DNA from: Candidatus Krumholzibacteriota bacterium
Lineage (GTDB): Bacteria > Krumholzibacteriota > Krumholzibacteriia > Krumholzibacteriales > Krumholzibacteriaceae
Direction of reading: 5' to 3'
DNA: 45,865 nucleotides
NCBI GenBank assembly: GCA_030609325.1
Contig: JAUWCL010000027.1
Location: 1-45,865, forward strand
The notes beneath the pieces are model-generated. The model worked only from the letters and a program-made list of their open reading frames with translations. It did no database searches and had not been told where the DNA came from. Shown here piece by piece: positions 1 through 45,865 of the stretch. Within the stretch, counting starts at the first letter, position 1, and every line of letters starts with the position of its first letter. The position numbers and the translations under genes are program-made.

Positions 1-555
1 ACGAAGCATCACGCAAAACTCGAGTTTGAGGAGCTCTTCGATATCCTGATGGACGAGTACATCGAACGTCACAGCCCCGAGGGCAGGATCAGGAGGAAGG
101 CCGAGCGCGAGAAGCGGAAAGACGGACAAAAAGGGCCGAAAAGCTCGCAGAAGCATCTAAGATCCTCACAGAAAGACGGGCCGGGATCCGGGCTGGACTC
201 ACATAAACGGCGGGGAAGTCCCGGTGAGAGTGGGGAAGAAGCGCCGAAACGCCGGTCTCTGAAGCGTCCGCAGAAGCCATCTGTACCCCCGCAGAAGCGG
301 GAAGAGTCGCGATATGTCCCCCGGTCCGTGCGTGACGAGGTCTACGCCAGAGACAGGGGGAGATGTACGTTTGTGTCGCCCGGGGGAAAACGGTGCGGCT
401 CGACGTGGGACCTTCAGATAGACCACATAGTCCCGTTCGCAAGGGGCGGGGATAACTCACCGGGCAACCTGAGGCTGTTATGCGCGAAGCATAACCGGCT
501 GGAGGCCAAAAGAGCTTTCGGGGAAAAGCACATGGAACAGTACTGCGATCCATGA
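1..555 (+). CDS. HNH endonuclease, 5' end cut by window edge
   Basis: The reading frame is open from base 1, so the N-terminus lies outside the window; the ATG at 49 is probably internal. The visible part is a basic, low-complexity linker rich in K, R and S, followed by a C-terminal HNH nuclease fold. It shows RDRGRCTFV, a paired Cys in GKRCGS, the IDHIVPFARGG motif (metal-binding D-H), then N and LCAKHN. This arrangement is typical of stand-alone HNH proteins with a helical N-terminal region found in many GC-rich bacteria. The likely role is metal-dependent DNA cleavage; the target is unknown. It converges on the minus-strand glycosidase gene, with a terminator between them. Confidence 0.85.
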   Translation, partial: TKHHAKLEFEELFDILMDEYIERHSPEGRIRRKAEREKRKDGQKGPKSSQKHLRSSQKDGPGSGLDSHKRRGSPGESGEEAPKRRSLKRPQKPSVPPQKREESRYVPRSVRDEVYARDRGRCTFVSPGGKRCGSTWDLQIDHIVPFARGGDNSPGNLRLLCAKHNRLEAKRAFGEKHMEQYCDP

Positions 556-573
556 AGCCGTTTGATCCGTGAA

Positions 574-615
574 AAACCCGGCGCCAAAGTCTATGATATC
601 TCCAGGGCCGGGTTT
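574..615 (-). terminator. Rho-independent terminator between convergent genes
   Basis: A perfect 9-bp stem (AAACCCGGC at 574-582, GCCGGGTTT at 607-615) encloses a 24-nt loop. Read on the minus strand, the stem is followed by a run of five T (577-571 region), so it can end the glycosidase transcript whose stop codon is at 648-650. It may also serve the HNH gene from the other side. Confidence 0.7.
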
Positions 616-647
616 CCTTGGATCTATTTGATCACAAGAGCTGCGTA

Positions 648-2555
648 CTATTTGAGAAGCACAAGCTTGGTCATACCGACGATTCTGCCGCCGTCGAAGA
701 CGGCAGCGGCGTAGATGCCGGAGGCGATCTGCCGTCCACTGTCGCTCCTGCCGTCCCATACGAAGGAACCGGTCCCGTCGTCGGACGACATCACGTTCTC
801 GGTGTGGATCCGCTTCCCGGCGATGGAGAACACCACCACCTCGATGAGGCTGTGCGGGCTGGCCGTGAAGCTGATTGTCGTGACGGGATTGAACGGATTG
901 GGAGAACATGACACCAATTCGGAGGGGCGTGGTGTCACGGCGTCTCCCGGCGCAGAGGCCGGGAATGCCGCCGGGCCCTGATCTCCGTCCTTCACGGGAA
1001 CGAATTCGCCGGAGAGTGGCGAGGCCAAACCCGTGGGGGGTGGGAACGGACGTTCCTCGATCGAGTCGATGTTGATATGCCCCATCGGGGACGAACAGTC
1101 GTCGACGATTTTTATGTAGAACTGCCTGCCCATGTAAGGCTCGAGATCCCAGAATCTTTCGTCCATCGTCTCCACACCGCGCCCTGTCTCGCTGTAGATT
1201 GTCTCGCCGGTGCCGGCGTCTATCATCGCGACGAAACAGGAATCCGGATAATTTCCTCCGCCGACGAGAAGCCGCAGCGATCTTCCCGTCACGGTGAAGG
1301 TCCTCGAGCGGATGGCGCCCCTCGGCCCGTCCCCCTGCCGGACCCCCGGCCTGTATCCGAATATCGGGCCGTCGAATTTCTCCGCCGTCCCTATCCACCA
1401 GTTTCCCTCGAAACCGACTTTCGTCGTGTCGTCGCCCCGGAAAGCGTATGCGTCCCCGAAGACAGGCTGGTGGTTGAAAGCGTCTCCGCTCAGAACGGTC
1501 CAGTCTCCCAGCGGCGGCTCAAGGTCGACTATGGCGTAGTCGCCGCTCCATATGAGGGTATCAAACCTGATAGAGTGGACGTGGTCCCCCGTGTAGTCGA
1601 GATATGAAGTGTGCCTCGAGATGATCTCGGCTCCGGACGGGGTCCGCGTGATCTCGGCGGCGTGGCCGAAATCGATTATAGATCTGTAGATGATATTCCA
1701 TCCGCTCGTCAGGGAATCGGAGAACATGTGCGAGATTCCGCCTACGCCTTCCTCGGTGAAGAAGAGGTGGTACTTCCCGTTCCGTTTGAGGACGAACGTA
1801 CTCTCGAGCAGGTGCCAGTTTTCGTGCACGTACATCGGCCCGGCATCGCTCCAGGAGAATCTGCCGTCGCCGCTTGTAAGCGCCACGGCTCCGTAATCGT
1901 CCCTGGTTCTGGTCGTCTGGGTGAGATAACAACCGCTCTCGTCCTCGAAGAAGTTGGGGTCGCGGAAATGGCAGTACTCGTTCTCGTTCCAGTTGCACCA
2001 TGAAGAATCGCATGCGAACGGCTCCATGATTTCTTCTCCGGCCTTGATCCAGCAGTCAAGGCTGCCGCCCGAATAGGCTATCCCGGTCTGCTGGGCCGAC
2101 GAGGAGTTAACGCCGGTATAGAACATCAGGTAGTAGCCGTCCGTCCCTTCCATGGGTACGACGCACGGCGCCCAGATATCCCTGGCGTCCCAGTCCCCCG
2201 GCTGTCCCCTCGAAAGTACCGGCTCGTGGAAGGTCCATCTGATAAGGTCAGCCGACGTGGCATGGCCGAAGTTTTTCTCGTTGGTCACGATGTAGAAGAT
2301 ATGATAAACGCCGTCGACAATCACTATCGTATGGTCCTTGACATCCTGGTCGGGATTGTACATGACGGGGCCCTCGAAGTCGAAAAACGCCATCGTTTCG
2401 GGATCTCCCGGGGTGAAGGTGCCAGCTGTCGAGGGATTGGAGGGACGCGGCCTGCCGAGATCGCACGCATTCTCGTCAGCGCCGGCCGGTACTGCCGGCA
2501 GGAGGATCAGTGCAGCGAAAAGGATGATGGCTGAAGGGAACCTGGGTTTGAGCAT
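648..2555 (-). CDS. Secreted GH32/GH43-like beta-propeller glycosidase with C-terminal sorting domain
   Basis: About 635 aa. A signal peptide (MLKPRF then a hydrophobic stretch ending AGA) is followed by a five-bladed-propeller glycosidase region, roughly residues 50-330. The three carboxylates expected of the GH32/43/68 clans are visible: Asp in KDHTIVIVDG (~74), RDPNFF (~199) and Glu in LESTFVLKRNG (~251). Residues ~375-535 resemble the module that follows GH32 levanase/fructosidase domains (LLVGGGNYPDSC, MGHINIDSI). The last ~80 residues are an FlgD/T9SS-type domain (SPNPFNPVTTISF). It probably hydrolyses an exported polysaccharide; substrate unknown. The start at 2555 is chosen because AAAAGG lies 9 nt upstream and a hairpin covers the ATG at 2594. 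An in-frame ATG at 2564 abuts the SD. Confidence 0.8.
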   Translation of the reverse strand: MLKPRFPSAIILFAALILLPAVPAGADENACDLGRPRPSNPSTAGTFTPGDPETMAFFDFEGPVMYNPDQDVKDHTIVIVDGVYHIFYIVTNEKNFGHATSADLIRWTFHEPVLSRGQPGDWDARDIWAPCVVPMEGTDGYYLMFYTGVNSSSAQQTGIAYSGGSLDCWIKAGEEIMEPFACDSSWCNWNENEYCHFRDPNFFEDESGCYLTQTTRTRDDYGAVALTSGDGRFSWSDAGPMYVHENWHLLESTFVLKRNGKYHLFFTEEGVGGISHMFSDSLTSGWNIIYRSIIDFGHAAEITRTPSGAEIISRHTSYLDYTGDHVHSIRFDTLIWSGDYAIVDLEPPLGDWTVLSGDAFNHQPVFGDAYAFRGDDTTKVGFEGNWWIGTAEKFDGPIFGYRPGVRQGDGPRGAIRSRTFTVTGRSLRLLVGGGNYPDSCFVAMIDAGTGETIYSETGRGVETMDERFWDLEPYMGRQFYIKIVDDCSSPMGHINIDSIEERPFPPPTGLASPLSGEFVPVKDGDQGPAAFPASAPGDAVTPRPSELVSCSPNPFNPVTTISFTASPHSLIEVVVFSIAGKRIHTENVMSSDDGTGSFVWDGRSDSGRQIASGIYAAAVFDGGRIVGMTKLVLLK

Positions 2556-2564
2556 GGATGACAT

Positions 2565-2608
2565 CCTTTTAAAAGGTGACCTGGGTCTGGGCATGGCAGA
2601 CCCAGGTC
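2565..2608 (-). promoter_or_regulatory. Leader hairpin and palindromic SD before glycosidase gene
   Basis: A perfect 12-bp inverted repeat (GACCTGGGTCTG at 2578-2589, CAGACCCAGGTC at 2597-2608) has a 7-nt loop that contains an ATG (2594) in the reading frame. Directly downstream in the transcript is the self-complementary CCTTTTAAAAGG (2565-2576), whose AAAAGG half is the Shine-Dalgarno. The leader could therefore fold and modulate ribosome access. A function is inferred, not shown. Confidence 0.45.
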
Positions 2609-2690
2609 TGTGGGACTATCATGTCCCGGATGATTTTCCTGTGCTTCGATTCGTTCAATCCAGATCTTCCCCCGGCGGTGCGAGCAGGTA

Positions 2691-3929
2691 TCACCTGAGC
2701 AGGATCATCTTGCGGGTGAATACCTCCTTGCCGATTTGCAGCCGACAGTAGTAGACGCCTGAAGGTATGGACCTTCGCGAGGAGAGAGCCGGGTTCCAGA
2801 CGTACACGTGGTCACCGGCGGATCTATGACCGAGATCGTGTCTGGCTATCGTCCTGCCCGACACGTCGTAAAAAGTAATCGTCACCCGGCTGTCCGATTT
2901 GGCCGATCCGACCGTAAACGGGATCGTGGTCGCCGGGTTGAAGGGATTGGGATAGTTCTGGCCTATCGAATTGGGCACTCCGGGAAGCCCCGGCGCGAAC
3001 AGCGGCCCGACTATCGTCGGGTCGGCGGAGTCGAGCTCGACGAGCCAGTAGTACCTGTCGACCTGTGGTTCGTCGCATTCGTCGAACCAGCTGAAGCTTG
3101 TGATGCCGTAGACCGGCTCCTCGTTCCTACGCACCGCACAAGCAAGGTCGGGGCTGTCGCTTCGATAGATGTCGAAACCGGCCGTTTCGCCGCAGCAGTA
3201 CGTGATCCAGGAAAGGATCACGCCACCGTCGACCCTCTCGCACTGCAGCGTTGTTACCTGGACGGCGGTGACGGGAACGAGCCTCAGTGATATTTGCTCC
3301 GCTGTGCCGAACGATGTCATGATGCCGGTGACCATCGTGTCCCTGTATCCGGGAGCGCTGGCCAGGACGGTGAACTCGCTCTCCGGAAGATGCGAGAAAT
3401 CGAATTTCTTGCCGTCGAACTGCGAACAGGATCCTACATGTCCGTCGCTCGTGCTGGTGAGGCTGACGACGGCCCCGGCCGGCACGTCCGGCTGATCCGA
3501 TTCGAGGGTACCCTCGATGGCGGCGTCGGGCCTATCGAGCCAGTATTCGCGGGTGGAATCGTTGAAGAAGAAATACCAGTAGCCGCTGTCGGGCATCACC
3601 GAGACGATAGACGGCGGGCTCCAGTTGTATGCGGCAATCCCCCAACCGTATTCGAACGACCATCCCCAATGCATAGGCATGTACGATCCGTCCGCGGTGA
3701 ACTTGAAATATATCGTGTCGGGGGCACCCGGTTCGTTGATCAGCTTGAGCTTGCGCCAGACGTCTCCGCTGATGGGATCCATGTTGTTGGCGTCGTCGAC
3801 CGGCTCGCACGTGCTCCCGCTGCAATTGCTGACAAGCTGGATCGAACCGAATCCCAAGGCAGGCGCCCCGGCCACAGATTGCAACAGGACACCGACGAGC
3901 AGACCACCGGAAAGAAGGGTCTTTCTCAA
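2691..3929 (-). CDS. Secreted multidomain protein with FlgD/T9SS-type C-terminal domain
   Basis: About 412 aa. It has a signal peptide (RKTLLSGGLLVGVLLQ...AGA). A poorly classified N-terminal region is rich in W, Y and G. Next comes a carboxypeptidase-regulatory/CnaB-like beta-sandwich (IEGTLESD...LSLRLVP, ~130-220), an FN3-like module (~225-320), and a terminal FlgD/T9SS-like domain (NYPNPFNPATTIPF...SGVYYCRLQIG). This suggests an exported, surface-anchored or released structural or binding protein. The start is a TTG at 3929 with AAGGA 8 nt upstream, the same spacing as the gene downstream. A longer frame to 4046 exists but would begin upstream of the promoter. It is probably transcribed with the glycosidase gene, 135 bp downstream. 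Confidence 0.75.
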   Translation of the reverse strand: MRKTLLSGGLLVGVLLQSVAGAPALGFGSIQLVSNCSGSTCEPVDDANNMDPISGDVWRKLKLINEPGAPDTIYFKFTADGSYMPMHWGWSFEYGWGIAAYNWSPPSIVSVMPDSGYWYFFFNDSTREYWLDRPDAAIEGTLESDQPDVPAGAVVSLTSTSDGHVGSCSQFDGKKFDFSHLPESEFTVLASAPGYRDTMVTGIMTSFGTAEQISLRLVPVTAVQVTTLQCERVDGGVILSWITYCCGETAGFDIYRSDSPDLACAVRRNEEPVYGITSFSWFDECDEPQVDRYYWLVELDSADPTIVGPLFAPGLPGVPNSIGQNYPNPFNPATTIPFTVGSAKSDSRVTITFYDVSGRTIARHDLGHRSAGDHVYVWNPALSSRRSIPSGVYYCRLQIGKEVFTRKMILLR

Positions 3930-3996
3930 TTCACACATCCTTATTGGTGCAAAGCGCGTGTTCCTGGTCCAAAAGGAATGCATACAATGTACGTAA

Positions 3997-4025
3997 ATTA
4001 TAGCGTAATAAACCATTTTTGTCAA
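3997..4025 (-). promoter_or_regulatory. Perfect sigma70-type promoter
   Basis: On the minus strand, TTGACA (4025-4020), a 17-nt spacer and TATAAT (4002-3997) form an exact consensus. Transcription would start near 3990, giving a leader of about 60 nt before the TTG start at 3929. This rules out the 4046 start of the longer frame. Confidence 0.85.
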
Positions 4026-4220
4026 TATTGACAATTCCTGGCCCACCCGGATGACGCGTTTCCTTTCTCAATCAAACCGGTATTTTCGGAACGTTTATTG
4101 CAAAATTCGGTGCAGAATGGCCCCAGGGCCTGCAATATTTGTGTAACTTCAATTTTTGAAACGGGTTCGGATTTAAGTGCTTCGCCGGCCCGGTTGGATT
4201 TTGCAATCGGAGGACACGAA

Positions 4221-4727
4221 TTGACAGACAAACTGATGCTCGATCCGAGGGACACCTTCGAATCGAGGGAATTCTACATCAAGGCGGAAGCCAATATAAA
4301 AAGAAACAACTACGGCGAGGCCCTCGGGCTTCTCGAGCAGGCGCTCAAGATCTCGCCCGAGCACCCCGTCTATCTCTCGATGATGGGATTGTGTGAGTCG
4401 ATGATGGGAGATTCGGCGAAGGGCGAGAAGATGTGCAGGATGGCCCTCCAGCTCGCCGGCTGCGAACGCGACCCGATGCTGTACGTCAACCTCGGCCGCG
4501 TGATGCTCGAGAGAGGCGACCGCATAGGGGCAAGAGAGAACTATATGAAGGCTTACAGGAGGGACAACACGAACGCCCCGGCGGCCCTCGAGCTCTCCCG
4601 CATGGGGGTCCGCAAGAAGCCGTTGATCTCATTCCTCGGCCGCGACCACCCGCTGAACAAGTGCCTCGGCAAGCTGCGGCACAGGCTCAGGGAGAATCGC
4701 ACGGAAGGCCTTAAGAAATCCCGGTAA
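4221..4727 (+). CDS. TPR-repeat protein
   Basis: About 168 aa, cytoplasmic, no signal peptide. At least three tetratricopeptide units are visible: KAEANIKRNNYGEALGLLEQ, then YLSMMGLCESMMGDSAKGEK, then YVNLGRVMLERGDRIGAREN. A basic tail (KKPLISFLGRDHPLNKCLGKLRHRLRE) follows. TPR arrays bind partner proteins; the partner is unknown. The TTG at 4221 is chosen as start because GGAGGA lies 6 nt upstream; the longer frame from 4098 lacks a ribosome site and reads into the divergent promoter region. It is followed by a second TPR gene, so the two may be functionally linked. Confidence 0.75.
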   Translation: MTDKLMLDPRDTFESREFYIKAEANIKRNNYGEALGLLEQALKISPEHPVYLSMMGLCESMMGDSAKGEKMCRMALQLAGCERDPMLYVNLGRVMLERGDRIGARENYMKAYRRDNTNAPAALELSRMGVRKKPLISFLGRDHPLNKCLGKLRHRLRENRTEGLKKSR

Positions 4728-4862
4728 ACCGCCTACCCCCGTCCTTCAGTGGATGACATACCCGTATTGTGATCCCCTCGTCTGACAATCGTCTCCGACC
4801 GTGTCAATATGCCCCAGAAATCTCTGGCACCCCCCGGCCGTGCGACCTTATCATATCTCTAT

Positions 4863-6068
4863 ATGGATCTTCATGCCGCAAGAACGTTCCGGATGATCCT
4901 CCTCGCGACGGTTGTACTCACGCCGATGATATTCGGCGCATGCGCCGGGGGTGGCGGGGGCAGCGTGAGGGACGCGTTGGAGGCGGGTTGGGACGAGGCT
5001 AGGCGCGACGCTGACGGGCGGATACTGGCCCTTCTGGAACTCGGTGGATACGAAGAGGTAATATGGATTGCCGATAGTCTCGAGGCCACGGGAGGCACCG
5101 ACCCGAGGCTCAAGGGACAGAAGGCCGAAGCCCTCTGGAGGACGGGCAGTATGGACGAGGCGGTGGTTCTCTTCGAGGAATCGCTTCTCGCCGACTATGC
5201 GGTGTGCGAGACGCACCTGAATTTCGCCGTGCTGCTTCTCGAGACGGGCAAGACGGGACGGGCGCTTACCGAGCTCAACGAGGCGAAGATGTTTTGCGGA
5301 CCTGAGAACACGCCGGTGATAAGCAGGAACCTCGCCGTCGTCCGGATCAAGAAGGGGGAGGAGGAAGCGGCGCTCGCCGCCGTGGACGAGGGGCTCGACT
5401 ACGCGCCCGGCGATTCATACCTGCTCGGTCTCAAGGGGATGCTCGTCGCCGAGGCGAATCCTGTCTTTGCGGAGACGCTCTTCGTCAGATCGGAACGCGC
5501 GGGAGGCATGTCTCCCGATTTCCTCTACCAGCTCGGGCTCCTTATGCTGAGGAGCAACCAGCCCTCCCGTGCGGTCAAATCGTTCGAAGAAGCCCTGGCG
5601 GCCGATCCGGCTGACCGCGAGATCAGGTACAACTATGCCGAGGCCCTGGCGAGATCGAAAAGGACGGAGGAAGCGGGTACGGTCCTGCGGGAGATGCTCG
5701 ACGAGCAGTACGAAGAGAAGGCGGCGAAACGTCTCGCCCGGCTGGTTTTCCGCAAGGGCGACTACGGGGAGGCCCTCGTCCTCTTCCGGACTCTCCCAGA
5801 GACTCCCGAGAACCTCGACAGGGTGGCGATGTGCCTTCACAGGCTCTCGCGTACTGACGAGGCGATCGAGATCCAGCGGGGGGTCGTTGACCAGAGGCCC
5901 GCCTGGCCGACGGGGCTGATTAACCTCGCAGTGATGCTGGCGTCCACCGGCGAGCTGGACGAATCCGAGATACTTCTTGTGAAGGCACTCGAGCTCGACC
6001 CCGAAAACGTGACCGCCACCGTAAACATCGAGAGCCTCAGAAAGGCACGCAGCGAAAGCGGCCTGTGA
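4863..6068 (+). CDS. TPR-repeat lipoprotein
   Basis: About 401 aa. A hydrophobic N-terminal segment ends in a plausible lipobox (IFGAC, Cys ~27) followed by a Gly-rich linker, suggesting a membrane-anchored periplasmic protein. The rest is a solenoid of TPR-like units, e.g. KAEALWRTGSMDEAVVLFEE, LYQLGLLMLRSNQPSRAVKS, MCLHRLSRTDEAIEIQRG and LINLAVMLASTGELDESEIL. Such proteins scaffold envelope complexes. The start is uncertain: ATG at 4863, 4893 or 4809, none with a clear Shine-Dalgarno; 4863 gives a normal signal length. It ends 140 bp before the zinc-ribbon gene, which has its own promoter. Confidence 0.75.
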   Translation: MDLHAARTFRMILLATVVLTPMIFGACAGGGGGSVRDALEAGWDEARRDADGRILALLELGGYEEVIWIADSLEATGGTDPRLKGQKAEALWRTGSMDEAVVLFEESLLADYAVCETHLNFAVLLLETGKTGRALTELNEAKMFCGPENTPVISRNLAVVRIKKGEEEAALAAVDEGLDYAPGDSYLLGLKGMLVAEANPVFAETLFVRSERAGGMSPDFLYQLGLLMLRSNQPSRAVKSFEEALAADPADREIRYNYAEALARSKRTEEAGTVLREMLDEQYEEKAAKRLARLVFRKGDYGEALVLFRTLPETPENLDRVAMCLHRLSRTDEAIEIQRGVVDQRPAWPTGLINLAVMLASTGELDESEILLVKALELDPENVTATVNIESLRKARSESGL

Positions 6069-6101
6069 AACGCTGTTATGTCGGTAAAATAGTAAAAACC
6101 G

Positions 6102-6129
6102 TTGTTATTCTGCGCCCGCGTTCTATAAA
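6102..6129 (+). promoter_or_regulatory. Putative sigma70 promoter for zinc-ribbon gene
   Basis: TTGTTA (6102-6107), a 16-nt spacer and TATAAA (6124-6129) lie in the gap after the TPR gene. The predicted leader to the ATG at 6209 is about 73 nt. Confidence 0.5.
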
Positions 6130-6208
6130 ATGCATCGACGAAAGGGAAACAATCCTCCTCCGGCTGACGTAACAGGAAGTGAGGATTCCAAAAGCGGAGG
6201 TAGACATC

Positions 6209-6640
6209 ATGTACTGCCAGCATTGCGGCAGGGAAGCCAAAGAAGGCAGCGGGTATTGCGAAAACTGTGGCAGGCCCTTCGAGAAGGCGCCTCCCGGCGG
6301 CGGAAAGCTGTATGCGTACGAACTGACCCGCCTCAACGTCCCCGAGGATACCAGGAATCCGGGGGTCGCGGCGTCGCTCGGTTTCTTCCTTGGCTGGATA
6401 CTGCTCGGGCCGGTAGGCTATATCTACCTCGGTCAATGGAACTGGTTCTGGCTTACCTTCGTGATCCAGATCTTCGCCATCCCGCTCACCGCGGGGGTGG
6501 CGTACATCCTGCTTCCCGTGATTTTCGCTATCCATCAGTACCAGATGGCGAAGGATCTGAACGAGATGGTCGTTGTCGCCAGAGAAGAGCGACAGGATGA
6601 TGTCGATGAAGACGGCATGCCGACGATCAGGGAGGAATGA
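6209..6640 (+). CDS. Zinc-ribbon membrane protein
   Basis: About 143 aa. The N-terminus is a zinc ribbon with two CxxC knuckles (CQHCG at residues 3-7, CENCG at 19-23), a short linker, and then two or three hydrophobic segments (GFFLGWILLGPVGYIYLG, FWLTFVIQIFAIPLTAG, YILLPVIFAIHQ) with an acidic C-terminus. The layout resembles zinc-ribbon/TM2-like membrane proteins, whose function is not established. The start is fixed by GGAGG 8 nt upstream of the ATG. The GlpX-like gene follows 14 bp later, so they are probably co-transcribed. Confidence 0.7.
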   Translation: MYCQHCGREAKEGSGYCENCGRPFEKAPPGGGKLYAYELTRLNVPEDTRNPGVAASLGFFLGWILLGPVGYIYLGQWNWFWLTFVIQIFAIPLTAGVAYILLPVIFAIHQYQMAKDLNEMVVVAREERQDDVDEDGMPTIREE

Positions 6641-6654
6641 GGAGAGGATGAGAT

Positions 6655-7599
6655 TTGGATCGCAATCTGGCCCTTGAACTGGTCCGAGCGACCGAGGCGG
6701 CGGCGCTGGCCTCCGCCCGTCTGCTGGGGAAGGGTGATCCCTTAGCCGCAGACAGGGCGGCCGCGGCGGCTATGGCCCTCGCGATCAGGGGTATTAAGAT
6801 CACCGGAAATGTCATCATCGGAGAAAGGGACGAGATCCCCGACGCTGTCCTGCGCCGCGGCGACGTGGTCGGCTCGGGCGAGGAGCCCGAGGTCGACATA
6901 GCCCTCAATCCGCTCGAGGGGATGGGCTCGCTGGCTGACGGGCAGGGGAACGCCATCTCCGCCATAGCCCTCGGCCCCAGGGGATCATTCAGACATTTCA
7001 ACTCGAGATACATGAGGAAGATCGCCGTCGGCAGCGACGCGGCCGATTGCATAGACCTGGGCAGCTCCGTCTTCGACCAGCTGGTCAGGATCGCTGAGAC
7101 GAAACGCGTCTACGTCGAGGACCTCACCGTGGCCATCCTCAACAGGGAGAGGCACGACAGCCTCATCGACGAGGTCAGGCGCGCCGGGGCGAGGATCGAA
7201 CTCGTTCGCGACGGCGATCTCGCCGCCGCGTTCGCCGCCGCGCTGCCCGATACAGGGATCGACGTGGCGCTCGGAACGGGCGACACCCGGCAGGGGATCA
7301 TAACGGCGGCGGCGCTGGCCTGCCTCGGTGGGGGCTTCCAGGGACAACTGATCAGGGAGGAGACCGGGCTGGCCGACGACGATGACGACTACGAAAAGAT
7401 ATTCGGCATCGAGGATCTCACCGGCGGAAACAACATCATGTTCTCCGCGACCGGGGTATCGAGGAGCGCCTTCCTCGAGGGTGTGAATTTCCGCCCCGGG
7501 GGCGCCGTGACTCACAGCCTCGTCCTGCGCAGCAAGAGCGGCACGCTGAGGTTCCTGCGAACCGAGCATTTCTTCGACAAGGAGCCCGACTACACATAA
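6655..7599 (+). CDS. GlpX-like class II fructose-1,6-bisphosphatase homologue with altered active site
   Basis: 314 aa, full length for GlpX, and alignable almost without gaps to my recollection of E. coli GlpX. Conserved features: start MDRNLALELVR, Asp33, Glu57, Glu88, RHD (166-168), DGD (186-188), GGNNIMFSATG. GlpX normally hydrolyses fructose-1,6-bisphosphate in gluconeogenesis using metal ions bound by Asp33, Glu57, Asp85 and Glu213. Here position 85 is Asn (NPLEGM instead of DP-EGT) and position 213 is Gln (TRQG instead of APEG). Lys29 is Pro and the GEGE-DEAPM motif is disrupted. It may be an inactive or repurposed paralogue. The TTG start has a GAGAGGATGAGAT ribosome site. RarA follows 50 bp downstream. 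Confidence 0.85.
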   Translation: MDRNLALELVRATEAAALASARLLGKGDPLAADRAAAAAMALAIRGIKITGNVIIGERDEIPDAVLRRGDVVGSGEEPEVDIALNPLEGMGSLADGQGNAISAIALGPRGSFRHFNSRYMRKIAVGSDAADCIDLGSSVFDQLVRIAETKRVYVEDLTVAILNRERHDSLIDEVRRAGARIELVRDGDLAAAFAAALPDTGIDVALGTGDTRQGIITAAALACLGGGFQGQLIREETGLADDDDDYEKIFGIEDLTGGNNIMFSATGVSRSAFLEGVNFRPGGAVTHSLVLRSKSGTLRFLRTEHFFDKEPDYT

Positions 7600-7649
7600 T
7601 CAAGGAACCGGACCGCACGTGATCGAGAAATCTGACCAGATATTATCCG

Positions 7650-8969
7650 ATGGATAACCTGTTCTCCGCAGAAATCACGCCTCCGCTCGCGGAGCGCATG
7701 AGACCGAAGACCCTCGACGAGTTCTTCGGCCAGAATGACGTGGTCGGCGAGGGGAAGATCCTGAGGCGGATGCTCGAGCAGGGGACGCTTGAGTCGTCGC
7801 TGATCTTCTGGGGCCCGCCCGGGTGCGGCAAAACGACGCTCGCCCACATCATAGCGGAAATGGTCGATACGCATTTCGTGTTCTTCTCCGCCGTGACGTC
7901 CGGAATAGCCGATGTCAGAAGAATTGTGGGCGAGGCGGGCCAGAGGCTCGGCTACAACGGCCGCCGGACGATCCTCTTCATCGACGAGATACACAGGTTC
8001 AACAAGGCTCAGCAGGACGCCTTTCTCCCCCATATAGAAAATGGTACGATAATCCTGATCGGCGCCACGACGGAGAATCCCAGCTTCGAGGTGATCTCGC
8101 CGCTGCTGTCACGATGCAGGGTGTTCGTCCTTGAGTCGCTGAGCGAGGAAAACATCGCGGGGATCCTCCGCGCCGCCCTTGATGACGACGAACGAGGCTT
8201 CGGGAAGAGGTCCGTCAATGCCGACAGCGACATCCTCGGTTACCTCGCTCACCTGGCGAACGGCGACGCGAGAACGGCGCTCAACGCGCTCGAGATGGCC
8301 GTCGCCTCTTTTCCCGGCGCAGGCCTCGTCACGTTGACGCGCGAAGCGGTCGAGGAAGCGGTTCAGAAGAGGAGTATCCTCTACGACAAGAAAGGCGAGG
8401 AGCATTTCAACATCATCTCGGCTCTCCACAAATGCCTGCGGGGGGGAGACCCCGACGCGGGTCTCTACTGGCTCGCCCGGATGCTCGAGGCAGGTGAGGA
8501 TCCGCTCTATGTTGCCCGCCGCCTCGTCCGGTTCGCCTCGGAGGACGTCGGGAACGCCGATCCACAGGCCCTGCAGGTGACGATCGGGGCGATGGAAGCG
8601 GTCAGGTTCATCGGGATGCCCGAGGGCAAGCTCGCCCTCGCCCAGGCCGTGACATACCTCGCGCTGGCGCCGAAAAGCAACGCCCTCGAGACGGCATACA
8701 ACGCCGCCGCTGCCGATGTGGAGGAGCACGGCCCTCTGCCCGTCCCTCTCTGGATCAGGAACGCCCCGACACGGCTGATGAAGGAACTCAAGTACGGGGA
8801 TGGGTATATCTACCCGCACGAGGCTCCCGACGCTGTCGTTGCCCAGGAGTATTTTCCGGCGGAGATTGCCGGCAGGAAATATTACAAGCCGGTCAAGCGC
8901 GGATTCGAGAGGGAGATGATCAAACGGCTCGAGTACTGGAGGCGCCTCCGCGAGAAGAAACGGGATTGA
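7650..8969 (+). CDS. rarA: Replication-associated recombination protein A (RarA/MgsA)
   Basis: 439 aa, the normal length for this AAA+ clamp-loader-like ATPase, which acts at stalled replication forks. The N-terminus (PPLAERMRPKTLDEFFGQ) is characteristic. Walker A is GPPGCGKTT (~55-63), Walker B is ILFIDEIHRFNK (~108-119), and sensor 1 lies in GATTENPSFE. The C-terminal MgsA tetramerisation domain includes RRLVRFASEDVGNADP and a KELKYGDGYIYPHE stretch near the end. No clear Shine-Dalgarno precedes the ATG at 7650, but the family start (MDNLF) matches. It probably continues the operon begun by the zinc-ribbon and GlpX-like genes. Confidence 0.95.
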   Translation: MDNLFSAEITPPLAERMRPKTLDEFFGQNDVVGEGKILRRMLEQGTLESSLIFWGPPGCGKTTLAHIIAEMVDTHFVFFSAVTSGIADVRRIVGEAGQRLGYNGRRTILFIDEIHRFNKAQQDAFLPHIENGTIILIGATTENPSFEVISPLLSRCRVFVLESLSEENIAGILRAALDDDERGFGKRSVNADSDILGYLAHLANGDARTALNALEMAVASFPGAGLVTLTREAVEEAVQKRSILYDKKGEEHFNIISALHKCLRGGDPDAGLYWLARMLEAGEDPLYVARRLVRFASEDVGNADPQALQVTIGAMEAVRFIGMPEGKLALAQAVTYLALAPKSNALETAYNAAAADVEEHGPLPVPLWIRNAPTRLMKELKYGDGYIYPHEAPDAVVAQEYFPAEIAGRKYYKPVKRGFEREMIKRLEYWRRLREKKRD

Positions 8970-9074
8970 TCCCAGCCGGAAAGAGAAATTCCTCCGGAAT
9001 GCCCCTCGGACTCTCCACGGGGATGTTAAAAAATCTTACGGACGCAAAACTAATGTCCTGATTAATGTACAGTC

Positions 9075-9103
9075 TTGACTTTCTTTGCGTAATATGTAAT
9101 ACT
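9075..9103 (+). promoter_or_regulatory. Promoter with extended -10
   Basis: TTGACT (9075-9080), a 17-nt spacer and AATACT (9098-9103) preceded by TGT. The 16-bp block 9089-9104 matches 14 of 16 bases of the block at the same position in the nrdJ promoter (13389-13404). The leader to the ATG at 9176 is about 65 nt. Confidence 0.55.
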
Positions 9104-9175
9104 TTAATTTGTTGGAGTGCGTTTTAAATATTGGTTCGTGAATGGGGCATACATCTTCGAAGGAGCGGTGTTGTG

Positions 9176-10162
9176 ATGTTCAGGAAGCCCCAATTCTTCT
9201 TGTCCGCTCTTATTCTGACTGTTGTATTGATTATTCCTTCCGGGGGGGCGAACGCCCAGTGCTTCGGCTCGTTGATGCTTGACCCGGGATTCTTCGAGTT
9301 TGACTATCTCGTCAGGCTGGCCGTACATTTCGGCAGCGCCGAGGATATTCCCACCGATATCATATGCAGCAGGAGCAGGATGCCCGGTGAGGAGATTATC
9401 GAGGTTCCGATCTGGTTCTACAACGTCCATGAGGGCGTGACCTACCTCGAGTTCGGCGTGGAGTCGAACGACAGCATCGTCGGATTCACGCCTGCCGGCT
9501 GCGTCAGTATCTTTCACGAGTCGATATTCAAGCTGGAAGAGTTCTATATCTGCAACCTCGAGCTCGAGGCCTGCCAGCCGCTGTGTGGCCCGGGACTCGC
9601 TGGACACGTTCTTGTCAAGCCAGCCGAAGGATCGGAACTGACCTGGATAAATCTCGTTCCGAACAAGCATACCGACAGGATGTATGCTACTGACTGGGCC
9701 TATAACGAGCATTATATGTTCTCGCCCCAACACGGCGGATATATCGGTTCGAGCTACCTCTATACCTGCCAGAGGCCGATCTGTGAAGAGCCCAACCTCC
9801 CTGTAGTCGAGCTCGAAGCCACGGCCGGATACGGGCTCGCCGTAAAGCTCACCTGGATTGCGGGCGAGGGCAACACGACGTTGATAAGGGCCAGGACCGA
9901 CAGGTATCCGGCCGGCTACAGCGATGGGCGGCTCGTCGTAGAGATGCCCGGTTCGCCAGGCCAGCATCAGTATTTTTATGATGCAGCCGCTTCCCAGGGT
10001 GTCTGTATATATTATAAGGCCTTCTCGCTGACGAAGGATCTGTCCGGTGAGATCGTCGACAATTCGTTCGTCGAGTGCGCCGCGACGGACACGACGTTCA
10101 CGCACGGATTAATCGCGACAGAGGAATCGAGCTGGGGCACGATCAAGAAGATGATGAAATAG
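9176..10162 (+). CDS. Secreted FN3-like protein with C-terminal WGTIKKMMK tag
   Basis: About 328 aa. A signal peptide (MFRKPQFFLSALILTVVLII...ANA) precedes a Cys-rich beta-type region with no family I recognise. An FN3-like module follows at ~220-295 (ELEATAGYGLAVKLTW, IRARTDRYPAGYSDGRLV, GVCIYYKAFSLT). After a Thr/Ser-rich linker the protein ends in ESSWGTIKKMMK. The integron cassette protein at 18141 ends in TYTWGSIKSLFK, suggesting a shared export or anchoring signal (inference). AAGGAG lies 10 nt before the ATG; the GTG at 9173 is an alternative start with better spacing. It has its own promoter and terminator, so it is monocistronic. Confidence 0.75.
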   Translation: MFRKPQFFLSALILTVVLIIPSGGANAQCFGSLMLDPGFFEFDYLVRLAVHFGSAEDIPTDIICSRSRMPGEEIIEVPIWFYNVHEGVTYLEFGVESNDSIVGFTPAGCVSIFHESIFKLEEFYICNLELEACQPLCGPGLAGHVLVKPAEGSELTWINLVPNKHTDRMYATDWAYNEHYMFSPQHGGYIGSSYLYTCQRPICEEPNLPVVELEATAGYGLAVKLTWIAGEGNTTLIRARTDRYPAGYSDGRLVVEMPGSPGQHQYFYDAAASQGVCIYYKAFSLTKDLSGEIVDNSFVECAATDTTFTHGLIATEESSWGTIKKMMK

Positions 10163-10242
10163 CAAATAGACCGCCGCGGAACCTCGACCGGGGCGACGGG
10201 GCAACGTTGCGCCACCGGAAATCCGCACTCCACATATGTAAT

Positions 10243-10271
10243 AACGGCCGTAGTCCTCCACGGCCGTTTTA
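10243..10271 (+). terminator. Rho-independent terminator
   Basis: An 8-bp GC-rich stem (AACGGCCG 10243-10250, CGGCCGTT 10261-10268) with a 10-nt loop is followed by TTATT. It ends the secreted FN3-like gene about 80 nt after its stop codon. Confidence 0.75.
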
Positions 10272-10334
10272 TTCGGAATGCACTTCAAAGTAACAGCGAT
10301 GCAGAGTGTTCCCTATGCGGACCGGTGACGGGGA

Positions 10335-11027
10335 TCAGCTCATTCCCGACTCGAGCATCACCTCGTACAGCTCGCCGAGTCCCGACAGGTGCAGGTCGGC
10401 CCCCGCGATCTGGACGCTCGCAGTGACGGCGGTCTCCACGACGATGACCTTCATCCCCGCCGCATGAGCGCTGATGACGCCTTTCTCGGCGTCCTCGATG
10501 GCGAAACATCTTCCAGGCTCGAGACCCAGCCTCTCGGCGGCGAAGAGGTAGGGCTCAGGGAAAGGCTTTATCCGCCCCGAGTCGTCCTTTCCCACGACCG
10601 TCTCGAACAGATGGTCGATGTTGTGGGCTTCCAGCAGCGCCCTGACGTCATGGCTGTACGATCCGGACGCGATGGCGGTCCTGAGGCCGGAGCTTCTGAA
10701 CAGCCGGGTGATCCTCACAGCATCGGGAAAGAGAGGGATCTCGCCCTTTATGCAGTACGAGGAATATATCGGGTCCTTCTCGCTCCGGATATCGGCAGGA
10801 TCGAGATCGAGCCCGTACCTGTTTATCTCGCCCTCGGCGCCGCTGCCCTTCGAGGTCCATTCCACCCAGTATTCCTCACGGTCGATCGTATGGCTTTTCC
10901 CGGCGAAAACCTCGGAATAGGCCCTGTAGTGGAAGGGCTCGGAGTCGACGATCACGTTGTCGAAATCGAAGATGACCGCCCCGGCGCCGTCGATGATCCG
11001 GTGGAAGACCTCGGTATTTCTGCTCAA
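10335..11027 (-). CDS. HAD-family phosphatase, beta-phosphoglucomutase-like
   Basis: 230 aa. Motif I is DFDNVIVDSEP: the Asp nucleophile (21) and acid/base (23) are present, with Asn in place of the usual Gly. A helical cap follows (~35-95), then motif II (TAIASGSYS), the Lys of motif III (RIKPFPEPYLF) and the acidic motif IV (AIEDAEKGV). This places it with subclass IA hydrolases such as phosphoglycolate phosphatase and beta-phosphoglucomutase; the substrate cannot be read from sequence. The start is a TTG at 11027 with GGAG 6 nt upstream. It is divergent from the GNAT gene. Confidence 0.85.
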   Translation of the reverse strand: MSRNTEVFHRIIDGAGAVIFDFDNVIVDSEPFHYRAYSEVFAGKSHTIDREEYWVEWTSKGSGAEGEINRYGLDLDPADIRSEKDPIYSSYCIKGEIPLFPDAVRITRLFRSSGLRTAIASGSYSHDVRALLEAHNIDHLFETVVGKDDSGRIKPFPEPYLFAAERLGLEPGRCFAIEDAEKGVISAHAAGMKVIVVETAVTASVQIAGADLHLSGLGELYEVMLESGMS

Positions 11028-11060
11028 ATCGTTCTCCTTCCAAGCTTCCGATATCAGGGC

Positions 11061-11089
11061 TTGACCTTAATATCATCAGATATTAATCT
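11061..11089 (+). promoter_or_regulatory. Putative sigma70 promoter for GNAT gene
   Basis: TTGACC (11061-11066), a 17-nt spacer and TAATCT (11084-11089) lie in the divergent gap between the HAD gene and the GNAT gene. The leader to the ATG at 11199 would be about 100 nt. Confidence 0.45.
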
Positions 11090-11198
11090 CTCGCGGTAAT
11101 GTAGCATCAGGAGGCCGTGGATACAAGGGGCCGGTGGTCCGCAGGGGTGGGATCTAAGCGGCGGCCGCGGCTGAACATGCGGGGACTCGCGGGAGAAG

Positions 11199-11660
11199 AT
11201 GAGCGGCCAAGTCTTCAGGATAACCGAGTTGAATCCCAGACTCGAGATGGAGATCGGCGAGCTGCTCGAATCGGAACGCCTGGCGAGCAGGTACTCCTTG
11301 GATTGCGATCTCTTCGGAATATTCGATTCTGACGGGTCTCTCGCCGGTATTACGGGCTCAAGGGAGTTCGAAACGGAATATCTCTTACACTTCGTGGCGG
11401 TAAGGGAGGACGAGAGGGGCGAGGGAATCGGGACTGCGCTTGTAAGCAGAGTCCTCGCATACGCTTCGAGCCGGTGCGAAAGCGTCTGGGTGCTGGCGGT
11501 CCCGGGCTATGAAGAGTATTTCGAGAGGTTCGGGTTCGAACCCGCGACGACCGACAAGATACCGGGCAGGGTCAGGGACTCGCGCGACCTGGCCGGTATC
11601 GAAATCGCCTCGACGAAGGTGATGACGCTGAGGCTGCCAGAGAGATGGCAGTCGATTTAA
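11199..11660 (+). CDS. GNAT-family N-acetyltransferase
   Basis: 153 aa. The GNAT core is visible: beta strands GSLAGITGSREF and LLHFVAVRED, then the acetyl-CoA pyrophosphate loop ERGEGIGTALVSRVL (R/Q-x-x-G-x-G/A pattern) and the C-terminal strand with YFERFGFEPAT. The substrate is unknown. A GGGAG sequence sits just upstream of the ATG. The PP2C gene follows after 65 bp in the same direction, possibly in one transcript. Confidence 0.8.
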   Translation: MSGQVFRITELNPRLEMEIGELLESERLASRYSLDCDLFGIFDSDGSLAGITGSREFETEYLLHFVAVREDERGEGIGTALVSRVLAYASSRCESVWVLAVPGYEEYFERFGFEPATTDKIPGRVRDSRDLAGIEIASTKVMTLRLPERWQSI

Positions 11661-11725
11661 AAGACAGAAGACGGAAACTGCTGATAGAGATTCGAACATA
11701 AGGTATGTCAGACTTGGATGGATAG

Positions 11726-12490
11726 ATGATCGACGAGTACAGCAATTGGCCATTTATCATCTCGGCCGCGAGCGATCGTGGCTCGGTGAGGGAGAGGAAC
11801 GAGGATTACTACGGAATCTTCGATCCGGAGACCGACGAACTGCGCGAGTCGAGGGGTCTCCTTGTTGTGGTCACCGACGGGATGGGCGGACATTTCTCGG
11901 GCGAGGAAGCGAGCAGGATGGTCGTCGAGGTCATGGGCGACATCTATTACTCGGAAAAGGGCGAGTCCGCGCTGGAGACACTGGAGATCGCCTTCAGGGA
12001 GGCGAACAAGCGTGTCTTCAACCATGTAGGCAACGGCAGGAAGGGGACCGCCGGGACGACATGCACATCTGTCGCCCTCTTCCCCGATCACTACAACATT
12101 GCGCATGCCGGTGACTCGCGCGCCTACCTGATCTGTGGAGGAAAGATCGAGCAGCTCACCAAGGACCACAGCCTCGTCGGCGAGATGGTCCAGAAGGGGC
12201 TGATCGACAGGGACGAGGCGGTCAAGCACCCGCGCCGCAACGTTCTGACGCGCGCCGTCGGACTTAGGAACAAGGTGGCTCCCGACATCCACAAGGGGAT
12301 CGTCTTCGAGAATGGCGACAAGATTCTGCTCTGTTCCGATGGATTGTTCTCGATGGTTCCCGAAGACGAGATCGGATCGATCGTCGAGCAGAACGATCCG
12401 AAGCAGGCGTGTAAAAAACTGATCAAGTCCGCGATCGGATACGGCGGGGAGGACAACATCACCGCTGTCGTCATCTTCAAGAGCAAATAA
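11726..12490 (+). CDS. PP2C-type serine/threonine protein phosphatase
   Basis: 254 aa, a single cytoplasmic PPM domain. All key motifs are present: RERNED (metal and phosphate binding), VTDGMGGH, GTTCTS, AHAGDSRAYL, LCSDGLFSMV, and GGEDNITAVV with the metal-binding Asp-Asn. It removes phosphate from Ser/Thr of proteins phosphorylated by Hanks-type kinases; no such kinase is in this window. The stop codon (12488-12490) is directly adjacent to the stop of the convergent outer-membrane gene, with no room for a separate terminator. Confidence 0.93.
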   Translation: MIDEYSNWPFIISAASDRGSVRERNEDYYGIFDPETDELRESRGLLVVVTDGMGGHFSGEEASRMVVEVMGDIYYSEKGESALETLEIAFREANKRVFNHVGNGRKGTAGTTCTSVALFPDHYNIAHAGDSRAYLICGGKIEQLTKDHSLVGEMVQKGLIDRDEAVKHPRRNVLTRAVGLRNKVAPDIHKGIVFENGDKILLCSDGLFSMVPEDEIGSIVEQNDPKQACKKLIKSAIGYGGEDNITAVVIFKSK

Positions 12491-13195
12491 CTAGAACACC
12501 ACGTTTATCGCGGCGCCGATTGCAGTCTTTCCGTCGTAATCGAGTTCCACGTAGAGCTGGTAGTCGTCGGTGAGCCAGATCTTTGTCCCGCCCCGGAGCA
12601 GCAGGTTCGAATCCGCCGACCAGTCGTCGTCCTTGCACGGCCAGGCGCCGGGCCGGCGCTCCTCGCAGCCGCCTTTCCCGAAGAAGTACTGCCCGATGAA
12701 TCCGACCGATCCATACGGCTCGAACCTGATCCTCGCCTCCGGATCGATCATGCCGCTGATCATGAAGGCCGCCGTGAAGATCCCCCTGCTGTAGCCCGAG
12801 CCGCCGAGCCAGCCGAGGGATATGTCGGCCGAGAGGTCGAGCGGCGTAGATGGGTCCTCGTTGATGATGTAGAACTTGTAGTCGGCGCCGAGGCCGTAGT
12901 TGTCGATCTTCTCGGCGCGGTTGTAACCAAGCTGCAGCCCGAGATCGCTCCTGCCGGTGATGAGGAATCTCGTCGCGAACCCGGTTCGGAACTTCGCGTC
13001 GCCGGCCGCGGCAAAGGCGGCTCCCTCGCCGAGAGGAGAAATCGCCGCCGTCGTGTACTGGCCGAATATCTGGGAACTCACCGGCGCCGGGGCGAGCACC
13101 ATCGTTGCTGTCACCGCAACCGCCGCCCCTGTAAACCAGCCCTTCGTCACCGATCTCATTCTGCTCATATTCCACAAGGTCTTTCGACAGGTCAT
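12491..13195 (-). CDS. Outer-membrane beta-barrel-like protein
   Basis: About 234 aa. A signal peptide (TKGWFTGAAVAVTATMVLA...SSQ) precedes alternating amphipathic strands rich in Y, G and D: FATRFLITGRSDLGLQLGYN, GLGADYKFYII, LDLSADISLGWLGG. The C-terminal strand AIGAAINVVF ends in Phe, the classic outer-membrane assembly signal. A small Cys-containing loop (GGCEERRPGAWPC) is present. The likely role is an integral outer-membrane barrel; ligand unknown. The start at 13195 follows GGTGGG; a later Met (MSRMRSVTKG) is also possible. The longer frame to 13417 would run into the nrdJ promoter and is not used. Confidence 0.7.
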   Translation of the reverse strand: MTCRKTLWNMSRMRSVTKGWFTGAAVAVTATMVLAPAPVSSQIFGQYTTAAISPLGEGAAFAAAGDAKFRTGFATRFLITGRSDLGLQLGYNRAEKIDNYGLGADYKFYIINEDPSTPLDLSADISLGWLGGSGYSRGIFTAAFMISGMIDPEARIRFEPYGSVGFIGQYFFGKGGCEERRPGAWPCKDDDWSADSNLLLRGGTKIWLTDDYQLYVELDYDGKTAIGAAINVVF

Positions 13196-13374
13196 CTTTC
13201 CCACCTCGTCTCTGCACTTCAGCCCGGGGAGATAATAACACATTATTTTTAAACCGGCGAACACTTTCCGGCGGTTCGGACACGATGTCGAATTATCGTA
13301 ATAGCGTGAAATAATACGATTTGCAGACAACCATCTGCAGATTTTACTTAATATGAACAGGGAGTAAAAATCTG

Positions 13375-13403
13375 TTGACGCCCAAAATGTAGTATGTAAT
13401 ATT
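13375..13403 (+). promoter_or_regulatory. nrdJ promoter with extended -10
   Basis: TTGACG (13375-13380), a 17-nt spacer and AATATT (13398-13403) preceded by TGT. The element closely matches the promoter at 9075-9103 in both sequence and spacing. Confidence 0.55.
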
Positions 13404-13408
13404 TGCAC

Positions 13409-13439
13409 TTGCCCCAAGATATGGCACTATTCGGGGCAA
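13409..13439 (+). promoter_or_regulatory. Leader hairpin upstream of nrdJ
   Basis: TTGCCCC (13409-13415) pairs with GGGGCAA (13433-13439) around a 17-nt loop, just after the predicted transcription start. It is too short to be a cobalamin riboswitch and no B12 box was found, so its role is unknown. Confidence 0.4.
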
Positions 13440-13491
13440 ACGGAAAATGTCGCTTCAACATACATAAATTGTTACAACACCGGGGGTTATC

Positions 13492-15759
13492 ATGTCTTCA
13501 GGCCGTCTCGAACCACGGATATCCAACAACTCTCTCAGAGTGCTCGAGAGAAGGTATCTATGCAAGGACGTCAAAGGAAATCTGACCGAGACACCTGAGA
13601 AACTCCTTCAGCGGGTCGCGGCGAACATCGCCTCGGCTGAGCGGCGGTACGGCGACAACAAAAACTGCCTCGCCTGGGAGGAGACGTTCTACAACATGAT
13701 GGCCACCCTCGATTTTCTTCCCAACTCACCGACGCTGATGAACGCCGGCTCCGAGCTCCAGCAGCTCTCCGCCTGTTTCGTCCTTCCCATCGACGACTCG
13801 ATGGAGAGCATATTCGAGACGATCAAGAACACGGCACTTATTCACAAGAGCGGCGGCGGCACGGGATTTTCCTTTTCGCGTATCCGCCCGAAGAACGACA
13901 GGGTCAAGACGACCAAGGGTATCTCGAGTGGACCGATCTCGTTCATGACGGTCTTCGACGCCGCAACCGAGACGGTTAAACAGGGAGGCACGAGGCGAGG
14001 CGCCAACATGGCGATCCTGCGCGTCGACCATCCCGACATCCTCGACTTCATCACGGCCAAGAAGGACAACAGGAGACTCAACAACTTCAACATCTCGGTC
14101 GCTGTCACAGAGGGGTTCATGGACGCGGTCAGGGAGGACCGCGACTATGAACTGATCAATCCTCACGGCGGCGACGTCGTCGACAAGATATCTGCGAAGA
14201 AGGTATTCCAGATGATCATCGAACTCGCCTGGAAGAACGGCGAGCCGGGGATCGTTTTTATCGACAGGATTAACAAAAACAATCCCACTCCGAACGTCGG
14301 CATGATAGAAAGCACAAATCCCTGCGGGGAACAGCCGCTTCTTCCGTACGAGTCGTGCAATCTCGGTTCGATCAACCTGTCGCACATGGTCATGGAGTCG
14401 GGCGACAAGTCGAAGATCGACTTCGACAAGCTCGGCGAGACAGTGCGAAAGGCGACGAGGTTCCTCGACAATGTGATCGACGTCAACTGCTATCCGCTCA
14501 GTCAGATAAAGGAGCAGACACTCGCCAATCGCAAGATCGGGCTCGGAGTGATGGGATTCGCCGACGCGCTCGTGAGGATGGAGATCCCATACGACTCCGA
14601 GGAGGCCCTCGAAGTCGCCGAGGAGATAATGGGATTTATCCAGCGCGAGTCGATCGCAACGAGCGTCGAGCTCGCCATGGAAAGAGGAGCGTTCCCCAAC
14701 TTCAAGGGGAGCGTATTCGATACTGAAGACTCGCCGAAGCGCCGCAACGCGACCAACACGACGATCGCCCCGACCGGTACGCTCAGCATCATCGCCGGAT
14801 GTTCGAGCGGTGTGGAGCCTCTTTTCGCCGTTGCGTTCATCAGGAACGTTCTGGACAACGACGAGCTCGTCGAGGTCAATCCGATCTTCGAGGAGATCGC
14901 CCGCAGCGAGGGTTTCTACAGCGAAGAGCTGATGAAGAAGGTCGCCGAGGAGGGAACGGTCCAGGGGATAGAGGAGATACCCGAGAAGTGGAGGCGTATC
15001 TTTGTTACCGCGCATGATATCACGCCCGAGTGGCACATCAGGATCCAGGCAGCCTTCCAGAAATACACCGATAACGCCGTATCCAAGACGGTGAACTTTC
15101 CCAAGTCTGCCACGAAGGAAGACGTTGAACTGGTCTACATCGAGGCGTACGAGATGGGCTGCAAGGGCGTGACGATATACCGTGACGGAAGCCGTCAGGA
15201 GCAGGTCCTAAACATCGGCACCGTAAGCCGCGATGCCGAGGACGGAGAGATCAAGCTTGGCGACGAACTGAGCGTGCTTCTCAAGCCGAGGCCGCGTCCC
15301 GAGGTCACGACCGGCAAGACCTACAAGATGACCACCGGGTGCGGCAATCTCTACGTGACGATCAACGAGGACGAGCACGGCCCCTTCGAGGTATTTACCC
15401 AGATGGGGAAGGCCGGAGGCTGTAGCGCCTCGCAGTCCGAGGCGATCAGCCGGCTGATCTCCCTCTCGATGCGCGCCGGGATCGATCCTAAGCAGATCGT
15501 CAAGCAGTTGCGCGGGATCAGGTGCCCCAATCCCGGATGGGAGAAGGGTGGCATGATCCTCTCGTGCAGCGACGCAATCGCCAGGGCGATCGAGAGATAC
15601 TTTCTCGAGGAGAAGTCGCCGGTCGGCCACAAGGTTGCCAGGATGTCGGCGGGATACCTCGACAAGGTCGCCGGCTTCTGCCCCGACTGCGGCGGCGTGA
15701 TGGAGCACGAGGGCGGCTGCGTGGTCTGCCGCGAATGCGGCTTCTCCAAGTGCGGCTGA
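13492..15759 (+). CDS. nrdJ: Adenosylcobalamin-dependent class II ribonucleotide reductase
   Basis: 755 aa, full length. It converts ribonucleotides to deoxyribonucleotides using a cobalamin-derived thiyl radical, without oxygen. Visible active-site features: the first redox Cys in QLSACFVLP (Cys95), the radical Cys and Glu in NPCGE (Cys278, Glu280), the second redox Cys in ESCNLGS (Cys289), and PTGTLSIIAGCSSGVEP. The C-terminal zinc-ribbon/redox tail has CPDCGG and CRECGFSKCG. No N-terminal ATP-cone is evident. A GGGGG stretch lies 5-9 nt before the ATG. It suits an organism growing with low or variable oxygen. It has its own promoter and is followed by the flavin-reductase-like gene. Confidence 0.96.
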   Translation: MSSGRLEPRISNNSLRVLERRYLCKDVKGNLTETPEKLLQRVAANIASAERRYGDNKNCLAWEETFYNMMATLDFLPNSPTLMNAGSELQQLSACFVLPIDDSMESIFETIKNTALIHKSGGGTGFSFSRIRPKNDRVKTTKGISSGPISFMTVFDAATETVKQGGTRRGANMAILRVDHPDILDFITAKKDNRRLNNFNISVAVTEGFMDAVREDRDYELINPHGGDVVDKISAKKVFQMIIELAWKNGEPGIVFIDRINKNNPTPNVGMIESTNPCGEQPLLPYESCNLGSINLSHMVMESGDKSKIDFDKLGETVRKATRFLDNVIDVNCYPLSQIKEQTLANRKIGLGVMGFADALVRMEIPYDSEEALEVAEEIMGFIQRESIATSVELAMERGAFPNFKGSVFDTEDSPKRRNATNTTIAPTGTLSIIAGCSSGVEPLFAVAFIRNVLDNDELVEVNPIFEEIARSEGFYSEELMKKVAEEGTVQGIEEIPEKWRRIFVTAHDITPEWHIRIQAAFQKYTDNAVSKTVNFPKSATKEDVELVYIEAYEMGCKGVTIYRDGSRQEQVLNIGTVSRDAEDGEIKLGDELSVLLKPRPRPEVTTGKTYKMTTGCGNLYVTINEDEHGPFEVFTQMGKAGGCSASQSEAISRLISLSMRAGIDPKQIVKQLRGIRCPNPGWEKGGMILSCSDAIARAIERYFLEEKSPVGHKVARMSAGYLDKVAGFCPDCGGVMEHEGGCVVCRECGFSKCG

Positions 15760-15864
15760 GGACGGCTGAGTCACTCGAATAACGAACGGCTCCAATAATC
15801 ATCCATCTATGCGATAATTGCTCTGCGGTTTTTTTCACGGGGACTGCTGCCAGAGAGGAAGTCT

Positions 15865-16425
15865 ATGCACGAGAAGACAGAGCTGACAGGATCGTTCATA
15901 ATAGCGCCGGTCCCGGTAGTCCTCGTCGCCTGCTCGCACGAGGAGCTAGGCCGGAATCTCCTCACGGTAGCATGGTGCGGTATCGACTGCTCCGATCCCG
16001 AGACGGTTCATGTCTCGATACGGCCCGAGAGACACTCCTACAGGATGATCTCGGAATCGGGCTGCTTTACGGTCAATATGCCGACGGTCGAGATGACCAG
16101 GATCGTCGACATATGCGGCGTGATGTCCGGCTCCGAGGGGGACAAGTTCGAGAAGACAGGGCTTACTGCCGCCCCGGCGAAGATCGTCCAGGCTCCCCTG
16201 GTGGCCGAATGCCCGATAAATCTCGAGTGCATGGTCAAGAACGTGATCCCCGTCGGCGTCCACCACATGTTCATCGGCGAGGTGGTTGCCAAGCACGCTG
16301 ACGAGGAGGTCCTGACAGACGGAAAGCTCGATTTCTCTAGGATACACCTGATTACATACGTGAACGGGGAATACTGGTCCCTCGGCCAGCCCGTTGGACG
16401 GTACGGCTTCTCGAAAAATACATGA
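15865..16425 (+). CDS. Flavin-reductase-like FMN-binding protein
   Basis: 186 aa. It matches the FMN-binding split-barrel family of flavin reductases and flavoredoxins: N-terminal PVPVVLVACSH, then NLLTVAWCGIDCSDPE, the SIRPERHSY motif near the flavin, and the C-terminal segment HHMFIGEVVAKHADEE. It probably carries FMN and takes part in electron transfer or flavin reduction with an unidentified partner. GAGAGGAAG lies just upstream of the ATG. The stop codon is 1 bp before the integrase ATG. Confidence 0.85.
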   Translation: MHEKTELTGSFIIAPVPVVLVACSHEELGRNLLTVAWCGIDCSDPETVHVSIRPERHSYRMISESGCFTVNMPTVEMTRIVDICGVMSGSEGDKFEKTGLTAAPAKIVQAPLVAECPINLECMVKNVIPVGVHHMFIGEVVAKHADEEVLTDGKLDFSRIHLITYVNGEYWSLGQPVGRYGFSKNT

Positions 16426-16426
16426 C

Positions 16427-17368
16427 ATGACGAAGAGACATGACGTCAAGGTATATCTGCAGCACATGACCGATTTCGTCAGGCACTTTGGGAGGAGTCC
16501 GTCCGAAATCGGGAAAAACGAGATCGTCCAGTACCTGCTGTATCTGACGGAAGACAAGAAGGTCTCGGTTGCATACAGGAACCAGGCCGTAAGCGCCCTG
16601 AAATTCTTCTACGCCAGGGTACTGAAGAGGCCTGTTGTCATCGAGGAGTTGCCTCGCCCAAAAAAGGAGTTCAGGCTTCCGGCCGTCCTGAGCAAGGAGG
16701 AAGTGAGCCGGCTGTTTGCCGCCGTGAGGAACAGGAAGCACCTTGCGATCCTGATGCTGGTCTATTCCTCGGGGCTGAGGGTGAGCGAAGTCGTCAGGCT
16801 GAAGCCCGAGGATATCGATGTCGAAAGAAGGCTGATCAGGGTGAGGGGAGCCAAGGGCCGGAAGGACCGGTATACGGTTCTGTCAGAGGTCGCGCTCGAT
16901 GTAGTCCGTGATTATTACATGTCGTGGAAACCGGAACATTTCCTCTTTCCCGGAAGCAGGAAAGGTTCTCATCTATCCACAAGATCGGTCCAGAGCGTCG
17001 TTTCCGAGGCCAGAAAAAGGGCCGGGATACAAAAGCAGTTCTCCACCCATGCCCTGAGGCACAGTTTTGCGACACACCTGCTTGAAAGCGGAACGGATCT
17101 ACGGTATATTCAGGAACTGCTGGGGCACAAGAGCGCCAGGACGACGCAGATCTATACACACGTAACGCGGAAGGACATAGCAAGGATCGTAAGCCCGCTG
17201 GACAGGATGATGGAGGGGGAAACAGCGGTAAAAAGAATGACATCCATTTTAGGCACAAACGCCGCTGACCTGACGATTGCCGCCAACCCCGCACCCAATA
17301 TTATCGCACCCAGCCTGCGCAAACGACCCAGAATTCGCCCAAACACTGAAAAAGACACACACAAATAA
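16427..17368 (+). CDS. Tyrosine recombinase, integron-integrase-like
   Basis: 313 aa. An N-terminal SAM-like core-binding domain (~5-66) precedes the catalytic domain, which has all residues: Arg118 (SSGLRVSE), Lys143/146 (GAKGRKDR), His208-x-x-Arg211 (HALRHSFATH), His234 (LLGHKS) and nucleophile Tyr243 (IYTHV). After the Tyr it carries VSPLDRM, a motif shared with IntI proteins. The Arg-to-His spacing (90 residues) is Xer-like; it lacks the ~35-residue extra segment of IntI. A 53-residue C-terminal tail follows SPLDR and ends 3 bp from the attI-like core. The start at 16427 has no good Shine-Dalgarno; translation may be coupled to the preceding gene. Confidence 0.88.
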   Translation: MTKRHDVKVYLQHMTDFVRHFGRSPSEIGKNEIVQYLLYLTEDKKVSVAYRNQAVSALKFFYARVLKRPVVIEELPRPKKEFRLPAVLSKEEVSRLFAAVRNRKHLAILMLVYSSGLRVSEVVRLKPEDIDVERRLIRVRGAKGRKDRYTVLSEVALDVVRDYYMSWKPEHFLFPGSRKGSHLSTRSVQSVVSEARKRAGIQKQFSTHALRHSFATHLLESGTDLRYIQELLGHKSARTTQIYTHVTRKDIARIVSPLDRMMEGETAVKRMTSILGTNAADLTIAANPAPNIIAPSLRKRPRIRPNTEKDTHK

Positions 17369-17371
17369 ACT

Positions 17372-17378
17372 GTTATAC
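17372..17378 (+). other. attI-like core site
   Basis: GTTATAC lies 3 bp after the integrase stop codon. It matches the GTTRRRY integron core at the first three, fourth, sixth and seventh positions and shares GTTAT with the ends of all four downstream repeats. Cutting after the G would mark the left edge of cassette 1. Confidence 0.6.
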
Positions 17379-17401
17379 GCAAGGCCACTAGGGAAGGAAT
17401 A

Positions 17402-17917
17402 ATGAATCGAAAATATTCCACACTACACTTCTTCGTAATAGCCATGGTATTGCTACTGCAATTCTCATGCAGCGATGATATATCTGACAACACGAGCAGT
17501 TGCAGCGGTGAACTGATTGTAGACTCTTTCTCCGTCTTTATTGTTCGGGGGGAGTATCCCGGTCTTGATGAACCGGCGGGCCTCTTCGTCTGGAAAGTTA
17601 TATATCGATTTGATGGTGCACCTGGACAAATCGATGCAATCGAATTTTCTCCAGATCCTCCTGGAGGAGTAATTGTTGGAAGTTCGAATATGGCTAATTA
17701 TAAAGATCCTTTGCCTGCGAATACTCCTCATATATATCAGGATGAGAATTGGTGCATTCGCGATTTTTCAGAGTATGATAGTGTCTTTGTGTATTTTGCT
17801 ATAGATGCGAAGTTTTGGCGTCAGATCGAATCTAGAATACAAGATAATATTATCATTGTTCCTTGTGGAGAAGATCGGTGGCACATAATAACGAAAATTG
17901 ATGTTCGTGATGAATAG
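17402..17917 (+). CDS. Cassette 1: lipoprotein of unknown function
   Basis: 171 aa. A lipoprotein signal peptide (FFVIAMVLLLQFSC, lipid Cys ~23) is followed by SDDISDN, a typical outer-membrane lipoprotein start. The mature part looks beta-rich (FIVRGEYPGLDEPAGLFVWK, DSVFVYFAIDAKFW) with no family I recognise. GGGAAGGA lies just before the ATG, which is only 24 bp into the cassette. The gene is clearly AT-rich compared with the integrase and NrdJ genes, consistent with transfer. It lacks an obvious own promoter and probably relies on read-through from the integrase side. Confidence 0.75.
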   Translation: MNRKYSTLHFFVIAMVLLLQFSCSDDISDNTSSCSGELIVDSFSVFIVRGEYPGLDEPAGLFVWKVIYRFDGAPGQIDAIEFSPDPPGGVIVGSSNMANYKDPLPANTPHIYQDENWCIRDFSEYDSVFVYFAIDAKFWRQIESRIQDNIIIVPCGEDRWHIITKIDVRDE

Positions 17918-17948
17918 TACTGAGAACTGATTGATTAGGTGGCCCAGC

Positions 17949-18086
17949 GTATCAGAGTGTTCGCGGCTGCAGGCCTTCGGCCTTTCGCGTAGATGGCCTT
18001 TGTCACGGCGGCCGCTAGAGCGCCCGCCACGCCAACCGGGCCTGGCGGCCCGGACGGCCACCTCGCGAACACGACCAATGTTATAT
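17949..18086 (+). repeat. attC-like repeat 1
   Basis: The outer arms GTGTTCGCG (17957-17965) and CGCGAACAC (18064-18072) are perfectly complementary. Internal palindromes include AGGCC-TTC-GGCCT and GGGCC-TGGC-GGCCC. It begins GTATCAGA (a degenerate inverse core) and ends with core GTTATAT (18080-18086). It is closely similar along its length to the three other copies. Confidence 0.8.
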
Positions 18087-18140
18087 GCAATGGCTACTCC
18101 GGCGAAAATATGCTATATTATGCAAGTAGGGGGTTCTGCT

Positions 18141-18722
18141 ATGCGCAATATTCCATTACTGATTATCCTTATTGGTTTTTCCATTTCTTCTTCCGTAATA
18201 TCGGAAGCCGTAGAAGTGAAACTGACCGATTTAACTGGATATTATTCTAGTACTTCAACGAATAGCTACTGTGAGTTCGTATTAGATATAACTCCAATAG
18301 AAGTATATGCTGTCTGGATTTATTTCTCAGGCTCAGTGAATGTTGGTGAAGAATATTGTCTTTTTGGTGATCCCCCACCAACGGGTCCTGATCCAGCGCC
18401 TATGGAATTTGTAATATACATGAGAGATAACGTTAGCTGTGACTTATGGTGGACTTCCTGTATCTCAGAGCTAGAATCCGGATCATTTGAATTCACATTA
18501 CTGTTCGAGCCTTTTCCGTTTGGGGAACCAACTTGGGAATTTATTTTATTGGGTGGTGACACTGTAGATTTTAATGCACATGCTATGATTTCGTTTCCCG
18601 AATGTTGGTATGAAGTTTATCCGAACGCAACAATTGAAGAAGCCACTCTCATGATTTATGGAAATTTTCCCATAGCAGTAGAAACATATACATGGGGAAG
18701 TATCAAATCTCTGTTCAAATAG
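18141..18722 (+). CDS. Cassette 2: secreted protein with C-terminal WGSIKSLFK tag
   Basis: About 193 aa. A signal peptide (MRNIPLLIILIGFSISSSV) is followed by a beta-rich, acidic and aromatic mature region with few Lys or Arg. Cys pairs suggest disulfides in the periplasm or outside the cell. No known family recognised. The protein ends TYTWGSIKSLFK, close to the ESSWGTIKKMMK end of the chromosomal protein at 9176-10162. The start is taken at 18141 with GGGGG upstream; the open frame back to 17931 runs through attC-like repeat 1 and is not coding. It is AT-rich like the other cassette genes. Confidence 0.75.
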   Translation: MRNIPLLIILIGFSISSSVISEAVEVKLTDLTGYYSSTSTNSYCEFVLDITPIEVYAVWIYFSGSVNVGEEYCLFGDPPPTGPDPAPMEFVIYMRDNVSCDLWWTSCISELESGSFEFTLLFEPFPFGEPTWEFILLGGDTVDFNAHAMISFPECWYEVYPNATIEEATLMIYGNFPIAVETYTWGSIKSLFK

Positions 18723-18736
18723 CCAAAAGAGCAGCC

Positions 18737-18875
18737 ACTGCAGAGTGTTCGCGGCTGCGGGCCTTTGGCCTTTCGCTCAGATGGCCTTTGTCACGGTGGC
18801 TGCTTTGGCGCCCGCCGCGCCAACCGGGCCTGGTGGCCCGGACGGCCACCTCGCGGGACACACGCAATGTTATCC
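18737..18875 (+). repeat. attC-like repeat 2
   Basis: Left arm GTGTTCGCG (18745-18753); right arm CGCGGGACAC (18852-18861), with one change and an extra base compared with repeat 1. It ends with core GTTATCC (18869-18875). The left core is the most decayed of the four (ACTGCAG). Compensatory changes inside (GGTGGC, CTGGTGGCC) hint that structure is kept. Confidence 0.78.
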
Positions 18876-18899
18876 GATCAGGCTGTTAGGTAAATAAAA

Positions 18900-19124
18900 A
18901 TGAAAGTTCTGTTTCGAACGCTGCTTGTTTTGGGTTTTGTGCTGGGGCTAGGAGCCTGTACTGAGAAGAAACCTGAGATTCCTAAAAAAGCACTGACACA
19001 GCAGCAGCGTGATAGTGTGTTGGCGGAGACACCGCTTCCTGGGGCGAAGGTCGTTGGGCGCGCAATAGAAGTTTCGGACTCGGCGTCGGTAAGAACTGAG
19101 AGATTAGATAGCCGGACTGAATAA
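18900..19124 (+). CDS. Cassette 3: small lipoprotein
   Basis: 74 aa. The signal peptide MKVLFRTLLVLGFVLGLGAC ends in a good lipobox (GLGAC, Cys20). The mature part is short, hydrophilic and Lys/Gln-rich (TEKKPEIPKKALTQQQRDS), then GAKVVGRAIEVSDSA. Function unknown. Cassette 3 is only 420 bp and contains nothing else. There is no convincing Shine-Dalgarno (GGTAAATAAAA precedes the ATG), so expression may be weak. Confidence 0.65.
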   Translation: MKVLFRTLLVLGFVLGLGACTEKKPEIPKKALTQQQRDSVLAETPLPGAKVVGRAIEVSDSASVRTERLDSRTE

Positions 19125-19154
19125 CGAGCGTTAGACTCTAGGGTGCAGACCGAC

Positions 19155-19295
19155 GTATAACAGAGGTGTTCGCGGCTACAGGCCTTCGGCCTTTCGCCGA
19201 GATGGCCTTTGTCACAGCGGCCGCTAGAGCGCCCGCCGCGCCAACCGGGTCTGGCGGCCAGGACGGCCACCCCGCTAACACTCACAATGTTATCT
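19155..19295 (+). repeat. attC-like repeat 3
   Basis: The only copy with an intact inverse core, GTATAAC (19155-19161), which mirrors the attI-like GTTATAC. Left arm GTGTTCGCG (19166-19174), right arm CGCTAACAC with one change. It ends with core GTTATCT (19289-19295). Confidence 0.8.
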
Positions 19296-19327
19296 GAACG
19301 GCCGGGAATCGGTTGAAAAAAAGAGCC

Positions 19328-19353
19328 TTGACAGATATGCATACATGATGCAT
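19328..19353 (+). promoter_or_regulatory. vapBC promoter and putative operator
   Basis: A consensus -35 TTGACA (19328-19333) lies just upstream of ATGCAT-ACATG-ATGCAT (19337-19353), two palindromic hexamers 5 bp apart. The repeat overlaps the expected -10 region, as in autorepressed toxin-antitoxin operons (family knowledge). The VapB ATG is 11 bp downstream. Confidence 0.55.
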
Positions 19354-19363
19354 GCTGATACAT

Positions 19364-19558
19364 ATGAGAACTACACTGAATATTGACGATGATCTGATCC
19401 GCAAGGCAGCGAAGATGACAGGGGTCAGCGAGAAGACTTCCCTGGTGCGCCTAGGGCTCGAAGCACTGATCGCTCTTGAAAGTGCGAGAAGGCTAGCAGC
19501 TCTCGGAGGAACAGAGAAGGATCTTGGCCCTATCCGTCGCAGGCGAACGAGTTCGTGA
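19364..19558 (+). CDS. vapB: Cassette 4: VapB-type antitoxin
   Basis: About 64 aa. The N-terminus MRTTLNIDDDLIRKAAKMTG is a typical ribbon-helix-helix DNA-binding start of VapB antitoxins. The rest (GVSEKTSLVRLGLEALI...) matches the VapB dimerisation and toxin-binding part. It should neutralise the VapC toxin and repress its own promoter by binding the adjacent repeat. The start at 19364 is chosen to match the family. The stop overlaps the GTG/ATG region of vapC, indicating translational coupling. Confidence 0.88.
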   Translation: MRTTLNIDDDLIRKAAKMTGVSEKTSLVRLGLEALIALESARRLAALGGTEKDLGPIRRRRTSS

Positions 19559-19560
19559 GC

Positions 19561-19917
19561 ATGATTCTGGCTGATACATCTGTCTGGGTCGATCATCTTC
19601 GTATGGGGAACAAGCGACTAGCTGCTTTCCTGAACGAAGGTATCGTACTGTGTCATCCTTTTATAATCGGGGAATTGGCCTGCGGGAATCTTAAAAACAG
19701 AGACAAGATACTCGGCATGCTTGCTTCACTCCCCTCTATATCTGTCGCTGAGCATGACGAAGTTCTTGATTTTATCTCTCGATACAAGTTTCAGGGGAAG
19801 GGTGTAGGGTGGATTGATGCTCATATGTTGGCATCTACTTTTCTGGCAAAAAGCCGAATCTGGACTCTCGACAAATCTTTGCTAAAGATTGCTAAAGACC
19901 TGAAGGTCTCAATATAG
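19561..19917 (+). CDS. vapC: Cassette 4: VapC-type PIN-domain toxin
   Basis: 118 aa. The PIN domain has the four acidic residues for metal binding: Asp5 (MILADTSVWVDHL), Glu38 (IIGELACGN), Asp86 (VGWIDAHML) and Asp104 (IWTLDKSL). VapC toxins are RNases that cut tRNA or rRNA. Start ATG 19561 gives the canonical N-terminus; GTG 19555 overlaps the vapB stop and is an alternative. Toxin-antitoxin cassettes are common in large integrons and are thought to stabilise the array. A related vapC tail survives at 21112-21204. Confidence 0.92.
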   Translation: MILADTSVWVDHLRMGNKRLAAFLNEGIVLCHPFIIGELACGNLKNRDKILGMLASLPSISVAEHDEVLDFISRYKFQGKGVGWIDAHMLASTFLAKSRIWTLDKSLLKIAKDLKVSI

Positions 19918-19950
19918 ACAAGAACAAGGTGTTTTAGCAGGCGGCCATTC

Positions 19951-20080
19951 GGATCAGAGTGTTCGCGGCTATAGGCCTACGGCCGAGATGGCCTTTGTCA
20001 CGGCGGCCGCTTAGGCGCCCGCCGCGCCAACCGGCCTGGCGGCCCGGACGGCCACCTCGCGAACACGACCAATGTTATAT
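19951..20080 (+). repeat. attC-like repeat 4
   Basis: Perfect arms GTGTTCGCG (19959-19967) and CGCGAACAC (20058-20066), ending with core GTTATAT (20074-20080). It is about 8 bp shorter than repeat 1 because the GGCCTTTCGC segment after the first internal hairpin is missing. The left core is GGATCAG. Confidence 0.8.
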
Positions 20081-20104
20081 GAAATAGCGCGCTTTAATAA
20101 AATC

Positions 20105-20133
20105 TTGAAATTAAAGGATGAGTGTTCTACGAT
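20105..20133 (+). promoter_or_regulatory. Putative promoter of the SUMF1-like gene
   Basis: TTGAAA (20105-20110), a 17-nt spacer and TACGAT (20128-20133) lie just inside the fifth unit. The leader to the ATG at 20193 is about 50 nt, with AAAGGAGG before the start. Confidence 0.45.
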
Positions 20134-20192
20134 ACTTGATGCGTAAGCAACAGAGGGACTGAAAGCCAAATATTATAACAAAGGAGGGCAAG

Positions 20193-21113
20193 ATGAGAAA
20201 ATTTCTCACTCTATTTGTCATGGTTATTATTGTCTCTGCTTCATTCTTTAACTGCAGTGATGATAAAGCAACAAATCCAGCACCTGAAGACGATGATTAT
20301 GAATTGATTACAGTCCCCGCAACAACCGGCTATCTGATGGGATATGAAGCAGTTGCAACGCCCGTCCACACAGTATCCCTGGATGAGTTCCAGATTGGGA
20401 AATACGAGGTGACTTACGAGCTTTGGTTGGATGTCAAGACTTGGGCTGAGTCGAATGGATATACCTTTGTGAATGCTGGCCGTCAAGGATCTGATGTCAG
20501 CACATCAACAGACCAGCATCCTGTAACAATGATAAGCTGGAGGGATTGTATAGCCTGGTGCAATGCCTATTCAGAGAAGGAGGGGCTGACACCAGTATAT
20601 TATACCACTTTGGAACAAACGACAGCATACCGTAATTCATCAATGGATGGAGATATAGGCAATGATTGTGTAGATCGGGACGCAGATGGGTTCAGGTTGC
20701 CGACAGAGGCGGAGTGGGAATACGCTGCCAGATATATAGATGGTACAAGTGTCTCTTCGGGGGCTCAGCACAGCGGATATAATTTAGACTCCGATATAGG
20801 AGATTGTGCTTGGTATGTTGATAATTCAGATGAAAGCACCCATCCTGTGGGGCAGCTTCAGATGAACAGTTTAGGTGCAAAAGATATGGCCGGCAACGTA
20901 TGGGAATGGTGTTGGGACTGGTATGCAGTTTATTTAAGCACTTCTCAGGACAATCCATTGGGTTCTGCTAGTGGAACTCAACGTGTCCTTCGCGGCGCCA
21001 GCTGGGGAGATAATGCTTTCTACTGCCGTGCTGCGTATCGCTACAAATACGACCCGACTTCCCTGTACTCCCGCAGTGGGTTCCGGGTTTGTCGTGGTGG
21101 CTCTGCCCTCTAG
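20193..21113 (+). CDS. SUMF1/FGE-domain lipoprotein (fifth cassette-like unit)
   Basis: 306 aa. A lipoprotein signal (VIIVSASFFNC, Cys21) precedes a formylglycine-generating-enzyme/sulfatase-modifying-factor fold at ~40-305. Visible motifs: GYLMGYEA, YEVTYELWLD, HPVTMISWRDCIAWCNAY, FRLPTEAEWEYAAR, GAKDMAGNVWEW and C-terminal RVLRGASW...SGFRVCRGG. Of the two Cys used by true FGEs, only the second (FYC) is present, so catalysis is doubtful; many such domains act as binding modules. The last ~120 bp are richer in G and C and in NNC codons than the rest. AAAGGAGG lies 5 nt before the ATG. No attC-like repeat follows; the stop codon runs straight into a vapC relic. Confidence 0.85.
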   Translation: MRKFLTLFVMVIIVSASFFNCSDDKATNPAPEDDDYELITVPATTGYLMGYEAVATPVHTVSLDEFQIGKYEVTYELWLDVKTWAESNGYTFVNAGRQGSDVSTSTDQHPVTMISWRDCIAWCNAYSEKEGLTPVYYTTLEQTTAYRNSSMDGDIGNDCVDRDADGFRLPTEAEWEYAARYIDGTSVSSGAQHSGYNLDSDIGDCAWYVDNSDESTHPVGQLQMNSLGAKDMAGNVWEWCWDWYAVYLSTSQDNPLGSASGTQRVLRGASWGDNAFYCRAAYRYKYDPTSLYSRSGFRVCRGGSAL

Positions 21114-21204
21114 TCTTCTTTGGGCTCTTGGATTCCTGGACCCGATTTGGACTCTAGACAGATCCTTGCTCAAGGTGGTAAAAAGTCTCAAGATATCAAT
21201 ATAG
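21112..21204 (+). pseudogene. vapC 3' relic
   Basis: The frame reads FLDPIWTLDRSLLKVVKS-LKISI-stop, closely matching the last ~24 residues of the VapC at 19561 (SRIWTLDKSLLKIAKDLKVSI). Upstream residues SSLLWALG fit a diverged version of HMLASTFLA. The rest of the toxin and any antitoxin are missing. It probably marks a deletion that removed a vapBC cassette body and the attC of the fifth unit. Confidence 0.75.
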
Positions 21205-21278
21205 ATAAGCAACGTGCGATTGCATCGTGTTTAGAAAAACAGTGTACACATATAGAACGTTGGAATACGTAGAAATCG

Positions 21279-21896
21279 ATGTGCTTTATAATGATAATTG
21301 CTTTCACAGCGGTGATCCTCAGTATGTGCTTACTTGGCGGGTGCGCCAAGCCCTACTCCGAGCCCAATCTTCTGCCCGAAGATGAGACCGAACAAGAAGA
21401 ATACTCCATCTATTCACTCAGCATGGAGCATATCTATCTGCGCAACCTGCTCTCGCATAACAAGAGCGAAATCAAATCGATCGTCATTATTTCTCAGACC
21501 AATCCGCTTAATGAATACTTGAGGAACGAGTTTATCGACGACCTCGAGAACAAGGGTATACCGGAAGAAGTTATCGAGGACTGGAGAAAGGAAAACAAAT
21601 CCACAAGGCTTCTTCAACGGAAATTCGATCTGTCGTACGAGTACCACCTTGTGACAAGAACCGAACTGGATGGGTATGAAGCCGATAGTTTCTTCAGCGA
21701 GTTTTTCAGGCGATATCCGGATTCAAACGGATTGATATCGGTCTCGAAGATCGGATTTGACAAGGCGAAGAATACGGCATTGATCCACGTAATTCACAGT
21801 TATGGCACACTCGGAGCGAGTTTCAACTTCATTGCCCTGGAGAGGACTGACGGCGCCTGGGGTATCGTGCGGAGAATATCGACTAGTGGTTTGTAG
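21279..21896 (+). CDS. Lipoprotein of unknown function
   Basis: About 205 aa. Signal peptide with lipobox LLGGC (Cys ~22), followed by AKPYSEPNLLPEDE. The mature part is helical then beta: EHIYLRNLLSHNKSEIKS, LENKGIPEEVIEDWRKENK, then a C-terminal strand region LISVSKIGFDKAKNTALIHVIHSY and WGIVRRIS, which looks like a stand-alone ligand-binding domain of unknown family. Start is ATG 21279 or 21291; neither has a clear Shine-Dalgarno. This is the first gene with the chromosome's normal base composition after the cassette island. Confidence 0.7.
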   Translation: MCFIMIIAFTAVILSMCLLGGCAKPYSEPNLLPEDETEQEEYSIYSLSMEHIYLRNLLSHNKSEIKSIVIISQTNPLNEYLRNEFIDDLENKGIPEEVIEDWRKENKSTRLLQRKFDLSYEYHLVTRTELDGYEADSFFSEFFRRYPDSNGLISVSKIGFDKAKNTALIHVIHSYGTLGASFNFIALERTDGAWGIVRRISTSGL

Positions 21897-22010
21897 GCTC
21901 GAAGAAGGCGCTGAACATACTCCATCGAATTGTGAGGTATTTGAGTAGAAGAGATCGTGAATGTCGTGGATAACTCGGGGGGAATCGCACCGAAGTGCTG
22001 GATTAAAAAG

Positions 22011-22047
22011 TGAGGGAATATAAGGGTTGCGGGCTTATATCCCCTCA
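22011..22047 (-). terminator. Strong hairpin, terminator on the minus strand
   Basis: A 14-bp stem with one mismatch (TGAGGG-A-ATATAAG 22011-22024, CTTATAT-C-CCCTCA 22034-22047) has a 9-nt loop. Read on the minus strand it is followed by CTTTTTAATCC, fitting a rho-independent terminator for minus-strand transcription. On the plus strand no T run follows. Confidence 0.6.
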
Positions 22048-22136
22048 GTGCCGATTAGGATTGCAGTCAAGGAAGACAGCGCAGCAACCATACTAATCAA
22101 AGGATACGTTTCTTGCCATTTATAATGACTCACCAT
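22035..22136 (-). CDS. Possible 33-aa single-span membrane peptide
   Basis: The frame starts MVSHYKWQETYPL and continues as one hydrophobic segment (ISMVAALSSLTAILIG) to a stop codon inside the stem of the terminator-like hairpin. AGGA lies 5 nt before the ATG. A longer minus frame begins at 22364. The coincidence of a frame end and a terminator is the main support; there is no homology I recognise. The rest of the gap 21897-22394 holds only this, the hairpin and the promoter at 22280. Confidence 0.3.
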   Translation of the reverse strand: MVSHYKWQETYPLISMVAALSSLTAILIGTEGI

Positions 22137-22279
22137 CCGTATCCTGAAGTCCCGTAAAGGGCACTTCTCATTAATTATTAATATTTGTAGCTGCTGCCTC
22201 CTTGATTGAGACCTCATCGACAATGAAAGTATAATCGGATTTTCGATTTTGTCCATGCCCGGTTCACGCCTCGGCCGGA

Positions 22280-22307
22280 TTGACAAAAACACTGGTTGTG
22301 ATATATT
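22280..22307 (+). promoter_or_regulatory. Sigma70 promoter for the 22395 gene
   Basis: Consensus TTGACA (22280-22285), a 16-nt spacer and TATATT (22302-22307). The predicted leader to the ATG at 22395 is about 80 nt. Confidence 0.65.
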
Positions 22308-22394
22308 GAGTACGTTATTGAAAATCGGGGGCTGCCTGTTTCTTTCTGACAGCGACGATTCCATTTATCTCACTAAACGAACGGCTGCAGTAGC

Positions 22395-22952
22395 ATGGGC
22401 TTATTATCAATAGTGGCGTTTTTTGCCTTCATCTACTGGTTGAGCAACAGGCTCAGCCGAACGGCCCCCATGCCGTCTGTGAATCCGTGGCGCAGGGGCA
22501 TATCCACGGAAAAGCTCATCGAGCTGCACGATTCGTGTGATTTCCTGGTAATCGGTCAGATTGAATATCTCGAAAACATCGATGTCGAGAGAAACGTGAT
22601 GAGAGAAAGGCATAAACTCGTAGAGGTCCATCTCGACGTCAGGGTAGAACTCCCTGAGGAAATGCAGGATGACGAGGTAGTTATCAATTCCTGCTATTTC
22701 ATGCAACCGGGTAGCCTAAGTGAGAACACGAAATCGGCAGTGGTACATCCCGAACTGAATGACACGGTCTGCCTTGGATTGTTCATGAGATCGGTGAAAA
22801 ACGGTGTCTTCTATCTCGGATCGAACAATCCCTTCTACAGGATCAGAAACGATGACTGGTTGTCATACACCAGGAGAAGCTGGATCGATCTTATCCCGGC
22901 GGAGAAACCGATCATCGGTGATTTTACCGATTCCGGCTCCAGTATCCACTAG
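22395..22952 (+). CDS. Membrane-anchored protein of unknown function
   Basis: 185 aa. One N-terminal hydrophobic segment (LLSIVAFFAFIYWLS) is followed by a soluble beta-rich domain: SCDFLVIGQIEYLENIDVER, KLVEVHLDVRVELPEEM, DDEVVINSCYFMQPGS, DTVCLGLFMRSVKNGVFYLG, and an acidic tail (GDFTDSGSSIH). The pattern of strands resembles small OB-like or lipocalin-like sensor domains, but no family is recognised. It is probably periplasmic and tethered to the inner membrane. It has its own strong promoter. Confidence 0.65.
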   Translation: MGLLSIVAFFAFIYWLSNRLSRTAPMPSVNPWRRGISTEKLIELHDSCDFLVIGQIEYLENIDVERNVMRERHKLVEVHLDVRVELPEEMQDDEVVINSCYFMQPGSLSENTKSAVVHPELNDTVCLGLFMRSVKNGVFYLGSNNPFYRIRNDDWLSYTRRSWIDLIPAEKPIIGDFTDSGSSIH

Positions 22953-23164
22953 AGATTCAATCATGCTATCCATCCAGTGCAAGTTTCAGTAGTAATTCCT
23001 GCGGGAATGTCGTAAAAGCTTTGTTGTTTCATGACTTACCAGCAGCATCTCCGCTCCACCTGCGGAAGTTGTGTCTGTGCAGAAACGAAAACAGGATCCG
23101 GGCGCGGAGAGACCAGGTGGATCAGAAAGCCGGTTTGCAGCAGACCAGGGCAGTCAGCAATCGC

Positions 23165-23788
23165 ATGGACAGGAAGCTCGATCTGAAGAAGGAATACCGG
23201 GAACTGTATAGTCCTCCCGGCAAGGATCCTGTGGTCGTCGAGGTTCCTCCCCTGAAATATCTCATGATAGACGGGATCGACGCCGAGCCTGAGAGCGAGG
23301 CTTTCCAGAACGCCATACAGACGCTCTTCAGTGTCTCATACAAGACGAAATTTATATCGAAGAAACAGCTCGGATCGGACTACGTGGTCATACCGCTGGA
23401 GGGATTATGGTGGGCGGATAAAATGAACGACTTTACCGCCGGAAAGAAAGAGACCTGGCGCTGGACCCTCATGATCCACCAGCCCGGATTCGTCACCCCC
23501 GAGATGATAGACGGTGCGAAAGACGCATCGGGAGGCAAGGCGCCGGCGGAATCTCTCGAAAAACTCCGGCTGGAGGAACTGCACGAAGATCTGTCAGCCC
23601 AGATCATGCATATCGGTCCGTATTCGGAGGAGCACGGCAACATCATGAAGATCCACGAGCTCATACGCAGCGAAGGTGGGAGCTTCGAGGGAAAGACGCA
23701 GAAGCACCATGAGATCTACCTCAGTGACTTCAGAAAAACGGTACCCGAAAGGCTCAAAACTGTTTTAAGACAGCCGTTCGTCAGATAG
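23165..23788 (+). CDS. GyrI-like small-molecule-binding domain protein
   Basis: About 207 aa. It matches the SOUL/GyrI-like family seen as stand-alone proteins: MDRKLDLKKEYRELYSP, EVPPLKYLMIDGIDAEPESE, then FQNAIQTLFSVSYKTKF, YVVIPLEGLWW, TWRWTLMIHQPGFV, IMHIGPYSEEHGNI and HHEIYLSDFRKTVPERL. Such domains bind hydrophobic cations or drugs and some hydrolyse them; specificity cannot be read here. Start at 23165 matches the family N-terminus, but its ribosome site is weak; the frame to 23021 is probably non-coding. Confidence 0.85.
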   Translation: MDRKLDLKKEYRELYSPPGKDPVVVEVPPLKYLMIDGIDAEPESEAFQNAIQTLFSVSYKTKFISKKQLGSDYVVIPLEGLWWADKMNDFTAGKKETWRWTLMIHQPGFVTPEMIDGAKDASGGKAPAESLEKLRLEELHEDLSAQIMHIGPYSEEHGNIMKIHELIRSEGGSFEGKTQKHHEIYLSDFRKTVPERLKTVLRQPFVR

Positions 23789-23930
23789 AATATCTCCATG
23801 AAGTGGATACTGAGTGATCCTGCACTTCGCGCTGACCCTGATACTGTTTGTCGCTGCCCTGCTGACGGGAAGGGGTCGGATAAAGAATGGCGAAAAAGAC
23901 GATTTCAGAACGGTGAGGGGGTAGACAGGT

Positions 23931-24491
23931 ATGACCGACAGGAACAGGTCGATTGCCGGTTCGACGATCATTCTGTCAACGACTTTCGTATTGAGCATTC
24001 TGCTGGCCGTGCTGCGCAAGGGACCGAGCGCATTCTCCAATCTCAGCCTTGCCTGCATGTTCGTTATCTTCTGTTTCGCAGGCACCGTTTTCTATTCTGT
24101 CCTGAAGTACCGCGGTACGCGCGATATGGTGTTCTCCGTGTTCATAGTGACGTTCGTACATCTTCTCGTTTTCAGGTTTACCGAGCCGAGATACTTTATC
24201 GAATTCTTCCTGTACTATGCGGTGCTTGGTACCGCTGTGCTGATCTACCATGAAGCGATTATCCCCCGCATGAGCCGGGTCAGGATCGGAAAATTCATGC
24301 TGCTGGCCGCGCTTATCGTGGTTATCTATTCGACCGTAACGGTCCTCGCGTTACTCTTCTCCAGCGGTCGAAGCCTGTCACAAAGCCTTATCAGTATTAT
24401 ATCCGTTCACACCCTTACCGGTATCACACTCGGCCTCGGGCTCGAAATCGGGGAACTGCTGATCGAGAAGTTACTGCCAGAGCCCCTGTAA
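23931..24491 (+). CDS. Integral membrane protein of unknown function
   Basis: 186 aa with about five predicted membrane spans (STTFVLSILLAVL, ACMFVIFCFAGTVFY, MVFSVFIVTFVHLLVF, FFLYYAVLGTAVLIY, KFMLLAALIVVIYSTVTVLA and a C-terminal amphipathic segment). No family recognised; loops are short and there is no catalytic motif. A GGGGG-rich stretch (GAGGGGGTAGACAGGT) lies before the ATG. No nearby gene suggests a function. Confidence 0.7.
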   Translation: MTDRNRSIAGSTIILSTTFVLSILLAVLRKGPSAFSNLSLACMFVIFCFAGTVFYSVLKYRGTRDMVFSVFIVTFVHLLVFRFTEPRYFIEFFLYYAVLGTAVLIYHEAIIPRMSRVRIGKFMLLAALIVVIYSTVTVLALLFSSGRSLSQSLISIISVHTLTGITLGLGLEIGELLIEKLLPEPL

Positions 24492-24503
24492 AGGTGATTG
24501 GAT

Positions 24504-24605
24504 ATGTCCGGACACATACCGACCAGGCTTGCCAGACGTGAAGCTCCGGGGATTCTGCTGGCTGTAATTATGACCGCCGCTCATGGTACATGGTCAGCAG
24601 CTTAA
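24504..24605 (+). CDS. Possible 33-aa peptide in otherwise empty gap
   Basis: MSGHIPTRLARRE followed by a short hydrophobic run (APGILLAVIMTAA). AAGGTG lies 7 nt before the ATG. Nothing else is evident between 24492 and 24803. It could equally be chance or a gene remnant. Confidence 0.25.
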   Translation: MSGHIPTRLARREAPGILLAVIMTAAHGTWSAA

Positions 24606-24803
24606 GATAGGCGATGACGGATCGACGAAGGTATAAACGAGGTTACAGATATCGAGAAAAGGGTAACTGCTAAATGGGATAAACCTGGCGCTTTGCGGGA
24701 TGCCGGCGGCATGGTACAATACTCCCTGCCGTTCAATAAGCATTGAGAACCGGATACCTGCTCGAGATCGATGCTCCAGAACCGAAAAGGATCGTTAGAT
24801 GTC

Positions 24804-25133
24804 ATGAAGAAACAGGCAGTAATCATCTCCCTGATGCTGATAATGACGGGATGCAGCGGAGAGTACGCGCAGGACGAGGCGCAGCGCATAAACACCCTCA
24901 GTGAGGAGGATAATCCGGAGATCACCATATCGAGGGACATGCTGGCCGCAGCCTTGAAATACGATATCGACCGGTTCGTCAAGAGGAACCGCCCAAAGCT
25001 CGAGGTTCACAAGTTTTCCGAATGGACCATATACTGCAAGGACAAGGATAGGAACTCGATACCGGGCGAGACATTCACGCTGGAAAGGATCGTCGGGATA
25101 TGGCGGGTGACAGGCACGAGAATGACATCGTGA
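24804..25133 (+). CDS. Small lipoprotein
   Basis: About 109 aa. MKKQAVIISLMLIMTGC is a clear lipoprotein signal (lipobox IMTGC, Cys17). The mature part is acidic then basic: EYAQDEAQRINTLSEEDNPE, LKYDIDRFVKRNRPKLEVH, and ends FTLERIVGIWRVTGTRM, suggesting a small globular envelope protein. No family recognised. AAGGA lies 12 nt upstream of the chosen ATG; an upstream frame from 24771 is less likely because it would bury the signal peptide. Confidence 0.7.
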   Translation: MKKQAVIISLMLIMTGCSGEYAQDEAQRINTLSEEDNPEITISRDMLAAALKYDIDRFVKRNRPKLEVHKFSEWTIYCKDKDRNSIPGETFTLERIVGIWRVTGTRMTS

Positions 25134-25165
25134 ACCGCCGCATTCCGTAACTGACCGGGTGACTT

Positions 25166-25481
25166 GTGGAACAACCGACGCTCGAGACATAAAGGCTGTT
25201 CCTCCGTCCATTCGTGGACGGTGACGCGCCACGGATAGCGGAACTCGCCGGTGACGCGGAGATAGCAGTAACGACCATAAGGATCCCGCATCTCTACACG
25301 GCCGGGATGGCGTCCGAATGGATCAGCACGCACCAGGCGATCCGCGACGGAGGCGGCTGCAAGACTGCTGGGATACGTGTTCACCGTCCTGAGACTTCAT
25401 AAGGTCGCCTATACGGCATGCTGGACACCGAGTACGAGTAGATTGAAGCCGGTCTGCAAAGGAGCGGATGATGTACTGTAG
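25166..25481 (+). pseudogene. Degraded RimJ/RimL-like GNAT acetyltransferase
   Basis: Reading from a GTG at 25166 gives VEQPTLET-stop-RLFLRPFVDGDAPRIAELA, then IAVTTIRIPHLYTAGMASEW: the typical GNAT start (LETERLxLRPF...DA..IxxLAGD) with TAA (25190-25192) replacing the Glu codon. After STHQAIRDG, homology shifts to the next frame (EAAARLLGYVFTVLRLHKV, then TPSTSRL), matching the C-terminal GNAT helix and strand. About 60 middle codons are gone. So there is one nonsense codon, one internal deletion and one frameshift. The relic ends inside the start of the next gene. Confidence 0.75.
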
Positions 25482-26133
25482 AAAATGCGGCGTATTGAAT
25501 TCTGACGACGGTAATTACTGCGGAAAGTGCGGCAGCCCGCTGCGTGACTCCGTCGTATCGTCACAGTCGATCGGTAAGGATGCCGGCAGTGATTCCCTGA
25601 ACGTTCCGCCTACGCCGCGGAGTACGGTGAAACCGCCTCCGCCGCCTGCTGTGCCGCCGGGCCATACACGGATGGCCCCGCCGCCGTCAGTCCGTCCGTA
25701 CTACGCTGGATTCTGGAAGAGATTCGCCGCCTATTTCATCGACAAGATCATCCTCTGCTTCATCGGAACTATGATGATGCTGGTCGTGGCTGCCATCGTG
25801 GGAGTGCCGATGGGGCTTTCAGGTGTCGACGAGGACATCATTGCACCGCTGGTACTGATATACTTTGGAATCACCGAGTTCCTGCTCCACTGGCTCTACC
25901 ACACGGTACTCGAAAGCTCCGGCAGGCAAGCCACCCTGGGAAAGATGGCCATGGGTATAGTGGTCACCGACATGGAAGGTGGACGGATCTTGTTCGGCAG
26001 GGCCAACGGCCGGTTCTGGTCGAAGATCATGTCCGGGCTGTTTTTCTCGATAGGATTTATTATCACGGGATTCACAGAGAGGAAGCAGGCACTTCACGAT
26101 CTGATTGCGGCGACCCTCGTTGTCAACAGATGA
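25471..26133 (+). CDS. Zinc-ribbon RDD-family membrane protein
   Basis: About 220 aa. N-terminal zinc ribbon (CRKCG, CGKCG), a long Pro-rich linker (~45-70), then an RDD domain: YAGFWKRFAAYFIDKIILCF with the family Arg/Asp pair, two hydrophobic spans, GRQATLGKMAMGIVVTD, and the final ALHDLIAATLVVNR. RDD proteins are integral membrane proteins, some linked to Na+/H+ exchange; the role here is unknown. AAGGAG lies 6 nt before the second ATG (25471), preferred over the ATG at 25468. It is a second protein with the ribbon-membrane plan seen at 6209. Confidence 0.85.
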   Translation: MYCRKCGVLNSDDGNYCGKCGSPLRDSVVSSQSIGKDAGSDSLNVPPTPRSTVKPPPPPAVPPGHTRMAPPPSVRPYYAGFWKRFAAYFIDKIILCFIGTMMMLVVAAIVGVPMGLSGVDEDIIAPLVLIYFGITEFLLHWLYHTVLESSGRQATLGKMAMGIVVTDMEGGRILFGRANGRFWSKIMSGLFFSIGFIITGFTERKQALHDLIAATLVVNR

Positions 26134-26155
26134 ACCTTAAAACAAGCGAGTGACG

Positions 26156-26938
26156 ATGAAGTCTGAAAAACACGGCGATGATAGGCGAGCCCCGGCGATA
26201 TTATCGCTCATTCTCCTGCTGATCATGCTTTTGCCGTTGACGGGGTGTGTCCCCCTCCCCGAAACGTACGATCTCGGCGAATACGAGGGAGACGTTTCCA
26301 TCTTCGACGATGTCGAGGAAGCGGAGCAGATAGCTCTCTACCTGGACGACGATGTTGTTCTGAACAGGTTTCTGCTGAAGAGGGTCTTCTATGACATCAC
26401 CCTGATCAGGGGCGCGTTCGGCAGGGAGATCGAAGCGGTGGTATACATCAGGTTCAAGCCGCCCTGCAAGGACGGCAGGATCATGATCGTATTCGACGAG
26501 GAGACTTTCCCGACCGTGCTCGCCGGCGAATACGTGGAATGGACCGAACTCAACGACCGATACCTGCCTTACGACGTCAAGACGGTCAACAAGCTAAGGA
26601 AGGTCTATCTCTATTTCGATGGCCTGCTCGATTACCGTGCGCTGGCGGGCAGATACGCAGAGCTTACGAACGTCACGTCCGCGACGTGCGTCGGGCCGGT
26701 AGGCGACTCGCCGAACATATATTCCCGCAGGACGGACACCGGCATCGACTACCTTTTCAGAGACGCCTGGGGAACCTGCTCGGCGGGGTGCTTGAGCAAC
26801 GAGTTTTACTACTTCGTATGTGAGAACGACGACGCTGTCTATGTCGGACACTGGAACCCCCAGGAACGAACGAAACCTCCCGAGTGGTGGCCGACGGCGA
26901 AAAAGTGCCTTCCGAAGGAACTCAGGGAGCAATTCTGA
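26156..26938 (+). CDS. Lipoprotein of unknown function
   Basis: About 260 aa. A hydrophobic segment (ILSLILLLIMLLPLTGC) ends in a lipobox. The mature domain is mixed alpha/beta with Cys pairs: FYDITLIRGAFGREIEAVVYIRF, GRIMIVFDEETFPTV, TSATCVGPVGDSPNIY, GTCSAGCLSNEFYYFVCEN, and a basic tail. No family recognised; probably periplasmic or outer-membrane anchored. Start ATG 26156 is chosen over GTG 26150. It follows the RDD gene by 22 bp and is likely co-transcribed. Confidence 0.65.
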   Translation: MKSEKHGDDRRAPAILSLILLLIMLLPLTGCVPLPETYDLGEYEGDVSIFDDVEEAEQIALYLDDDVVLNRFLLKRVFYDITLIRGAFGREIEAVVYIRFKPPCKDGRIMIVFDEETFPTVLAGEYVEWTELNDRYLPYDVKTVNKLRKVYLYFDGLLDYRALAGRYAELTNVTSATCVGPVGDSPNIYSRRTDTGIDYLFRDAWGTCSAGCLSNEFYYFVCENDDAVYVGHWNPQERTKPPEWWPTAKKCLPKELREQF

Positions 26939-27014
26939 TCATGAAACTTTTCATTCATCATAAGTATTCAGGGCGAGAAGATTCTTCAGTGACGGCGATT
27001 GGAGGAGCACCGGC

Positions 27015-27266
27015 ATGTAATCCCGCCCGGGACTCGACCTGAATACGAGAGAACTGGCTGCGATCGCAGCGCTGACCGCTATGGGCGACTGCGAGCCGCA
27101 GCTGCGCGTGCATATACACGCCGTCCTCAATCTCGGATGCTCCAGGCAGGAGGTCGTGGAGGTGATCCTGCAGATGAGCGTGTACGCAGGATTTCCCAAG
27201 TCGATCAACGCGATGTTCGCCGCAAAGAACGTGTTCGAGAAAAGAAGATCCGGGGGAAAAATCTGA
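27015..27266 (+). pseudogene. Carboxymuconolactone-decarboxylase-like gene with stop at codon 2
   Basis: GGAGGAG stands 7 nt before an ATG at 27015 that is followed at once by TAA. The same frame then encodes [40 protein letters not shown] and [20 protein letters not shown], a good match to the C-terminal three quarters of gamma-CMD-family proteins, where MYSRPGLD or VYSRPGLD is expected. One base change (TAT or TAC to TAA) would explain it. Translation might restart at ATG 27081 (61 aa). The upstream half of the domain is missing. Confidence 0.65.
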
Positions 27267-27339
27267 AACCAGTACGCCCGCCGGACGCAGAAAGAAACAG
27301 AAGCGTTAAAGCGGCCGGGTATCGTTCGAGAGGAAAAGT

Positions 27340-27990
27340 ATGAGAAAGATCGCACAATTCGTCCGCAGCAGGGATTTCGTTTTTTGCTCTGTTTTCCTGC
27401 TCGTCCTCCTTTGTATCAGGTCATCGGTATTTGCAAGCTATCACGTGCCGACGGGGTCGATGAATCCCACAATCCTCGAAGGCGATTTCTTCTTCACCAA
27501 CAAGCTCGCCTATAGGCTGAAGGTCCCGTTCACGAAGACCAGCGTATTTGAATGGGGCGTTCCTTCCAGGGGCGAGATGGTCGTCTTCAAGTTCCCGGAG
27601 AACGAGAAGGAGCTGTACACGAAGAGGGTCGTCGGAATCCCGGGCGACATCATCGAGATGCGGGACGGCCGGCTGATCGTAAACGGCCGGGCCGTCGGCC
27701 GCAGAGAGGCAGGCACGAAAGACGGCATATCCCTCTACAGGGAATCGCTCGCCGGCAGGGAATACACTATTCAGCACATTCCGGGGAAAGGGTATATGGC
27801 CGACATGCCGCCGGTCGTGGTGCCAGAAGGATTTATCTTCGTGATGGGCGACAACAGGGATAACAGTTACGACAGCAGGGCGTGGGGATGCCTGCCTATC
27901 GGCAACGTGGAGGGGGAGCTGATCGTAAGATGGTTCTCGTTCGACCTGAAGGCCATGCGCCCGAGATTCGACAGGATAGGATTCATCTGA
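27340..27990 (+). CDS. lepB: Signal peptidase I
   Basis: 216 aa. One N-terminal membrane span (FVFCSVFLLVLLCI) is followed by the catalytic domain facing the periplasm. The Ser nucleophile is in VPTGSMNPT (Ser40) and the general base Lys in YTKRVVGIPGD (Lys95). Box E is MGDNRDNSYDSR. It removes signal peptides from exported proteins. Most bacteria have a longer two-span form; this single-span form is common in Gram-positives and some other phyla. GAGAGGAAAAG lies just before the ATG. It is flanked by gene relics on both sides. Confidence 0.95.
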   Translation: MRKIAQFVRSRDFVFCSVFLLVLLCIRSSVFASYHVPTGSMNPTILEGDFFFTNKLAYRLKVPFTKTSVFEWGVPSRGEMVVFKFPENEKELYTKRVVGIPGDIIEMRDGRLIVNGRAVGRREAGTKDGISLYRESLAGREYTIQHIPGKGYMADMPPVVVPEGFIFVMGDNRDNSYDSRAWGCLPIGNVEGELIVRWFSFDLKAMRPRFDRIGFI

Positions 27991-28003
27991 CAAGCTGGCA
28001 TGA

Positions 28004-28264
28004 TCTCTGAGCCGCTCGATCGCCAGGTCGTTCGGCAAGGAGGGGATCAAGTCGTTCGCCATCGCACCCGGTTATGTCCGCACCCCGATGACCGGGGAGT
28101 ATCTCGACAAGCACGGGGACGTGATGGTGGCCAACGAACTGGCGCTCGACGAGATGACCGATGCGGATGACGTCGCTCCGCTTGTCGCATTCATGGCCTC
28201 GGGCAGGCTCGACCACGCGACCGGCTGCACTATCGATATCAACGGGGGAAGCTACATCCACTGA
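28004..28264 (+). pseudogene. C-terminal fragment of a short-chain dehydrogenase
   Basis: The frame, preceded directly by a stop (28001-28003), reads SLSRSIARSFGKEGIKSFAI-APGYVRTPMTGEYL and ends GCTIDINGGSYIH. This is the part of FabG-type SDR enzymes after the catalytic YxxxK: the helix, the IAPGYVRTPM loop and the final IDINGG strand. The cofactor-binding N-terminal two thirds and any start codon are absent. It lies 14 bp after lepB. Confidence 0.75.
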
Positions 28265-28281
28265 GGATTCAATACGGGGTC

Positions 28282-29616
28282 CTATATATCCCTGAGAAGC
28301 ACGTTTTCCGGCGAATTCTCCATAGAATCGCCGAACGAGTCAATGATGGCGCAGAGTCTGGCAAACTGCGGAGATTCCTTTACAGGAACTTTGCCGCTTC
28401 CGATCTTCTCGAAAGAATCGAGTACGCACTTCACAGAGAAGTAGTTGATATCGCATGCCGGCTGAAATGCCGAATCCTGTCCCTTTTTCCTTTCCGTCTT
28501 GGAGAACAGTCCGGTATCGGTCAGCTCGGAAAGGACCTGCCTGACCAGCCGTACGGGCATCCCGAGGTCCTCGGCGATCTCCACGGCGGTCATGGGCGCC
28601 TCGCCGTCGGCGAATTTCCTGATCACCTTCCAGACTACGGTGAGACCGAGCAGTTTCTTGCTCCGCCAGCTGATATGGAGGGAGTCGATCTCGGACTTGT
28701 ACGTATTTACGTTCTGAATAGCGAACGAGATCTCGGCCCCGAGAAGAATAATCAGCCAGCTCATCTGGATCCATATCAGGAAAAGGGGCAGTGCGGCGAG
28801 GCTTCCGTATATCGCGTTGTATTTCGCCACGCCGATCTGGAAGATCACATATATCCACTGGACGAGTTCGTACAATGTCCCCGCGACGACGGCTGCGAAG
28901 AAAGAGGACTTGAAGCTGACTTTCGTATTTGGAAGCACGATGTAGATGAATGTCAGCAGTCCCCAGATCAGGAGGAAGGGCAGGATATTGAAGAGAAGCC
29001 ACGTCAGCGGGCCCTCTGCTTCCCTGAGGATGGTGTTCGAGAAGAATGCCGTGAACTTGCCGGCGATGAATCCCGACATGCTGCTGTACACGATGAAGCC
29101 GATCGTACACACGATAAGGATCGAGGTATAATCGCTGAACTTCCGAACGATGCTGCGATTCTTGTGGATGTTCCATATATCGTTGAATGCCGCCTCGAAG
29201 TTCCCGAGCACCTTGATAAGGGTATAGAGAAGGATGATCAGTCCGGCGCCTGCGATAACCCCCCCCTGCGTGTTCTCCAGAACCGAATTGGAATATTCGA
29301 CCACTTTGTCGATAGCGAGCCTCTGGCCGGGATAATCATTGTAGAGTGATTCCACGATCACCTTGTCGTATCCGAATCCTTTCGCGACACCGAATACGAT
29401 TGCGACTACGGGGATTATCGAGAGGAGCGTGTAATAGGTCAGCGCTGAGGCCCTGACGTTGCATTTGTCTTCCTGGAAGCCCTTCAGTGAGAGTATGGTT
29501 ATCCTGAGCTGGTTGACGAATATCTGTCTCGCCTTCGACAGGTCCTCGACACGAAGCTTCCAGATGTCAATGGTCAGGAAGGTGATTGCTCTCTTGATCG
29601 TATCTACAGGACTCAT
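28282..29616 (-). CDS. YihY/BrkB-family membrane protein with C-terminal winged helix
   Basis: About 444 aa. The YihY core has six membrane spans with family motifs: VRASALTYYTLLSIIPVVAI, LLYTLIKVLGNFEAAFNDIW, LTFIYIVLPNTKVSFKSSFF, and YGSLAALPLFLIWIQMSWLI-LLGAEISFA. After residue ~310 a cytoplasmic part contains a helix-turn-helix/winged-helix region (MTAVEIAEDLGMPVRLVRQV, LTDTGLFSK) resembling Rrf2 or MarR modules. YihY was once misnamed RNase BN; its function is unclear. Start ATG 29616 (or 29619) follows GGGGGAG; the longer frame to 29874 overlaps the divergent gene and is not used. Confidence 0.85.
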   Translation of the reverse strand: MSPVDTIKRAITFLTIDIWKLRVEDLSKARQIFVNQLRITILSLKGFQEDKCNVRASALTYYTLLSIIPVVAIVFGVAKGFGYDKVIVESLYNDYPGQRLAIDKVVEYSNSVLENTQGGVIAGAGLIILLYTLIKVLGNFEAAFNDIWNIHKNRSIVRKFSDYTSILIVCTIGFIVYSSMSGFIAGKFTAFFSNTILREAEGPLTWLLFNILPFLLIWGLLTFIYIVLPNTKVSFKSSFFAAVVAGTLYELVQWIYVIFQIGVAKYNAIYGSLAALPLFLIWIQMSWLIILLGAEISFAIQNVNTYKSEIDSLHISWRSKKLLGLTVVWKVIRKFADGEAPMTAVEIAEDLGMPVRLVRQVLSELTDTGLFSKTERKKGQDSAFQPACDINYFSVKCVLDSFEKIGSGKVPVKESPQFARLCAIIDSFGDSMENSPENVLLRDI

Positions 29617-29861
29617 CATTCTCCCCCGCAAGACGCCGAACGGTCTTTCGTGTCGAATCATAGGACGAAAGGAACGCCGGGACAAGTCGAATGTGCCGGG
29701 CCGCCGGGTACCGATAATTATTCTGGAAGCGCACTGCCGCGAGCCTATATAATATCGATTCAAGCGATGGAGGATCGTCACATCCTTCATTGAAGCGGAC
29801 CTCATCGTCGCAGCCGCTTTTGCAGCCTCTTCCGAATGGCAGCGCGGACTGGAGCAGGGAC

Positions 29862-30473
29862 ATGTTTGAATCACAGCGGGCCTTCGCGATTTTCTCGATC
29901 ATAGCCGGGGTGATCGTTTGTTTCCGGGGCTACCGCATCTTCAAGGTCGTCCTGGGGATAGCGGGATTCATAGCCGGCGCGGCGCTTTTCTACCATTTCG
30001 GCGCGCACTATACGGCGAACATGATAGTACTCGTGATACTGGCGATTTTCGGAGGGATGATCGGCGCTTCGCTCTCCGTGGCATTTTACTACATCGGGCT
30101 CTTCCTGCTCGGCGCTCTGGCCGGCTGGCAGCTCGGTTTCCTGACAGCAACGGCGATCAACATCGAGTTCGTCGTCATCATCCCGATCATCGCGGCGGCG
30201 ATCACCGGCATCCTCGCCTGCTTTCTCCAGAAACCGATCATCATCATCTCAACAGCGCTGATCGGCGCGTGGAGCGTCGTAACGGGCGGCTTCTATTTCT
30301 TCGGCACGGGTATCATTCCGACCGACCTCTTCCGCGATCCGTTCATGCTGGTCGAAAGCCTTCGCGAGACCAATCCGGTCGTGATACTTGCCTGGATCGC
30401 GCTCAGCATAGCAGGGATGATCTTCCAGATCAGCTGTAGCGGACTGCGAAAGGCCGGCGAGGAAGGGAAATAA
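29862..30473 (+). CDS. DUF4203/TMEM198-like membrane protein
   Basis: About 203 aa with six or seven hydrophobic segments. A repeated Gly-rich pattern (GYRIFKVVLGIAGFIAGAAL, IFGGMIGASLSVAFYY, LLGALAGWQLGFL, ISTALIGAWSVVTGGFYFFG) is typical of the DUF4203 family. No enzymatic motif. GGAGCAGGGAC precedes the ATG. It diverges from yihY, with 245 bp between the two starts. Confidence 0.7.
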   Translation: MFESQRAFAIFSIIAGVIVCFRGYRIFKVVLGIAGFIAGAALFYHFGAHYTANMIVLVILAIFGGMIGASLSVAFYYIGLFLLGALAGWQLGFLTATAINIEFVVIIPIIAAAITGILACFLQKPIIIISTALIGAWSVVTGGFYFFGTGIIPTDLFRDPFMLVESLRETNPVVILAWIALSIAGMIFQISCSGLRKAGEEGK

Positions 30474-30504
30474 AGGATGGAGCACCGAACGAGGCAGGAA
30501 AATA

Positions 30505-30778
30505 CTGCTCGGCCTCGGTGTGATAGAGAATTACTACATGGCCAACAGGTGCTTCCTCGAGGGGGGTGAGCTCCTCGACAGGGTGCACGTGCTCGAAGGA
30601 GTTCCGATCCACCCTGGTCAACGGCCGCTACGATCTTATCTACCCGCCGCTGTTCGCGTTCAGGGTCAACGAGAAACTCCCCGGATCGAATCTTATCATC
30701 GTGGAGAGATCAGGGTACTCGATGGGAGAACTCGAGATCGAGAAAGCGCTTCTCGACGCGGTCCGTGAGTTTGAATAA
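30505..30778 (+). pseudogene. Frameshifted 3' fragment of a proline iminopeptidase-like hydrolase
   Basis: One frame reads IENYYMANRCFLEGGELLDR-VHVLEGVPI and the next TLVNGRYDLIYPPLFAFRVN, then SNLIIVERSGYSMGELEIEK. Together they match the C-terminal end of proline iminopeptidases (ARIENHYF...GIPxxxVxGRYDxxCP), including the catalytic Asp region. The frames join if one C is removed at 30609/30610 (GTTCCGATC-C-ACC). The catalytic Ser domain is missing, and the His region has Gly-Tyr where Gly-His is expected. Confidence 0.7.
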
Positions 30779-30853
30779 TGGAGGCATGAAGATGAGCTGT
30801 AAATTCGTGCTCGGTGCGTACATCAAGTCCTCCACGCAAAAGGAGTAACCGTG

Positions 30854-31069
30854 ATGAAAAGATCAATCGCCGCGACCGCAGCCGTGCTCATGCTGCTCTG
30901 CATTATCTCTGAGGCGGAGGAGACCTCCGACCCCCGGGCGCCGATGAGATTTTTCGAGGGGAAGTGGACCGGAACGGGAGAGGGGAAGTCAGGGATCTCG
31001 ACCACTGACCGGGAATACAAGTTTATCCTCGGCGGCAATTTCATGAACGTCTTCAAGAGAACCAAGTAA
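30854..31069 (+). pseudogene. Truncated heme-binding-domain-like (THAP4/FABP-type) secreted protein
   Basis: A good ribosome site (AAAAGGAG, 8 nt spacing) and signal peptide (MKRSIAATAAVLMLLCI) lead into MRFFEGKWTGTGEGKSGIST and REYKFILGGNFMNVF, the first strands of the small beta-barrel family that normally runs ~150-170 residues. Here the frame stops after 71 residues and I find no continuation in the other frames. The 5' end is intact, so a short protein may still be made. Confidence 0.5.
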
Positions 31070-31244
31070 CAGGCCGGCACAGATCGCAACTGATCCAATA
31101 TTTCGTCCGGCCGCCACTTAAGGTTGGCCGGGCGCCTTCTCATATGATATACGGGAGAGGACCGCCGGAGGGCGCGAAACGGAACCCGTGGCGCGCCTGC
31201 CGCACGAGAGCGGCAGGCCCTGTGATGAAGTGAGGCCGTATCCC

Positions 31245-31904
31245 GTGAACGTGGAATATACTGTCGGCGTCGAAGGGTGGTTCGCCTGCGCGTGGCACGT
31301 GATCAAAACGCGCCCGAATTTGATTCTGAGAGGCCTCTCCGTTATGCTCCTCTTCTCCCTGCTCGGCATCGGACTCGGCATGATGCCAGGCGGAAGCGCA
31401 CTTGTGCTCATTCTTCAGATAACGGTCGGTCAGGTGCTCCAGGCCGGCTGGTATCTCTTCTGTCTGAGGCTGGTACGCGATGAGGATGTCTCGCCGGCCG
31501 TGATGTTCGAACCGTTCAGGCGCTTCGGTCAGGTCTGGCTCGTTACCATCATCATTCCACTGATCATCGCCACGGGATTGCTATTCTTTATCGTCCCCGG
31601 CCTGTATCTGTGGGCGAGGTTCGGCATGGGGATCTTCGCCGCGGTCGACAGGAAGTTGAATCTTGACGAGGCTCTCAATTTCAGCACGAGGATCACGGAG
31701 GGCAGCAGGCTGCAGATCCTCCTTCTCCACCTGATCATGGCGGGCCTGGGTATACTGCTCGTCATACCGAGTGTTTTCGAGATGGGGAACCTCGGAGTGA
31801 TCACCTTCCTGGTCTATCTGTTCTTCCTGACCCCGCTGTTCGGGACAGCATACGCCGCTGCCTACGAAAGCCTCGTGGAAACGAGGGTCGAGGAAGATTT
31901 GTAA
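31245..31904 (+). CDS. Integral membrane protein (DUF975/GPDP-membrane-domain-like)
   Basis: About 219 aa. Six hydrophobic segments arranged as in glycerophosphodiesterase-type membrane domains and related 'YciC/DUF975' proteins: ILRGLSVMLLFSLLGIGLGM, LVLILQITVGQVLQAGWYLF, VWLVTIIIPLIIATGLLFFI-VPGLYLWARF (a typical FxIPGxxxxxRF-like element), LDEALNFSTRITEGSR, and AYAAAYESLVE at the end. Function unknown. GTG 31245 is chosen as start (GTGAGG 9 nt upstream); the frame from 31188 is possible. A relic follows directly. Confidence 0.6.
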   Translation: MNVEYTVGVEGWFACAWHVIKTRPNLILRGLSVMLLFSLLGIGLGMMPGGSALVLILQITVGQVLQAGWYLFCLRLVRDEDVSPAVMFEPFRRFGQVWLVTIIIPLIIATGLLFFIVPGLYLWARFGMGIFAAVDRKLNLDEALNFSTRITEGSRLQILLLHLIMAGLGILLVIPSVFEMGNLGVITFLVYLFFLTPLFGTAYAAAYESLVETRVEEDL

Positions 31905-31932
31905 GCGGCAACGTCGCATTCGCATCGCAGGC

Positions 31933-32043
31933 ATCGACCTGCCCCTGATCGGCCTCTACGACGCGTCTTTAAAGGAGCCGTTCGAGCCGGTTCTGGAGCC
32001 GAGGCCAGGAAAGCACGTATGCGTATTCGCGTTCTATAGCTGA
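31933..32043 (+). pseudogene. DUF169-like gene fragment
   Basis: The frame reads IDLPLIGLYDASLKEPFEPV then RPGKHVCVFAFYS, ending in TGA (32041-32043) where DUF169-type proteins continue with an Arg-Trp. No start codon and no continuation is found. A further short frame (VMNPHKPFWQDLVRARGGKI) at 32061-32123 may be another piece of decayed coding sequence. Family assignment is tentative. Confidence 0.4.
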
Positions 32044-32178
32044 TGGAGGAATGGATCGATGTGATGAACCCACACAAGCCCTTCTGGCAGGACCTCGTAA
32101 GGGCGAGGGGCGGGAAGATCTGACTCCGGCGGGAAGGAGAACAGGATTATGGATCGGACGGGACAGGGAGGGGTCGAC

Positions 32179-33291
32179 ATGAGAACTCGAATGATGCATG
32201 TAATCGTCGCGCTTCTGGCGATCTGCGCCGGGGCGGCGTTTGCAGGGAATCAGACAATCGCTTGCCTCGAGAAGTACGCTCTCACGGAGGAGACCGCGTC
32301 GGGATTCGCGCGGATAGCGCTTCACTGCGTACACAGGGAGTTCCCCAACAAACCGGGCCACGTGATGAACGACAGCACCGAGGTGGCAGGCCCGGCGGTG
32401 CTTCACCCGGCCTTCTACGGTTGCTTCGACTGGCACTCGTCCGTGCACGGTCACTGGATGCTTGTCCGTCTCCTGGGGCTCTTCCCCGATATGCCCGAGG
32501 CACCGGAAATAAGGAAGGTTCTCGACAATAACCTCTCGGCGGAGAACATTCTCGTCGAGGCGGAGTACTTCCGGCAGAAGAACAGGGCCTCTTTCGAGCG
32601 CACGTACGGATGGGCCTGGCTTCTCAAACTTGCCGGGGAAGTCGGCCGCTGCCCCGATCCGGCGGCGAGGGATTGGGAGAAAAACCTCCAGCCGCTCGTC
32701 GACGTGATCGTAGAGAACTACTTCGAGTTCCTGCCGAAGCAGACCTATCCGATAAAGAGGGGGGTGCATCCCAACACCGCCTTCGGCCTCTCTTTCGCGC
32801 TCGATTATGCATGGTCGACGGGAAACAGGGAACTCGCGCTGCTCATCGGCAATGTCGGAAAGGACTATTATTACGGATGTATCTCCGCCTGTCCGGCCGG
32901 CTGGGAGCCGGACGGCGACGATTTCTTCTCCCCGTGCCTCATGATAGCCGATCTTATGAGAAGGATACTGCCGCAGGACGATTACCTGAGATGGCTGGAG
33001 AAATTCCTTCCGGAGCTTCGTTATGGTCTGCCCGAATCATTTCTCGAGCCGGTCGAGGTCTCCGACAGGAGCGACCCGAAGATCATCCACCTCGACGGCC
33101 TCAATCTCAGCAGGGCGTGGTGCATGAAGGGGATCGCCATGGCCCTTCCCGAAGACGATCCTCGCAGGGGGATCCTCGAGGATGCGGCCTGCCTGCACGC
33201 GGAAGAGGCCCTGGTGCATGTCGCGAGCGGTAACTACGAGGGGGAACACTGGCTCGCCTCGTTCGCCGTGTTCCTGCTGGCCGGGGAGTGA
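32179..33291 (+). CDS. DUF2891-family secreted protein
   Basis: About 370 aa. A signal peptide (MMHVIVALLAICAGAAFA) is followed by a helical-repeat domain with strong DUF2891 markers: CFDWHSSVHGHWMLVRLLG, FERTYGWAWLLKLA, YPIKRGVHPNTAFGLSFALD and LSRAWCMKGIA. The conserved His, Trp, Asp and Glu residues suggest a metal- or carbohydrate-linked enzyme of the alpha/alpha-toroid type, but no activity is established. Start ATG 32179 (GGGAGGGG, 5 nt spacing) is preferred over 32149. The GNAT gene begins 4 bp after its stop, so they form an operon. Confidence 0.9.
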   Translation: MRTRMMHVIVALLAICAGAAFAGNQTIACLEKYALTEETASGFARIALHCVHREFPNKPGHVMNDSTEVAGPAVLHPAFYGCFDWHSSVHGHWMLVRLLGLFPDMPEAPEIRKVLDNNLSAENILVEAEYFRQKNRASFERTYGWAWLLKLAGEVGRCPDPAARDWEKNLQPLVDVIVENYFEFLPKQTYPIKRGVHPNTAFGLSFALDYAWSTGNRELALLIGNVGKDYYYGCISACPAGWEPDGDDFFSPCLMIADLMRRILPQDDYLRWLEKFLPELRYGLPESFLEPVEVSDRSDPKIIHLDGLNLSRAWCMKGIAMALPEDDPRRGILEDAACLHAEEALVHVASGNYEGEHWLASFAVFLLAGE

Positions 33292-33295
33292 TCCC

Positions 33296-33775
33296 ATGAA
33301 GGTCCGTGAAGCGTCATCGGAGAGAGATATCAATACCGTACGTTCCATCTTTCTCGAGTACGGGGAATCGCTCGGATTCGATCTCTGCTTCCAGGAGTTC
33401 GACAGGGAACTGGAGGAATTGCCGGGAGAGTACGCTTCGCCCCGCGGCAGGATCCTGCTCGCCGAGGAGAAGGGCGAGATGATCGGGTGTGTCGCTCTGA
33501 GGGATCTCGGCGGCGGAGAGTGTGAGATGAAAAGACTTTACGTCAGGCCTGGTTTCCGCGGGGTCGGCGCCGGGAGGGCCCTGGCCGAAGAGATCGTCAG
33601 GATTGCGAAACACGAAGGATACGAAAAGATGCGCCTCGACACGCTTGCCTCGATGAAAACGGCTATAGCGCTCTACAAATCGATGGGATTCAGGGAGATA
33701 GAGCCGTACAGGTACAATCCGATCTGCGGCGCCGTCTATCTCGAGCTCAACCTCGGCGGGGGTGACGGAAAGTGA
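33296..33775 (+). CDS. GNAT-family N-acetyltransferase
   Basis: 159 aa. N-terminal strand MKVREASSERDINTVRSIF, then ILLAEEKGEMIGCVALRDLG, and the acetyl-CoA loop KRLYVRPGFRGVGAGRALAE (R-G-x-G-x-G/A). The C-terminus YKSMGFREIEPYRYNPICGA completes the fold and resembles amino-acid-acetylating members. GGGGAG before the ATG lies inside the end of the DUF2891 gene. Substrate unknown. After the stop, 33776-33895 contains only a short broken frame. Confidence 0.88.
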   Translation: MKVREASSERDINTVRSIFLEYGESLGFDLCFQEFDRELEELPGEYASPRGRILLAEEKGEMIGCVALRDLGGGECEMKRLYVRPGFRGVGAGRALAEEIVRIAKHEGYEKMRLDTLASMKTAIALYKSMGFREIEPYRYNPICGAVYLELNLGGGDGK

Positions 33776-33895
33776 GCTGGAATCCGCCCGTCGGCCATTC
33801 GGTCTGTACGAAGGACGAGGCGAGAGAACTCGTTGGTATCCGTGAAAGGTTCTGGATATCGACCTGCTGCTGACACTGATCGACGACGCTCTGGA

Positions 33896-35059
33896 TCACT
33901 GATTCGACCCGACCGGGTCCGGCGCGGATTCCACGGTCTTTTCCGTATAGATCACGCCGCGTTCCTTCAGCCCGGCGAGCATGTACTCTACGCACTCCGT
34001 ATCTTCGCCGATGAACTCGGGTGCGCTAATACCTTTTCTCTCATAAATGCCTCCGGCGAGCATCCTCAGCGCCACAGTCGCCGTGTACCCGGTTGTCCGG
34101 GCCATGGAATGCACGCCGGAGGCTTCGTCATGCCTGTCGAACAGGTCGTATTCGTATCGTACCGCGTCTCCGTCCTTTGTCCCTTCAACGATCACCTTCA
34201 TGACGGTCAGGTCGCGATCGTCTTCGGAGAGTTCCCATAACGGGAAGAGAAGTCTTGCCGTGAAATCGAGCGGCCTGATCTTCGTGCCGCTTATCTCGAT
34301 CTCGCCGGTCGAGAAGAATCCCGACTCCCTGAGCACCGCGATCTTCTCGATGTGTCCGGGGTAACGGAGGGTCTTTTCCTTCATGTCGGGGATGTCCAGC
34401 GTCGCGGCGAGAGTTCTCAGCCCGTCACTGTTGAAAGACTCGAGGGTCCCGATGCCGGGGAAGTCGAGATATTCGGGATCGGACAGGGCCGGCCGGATGA
34501 CAAGCCGGCCGTTCTCGAAGTATCTCGCAGGCCTCGTGTATTCCTCTAGCACATCTATCGGGGAGAAGCCGGCCTTGTACTCCCAGGGCCAGTTTCTCCG
34601 GACGGGAAGCCCTCCGACGTAGATCAGCGCGCTTTCCGCCCTGTCGAGCCTGCGGGCGGCGTATGAGACGAGCACGTTGCTCATGCCCGGGGCGACGCCG
34701 CAGTCGACTATCGCCGTAACGCCATGCTCGCGGGCGAGACCATCGAGGTCGAAGGGGTCCTCGGGGGAAAATGCGATATCGACGACGTTCGTACCGGTCT
34801 CGATGACAGATCGGAGGACCGAGTGGCCCATGAACCCGGGGGTAGCGTTGATCACATAATCGCAGCCGGCGGTCAGCTCCTTCACCTTTTCACTGTTGGA
34901 AAGGTCGGCCTGGATCTTGCCGATTCCGGGGAAATCGTCCAGTTTCGAGAGGGCCTCGCCGCTGATGTCGGCGACGCTGACCTCGAAATCTCCGTCCGCC
35001 GCCAGGTCCCTTGCCATCGGCCCGCCCACGAGCCCCGCGCCCAGTATGATGACATTCAT
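33896..35059 (-). CDS. Saccharopine dehydrogenase-like oxidoreductase
   Basis: 387 aa. An N-terminal Rossmann fold (VIILGAGLVGGPMARDLA, then VADIS and DYVINATPGFMGHSV) precedes the saccharopine-dehydrogenase catalytic domain with DCGVAPGMSNVLVSYAAR, GGLPVRRNWPWEYKAGFSP-IDVLEEYTRPARY and the C-terminal MARTTGYTATVALRMLAGG. This subgroup includes saccharopine, lysine and carboxynorspermidine dehydrogenases; which one cannot be told from sequence alone. AGGAG lies 6 nt before the ATG. A consensus promoter lies ~190 bp upstream. It is divergent from mscS. Confidence 0.88.
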   Translation of the reverse strand: MNVIILGAGLVGGPMARDLAADGDFEVSVADISGEALSKLDDFPGIGKIQADLSNSEKVKELTAGCDYVINATPGFMGHSVLRSVIETGTNVVDIAFSPEDPFDLDGLAREHGVTAIVDCGVAPGMSNVLVSYAARRLDRAESALIYVGGLPVRRNWPWEYKAGFSPIDVLEEYTRPARYFENGRLVIRPALSDPEYLDFPGIGTLESFNSDGLRTLAATLDIPDMKEKTLRYPGHIEKIAVLRESGFFSTGEIEISGTKIRPLDFTARLLFPLWELSEDDRDLTVMKVIVEGTKDGDAVRYEYDLFDRHDEASGVHSMARTTGYTATVALRMLAGGIYERKGISAPEFIGEDTECVEYMLAGLKERGVIYTEKTVESAPDPVGSNQ

Positions 35060-35251
35060 ATCATGCTCCTGTCACATGCGTTGCCGGCCGGCAAATACCG
35101 GCCTGATGTAAGTTCTATTCAGAATTTCAATCGGGAATATTTGAATCGTGAAGAATCAAAGACCGCTGAAACGGTTGAGATACCCGAGCAGGAACCGCCA
35201 GGTATCCGAGATCGATCCGTGAGGTATGCGCGAATCGGCGTTCATATACTG

Positions 35252-35279
35252 ATACTATCATCGAAACGGGCCGTGTCAA
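35252..35279 (-). promoter_or_regulatory. Promoter for the saccharopine-dehydrogenase-like gene
   Basis: On the minus strand TTGACA (35279-35274), a 16-nt spacer and TAGTAT (35257-35252). The leader to 35059 is about 185 nt, long enough to hold regulatory structure, though none stands out. The gap 35060-35410 holds only this promoter and the divergent one at 35322. Confidence 0.6.
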
Positions 35280-35321
35280 CCGGATCATTCTGCCTCCGCA
35301 TGCCTGTCGTACTGAATTGTG

Positions 35322-35350
35322 TTGCACGGGATTACGATTGTAATTATTAT
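35322..35350 (+). promoter_or_regulatory. Promoter for mscS-like gene
   Basis: TTGCAC (35322-35327), a 17-nt spacer and TATTAT (35345-35350); predicted leader about 54 nt to the ATG at 35411. Confidence 0.55.
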
Positions 35351-35410
35351 CAGTCTCATATTTCATTGAAGAATAGATAATTCGATTCTTTAGCCTCTGG
35401 AGGAGTGAAC

Positions 35411-36226
35411 ATGGAGGACTGGACCGCTTTCCTCGTCGATTTCGGCAGGAACTACGGCCTGAAGGTCGTCGCCGCGATCGCGATTCTGATAATCGGACGC
35501 ATCGCCGCCGGTATCTTCAAGCGTGTCATTATCAAGATCCTGAGGAAATCGAAGACAGACGAGGCCATAGTCTCGTTCGTCGGAAGCTTCGTCCACATGG
35601 CGATCATGATCTTCACCGTGCTCGCCGCCCTGGCGAAGTTCGGCATCCAGACCGCGTCGTTCATCGCGATACTCGGAGCAGCCGGCTTCGCCGTAGGCTT
35701 CGCCATGCAGGGATCGCTCTCGAGCTTCGCCGCCGGCGTCCTGCTCCTCGTCTTCCGTCCGATCAAGGTCGGCGATTACGTCGAGGTAGCGGGCGTGGCC
35801 GGTACGGTCAAGGAGATCAAACTGTTCAACACGATCGTCGCAACACCGGACAACGTCAAGATCTTCGTGCCGAACAACAAGATCAACAGCGACATCATCA
35901 AGAACTACGCCGGGTACAACGAGCGCAGGATCGATATGGTCGTGGGAATCAGCTACGGTTCGCCGATCGACAAGGCGTACGAGATCATGAAGAAGATCGT
36001 AGCGGCCGACAGCCGGGTCCTCGCCGAGCCCGCGATCCAGATATCAGTCGCCGAGCTGGCAGACTCGAGCGTCAATTTCGTGCTCCGTCCATGGGTGAAG
36101 AGAGAGGACTACTGGGCCGTCAGATTCGAACTGACCGAGAAGATCAAGAAGGAATTCGACGCCGCCGGTATCGAGATACCGTTCCCGCAGACGGACGTCC
36201 ATCTCTACAGGGAAGAGACTGCCTGA
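35411..36226 (+). CDS. mscS: Small-conductance mechanosensitive channel, MscS family
   Basis: 271 aa, the size of E. coli MscS. TM1 and TM2 (VVAAIAILIIGRIAAGIF; SFVHMAIMIFTVLAAL), then the pore-lining TM3 with its Gly/Ala pattern (FIAILGAAGFAVGFAMQGSL), followed by FAAGVLLLVFRPIKVGDYVE, the GVAGTVKEI beta domain with VPNNKI, and the cytoplasmic alpha/beta cage. It forms a heptamer that opens under membrane tension to release solutes. GGAGGAG lies 5 nt before the ATG. Confidence 0.95.
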   Translation: MEDWTAFLVDFGRNYGLKVVAAIAILIIGRIAAGIFKRVIIKILRKSKTDEAIVSFVGSFVHMAIMIFTVLAALAKFGIQTASFIAILGAAGFAVGFAMQGSLSSFAAGVLLLVFRPIKVGDYVEVAGVAGTVKEIKLFNTIVATPDNVKIFVPNNKINSDIIKNYAGYNERRIDMVVGISYGSPIDKAYEIMKKIVAADSRVLAEPAIQISVAELADSSVNFVLRPWVKREDYWAVRFELTEKIKKEFDAAGIEIPFPQTDVHLYREETA

Positions 36227-36251
36227 GCCATGTCCGAAAGGAGAGGTCGGC

Positions 36252-36512
36252 AACATAACGTGGGTGTGGAACTTCAACTACACGAAATATGAATCGGTCG
36301 ACCCGTACGGCTCGGTCCGTTTCGGGAGCCAGTTTCAGGACAAGAGCGATTCGGAACAGTTTCGCTATGTCAACCCGATGAGGTTCACCGAGTCGATCGG
36401 TATTGCGAAGATCCTGACCAAGACGGAGGACAGGCACTGGCTGATGCGGTTCGGCCTTGCGGCGCGGCGGATCGTCGACAGGGACGGCAATATCGAGGAA
36501 GAGGAAGACTAG
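36252..36512 (+). pseudogene. Fragment of a DUF3078-like outer-membrane protein
   Basis: NITWVWNFNYTKYESVDPYG, then SVRFGSQF, YVNPMRFTESIGIAKILTKT, and HWLMRFGLAARRIV. The alternating aromatic strands and NPMRFTE motif recall the barrel part of DUF3078-type outer-membrane proteins. No signal peptide or proper start precedes it (frame is open from the end of mscS; GTG 36264 has no ribosome site) and the C-terminal strands are missing (ends EEEED). Confidence 0.5.
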
Positions 36513-36646
36513 AGGGTGCAATATACGCAGGACCGGTCCCGGCGTGGCAGGCGTGCCACATTATTTCTATTGATAGCATCGTATGGGATGGTTATTCTTC
36601 CTGAGCAGGACAGACGGACTGGAAGCGGAAGACCGGAAAGGACTTC

Positions 36647-37360
36647 ATGACAGAAGAAATCAGGATACTCGCGGTAACGGCAGCGTCGATAGGGTTCTTT
36701 CATACCCTGCTCGGCCCGGACCATTACCTCCCCTTCATAATGATGGCGAGAGCGGGACGCTGGTCTAACTCCAAGACGGCGGTTGTTACTGTCCTGTGCG
36801 GAATCGGCCACGTGCTGAGCTCCGTACTCCTCGGCTTCGCCGGGATCTTCCTCGGCACTCAGCTCTCGAGGCTCAAGGCGTTCGAGTCGGCAAGGGGCGA
36901 AATCGCCGCCTGGCTGCTGATCGTCTTCGGGCTGGTCTATTTCGTATGGGGTGTCCGCAGGGCGATTCTCGACAAGCCGCACAGGCACGAGCACAAACAC
37001 CCAGGCGGCGTCGTCCATGAGCACTCGCACGATCATCACGACGAGCACGCCCATCCACACCTCGAGAAGGGCCGGCCCAACTACACCCCGTGGGTCCTCT
37101 TCGTGATATTCGTCCTCGGCCCGTGCGAGCCTCTGATACCGATCCTGATGTATCCCGCCGCCAGACACGACATGGGGAGCGTGATCCTCGTCGGCTCGAT
37201 CTTCTCAGTCGTTACCGTCGGCACCATGCTGGCGGCAGTGATGCTGCCGCTGGCGGGAGTGAAGATAGTAAGGCTGGACGGGCTGGAGAAGTATTCTCAC
37301 GCGCTCGCCGGCGCAATCATCATGTTCAGCGGCCTGGGAATCCGTTTTCTCGGGCTCTGA
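36647..37360 (+). CDS. UreH/SafE-like membrane transporter, probably metal
   Basis: 237 aa, six spans. TM1 holds FFHTLLGPDHYLPF, related to the His-Asp-His signature of Ni/Co permeases and RcnA/UreH proteins. A long cytoplasmic loop (~112-140) is very His-rich (HEHKHPGG, HEHSHDHHDEHAHPH), typical of metal binding. The second half has VIFVLGPCEPLIPILMYPAA and GAIIMFSGLGIRFLGL. It is likely a transition-metal (Ni, Co or similar) transporter or exporter; direction and metal are inference. AAAGGA lies just before the ATG. Confidence 0.8.
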   Translation: MTEEIRILAVTAASIGFFHTLLGPDHYLPFIMMARAGRWSNSKTAVVTVLCGIGHVLSSVLLGFAGIFLGTQLSRLKAFESARGEIAAWLLIVFGLVYFVWGVRRAILDKPHRHEHKHPGGVVHEHSHDHHDEHAHPHLEKGRPNYTPWVLFVIFVLGPCEPLIPILMYPAARHDMGSVILVGSIFSVVTVGTMLAAVMLPLAGVKIVRLDGLEKYSHALAGAIIMFSGLGIRFLGL

Positions 37361-37742
37361 GCGTGCCGACCTTCGAGACGATTATTCCCAGAAGCATCAG
37401 CGTGCATCCGACGAGTCTTCTTGCGGGGATCACCTCACCGAGAACGATCCATCCGCCGGGGGCGGCGAAGATTGTCTCGAGGCTCAGTATGATCGCTGCA
37501 TGGGCGGGAGGGGTCTTCCGCTGTGCTATGACCTGAAGCGTATAGGCCACGGCGAGGCCGAGAATGGGCACGAGGACGACGTACAGCCCCGTGATGAATC
37601 CAGCCTTGCCGGCGGTCGTGTATACGAGGCCCGTCTGCTGGAACGAGCGTGAGACTTCCCAGCGCGGATCTCCCGCCGCGAGCAGCAGAAGGCCTGCCGA
37701 TCCGAGCTGGCCCTTTTTTGCGATATCCTCCCGACGGCAGGA
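37326..37742 (-). pseudogene. EamA/DMT transporter remnant with internal deletion
   Basis: The minus frame, open from just after the GH99 stop codon, reads FQQTGLVYTTAGKAGFITGL, YVVLVPILGL, then directly AVAYTLQVIAQRKTPPAHAA-IILSLETIFAAPGGW, and ends MLLGIIVSKV. In EamA transporters about 90-100 residues separate VPILGL from AYTLQVIAQ. They are lost here without breaking the frame, and the N-terminal spans are missing too. It overlaps the 3' end of the plus-strand transporter gene by 35 bp. Confidence 0.72.
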
Positions 37743-37745
37743 CCG

Positions 37746-38888
37746 CTAGTGGCTGAAGGTATACTTGTAATTGCTGAACAGGCTTCTCGTCTTGTGGAGG
37801 TAGAAGTCGTGCGGCACGGGGCTGTAGTCGAGGTACTCGTATCCCTCTATCGACATCGCCCCTGCAGGTTCGATTTGCGTTCCCTCGTGCCATTCGTTGA
37901 ACGACGTGATCCCGATGAACGAAGGCTGGATCCTGTGCGTCTCGACGAACATCGCGTAGTAATACTCTCCCCTGTCCCGGTCGCGCCTGTTGACGGCGTT
38001 CCACGGCCGGATGCGCGTGTCGTCGTAGCCGGGACCGATGCAGGGGATAAAGAGAGTCTCGTTATCGAGGGCCCATTCTGCGATATCCTGCCAGTTCGTG
38101 GTGGTCGAGCCCCACGTGAACCCGTCGATCGCGAAATATGTATAACAGCCGTCGAATCCGCCGTCGAGTATGAAGTCGAGGTGGTCCTCCTCGACGAGCA
38201 GTCCGATGACCAGTGCGTCGTATTCGGTACCGCGGATAGTGTTCGCGCCTCCGGGCGTGAGTATCATCTTCCAGTCGTCCACGTCGATCAGGTACGAGTC
38301 GTAGACGTAGAACATCGGCTTCTCGCCGAACCTGTCGGTCCTGTAGAAGGCCGGATGATCGCCGTATTCGTCGATTATATATGCGATCGCCCCTCTTGTC
38401 GCCGCCGCCGTCCGCCCCTCGAACGGCTCTATGTGAAAATCGACCCTGAGACCGTGTCGCCACGCGGCGTCGAGGATGCCGGGGACCGATTTATTGGAAA
38501 AGCTGCCCTGTCCCCACCAAGAGACGCAGATCACGCCGGCGCCGGAGAGGCGGATCTCGAAGCAGTGCCTCGCTATCGTCTCGGGGTCGTGGGAGCTGTA
38601 GCAGCCGTTTCTCGGGTAGAAATTCGAGCCGATGTCGTCCCCACCCGGATAGGATATGTCAGTCCTGCTTCCATCCGGCTCGAGAACGGCGTGATTCCAG
38701 TGCCTGTACTCGTCGTCGAATTCGGGAGTTCCGTACCAGGCGTAATAGAAGATATGGAAATCCATAGACCTGGGCAGATATTCGGGAAGTCCGGAAATCG
38801 GTTCTTCCAGTTTTTTGTCGTTTCCGCCGCCGCAGCCGGCGGCGAGGACGAGAATCGCCGAAAGAAGGATAAGAATCGGTACGCGCAT
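37746..38888 (-). CDS. GH99 endo-alpha-1,2-mannosidase-like lipoprotein
   Basis: 380 aa. Lipoprotein signal MRVPILILLSAILVLAAGC. The rest is a GH99 (beta/alpha)8 barrel: FHIFYYAWYGTPEFDDEYRH-W, FYPRNGCYSSHDPETIARHC, VICVSWWGQG, VDFHIEPFEGR, YGDHPAFYR, FYVYDSYLID, FDGCYTYFAIDGFTWGS, FIPCIGPGYDDTRIRPWN, and the catalytic FNEWHEGTQIEPA with its two Glu. GH99 enzymes cut alpha-1,2-mannosidic links inside N-glycans (animal MANEA) or yeast-type mannan (Bacteroides). Here it is anchored in the envelope, pointing to glycan scavenging. GGAG lies 8 nt before the ATG. Confidence 0.93.
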   Translation of the reverse strand: MRVPILILLSAILVLAAGCGGGNDKKLEEPISGLPEYLPRSMDFHIFYYAWYGTPEFDDEYRHWNHAVLEPDGSRTDISYPGGDDIGSNFYPRNGCYSSHDPETIARHCFEIRLSGAGVICVSWWGQGSFSNKSVPGILDAAWRHGLRVDFHIEPFEGRTAAATRGAIAYIIDEYGDHPAFYRTDRFGEKPMFYVYDSYLIDVDDWKMILTPGGANTIRGTEYDALVIGLLVEEDHLDFILDGGFDGCYTYFAIDGFTWGSTTTNWQDIAEWALDNETLFIPCIGPGYDDTRIRPWNAVNRRDRDRGEYYYAMFVETHRIQPSFIGITSFNEWHEGTQIEPAGAMSIEGYEYLDYSPVPHDFYLHKTRSLFSNYKYTFSH

Positions 38889-39076
38889 GTTATTTTCTCC
38901 ATTGAAACGAGGTACGGAACGCTGCCGACAGTCGCAACAGCATACGATTATGTAGGATAATCAAGAAGTTACCGTCAGTCAAGGGTGCGAAAAGAGTCTT
39001 GAAGGAGGCCGCAGCGGGCATTTAGAATGTGGGGGCCGAGATTGACCCCATACTTTATCAGGTTTCGGGAGAGATC

Positions 39077-39337
39077 GTGAAAGGATCGTTCAGAAGGACC
39101 TTCGTCGAATACTTCTTCATCACAATCGGGGCCTTCATCATGTCCCTCGGAGTCGGCGTATTCCTTATCGACGCGAAGGTCGTGCCGGGCGGAGTAACGG
39201 GGCTCTCGATGGCGGTGCACTATCTGACGGGGAACGAGATCTCTGTCGGGATCCTCATGTGGATCCTCAACATACCCCTCTTCATCTGGGGGATCGTCGA
39301 GCTGGGCAAGTCGTCCGCCTCCAGGACAGCGGGGTGA
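39077..39337 (+). pseudogene. YitT-family membrane protein, 3' truncated
   Basis: A GTG with GGGAGA upstream starts KGSFRRTFVEYFFITIGAFI, continues VFLIDAKVVPGGVTGLSMAV and MWILNIPLFIWGIVELGKS, an excellent YitT N-terminus, then turns to unrelated SASRTAG and stops. Full YitT proteins are ~280 aa with five or six spans and a C-terminal DUF2179 domain. None of that is found downstream; only short open frames (EVDLDKLAMMKKDA; MNRGTIGVVEELKEKKHGLK) fill the space to 39473. Confidence 0.75.
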
Positions 39338-39472
39338 GGTTGATCTCGACAAGCTGGCGATGATGAAGAAGGACGCATGAACCGCGGCACGATCGGGGTA
39401 GTAGAGGAACTCAAGGAAAAGAAGCACGGGCTGAAGGTCCTGCTCGAGCACCAGGAGAAGGAGCTGGAATTA

Positions 39473-40609
39473 ATGAGAAGAATACTGATGATGGTCGTAG
39501 TTCTCTCGCTGATCTCGGGGATGTCGTGTGAGAAAGCCCGGGAAGGAGGGGATGAGCCAGGAGCGCTCTCCGACGAGGAGTTTGCCAGGCCCGCAGAAGA
39601 CATAACCCGTAACATCTATCACTGCCAGAGGCTCCGGGGCGGGCCGATCATCGATGGCAGGATCAACGAAGAGGAGTGGAAGGGCGCAATCTGGACCGAG
39701 GATTTCGTTGATATCACCGGAGGTGGGGAGTACCCCCCCCTGCGTACCCAAGTGAGGATGGCGTGGGACGACGACTATTTCTTCGTGGCCGCCAGGCTCG
39801 AGGAGCCGCACGTTCAAGCGACGCTTACCGAGCGTGATGGCGTCATATGGCACGACAACGACTTCGAGGTGTTCATAGATCCCGACGGTGACACGCACGA
39901 ATACTACGAGCTCGAGATAAACGCCTTCGCAACCGTCTTCGACCTGTTTCTCGTAAAACCCTACCGGGACGGCGGACCGGCGGTTCATTACTGGGATATT
40001 GCCGGGCTGAAGAAGGCGGTGGGCATTGACGGCACCATCAACGATCCGTCGGACCGCGACACGGGCTGGGAGATCGAGATGGCGATACCGTGGAAGGTCC
40101 TTGCCGAGTGCGCCAACCGCGCCGCTCCTCCGTCTGAGGGCGACGTCTGGAGGATCAATTTCTCGCGCATCGAATGGAAGACGGTCGTCGAGGGAGGGCG
40201 TTACGTCAAGGCGACGGATCCGGAAACGGGGAAACCTTATGCCGAGAGCAACTGGACCTGGTCGCCGCAGGGGATCGTGAACATGCACTACCCCGAGATG
40301 TGGGGATACGTCCTTTTTACGAACGCGGTCAGGGCATGGGGCGGAGGCCCGTTCGAGCCCGGCCCCGAAGAAGAGGCCTGGGACGCACTTCGCGAGCTCT
40401 ATTATGCGGAGAAGACGTGGTTCCTCAGGTACGGGGAATACACCGCCGATTTCGGGGCTCTGGGCCTGAAGAACAGGGACATTTTCGATCATGAGTGGCC
40501 GCCGGTGCTCGAGGCTACGAAGAACAGGTTCGAGGCGAGGCTTAATACGCTGGACGGCTCGGGCGTCAAACAGATCACCGAGGACGGAAGGACCAGGATC
40601 ATCGAGTGA
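39473..40609 (+). CDS. CBM9-like carbohydrate-binding lipoprotein
   Basis: About 378 aa. Lipoprotein signal RRILMMVVVLSLISGMSC. The N-terminal ~200 residues of the mature part form a family-9-type sugar-binding module: PIIDGRINEEEWKGAIWTED, QVRMAWDDDYFFVAARLEEP, IWHDNDFEVFIDPDGDTHEY-YELEINA, GWEIEMAIPW, WRINFSRIEW and WTWSPQGIVNMHYPEMWGYV. A helical tail follows. Such proteins bind reducing ends or oligosaccharides at the cell surface; some belong to glycan-degradation sets, which suits the neighbouring GH99. AAGGAG lies 9 nt before the ATG at 39473; the frame back to 39377 is likely relic sequence. Confidence 0.85.
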   Translation: MRRILMMVVVLSLISGMSCEKAREGGDEPGALSDEEFARPAEDITRNIYHCQRLRGGPIIDGRINEEEWKGAIWTEDFVDITGGGEYPPLRTQVRMAWDDDYFFVAARLEEPHVQATLTERDGVIWHDNDFEVFIDPDGDTHEYYELEINAFATVFDLFLVKPYRDGGPAVHYWDIAGLKKAVGIDGTINDPSDRDTGWEIEMAIPWKVLAECANRAAPPSEGDVWRINFSRIEWKTVVEGGRYVKATDPETGKPYAESNWTWSPQGIVNMHYPEMWGYVLFTNAVRAWGGGPFEPGPEEEAWDALRELYYAEKTWFLRYGEYTADFGALGLKNRDIFDHEWPPVLEATKNRFEARLNTLDGSGVKQITEDGRTRIIE

Positions 40610-40646
40610 GCCTCACGCGGGGCCACAGGGGAGCGATCGAAGCGGT

Positions 40647-41333
40647 ATGAACGAAGCTGTCGAGGCATTCACCGTAGTGCTGATAGTGGCGAACGGGATC
40701 TTCTCGTTCCGCGGATTCGGCGACAGGCTGTTTCTCGAGAGGTATCTCTTTCACGCGGGGAGCATACTGGGGCGGCGGGAGTATTACAGGCTGTTGACCT
40801 CCGGTTTTCTTCACGCCAGCATTCCGCACCTCGCGTTCAACATGCTTGCCCTCTACTCGTTCAGCCAGGGAATAGGCCGGGTCGTCGGGATACTCGATTT
40901 TGTGCTGATATATTTCGGGAGCCTTATCGCCGGCAACATGCTCGCTCTCTGGATCCACCGGAAAAATCCCGATTACAGGGCGATCGGGGCATCCGGTGCG
41001 GTGAGCGGCGTCATATTCTCGAGTATTCTCATGTACCCGCACGGCTCGATCGCGTTCATCTTCTTTCCGATCGGTATCCCGTCATGGCTTTTCGGGATCG
41101 GATTCATCCTCATATCGATATACGGTATAAGGACGGGCCTGGGGAATCTCGGCCACGAGGCGCATCTCGGCGGCGCCATTGCGGGCGTGGTCATCTCGAT
41201 CATCCTTGAGCCGGGGATGCTGGGCGCGAGGCTCTGGCTGGTGCTGGCGCTGATCGTCCCGGTAGCGGTTTATCTTTACATTCTAGTCAAGAGGCCTGAC
41301 CTCGCGGGCAGAAGGAGGCACGGAGGGCGATGA
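40647..41333 (+). CDS. Rhomboid-family intramembrane serine protease
   Basis: 228 aa, six or seven spans. The oxyanion-hole region HASIPHLAFNMLALYSFS (Asn65), the catalytic Ser in AIGASGAVSG (Ser116) and the His in LGHEAHLGGAIAG (His163) complete the active site. It cleaves membrane-spanning segments of partner proteins; substrates unknown. The stop overlaps the patatin start (ATGA at 41330-41333), so translation is coupled. Start ATG 40647 is chosen to fit the first membrane span; its ribosome site is weak. Confidence 0.92.
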   Translation: MNEAVEAFTVVLIVANGIFSFRGFGDRLFLERYLFHAGSILGRREYYRLLTSGFLHASIPHLAFNMLALYSFSQGIGRVVGILDFVLIYFGSLIAGNMLALWIHRKNPDYRAIGASGAVSGVIFSSILMYPHGSIAFIFFPIGIPSWLFGIGFILISIYGIRTGLGNLGHEAHLGGAIAGVVISIILEPGMLGARLWLVLALIVPVAVYLYILVKRPDLAGRRRHGGR

Positions 41334-42250
41334 AGAAGATCGGGCTGGCGCTCGGGTCGGGAGCGGCCAGGGGACTGAGCCAGATCGGCCTGCTGCTCTG
41401 GCTGAAGAAAAACGGGATCGAGGTCAGCTGCATATCCGGCACATCAATAGGATCGGTAATCGGCGCCGCGATATCTTACGGATACACGCCCGAGTACCTG
41501 AGAGATCTCGCACTGGGTATCAAGTGGACCGATACGCTGAAGTATCTCAGGCCGTCGCTCAAAGGCAAGAGCTTCCTCGAATGGAGGAAGATGGACGAGT
41601 TCATGCGCGAGATGTTCGGAGACAGGACGATCGAGGAGCTCAAGATGCCCTACGCCTGCGTCGCCACCGATATCGACACGGGCGACGAGTACGTCTTCAG
41701 GACAGGACGGGTCACGGAAGCGCTGAGGGCGTCCGCCTGCATTCCGGCGATCTTTCCCGCTGTGGAGATGGAGGGACTCCACCTCGTCGACGGCGCGCTG
41801 GTAAATCCCGTTCCGATCAACGTCGCCTTCGAGCTGGGCGCTGAAGCTGTCATCGGTATAAACGTCAACCTGTCGATATTCACCGAGAGGATGACGTTCG
41901 GAGAAGTTCCCGCATCACGCATGGATAAAGTCGACAGCAGAATAAGAGAGCTCATCGAAAGGAACCCGCTGGTGCAGAAGAAGTTGATCGATACCAGTGG
42001 ACTCGCGGAAAAGTACCATAAACACCGCAGAAAACGGAAGATAATGGATGTAGTCACCGATACGGCTGCCATAACGGCTTCGAAGATCCTCTCCCTCCAG
42101 CTGCTCGATATCGACGGCCCTCTCTATCTTCTCAGGCCGGAAGTAGGCGGCTACCAGGATTTCGATTTCGACATGGCAGAGGATATAATCAACCACGGCT
42201 ACAGGAATGCCGTGGAAGCCGGCGACGAGCTGCTCAAGTTCTGTCGGTAA
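41330..42250 (+). CDS. Patatin-like phospholipase
   Basis: 306 aa. The oxyanion loop GSGAARGLSQIG (~9-20), nucleophile elbow GTSIGS (Ser39) and catalytic Asp in LVDGALVNP (Asp154) define the Ser-Asp dyad of RssA-type patatins. It probably hydrolyses acyl esters of membrane lipids in the cytoplasm. A basic stretch (KYHKHRRKRKIMD, ~225-237) may help membrane contact. It starts within the rhomboid stop codon and the APC gene follows 12 bp later, giving a tight operon that may handle membrane quality. Confidence 0.92.
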   Translation: MKKIGLALGSGAARGLSQIGLLLWLKKNGIEVSCISGTSIGSVIGAAISYGYTPEYLRDLALGIKWTDTLKYLRPSLKGKSFLEWRKMDEFMREMFGDRTIEELKMPYACVATDIDTGDEYVFRTGRVTEALRASACIPAIFPAVEMEGLHLVDGALVNPVPINVAFELGAEAVIGINVNLSIFTERMTFGEVPASRMDKVDSRIRELIERNPLVQKKLIDTSGLAEKYHKHRRKRKIMDVVTDTAAITASKILSLQLLDIDGPLYLLRPEVGGYQDFDFDMAEDIINHGYRNAVEAGDELLKFCR

Positions 42251-42262
42251 CGGCAAGGGGAA

Positions 42263-44104
42263 ATGATTGAGCTGAAAAAAGAGCTCGGACTCCTCCAAGT
42301 CTTCTGTCTCGCGAGCGGGGCCATGATAAGCTCGGGGCTGTTCATACTCCCCGGCATGGCCCACGCCCGTGCCGGCCCGGCCGTGATCGCGAGCTATTTT
42401 CTCGCCGCGCTCTTCGCACTGACCGGCCTGCTGAGCCAGGCCGAGCTCGTTTCGGCGATGCCCAAGGCGGGGGGGACGTATTTTTACGTCAAGCGCGCGA
42501 TGGGGCCGGCGATGGGATCGGTCGACGGACTCGTTACCTGGTTCTCGCTGACGCTCAAGAGCGCATTCGCCCTCGTGGGAATGGCCGCATTCACGGCGTA
42601 TATAATAGATCTCGACGTAAGGCTCATCGCGCTGGCGCTCTGTACGGTTTTTATCGTCCTGAACCTGGTCGGCATCAAGGAAGCGGCCAGGGTACAGGTC
42701 GTCCTCGTGGTCGGGTTGATCGCGGCGCTCACCGTTTACATAGTCAGGGGCGCGCCGTCGGTCACAGTCGAGAACCTCGCGCCGTTCAATCCCTATGGGC
42801 CGGGGGCGGTCCTCTCCACGGCCGGTTTCGTATTTGTCTCGTACGGCGGCCTTCTCAAGGTCGCGAGCGTTGCCGAAGAGGTAAAGGATCCGGGCCACGT
42901 GGTACCCCTTGGGATGATACTGTCGCTCCTCGTGGTCGGCCTGCTCTACGTGGCGGTCGTATTTGTCACGTCGGGTGTGATGGACGACGCGAAGCTCAAC
43001 ATTTCGATCACGCCGATATCTGACGGCGCCGCCGTCTTCCTTGGTAGCAAGGGACGGATAATCCTCAGCATAGCGGCGATATTCGCCTTCATCTCGACGG
43101 CCAACGCGGGAATCATGGCGGCGTCGAGATATCCTCTGGCCCTGAGCAGGGACAGGCTCCTCCCCGGAATGCTCGGGAGGGTCAACGAGAGGTTCAAGAC
43201 CCCCCATTTCTCGATCCTAGCCACGGGGATTATGATGTCGGTATTCCTCTTCTTCAAGCTCGACATACTCGTCAAGGCTGCCTCGGCCGTGATGATCCTG
43301 ACATATTCCTTCTCCTGCCTGTCGATCATCATACTTAGGGAGAGCGGGCTCCAGAATTACCAGCCCGTTTTCAAGTCGCCCCTGTACCCGTGGGTCCAGA
43401 TCGCCGGAATCGCCGGATCGATCTTCCTCCTCGCGGGCATGGGAAAAACCGCCCTGACGACGGCCGCCGCGGCCCTCTTCTGCGGATTCTTCGTCTACTG
43501 GGTATACGGGAGAATAAGGTCGGGAAGGGAGTTCGCGCTCCTCCACATCATCGAGAGGATAACGGCGAAGGAGCTCACGACCCGCTCGCTCGAATCGGAG
43601 CTGAAGGAGATAATCCGCGAGCGCGACGACATCGTGAAGGACCGCTTCGACCACCTCATAGAGAAAGCCATCGTGATGGACGTTGCCGGGCCGCTCAAGG
43701 CAGCCGAGTTTTTTGCAATGGTCGCCGACGAGATGGCCGACAGGCTCGGCATCGAAAAGGCGATCATGATGAAGCTCCTGCACGACAGGGAGAAGGACAG
43801 CAGCACGGTCCTGACGCCGGGCCTGGCGATTCCGCACATCGTTGTACACGGAGAGGGGCGGTTCGAGATAATGCTCGCGAGGTGCAGGGAGGGAGTCGAA
43901 TTCTCAGAATCCTCACCCAGCATCAGGGCGATATTCGTCCTGGCCGGCTCGCGCGACGAGAGGAATTTCCACCTGCGCGCCCTGGCGGGCCTGGCGCAGA
44001 TCGTGCAGGATTCGCATTTTGAGGAAAGATGGATCAAGGCGAAGGGCAGGGAGGGCCTCAGAGACCTGATACTACTTGGAAAGAGACGAAGGCATACGAC
44101 CTGA
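42263..44104 (+). CDS. APC-family amino-acid permease fused to a PTS EIIA(Ntr)-like domain
   Basis: 613 aa. Residues ~1-430 are a 12-span APC permease: ELGLLQVFCLASGAMISSGL, GGTYFYVKRAMGP, STAGFVFVSYGGLLKVASVA-EEVKDP, TANAGIMAASRYPLALSRD. After a charged linker (~430-465) a type-2 PTS EIIA domain follows (~465-605) with the phosphorylatable His in LTPGLAIPHIVVHGEG and a final ALAGLAQIV helix. The fusion suggests that transport is controlled by nitrogen-PTS-like phosphorylation or nucleotide signals. No EI or HPr gene is in the window. AAGGGG is close (3-4 nt) to the ATG. Confidence 0.9.
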   Translation: MIELKKELGLLQVFCLASGAMISSGLFILPGMAHARAGPAVIASYFLAALFALTGLLSQAELVSAMPKAGGTYFYVKRAMGPAMGSVDGLVTWFSLTLKSAFALVGMAAFTAYIIDLDVRLIALALCTVFIVLNLVGIKEAARVQVVLVVGLIAALTVYIVRGAPSVTVENLAPFNPYGPGAVLSTAGFVFVSYGGLLKVASVAEEVKDPGHVVPLGMILSLLVVGLLYVAVVFVTSGVMDDAKLNISITPISDGAAVFLGSKGRIILSIAAIFAFISTANAGIMAASRYPLALSRDRLLPGMLGRVNERFKTPHFSILATGIMMSVFLFFKLDILVKAASAVMILTYSFSCLSIIILRESGLQNYQPVFKSPLYPWVQIAGIAGSIFLLAGMGKTALTTAAAALFCGFFVYWVYGRIRSGREFALLHIIERITAKELTTRSLESELKEIIRERDDIVKDRFDHLIEKAIVMDVAGPLKAAEFFAMVADEMADRLGIEKAIMMKLLHDREKDSSTVLTPGLAIPHIVVHGEGRFEIMLARCREGVEFSESSPSIRAIFVLAGSRDERNFHLRALAGLAQIVQDSHFEERWIKAKGREGLRDLILLGKRRRHTT

Positions 44105-44134
44105 CAGTCCGGGCGGGAGAAAGGAATACAATCG

Positions 44135-44728
44135 ATGAACGGAAAGGAAGCCCTCGATAAACTTCTCGAGGGGAACAGGAGATACCTTGCGGGCGAGTGC
44201 CGGGGGGAGGGACGCCACGAGGACCGGAGGGCCGGGACGGTCTGCGGCCAGGCCCCTTTCGCTATAGTCCTTGGCTGTTCCGATTCGAGGGTGCCGCCCG
44301 AGATCATCTTCAACAGCGGCATCGGCGATCTCTTCGTCATCCGCGTCGCCGGGGGGGTGGCGGGCGAATTCGTCCTCGGATCGATTGAGTACGCCGCCGC
44401 GCATCTTCATACCCCCCTGCTGCTCGTGCTCGGCCATACGAATTGCGGAGCCGTTACGGCCGCCGTCGCAGGCGCAGAGGAAGAGGGACACATCGGGGCC
44501 GTCCTCTGCGAGCTCTGCGAAGCCGTCGAGGCTGCAGAGAGCAGCTGTATGGAGGATGCGGGCGAGGACGAACGGGTCTTTGCCGTAGTGAAGGAGCACG
44601 CGCTGATGACAGCCCGGAAGCTGCGCTCCTCCGAGCCGATCCTGAAGAAACTCATCGACGACGGCTCGCTGCTCGTAGCGGCGGCTCTCTACGACATCGA
44701 ATCGGGCGTCGTGTCGCTTCTCGAATAA
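44135..44728 (+). CDS. Beta-class carbonic anhydrase
   Basis: 197 aa. Zinc ligands and dyad are clear: Cys48-x-Asp50-x-Arg52 in VLGCSDSRVPPE and His101-x-x-Cys104 in LGHTNCGAV. It interconverts CO2 and bicarbonate. AAAGGA lies 9 nt before the ATG. It is the last gene of the GC-rich run; 35 bp after its stop a T8 tract occurs without a good stem, and base composition changes from there on. Confidence 0.95.
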   Translation: MNGKEALDKLLEGNRRYLAGECRGEGRHEDRRAGTVCGQAPFAIVLGCSDSRVPPEIIFNSGIGDLFVIRVAGGVAGEFVLGSIEYAAAHLHTPLLLVLGHTNCGAVTAAVAGAEEEGHIGAVLCELCEAVEAAESSCMEDAGEDERVFAVVKEHALMTARKLRSSEPILKKLIDDGSLLVAAALYDIESGVVSLLE

Positions 44729-44826
44729 GTGCTGGGAGGATGTTGGCCGGAGCACGCTGCATCTTTTTTTTCAGACCGGCATCTATGACCCAATTCATGT
44801 GTATAATGCGTGTTTCTTATTGGATG

Positions 44827-44835
44827 TGATATAAT
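44827..44835 (+). promoter_or_regulatory. Extended -10 promoter
   Basis: TGA-TATAAT is an exact extended -10 with no good -35. The leader to the ATG at 44890 is about 48 nt. Confidence 0.5.
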
Positions 44836-44889
44836 CATTAATATATGTACAAATGATGACCTGAGACTAATGGTTCAGAGGTGGGTGAT

Positions 44890-45375
44890 ATGAGAAGACA
44901 TTTTATCAGAAGAATTACAAATAGGTTTCTACATCTCTTGGCACGCTTTTTACCGGGAGCAGAATCTGTTCGTCCCTTCCTCCATAAACTGCGCGGAGTG
45001 AAAATTGGAAAAGACGTATTCATTGGGGAAGAGGTCTATTTGGAGAATGAATATCCTCATTATGTTGAAATCCACGATGAAGCTCAGATCGCATTAAGAG
45101 CAATTATCATGGCTCATGTGAGAGGTCCGGGTAAATTGATTATTTGTAAGAAGGCATGGATTGGTCCCAATTGCGTTGTCAGTGCTGTTACAGGGGAAGT
45201 TCTTACTATTGGTGAAGGTGCTGTTGTTGGAGCAGGTTCTGTCGTCACCAAGGATGTTCCACCATATACGTTTGTTGGTGGAGTGCCTGCTAAGCCATTA
45301 GCCAGGGTGACCGTACCTCTTATTCAGAGAAATACGTATACTGCTTTTAAAGAGGGATTGTTGCCACTGGAATAG
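44890..45375 (+). CDS. Left-handed beta-helix (hexapeptide) acyltransferase
   Basis: About 161 aa. After a basic helical start (MRRHFIRRITNRFLHLLARF) come hexapeptide turns: IGKDVFIGEEVYLENEYPHY, IHDEAQIALRAIIMAHVRG, CKKAWIGPNCVVSAVTGEV, LTIGEGAVVGAGSVVTKDVP, ending PYTFVGGVPAKPLARV, the standard WbbJ/LacA-type acetyltransferase tail. It likely O-acetylates a sugar in capsule or exopolysaccharide synthesis. The gene is much AT-richer than those before it, suggesting transfer. AGAGGTGG lies 5 nt before the ATG; GTG 44881 is an alternative. Confidence 0.88.
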   Translation: MRRHFIRRITNRFLHLLARFLPGAESVRPFLHKLRGVKIGKDVFIGEEVYLENEYPHYVEIHDEAQIALRAIIMAHVRGPGKLIICKKAWIGPNCVVSAVTGEVLTIGEGAVVGAGSVVTKDVPPYTFVGGVPAKPLARVTVPLIQRNTYTAFKEGLLPLE

Positions 45376-45441
45376 ATTCGTTGATCCTCAGAATAAAATA
45401 ATATTTGATGAAAGATAGTTGGTGTGTTGGTTTATTAAGTT

Positions 45442-45865
45442 ATGAATATCGGTAAATTAAAAAGAGCTGCCAATAGACATAAGTATATGCAGGACTATCC
45501 TGCCTATTCTGATTTTCTGAATTATATCCACAAGTATGATTATGTATGGAAAGTCTCTCAATCAGAAGTGGCTGAGTGGTGGGAGTGCAGACAGAGTGCG
45601 AAAATCAAGTTGGAGATAATAGAGAAAGGCCGATTGCACGTTTCTTGTCCTCTTGATGGATCTGTCATTGAAGTGGACGGTAAGGATTTGAGAACTCCGC
45701 CATTTGATATTCCTGTTTCAATGGAGTTACCGATTGGCGCCGTCCATGTGAGCTACTCCGATGAAGAGTGTGTCGATAAAGCCTTTCTTGATGAGATTGT
45801 TGGGCATCTTGGTTATGGTCATATTGAGGCAGGATTGCGTCGTGAGGGGGGGCGGGGGGGGGGGG
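45442..45865 (+). CDS. Partial ORF, polysaccharide-deacetylase C-terminal-like
   Basis: The frame opens with ATG at 45442 (MNIGKLKRAANRHKYMQDYP) and runs off the window. The region FLNYIHKYDYVWKVSQSEVA-EWWECRQ is like the C-terminal part of polysaccharide deacetylases associated with exopolysaccharide clusters, where it follows the catalytic domain. The catalytic domain is not upstream in any frame, so this is a fragment, a separate subunit or a degraded gene. It shares low GC with the preceding acyltransferase gene. The last ~20 bases are poly-G and cannot be trusted. Confidence 0.5.
   Translation, partial: MNIGKLKRAANRHKYMQDYPAYSDFLNYIHKYDYVWKVSQSEVAEWWECRQSAKIKLEIIEKGRLHVSCPLDGSVIEVDGKDLRTPPFDIPVSMELPIGAVHVSYSDEECVDKAFLDEIVGHLGYGHIEAGLRREGGRGGG
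45846..45865. other. Poly-G tract at window end, probable artefact
   Basis: Nineteen G and one C close the sequence, in a region that is otherwise AT-rich. Such ends arise when two-colour sequencers call no signal as G and the assembler keeps the read ends. Confidence 0.75.

Follow-up and report, generated by a model that had tools for sequence, protein, structure and literature searches.

Can a cassette array that lies behind a tyrosine recombinase lacking the I2 domain be a real integron, and is that recombinase, and not IntI, the enzyme that moves its cassettes? The question is raised by positions 16427-20080 of a 45,865-nt window, i.e., the whole stretch of DNA analysed (Candidatus Krumholzibacteriota bacterium, assembly GCA_030609325.1, contig JAUWCL010000027.1, positions 1-45,865, forward strand). 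The I2 helix has been treated as an innovation that enabled integrons and as the defining filter for integron integrases (PMC7790495; PMC7784347; PMC9668308), and no paper on Krumholzibacteriota integrons was found in the open literature searched. We compared the genome holding the window (G000) with other Krumholzibacteriota genomes (other G numbers). We consider it likely that the locus is a sedentary chromosomal integron whose cassettes are exchanged at G/TTAT by a sister-type tyrosine recombinase without I2, not by IntI.

Locus layout, integrase, and attI

The original prediction, an integron in an uncultured host, was exact to the base for the integrase stop (17366-17368), the 3-nt gap ACT, and the GTTATAC that follows; its four same-orientation units, each one ORF (a VapBC pair in the fourth) plus a terminal repeat of ~130-140 bp ending in GTTAT, were recovered as described (Table 1), and the uncultured host held. 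The true end of the array is probably at ~21.1 kb, past the four attC-closed cassettes. The decayed fifth unit there has no attC and carries a direct repeat (D5), and its lipoprotein has a 77% identical homologue between attC-type repeats on contig C12 of G015. The flavin-reductase-like left flank is also found upstream of the integrase in four other genomes (G001, G002, G008, and G009). In cassette 4, PF09957 scored over and PF01850 slightly under the Pfam cut-off, and a homologous VapBC pair (79% and 62% identity) follows the final attC in G020. Rfam gave no match in the region.

Table 1. Features of the locus. Own-start values compare the match of an attC 5′ arm with the start of its own cassette and with that of the next.
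Feature	Coordinates	Strand	Remarks
Flavin-reductase-like gene	15865..16425	+	Pfam PF01613; conserved left integron flank
Tyrosine recombinase (integron integrase without I2 insertion)	16427..17368	+	5′-truncated in window genome
Putative attI	17317..17378	+	CGCAAA-type repeats starting at -55 and -12; core GTTATAC 17372-17378
Cassette 1	17373..18080	+	Lipoprotein ORF 17402-17917 + attC1; own-start 10 vs. 6, rank 1
attC1	17943..18086	+	Bottom-strand fold z -5.46
Cassette 2	18081..18869	+	Secreted-protein ORF 18141-18722 + attC2; own-start 10 vs. 5
attC2	18734..18875	+	Bottom-strand fold z -3.63
Cassette 3	18870..19289	+	Small lipoprotein ORF 18900-19124 + attC3; own-start 6 vs. 7, uninformative here
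attC3	19153..19295	+	R'' GTATAAC intact; bottom strand z -4.57, top -1.80
Cassette 4	19290..20074	+	VapB antitoxin 19352-19558, VapC toxin 19555-19917, attC4; own-start 9 vs. 6, rank 1
attC4	19944..20080	+	Bottom-strand fold z -5.34
Decayed fifth unit	20075..21209	+	FGE-sulfatase-domain lipoprotein 20193-21113 (PF03781) + vapC 3′ remnant 21145-21209
Lipoprotein gene	21279..21896	+	Conserved right integron flank; 64% identical to gene ending the G001 array

The integrase matches PF00589 (151 bits), retains the catalytic tyrosine-recombinase residues R118, K143, H208, R211, H234, and Y243 in the alignment, and passes NCBIfam model NF040815 (228.7; cut-off 220), but fails the IntI model TIGR02249 (217.4; cut-off 265). 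The I2 domain near patch III, ~40 residues (~31 + 10 columns of alignment A3), is absent, and the same gap is seen against 2a3v. In two trees, IntI formed a monophyletic clade of its own without the window integrase (support 100/99 and 100/100), the deeper branching order being unresolved. Score, alignment, and trees all bear out the non-IntI identity that had been proposed. AlphaFold returned a poor single-sequence model (pLDDT 53) and a better alignment-based one (81.5) that matches IntI4 and XerA about equally, so the fold cannot settle the family.

The window copy is not intact. Compared with G002, its 5′ end is short by ~160 bp, among them the first 22 codons; the N-terminus is absent relative to the closest relatives, and the promoter region is lost too. 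Because of these losses the integrase may be inactive, and the array, whose integrase has neither promoter region nor first helix, may now be frozen. The original wording, "functional or recent integron", is therefore upheld for the integron and doubtful for "functional" in this copy. The proposed inverse layout fared similarly: the integrase does point toward the array, but this is less unusual than first supposed, since the inverse orientation is published for Treponema (PMC3607928) and ordinary IntI loci in this order also face their cassettes.

The predicted attI core proved to be conserved. The sequence CACAAATAAACTGTTAT recurs behind the integrase in relatives, and an attI-like core ([C/G]TGTTATNCG, or cGTTATG in G009 and G015) lies 3′ of the I2-less integrase in nine genomes, with differing content beyond it. 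Motif enrichment for the putative attI was 16 vs. 1.5 in shuffles. The integron criterion of an attI beside the integrase gene is met by this conserved core.

Cassette boundaries and attC sites

Generic attC scans were near noise except at arrays, and we relied instead on whether the attC 5′ arm matches the start of the same cassette (own-start test); an IntegronFinder-like whole-genome analysis was replaced by searches and scripts. Across seven arrays, the own cassette ranked first for 24 of 30 cassettes (summed score 328 vs. 204, sd 8; 0/20,000 permutations). An arm that complements its own cassette start is what a circle joined at G/TTAT requires, and the units are thus true cassettes. It also places the joints at G/TTAT; junctions elsewhere would have refuted the original prediction. 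As a negative control, ~75 viral integrases of the ordinary kind yielded hardly any own-start matches and no chains. The cores, which in the window lie at 18080, 18869, 19289, and 20074, are GTTAT in 36 of 38 cases, and in the form GTTATNYG they fit a relaxed GTTRRRY, so that the criterion of discrete cassettes joined at G/TTRRRY is met.

The repeat copies are 83-89% identical in nucleotide sequence. Of the self-complementary arms noted originally, GTGTTCGCG/CGCGAACAC, repeats 1 and 4 have perfect copies and repeats 2 and 3 altered ones. Folding of the bottom strands, which had been suggested as a check, gave structures far better than shuffles for all four repeats (z from -3.6 to -5.5), and in the cases with folds of both strands, the bottom one was clearly superior (z = -5.83 vs. 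-2.16; -4.57 vs. -1.80). The sites thereby satisfy the attC criterion of imperfect inverted repeats with R and L boxes and a foldable bottom strand. The attC sequence is highly variable, with the hairpin retained.

Cassette turnover and the identity of the recombinase

Between G000 and G001, both flanks are syntenic and the cassettes have no detectable homology at 1e-6. Cassette content varies among related strains (G000, G001, and G002), as expected of an integron, and the identical array order in relatives that would have spoken against the prediction was not seen. Homologous cassettes recur across families of the order, at different positions. The window attC type occurs in six of nine genomes with the I2-less integrase and in none of 16 without it (Fisher test, P = 4.7e-4), five of these 16 carrying IntI. 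Related genomes are not independent samples in these counts, and the MAGs are incomplete. On the grounds of cassette logic, turnover, attI, attC linkage, and the further I2-less arrays described below, we conclude that the locus is a true integron and that its integrase is not IntI. That the I2-less enzyme is the recombinase, catalysing attI × attC, and that it acts on folded single strands are inferences. The integrase gene is directed at attI, with the core GTTATNCG immediately behind it; cassettes would be excised and inserted at G/TTAT as circles with one attC each, most likely through cleavage of the folded attC bottom strand, with replication, or some other route that needs no I2, then resolving the junction. 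Against this stands the published view that cassettes cannot be captured without I2, whose deletion abolishes IntI1 activity (PMC7790495; PMC7784347), as does the 5′ truncation of the window copy.

It is hardly credible that the repeats are a dispersed family (REP-like or a non-autonomous element) sitting between genes by chance. The copies are GC-rich, hairpin-forming, and mutually similar, as such a family would be, but the whole genome has just seven, four in the window and three in another array, which is split in the assembly between contigs C49 and C8 (141 bp exact overlap); all lie in these two head-to-tail arrays, so the repeats are not scattered genome-wide, a finding that would have overturned the original prediction. 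The match of the 5′ arms to their own cassette starts hundreds of bases upstream refutes this reading, and repeats of unlike sequence play the same role in G015, G020, and the unrelated record L123. A canonical IntI encoded at another locus could also act on the arrays in trans, now or formerly, with the I2-less recombinase a passenger, e.g., an IS91-companion integrase beside attI. IntI can use diverse attC sites, and IS91-companion integrases fall in the same broad group as the window enzyme. Intact IntI accompanies the I2-less integrase in G008, G009, and G015, where its action in trans cannot be excluded, and a broken IntI remains in the window genome (C22:110173-110885). We nevertheless consider this improbable. 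Searches of G001, G002, G007, and G022 detected no above-cut-off IntI. In G020, where the I2-less integrase is intact and at least 13 attC-like sites are spread across 18 kb, every IntI copy is truncated or has an internal deletion. Arrays or attI-cassette junctions nevertheless persist in such genomes. The window attC type is absent from IntI genomes without the I2-less integrase; IntI arrays of the order have GTTRG cores, not GTTAT; and the conserved attI is always behind the I2-less integrase. No IS91 transposase is adjacent, the neighbours being the flavin reductase and cassettes, and the layout recurs in two unrelated records (L123 and L132).

Less easily dismissed, though still unlikely in our judgement, is that the I2-less integrase recombines cassettes on double-stranded sites by an Xer-like two-strand exchange, the attC hairpins being a by-product of inverted binding sites. 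Handling of single strands has been credited to I2 (PMC7790495), and the enzyme, which lacks it, has a predicted fold as close to XerA as to IntI4. The strand asymmetry in folding is at odds with such an exchange, and the hairpin persists despite sequence variation, as recognition of structure predicts.

Further I2-less arrays and relation to known systems

An I2-less integrase followed by a cassette array was observed in the unrelated records L123 (own-start matches 5/5) and L132. L125 and L127 probably have the same arrangement; the own-start signal of L125 is weak and its repeats end in ACATTA. A 48% identical relative of the integrase in Persicobacter (L085) has no array, and an I2-less relative in Treponema (L050, 47% identity) has none in reach. 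The window integron is apparently one member of a wider class. We lean, with little firmness, toward a separate integron class across several phyla, whose enzymes either never possessed I2 or lost it, recombine attC hairpins in the folded form in its absence, and may retain the condition that gave rise to IntI. With cassette-perfect arrays beside I2-less enzymes the I2 rule becomes testable, and such systems supply natural candidates for an ancestral state that has so far been missing. They also suggest that some "integrase-less" arrays own an integrase that filtering removed. If the separate class is true, its arrays would be classed by existing programs as CALIN, without an integrase.

The locus shares with canonical integrons (IntI; e.g., class 1 and Vibrio chromosomal) an integrase with attI, one-orientation cassettes each with an attC, G/TTRRRY junctions, a foldable bottom strand, and toxin-antitoxin and lipoprotein or orphan cassettes; it differs in an integrase that lacks I2, scores below the TIGR02249 cut-off, falls outside the IntI clade, and faces the array, and in its GTTAT cores. 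The inverse integrons of Treponema (PMC3607928) likewise have an integrase transcribed toward attI in the direction of the cassettes, but their enzyme is treated in the literature as IntI (our comparison included no Treponema IntI). Tyrosine recombinases accompanying IS91 (e.g., Bradyrhizobium XH83_RS35880) belong to the same I2-less group and share the SPLD-type C-terminus; unlike the window integrase, they adjoin an IS91 transposase and have no attI or cassettes. XerC/XerD and archaeal XerA resemble the enzyme in fold, catalytic residues, and passing NF040815, but the window integrase is separated from XerC/XerD at 100/100 in the tree and has an array and attI. XerC/XerD-like genes are present separately in the window genome.

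Layout and boundaries of the cassettes

The window is contig C30 of its genome (2.63 Mb, 95% complete), whose closest relatives bearing a name are MAGs of Candidatus Krumholzibacteriota. The original observation of an integrase stop, a 3-bp gap, GTTATAC, and four repeat-closed units was confirmed at 17366-17378 and at cores from 18080 to 20074. The four units behind GTTATAC each end in a 130-140 bp repeat with AATGTTAT as its 3′ end, the copies being 83-89% identical to each other in nucleotide sequence. A whole-genome count found seven copies. Three of them are not in the window and make up a second array, which lacks an integrase, begins at ATACTGTTATGCG, and is divided at an IS200/IS605-like insertion between contigs C49 and C8, which overlap exactly over 141 bp. 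The transposase lies inside a lipoprotein cassette of the second array, and its insertion there caused the assembly break.

Coordinates of the integrase locus and of related features
Feature	Position	Remark
I2-less tyrosine recombinase, window	16427-17368	+ strand
Recombinase stop	17366-17368	followed by ACT
GTTATAC	17372	
Repeat cores, window array	18080, 18869, 19289, 20074	
Right-flank gene	21279-21896	64% identity to gene behind G001 array
IS200/IS605-like transposase	L009:57-464	C49-C8 junction
Canonical IntI gene, window genome	C22:110173-110885	L079; broken
G020 integrase and attC-like sites	G020:C1:872000-891900	L081, with L116
I2-less integrase, Klebsiella plasmid	L087:4001-4870	NZ_CP061701.1; 5′-truncated

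A cassette that exists as a free circle carries a complete attC, in which the 5′ arm is paired to the opening bases of that same cassette rather than to the start of the one that follows. Each attC 5′ arm was scored for its match against the cassette starts, with 30 cassettes from seven arrays (the window, the second array, and the related genomes G001, G008, G015, and G020, the last with two). In window cassette 1, for instance, the start is GTTATACGCAAGGCCAC and the attC arm read backwards is CTGATACGCTGGGCCAC. The own start was the best of all 30 in 24/30 cassettes and beat the next cassette's start in 27/30; the summed score was 328 vs. 204 (sd 8) under permutation, and 0 of 20,000 permutations reached the observed value. 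A casual repeat family is refuted by this match. The core is GTTAT at 36 of 38 sites, and the own-start complementarity fixes the cassette junction at G/TTAT, bearing out the attC-bounded cassettes that had been predicted. The cassettes of these arrays are real.

The bottom strand was folded, as had been proposed from the sequence alone, and the four window attC sites lay far below shuffles (z = -5.46, -3.63, -4.57, and -5.34), as did eight sites of G020 and G008 (z = -3.0 to -6.6). The bottom strand was clearly ahead of the top where both were folded (-4.57 vs. -1.80; -5.83 vs. -2.16). Top-strand folding of two second-array sites gave one weak value (-1.66) and one good one (-3.86). The stem is kept despite widely divergent attC sequences in the window genome, G015, and G020.

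Identity and state of the integrase

The window integrase scores above the cut-off of NF040815 (228.7 vs. 220) and below that of the integron integrase model TIGR02249 (217.4 vs. 265). Its catalytic residues are kept in the alignment, and the IntI insertion (about 31 + 10 alignment columns) is missing; the gap coincides with a stretch of about 40 additional residues in the IntI4 crystal sequence. In the trees IntI is monophyletic (100/99; 100/100), and the Krumholzibacteriota enzymes form a separate group near IS91-companion integrases, XerC/XerD being split from all three groups at 100/99 to 100/100; the branching order among groups is unresolved. The expectation of an integrase outside the IntI type was upheld by score, missing insertion, and trees: the enzyme is not an IntI by the defining feature tested (I2). 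The system works like an integron, a conclusion reached without a recombination assay.

The I2 domain has been described as necessary for cassette capture and absent from other proteins, and is used as a filter (PMC7790495, PMC7784347, PMC9668308). In the open-access literature we found no description of I2-less integrases acting on cassette arrays, subscription papers being outside the search. The inverse orientation, with the integrase pointing at the array, is already published for Treponema (PMC3607928).

Relative to its congener G002, the window lacks ~160 bp, from the flavin reductase stop to integrase codon 23, and therefore the integrase's promoter region, start, and first helix. A shortened integrase could begin at an ATG overlapping the deletion junction, and an error in the MAG assembly remains possible. 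R″, an attC sequence box, is lost from several sites of this genome. The window copy may be dead; of the "functional or recent integron" first proposed, the integron stands and its function here is doubtful.

Cassette turnover and the enzyme serving the arrays

Relatives share the order flavin reductase, integrase, attI. Comparison of sister genomes, also proposed at the outset, showed the flanks kept and the contents changed between the window genome and G001: no cassette proteins matched at 1e-6, except an ORF within the attC repeats. In G002 (integrase 88% identical) different DNA follows directly after the core. Homologues of cassette genes recur between families in other positions: VapBC (in cassette 4 of the window and after the final attC of G020; 79% and 62% identity), an ORF6N-like gene (74%), a two-gene unit (G001 and G020; 65% and 83%), a 397-aa + 121-aa pair (G015 and G020; 57% and 58%), and an FGE-domain lipoprotein (77%).

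Genuine IntI genes also occur in the order and could be considered as the enzymes serving these arrays. They point at their own cassettes, with GTTAG or GTTGG cores in contrast to the GTTAT of window-type arrays; canonical loci so directed, with GTTRG cores, are L117, L119, and L075. Of 80 genomes of the phylum only 9 carry the I2-less integrase, and these belong to two families within a single order. Across all 25 genomes of that order, the window attC type was found in 6/9 genomes with the I2-less integrase vs. 0/16 without (Fisher P = 4.7e-4), or 7/9 with the G015 type included (P = 7.5e-5). IntI is present in 5 of the 16, none with the window attC type; G001, G002, G007, and G022 have no IntI above the cut-off, and the window genome's own copy is broken. 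Genome relatedness and MAG gaps weaken these statistics; the pattern is nevertheless consistent. In G020 (97% complete, two contigs) every IntI copy is truncated or internally deleted, and behind an intact I2-less integrase at least 13 attC-like sites are spread along 18 kb, making this locus the best candidate for experiments.

I2-less integrases in viral records and plasmids

When the integrase alignment was used to search viral contigs, unrelated I2-less enzymes were retrieved. In the IMG/VR record L123, an integrase of 341 aa is accompanied by the attI-like core GTTATGCG and by five cassettes whose attC sites are classical; own-start matches were obtained for 5/5, with scores of 10-15. The IMG/VR record L132 repeats this layout, with three cassettes. 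Two further IMG/VR records, L127 (integrase incomplete) and L125, are probably also I2-less integrases with cassette arrays; the L125 repeats are of a different type whose ends read ACATTA, which may be another core. When about 75 ordinary phage or Xer-type integrases were put through the same examination, own-start pairs were almost absent and chains entirely so.

On the Klebsiella plasmid, the truncated integrase (42% identical) lies directly upstream of blaVEB-3, an arrangement also present in CP006657.1, NZ_CP083462.1, and NZ_CP084543.1. The two join at a GTTAGCGG core, the point where the veb matches of the other plasmids begin, which hints that the veb cassette formerly stood behind such an I2-less integrase.
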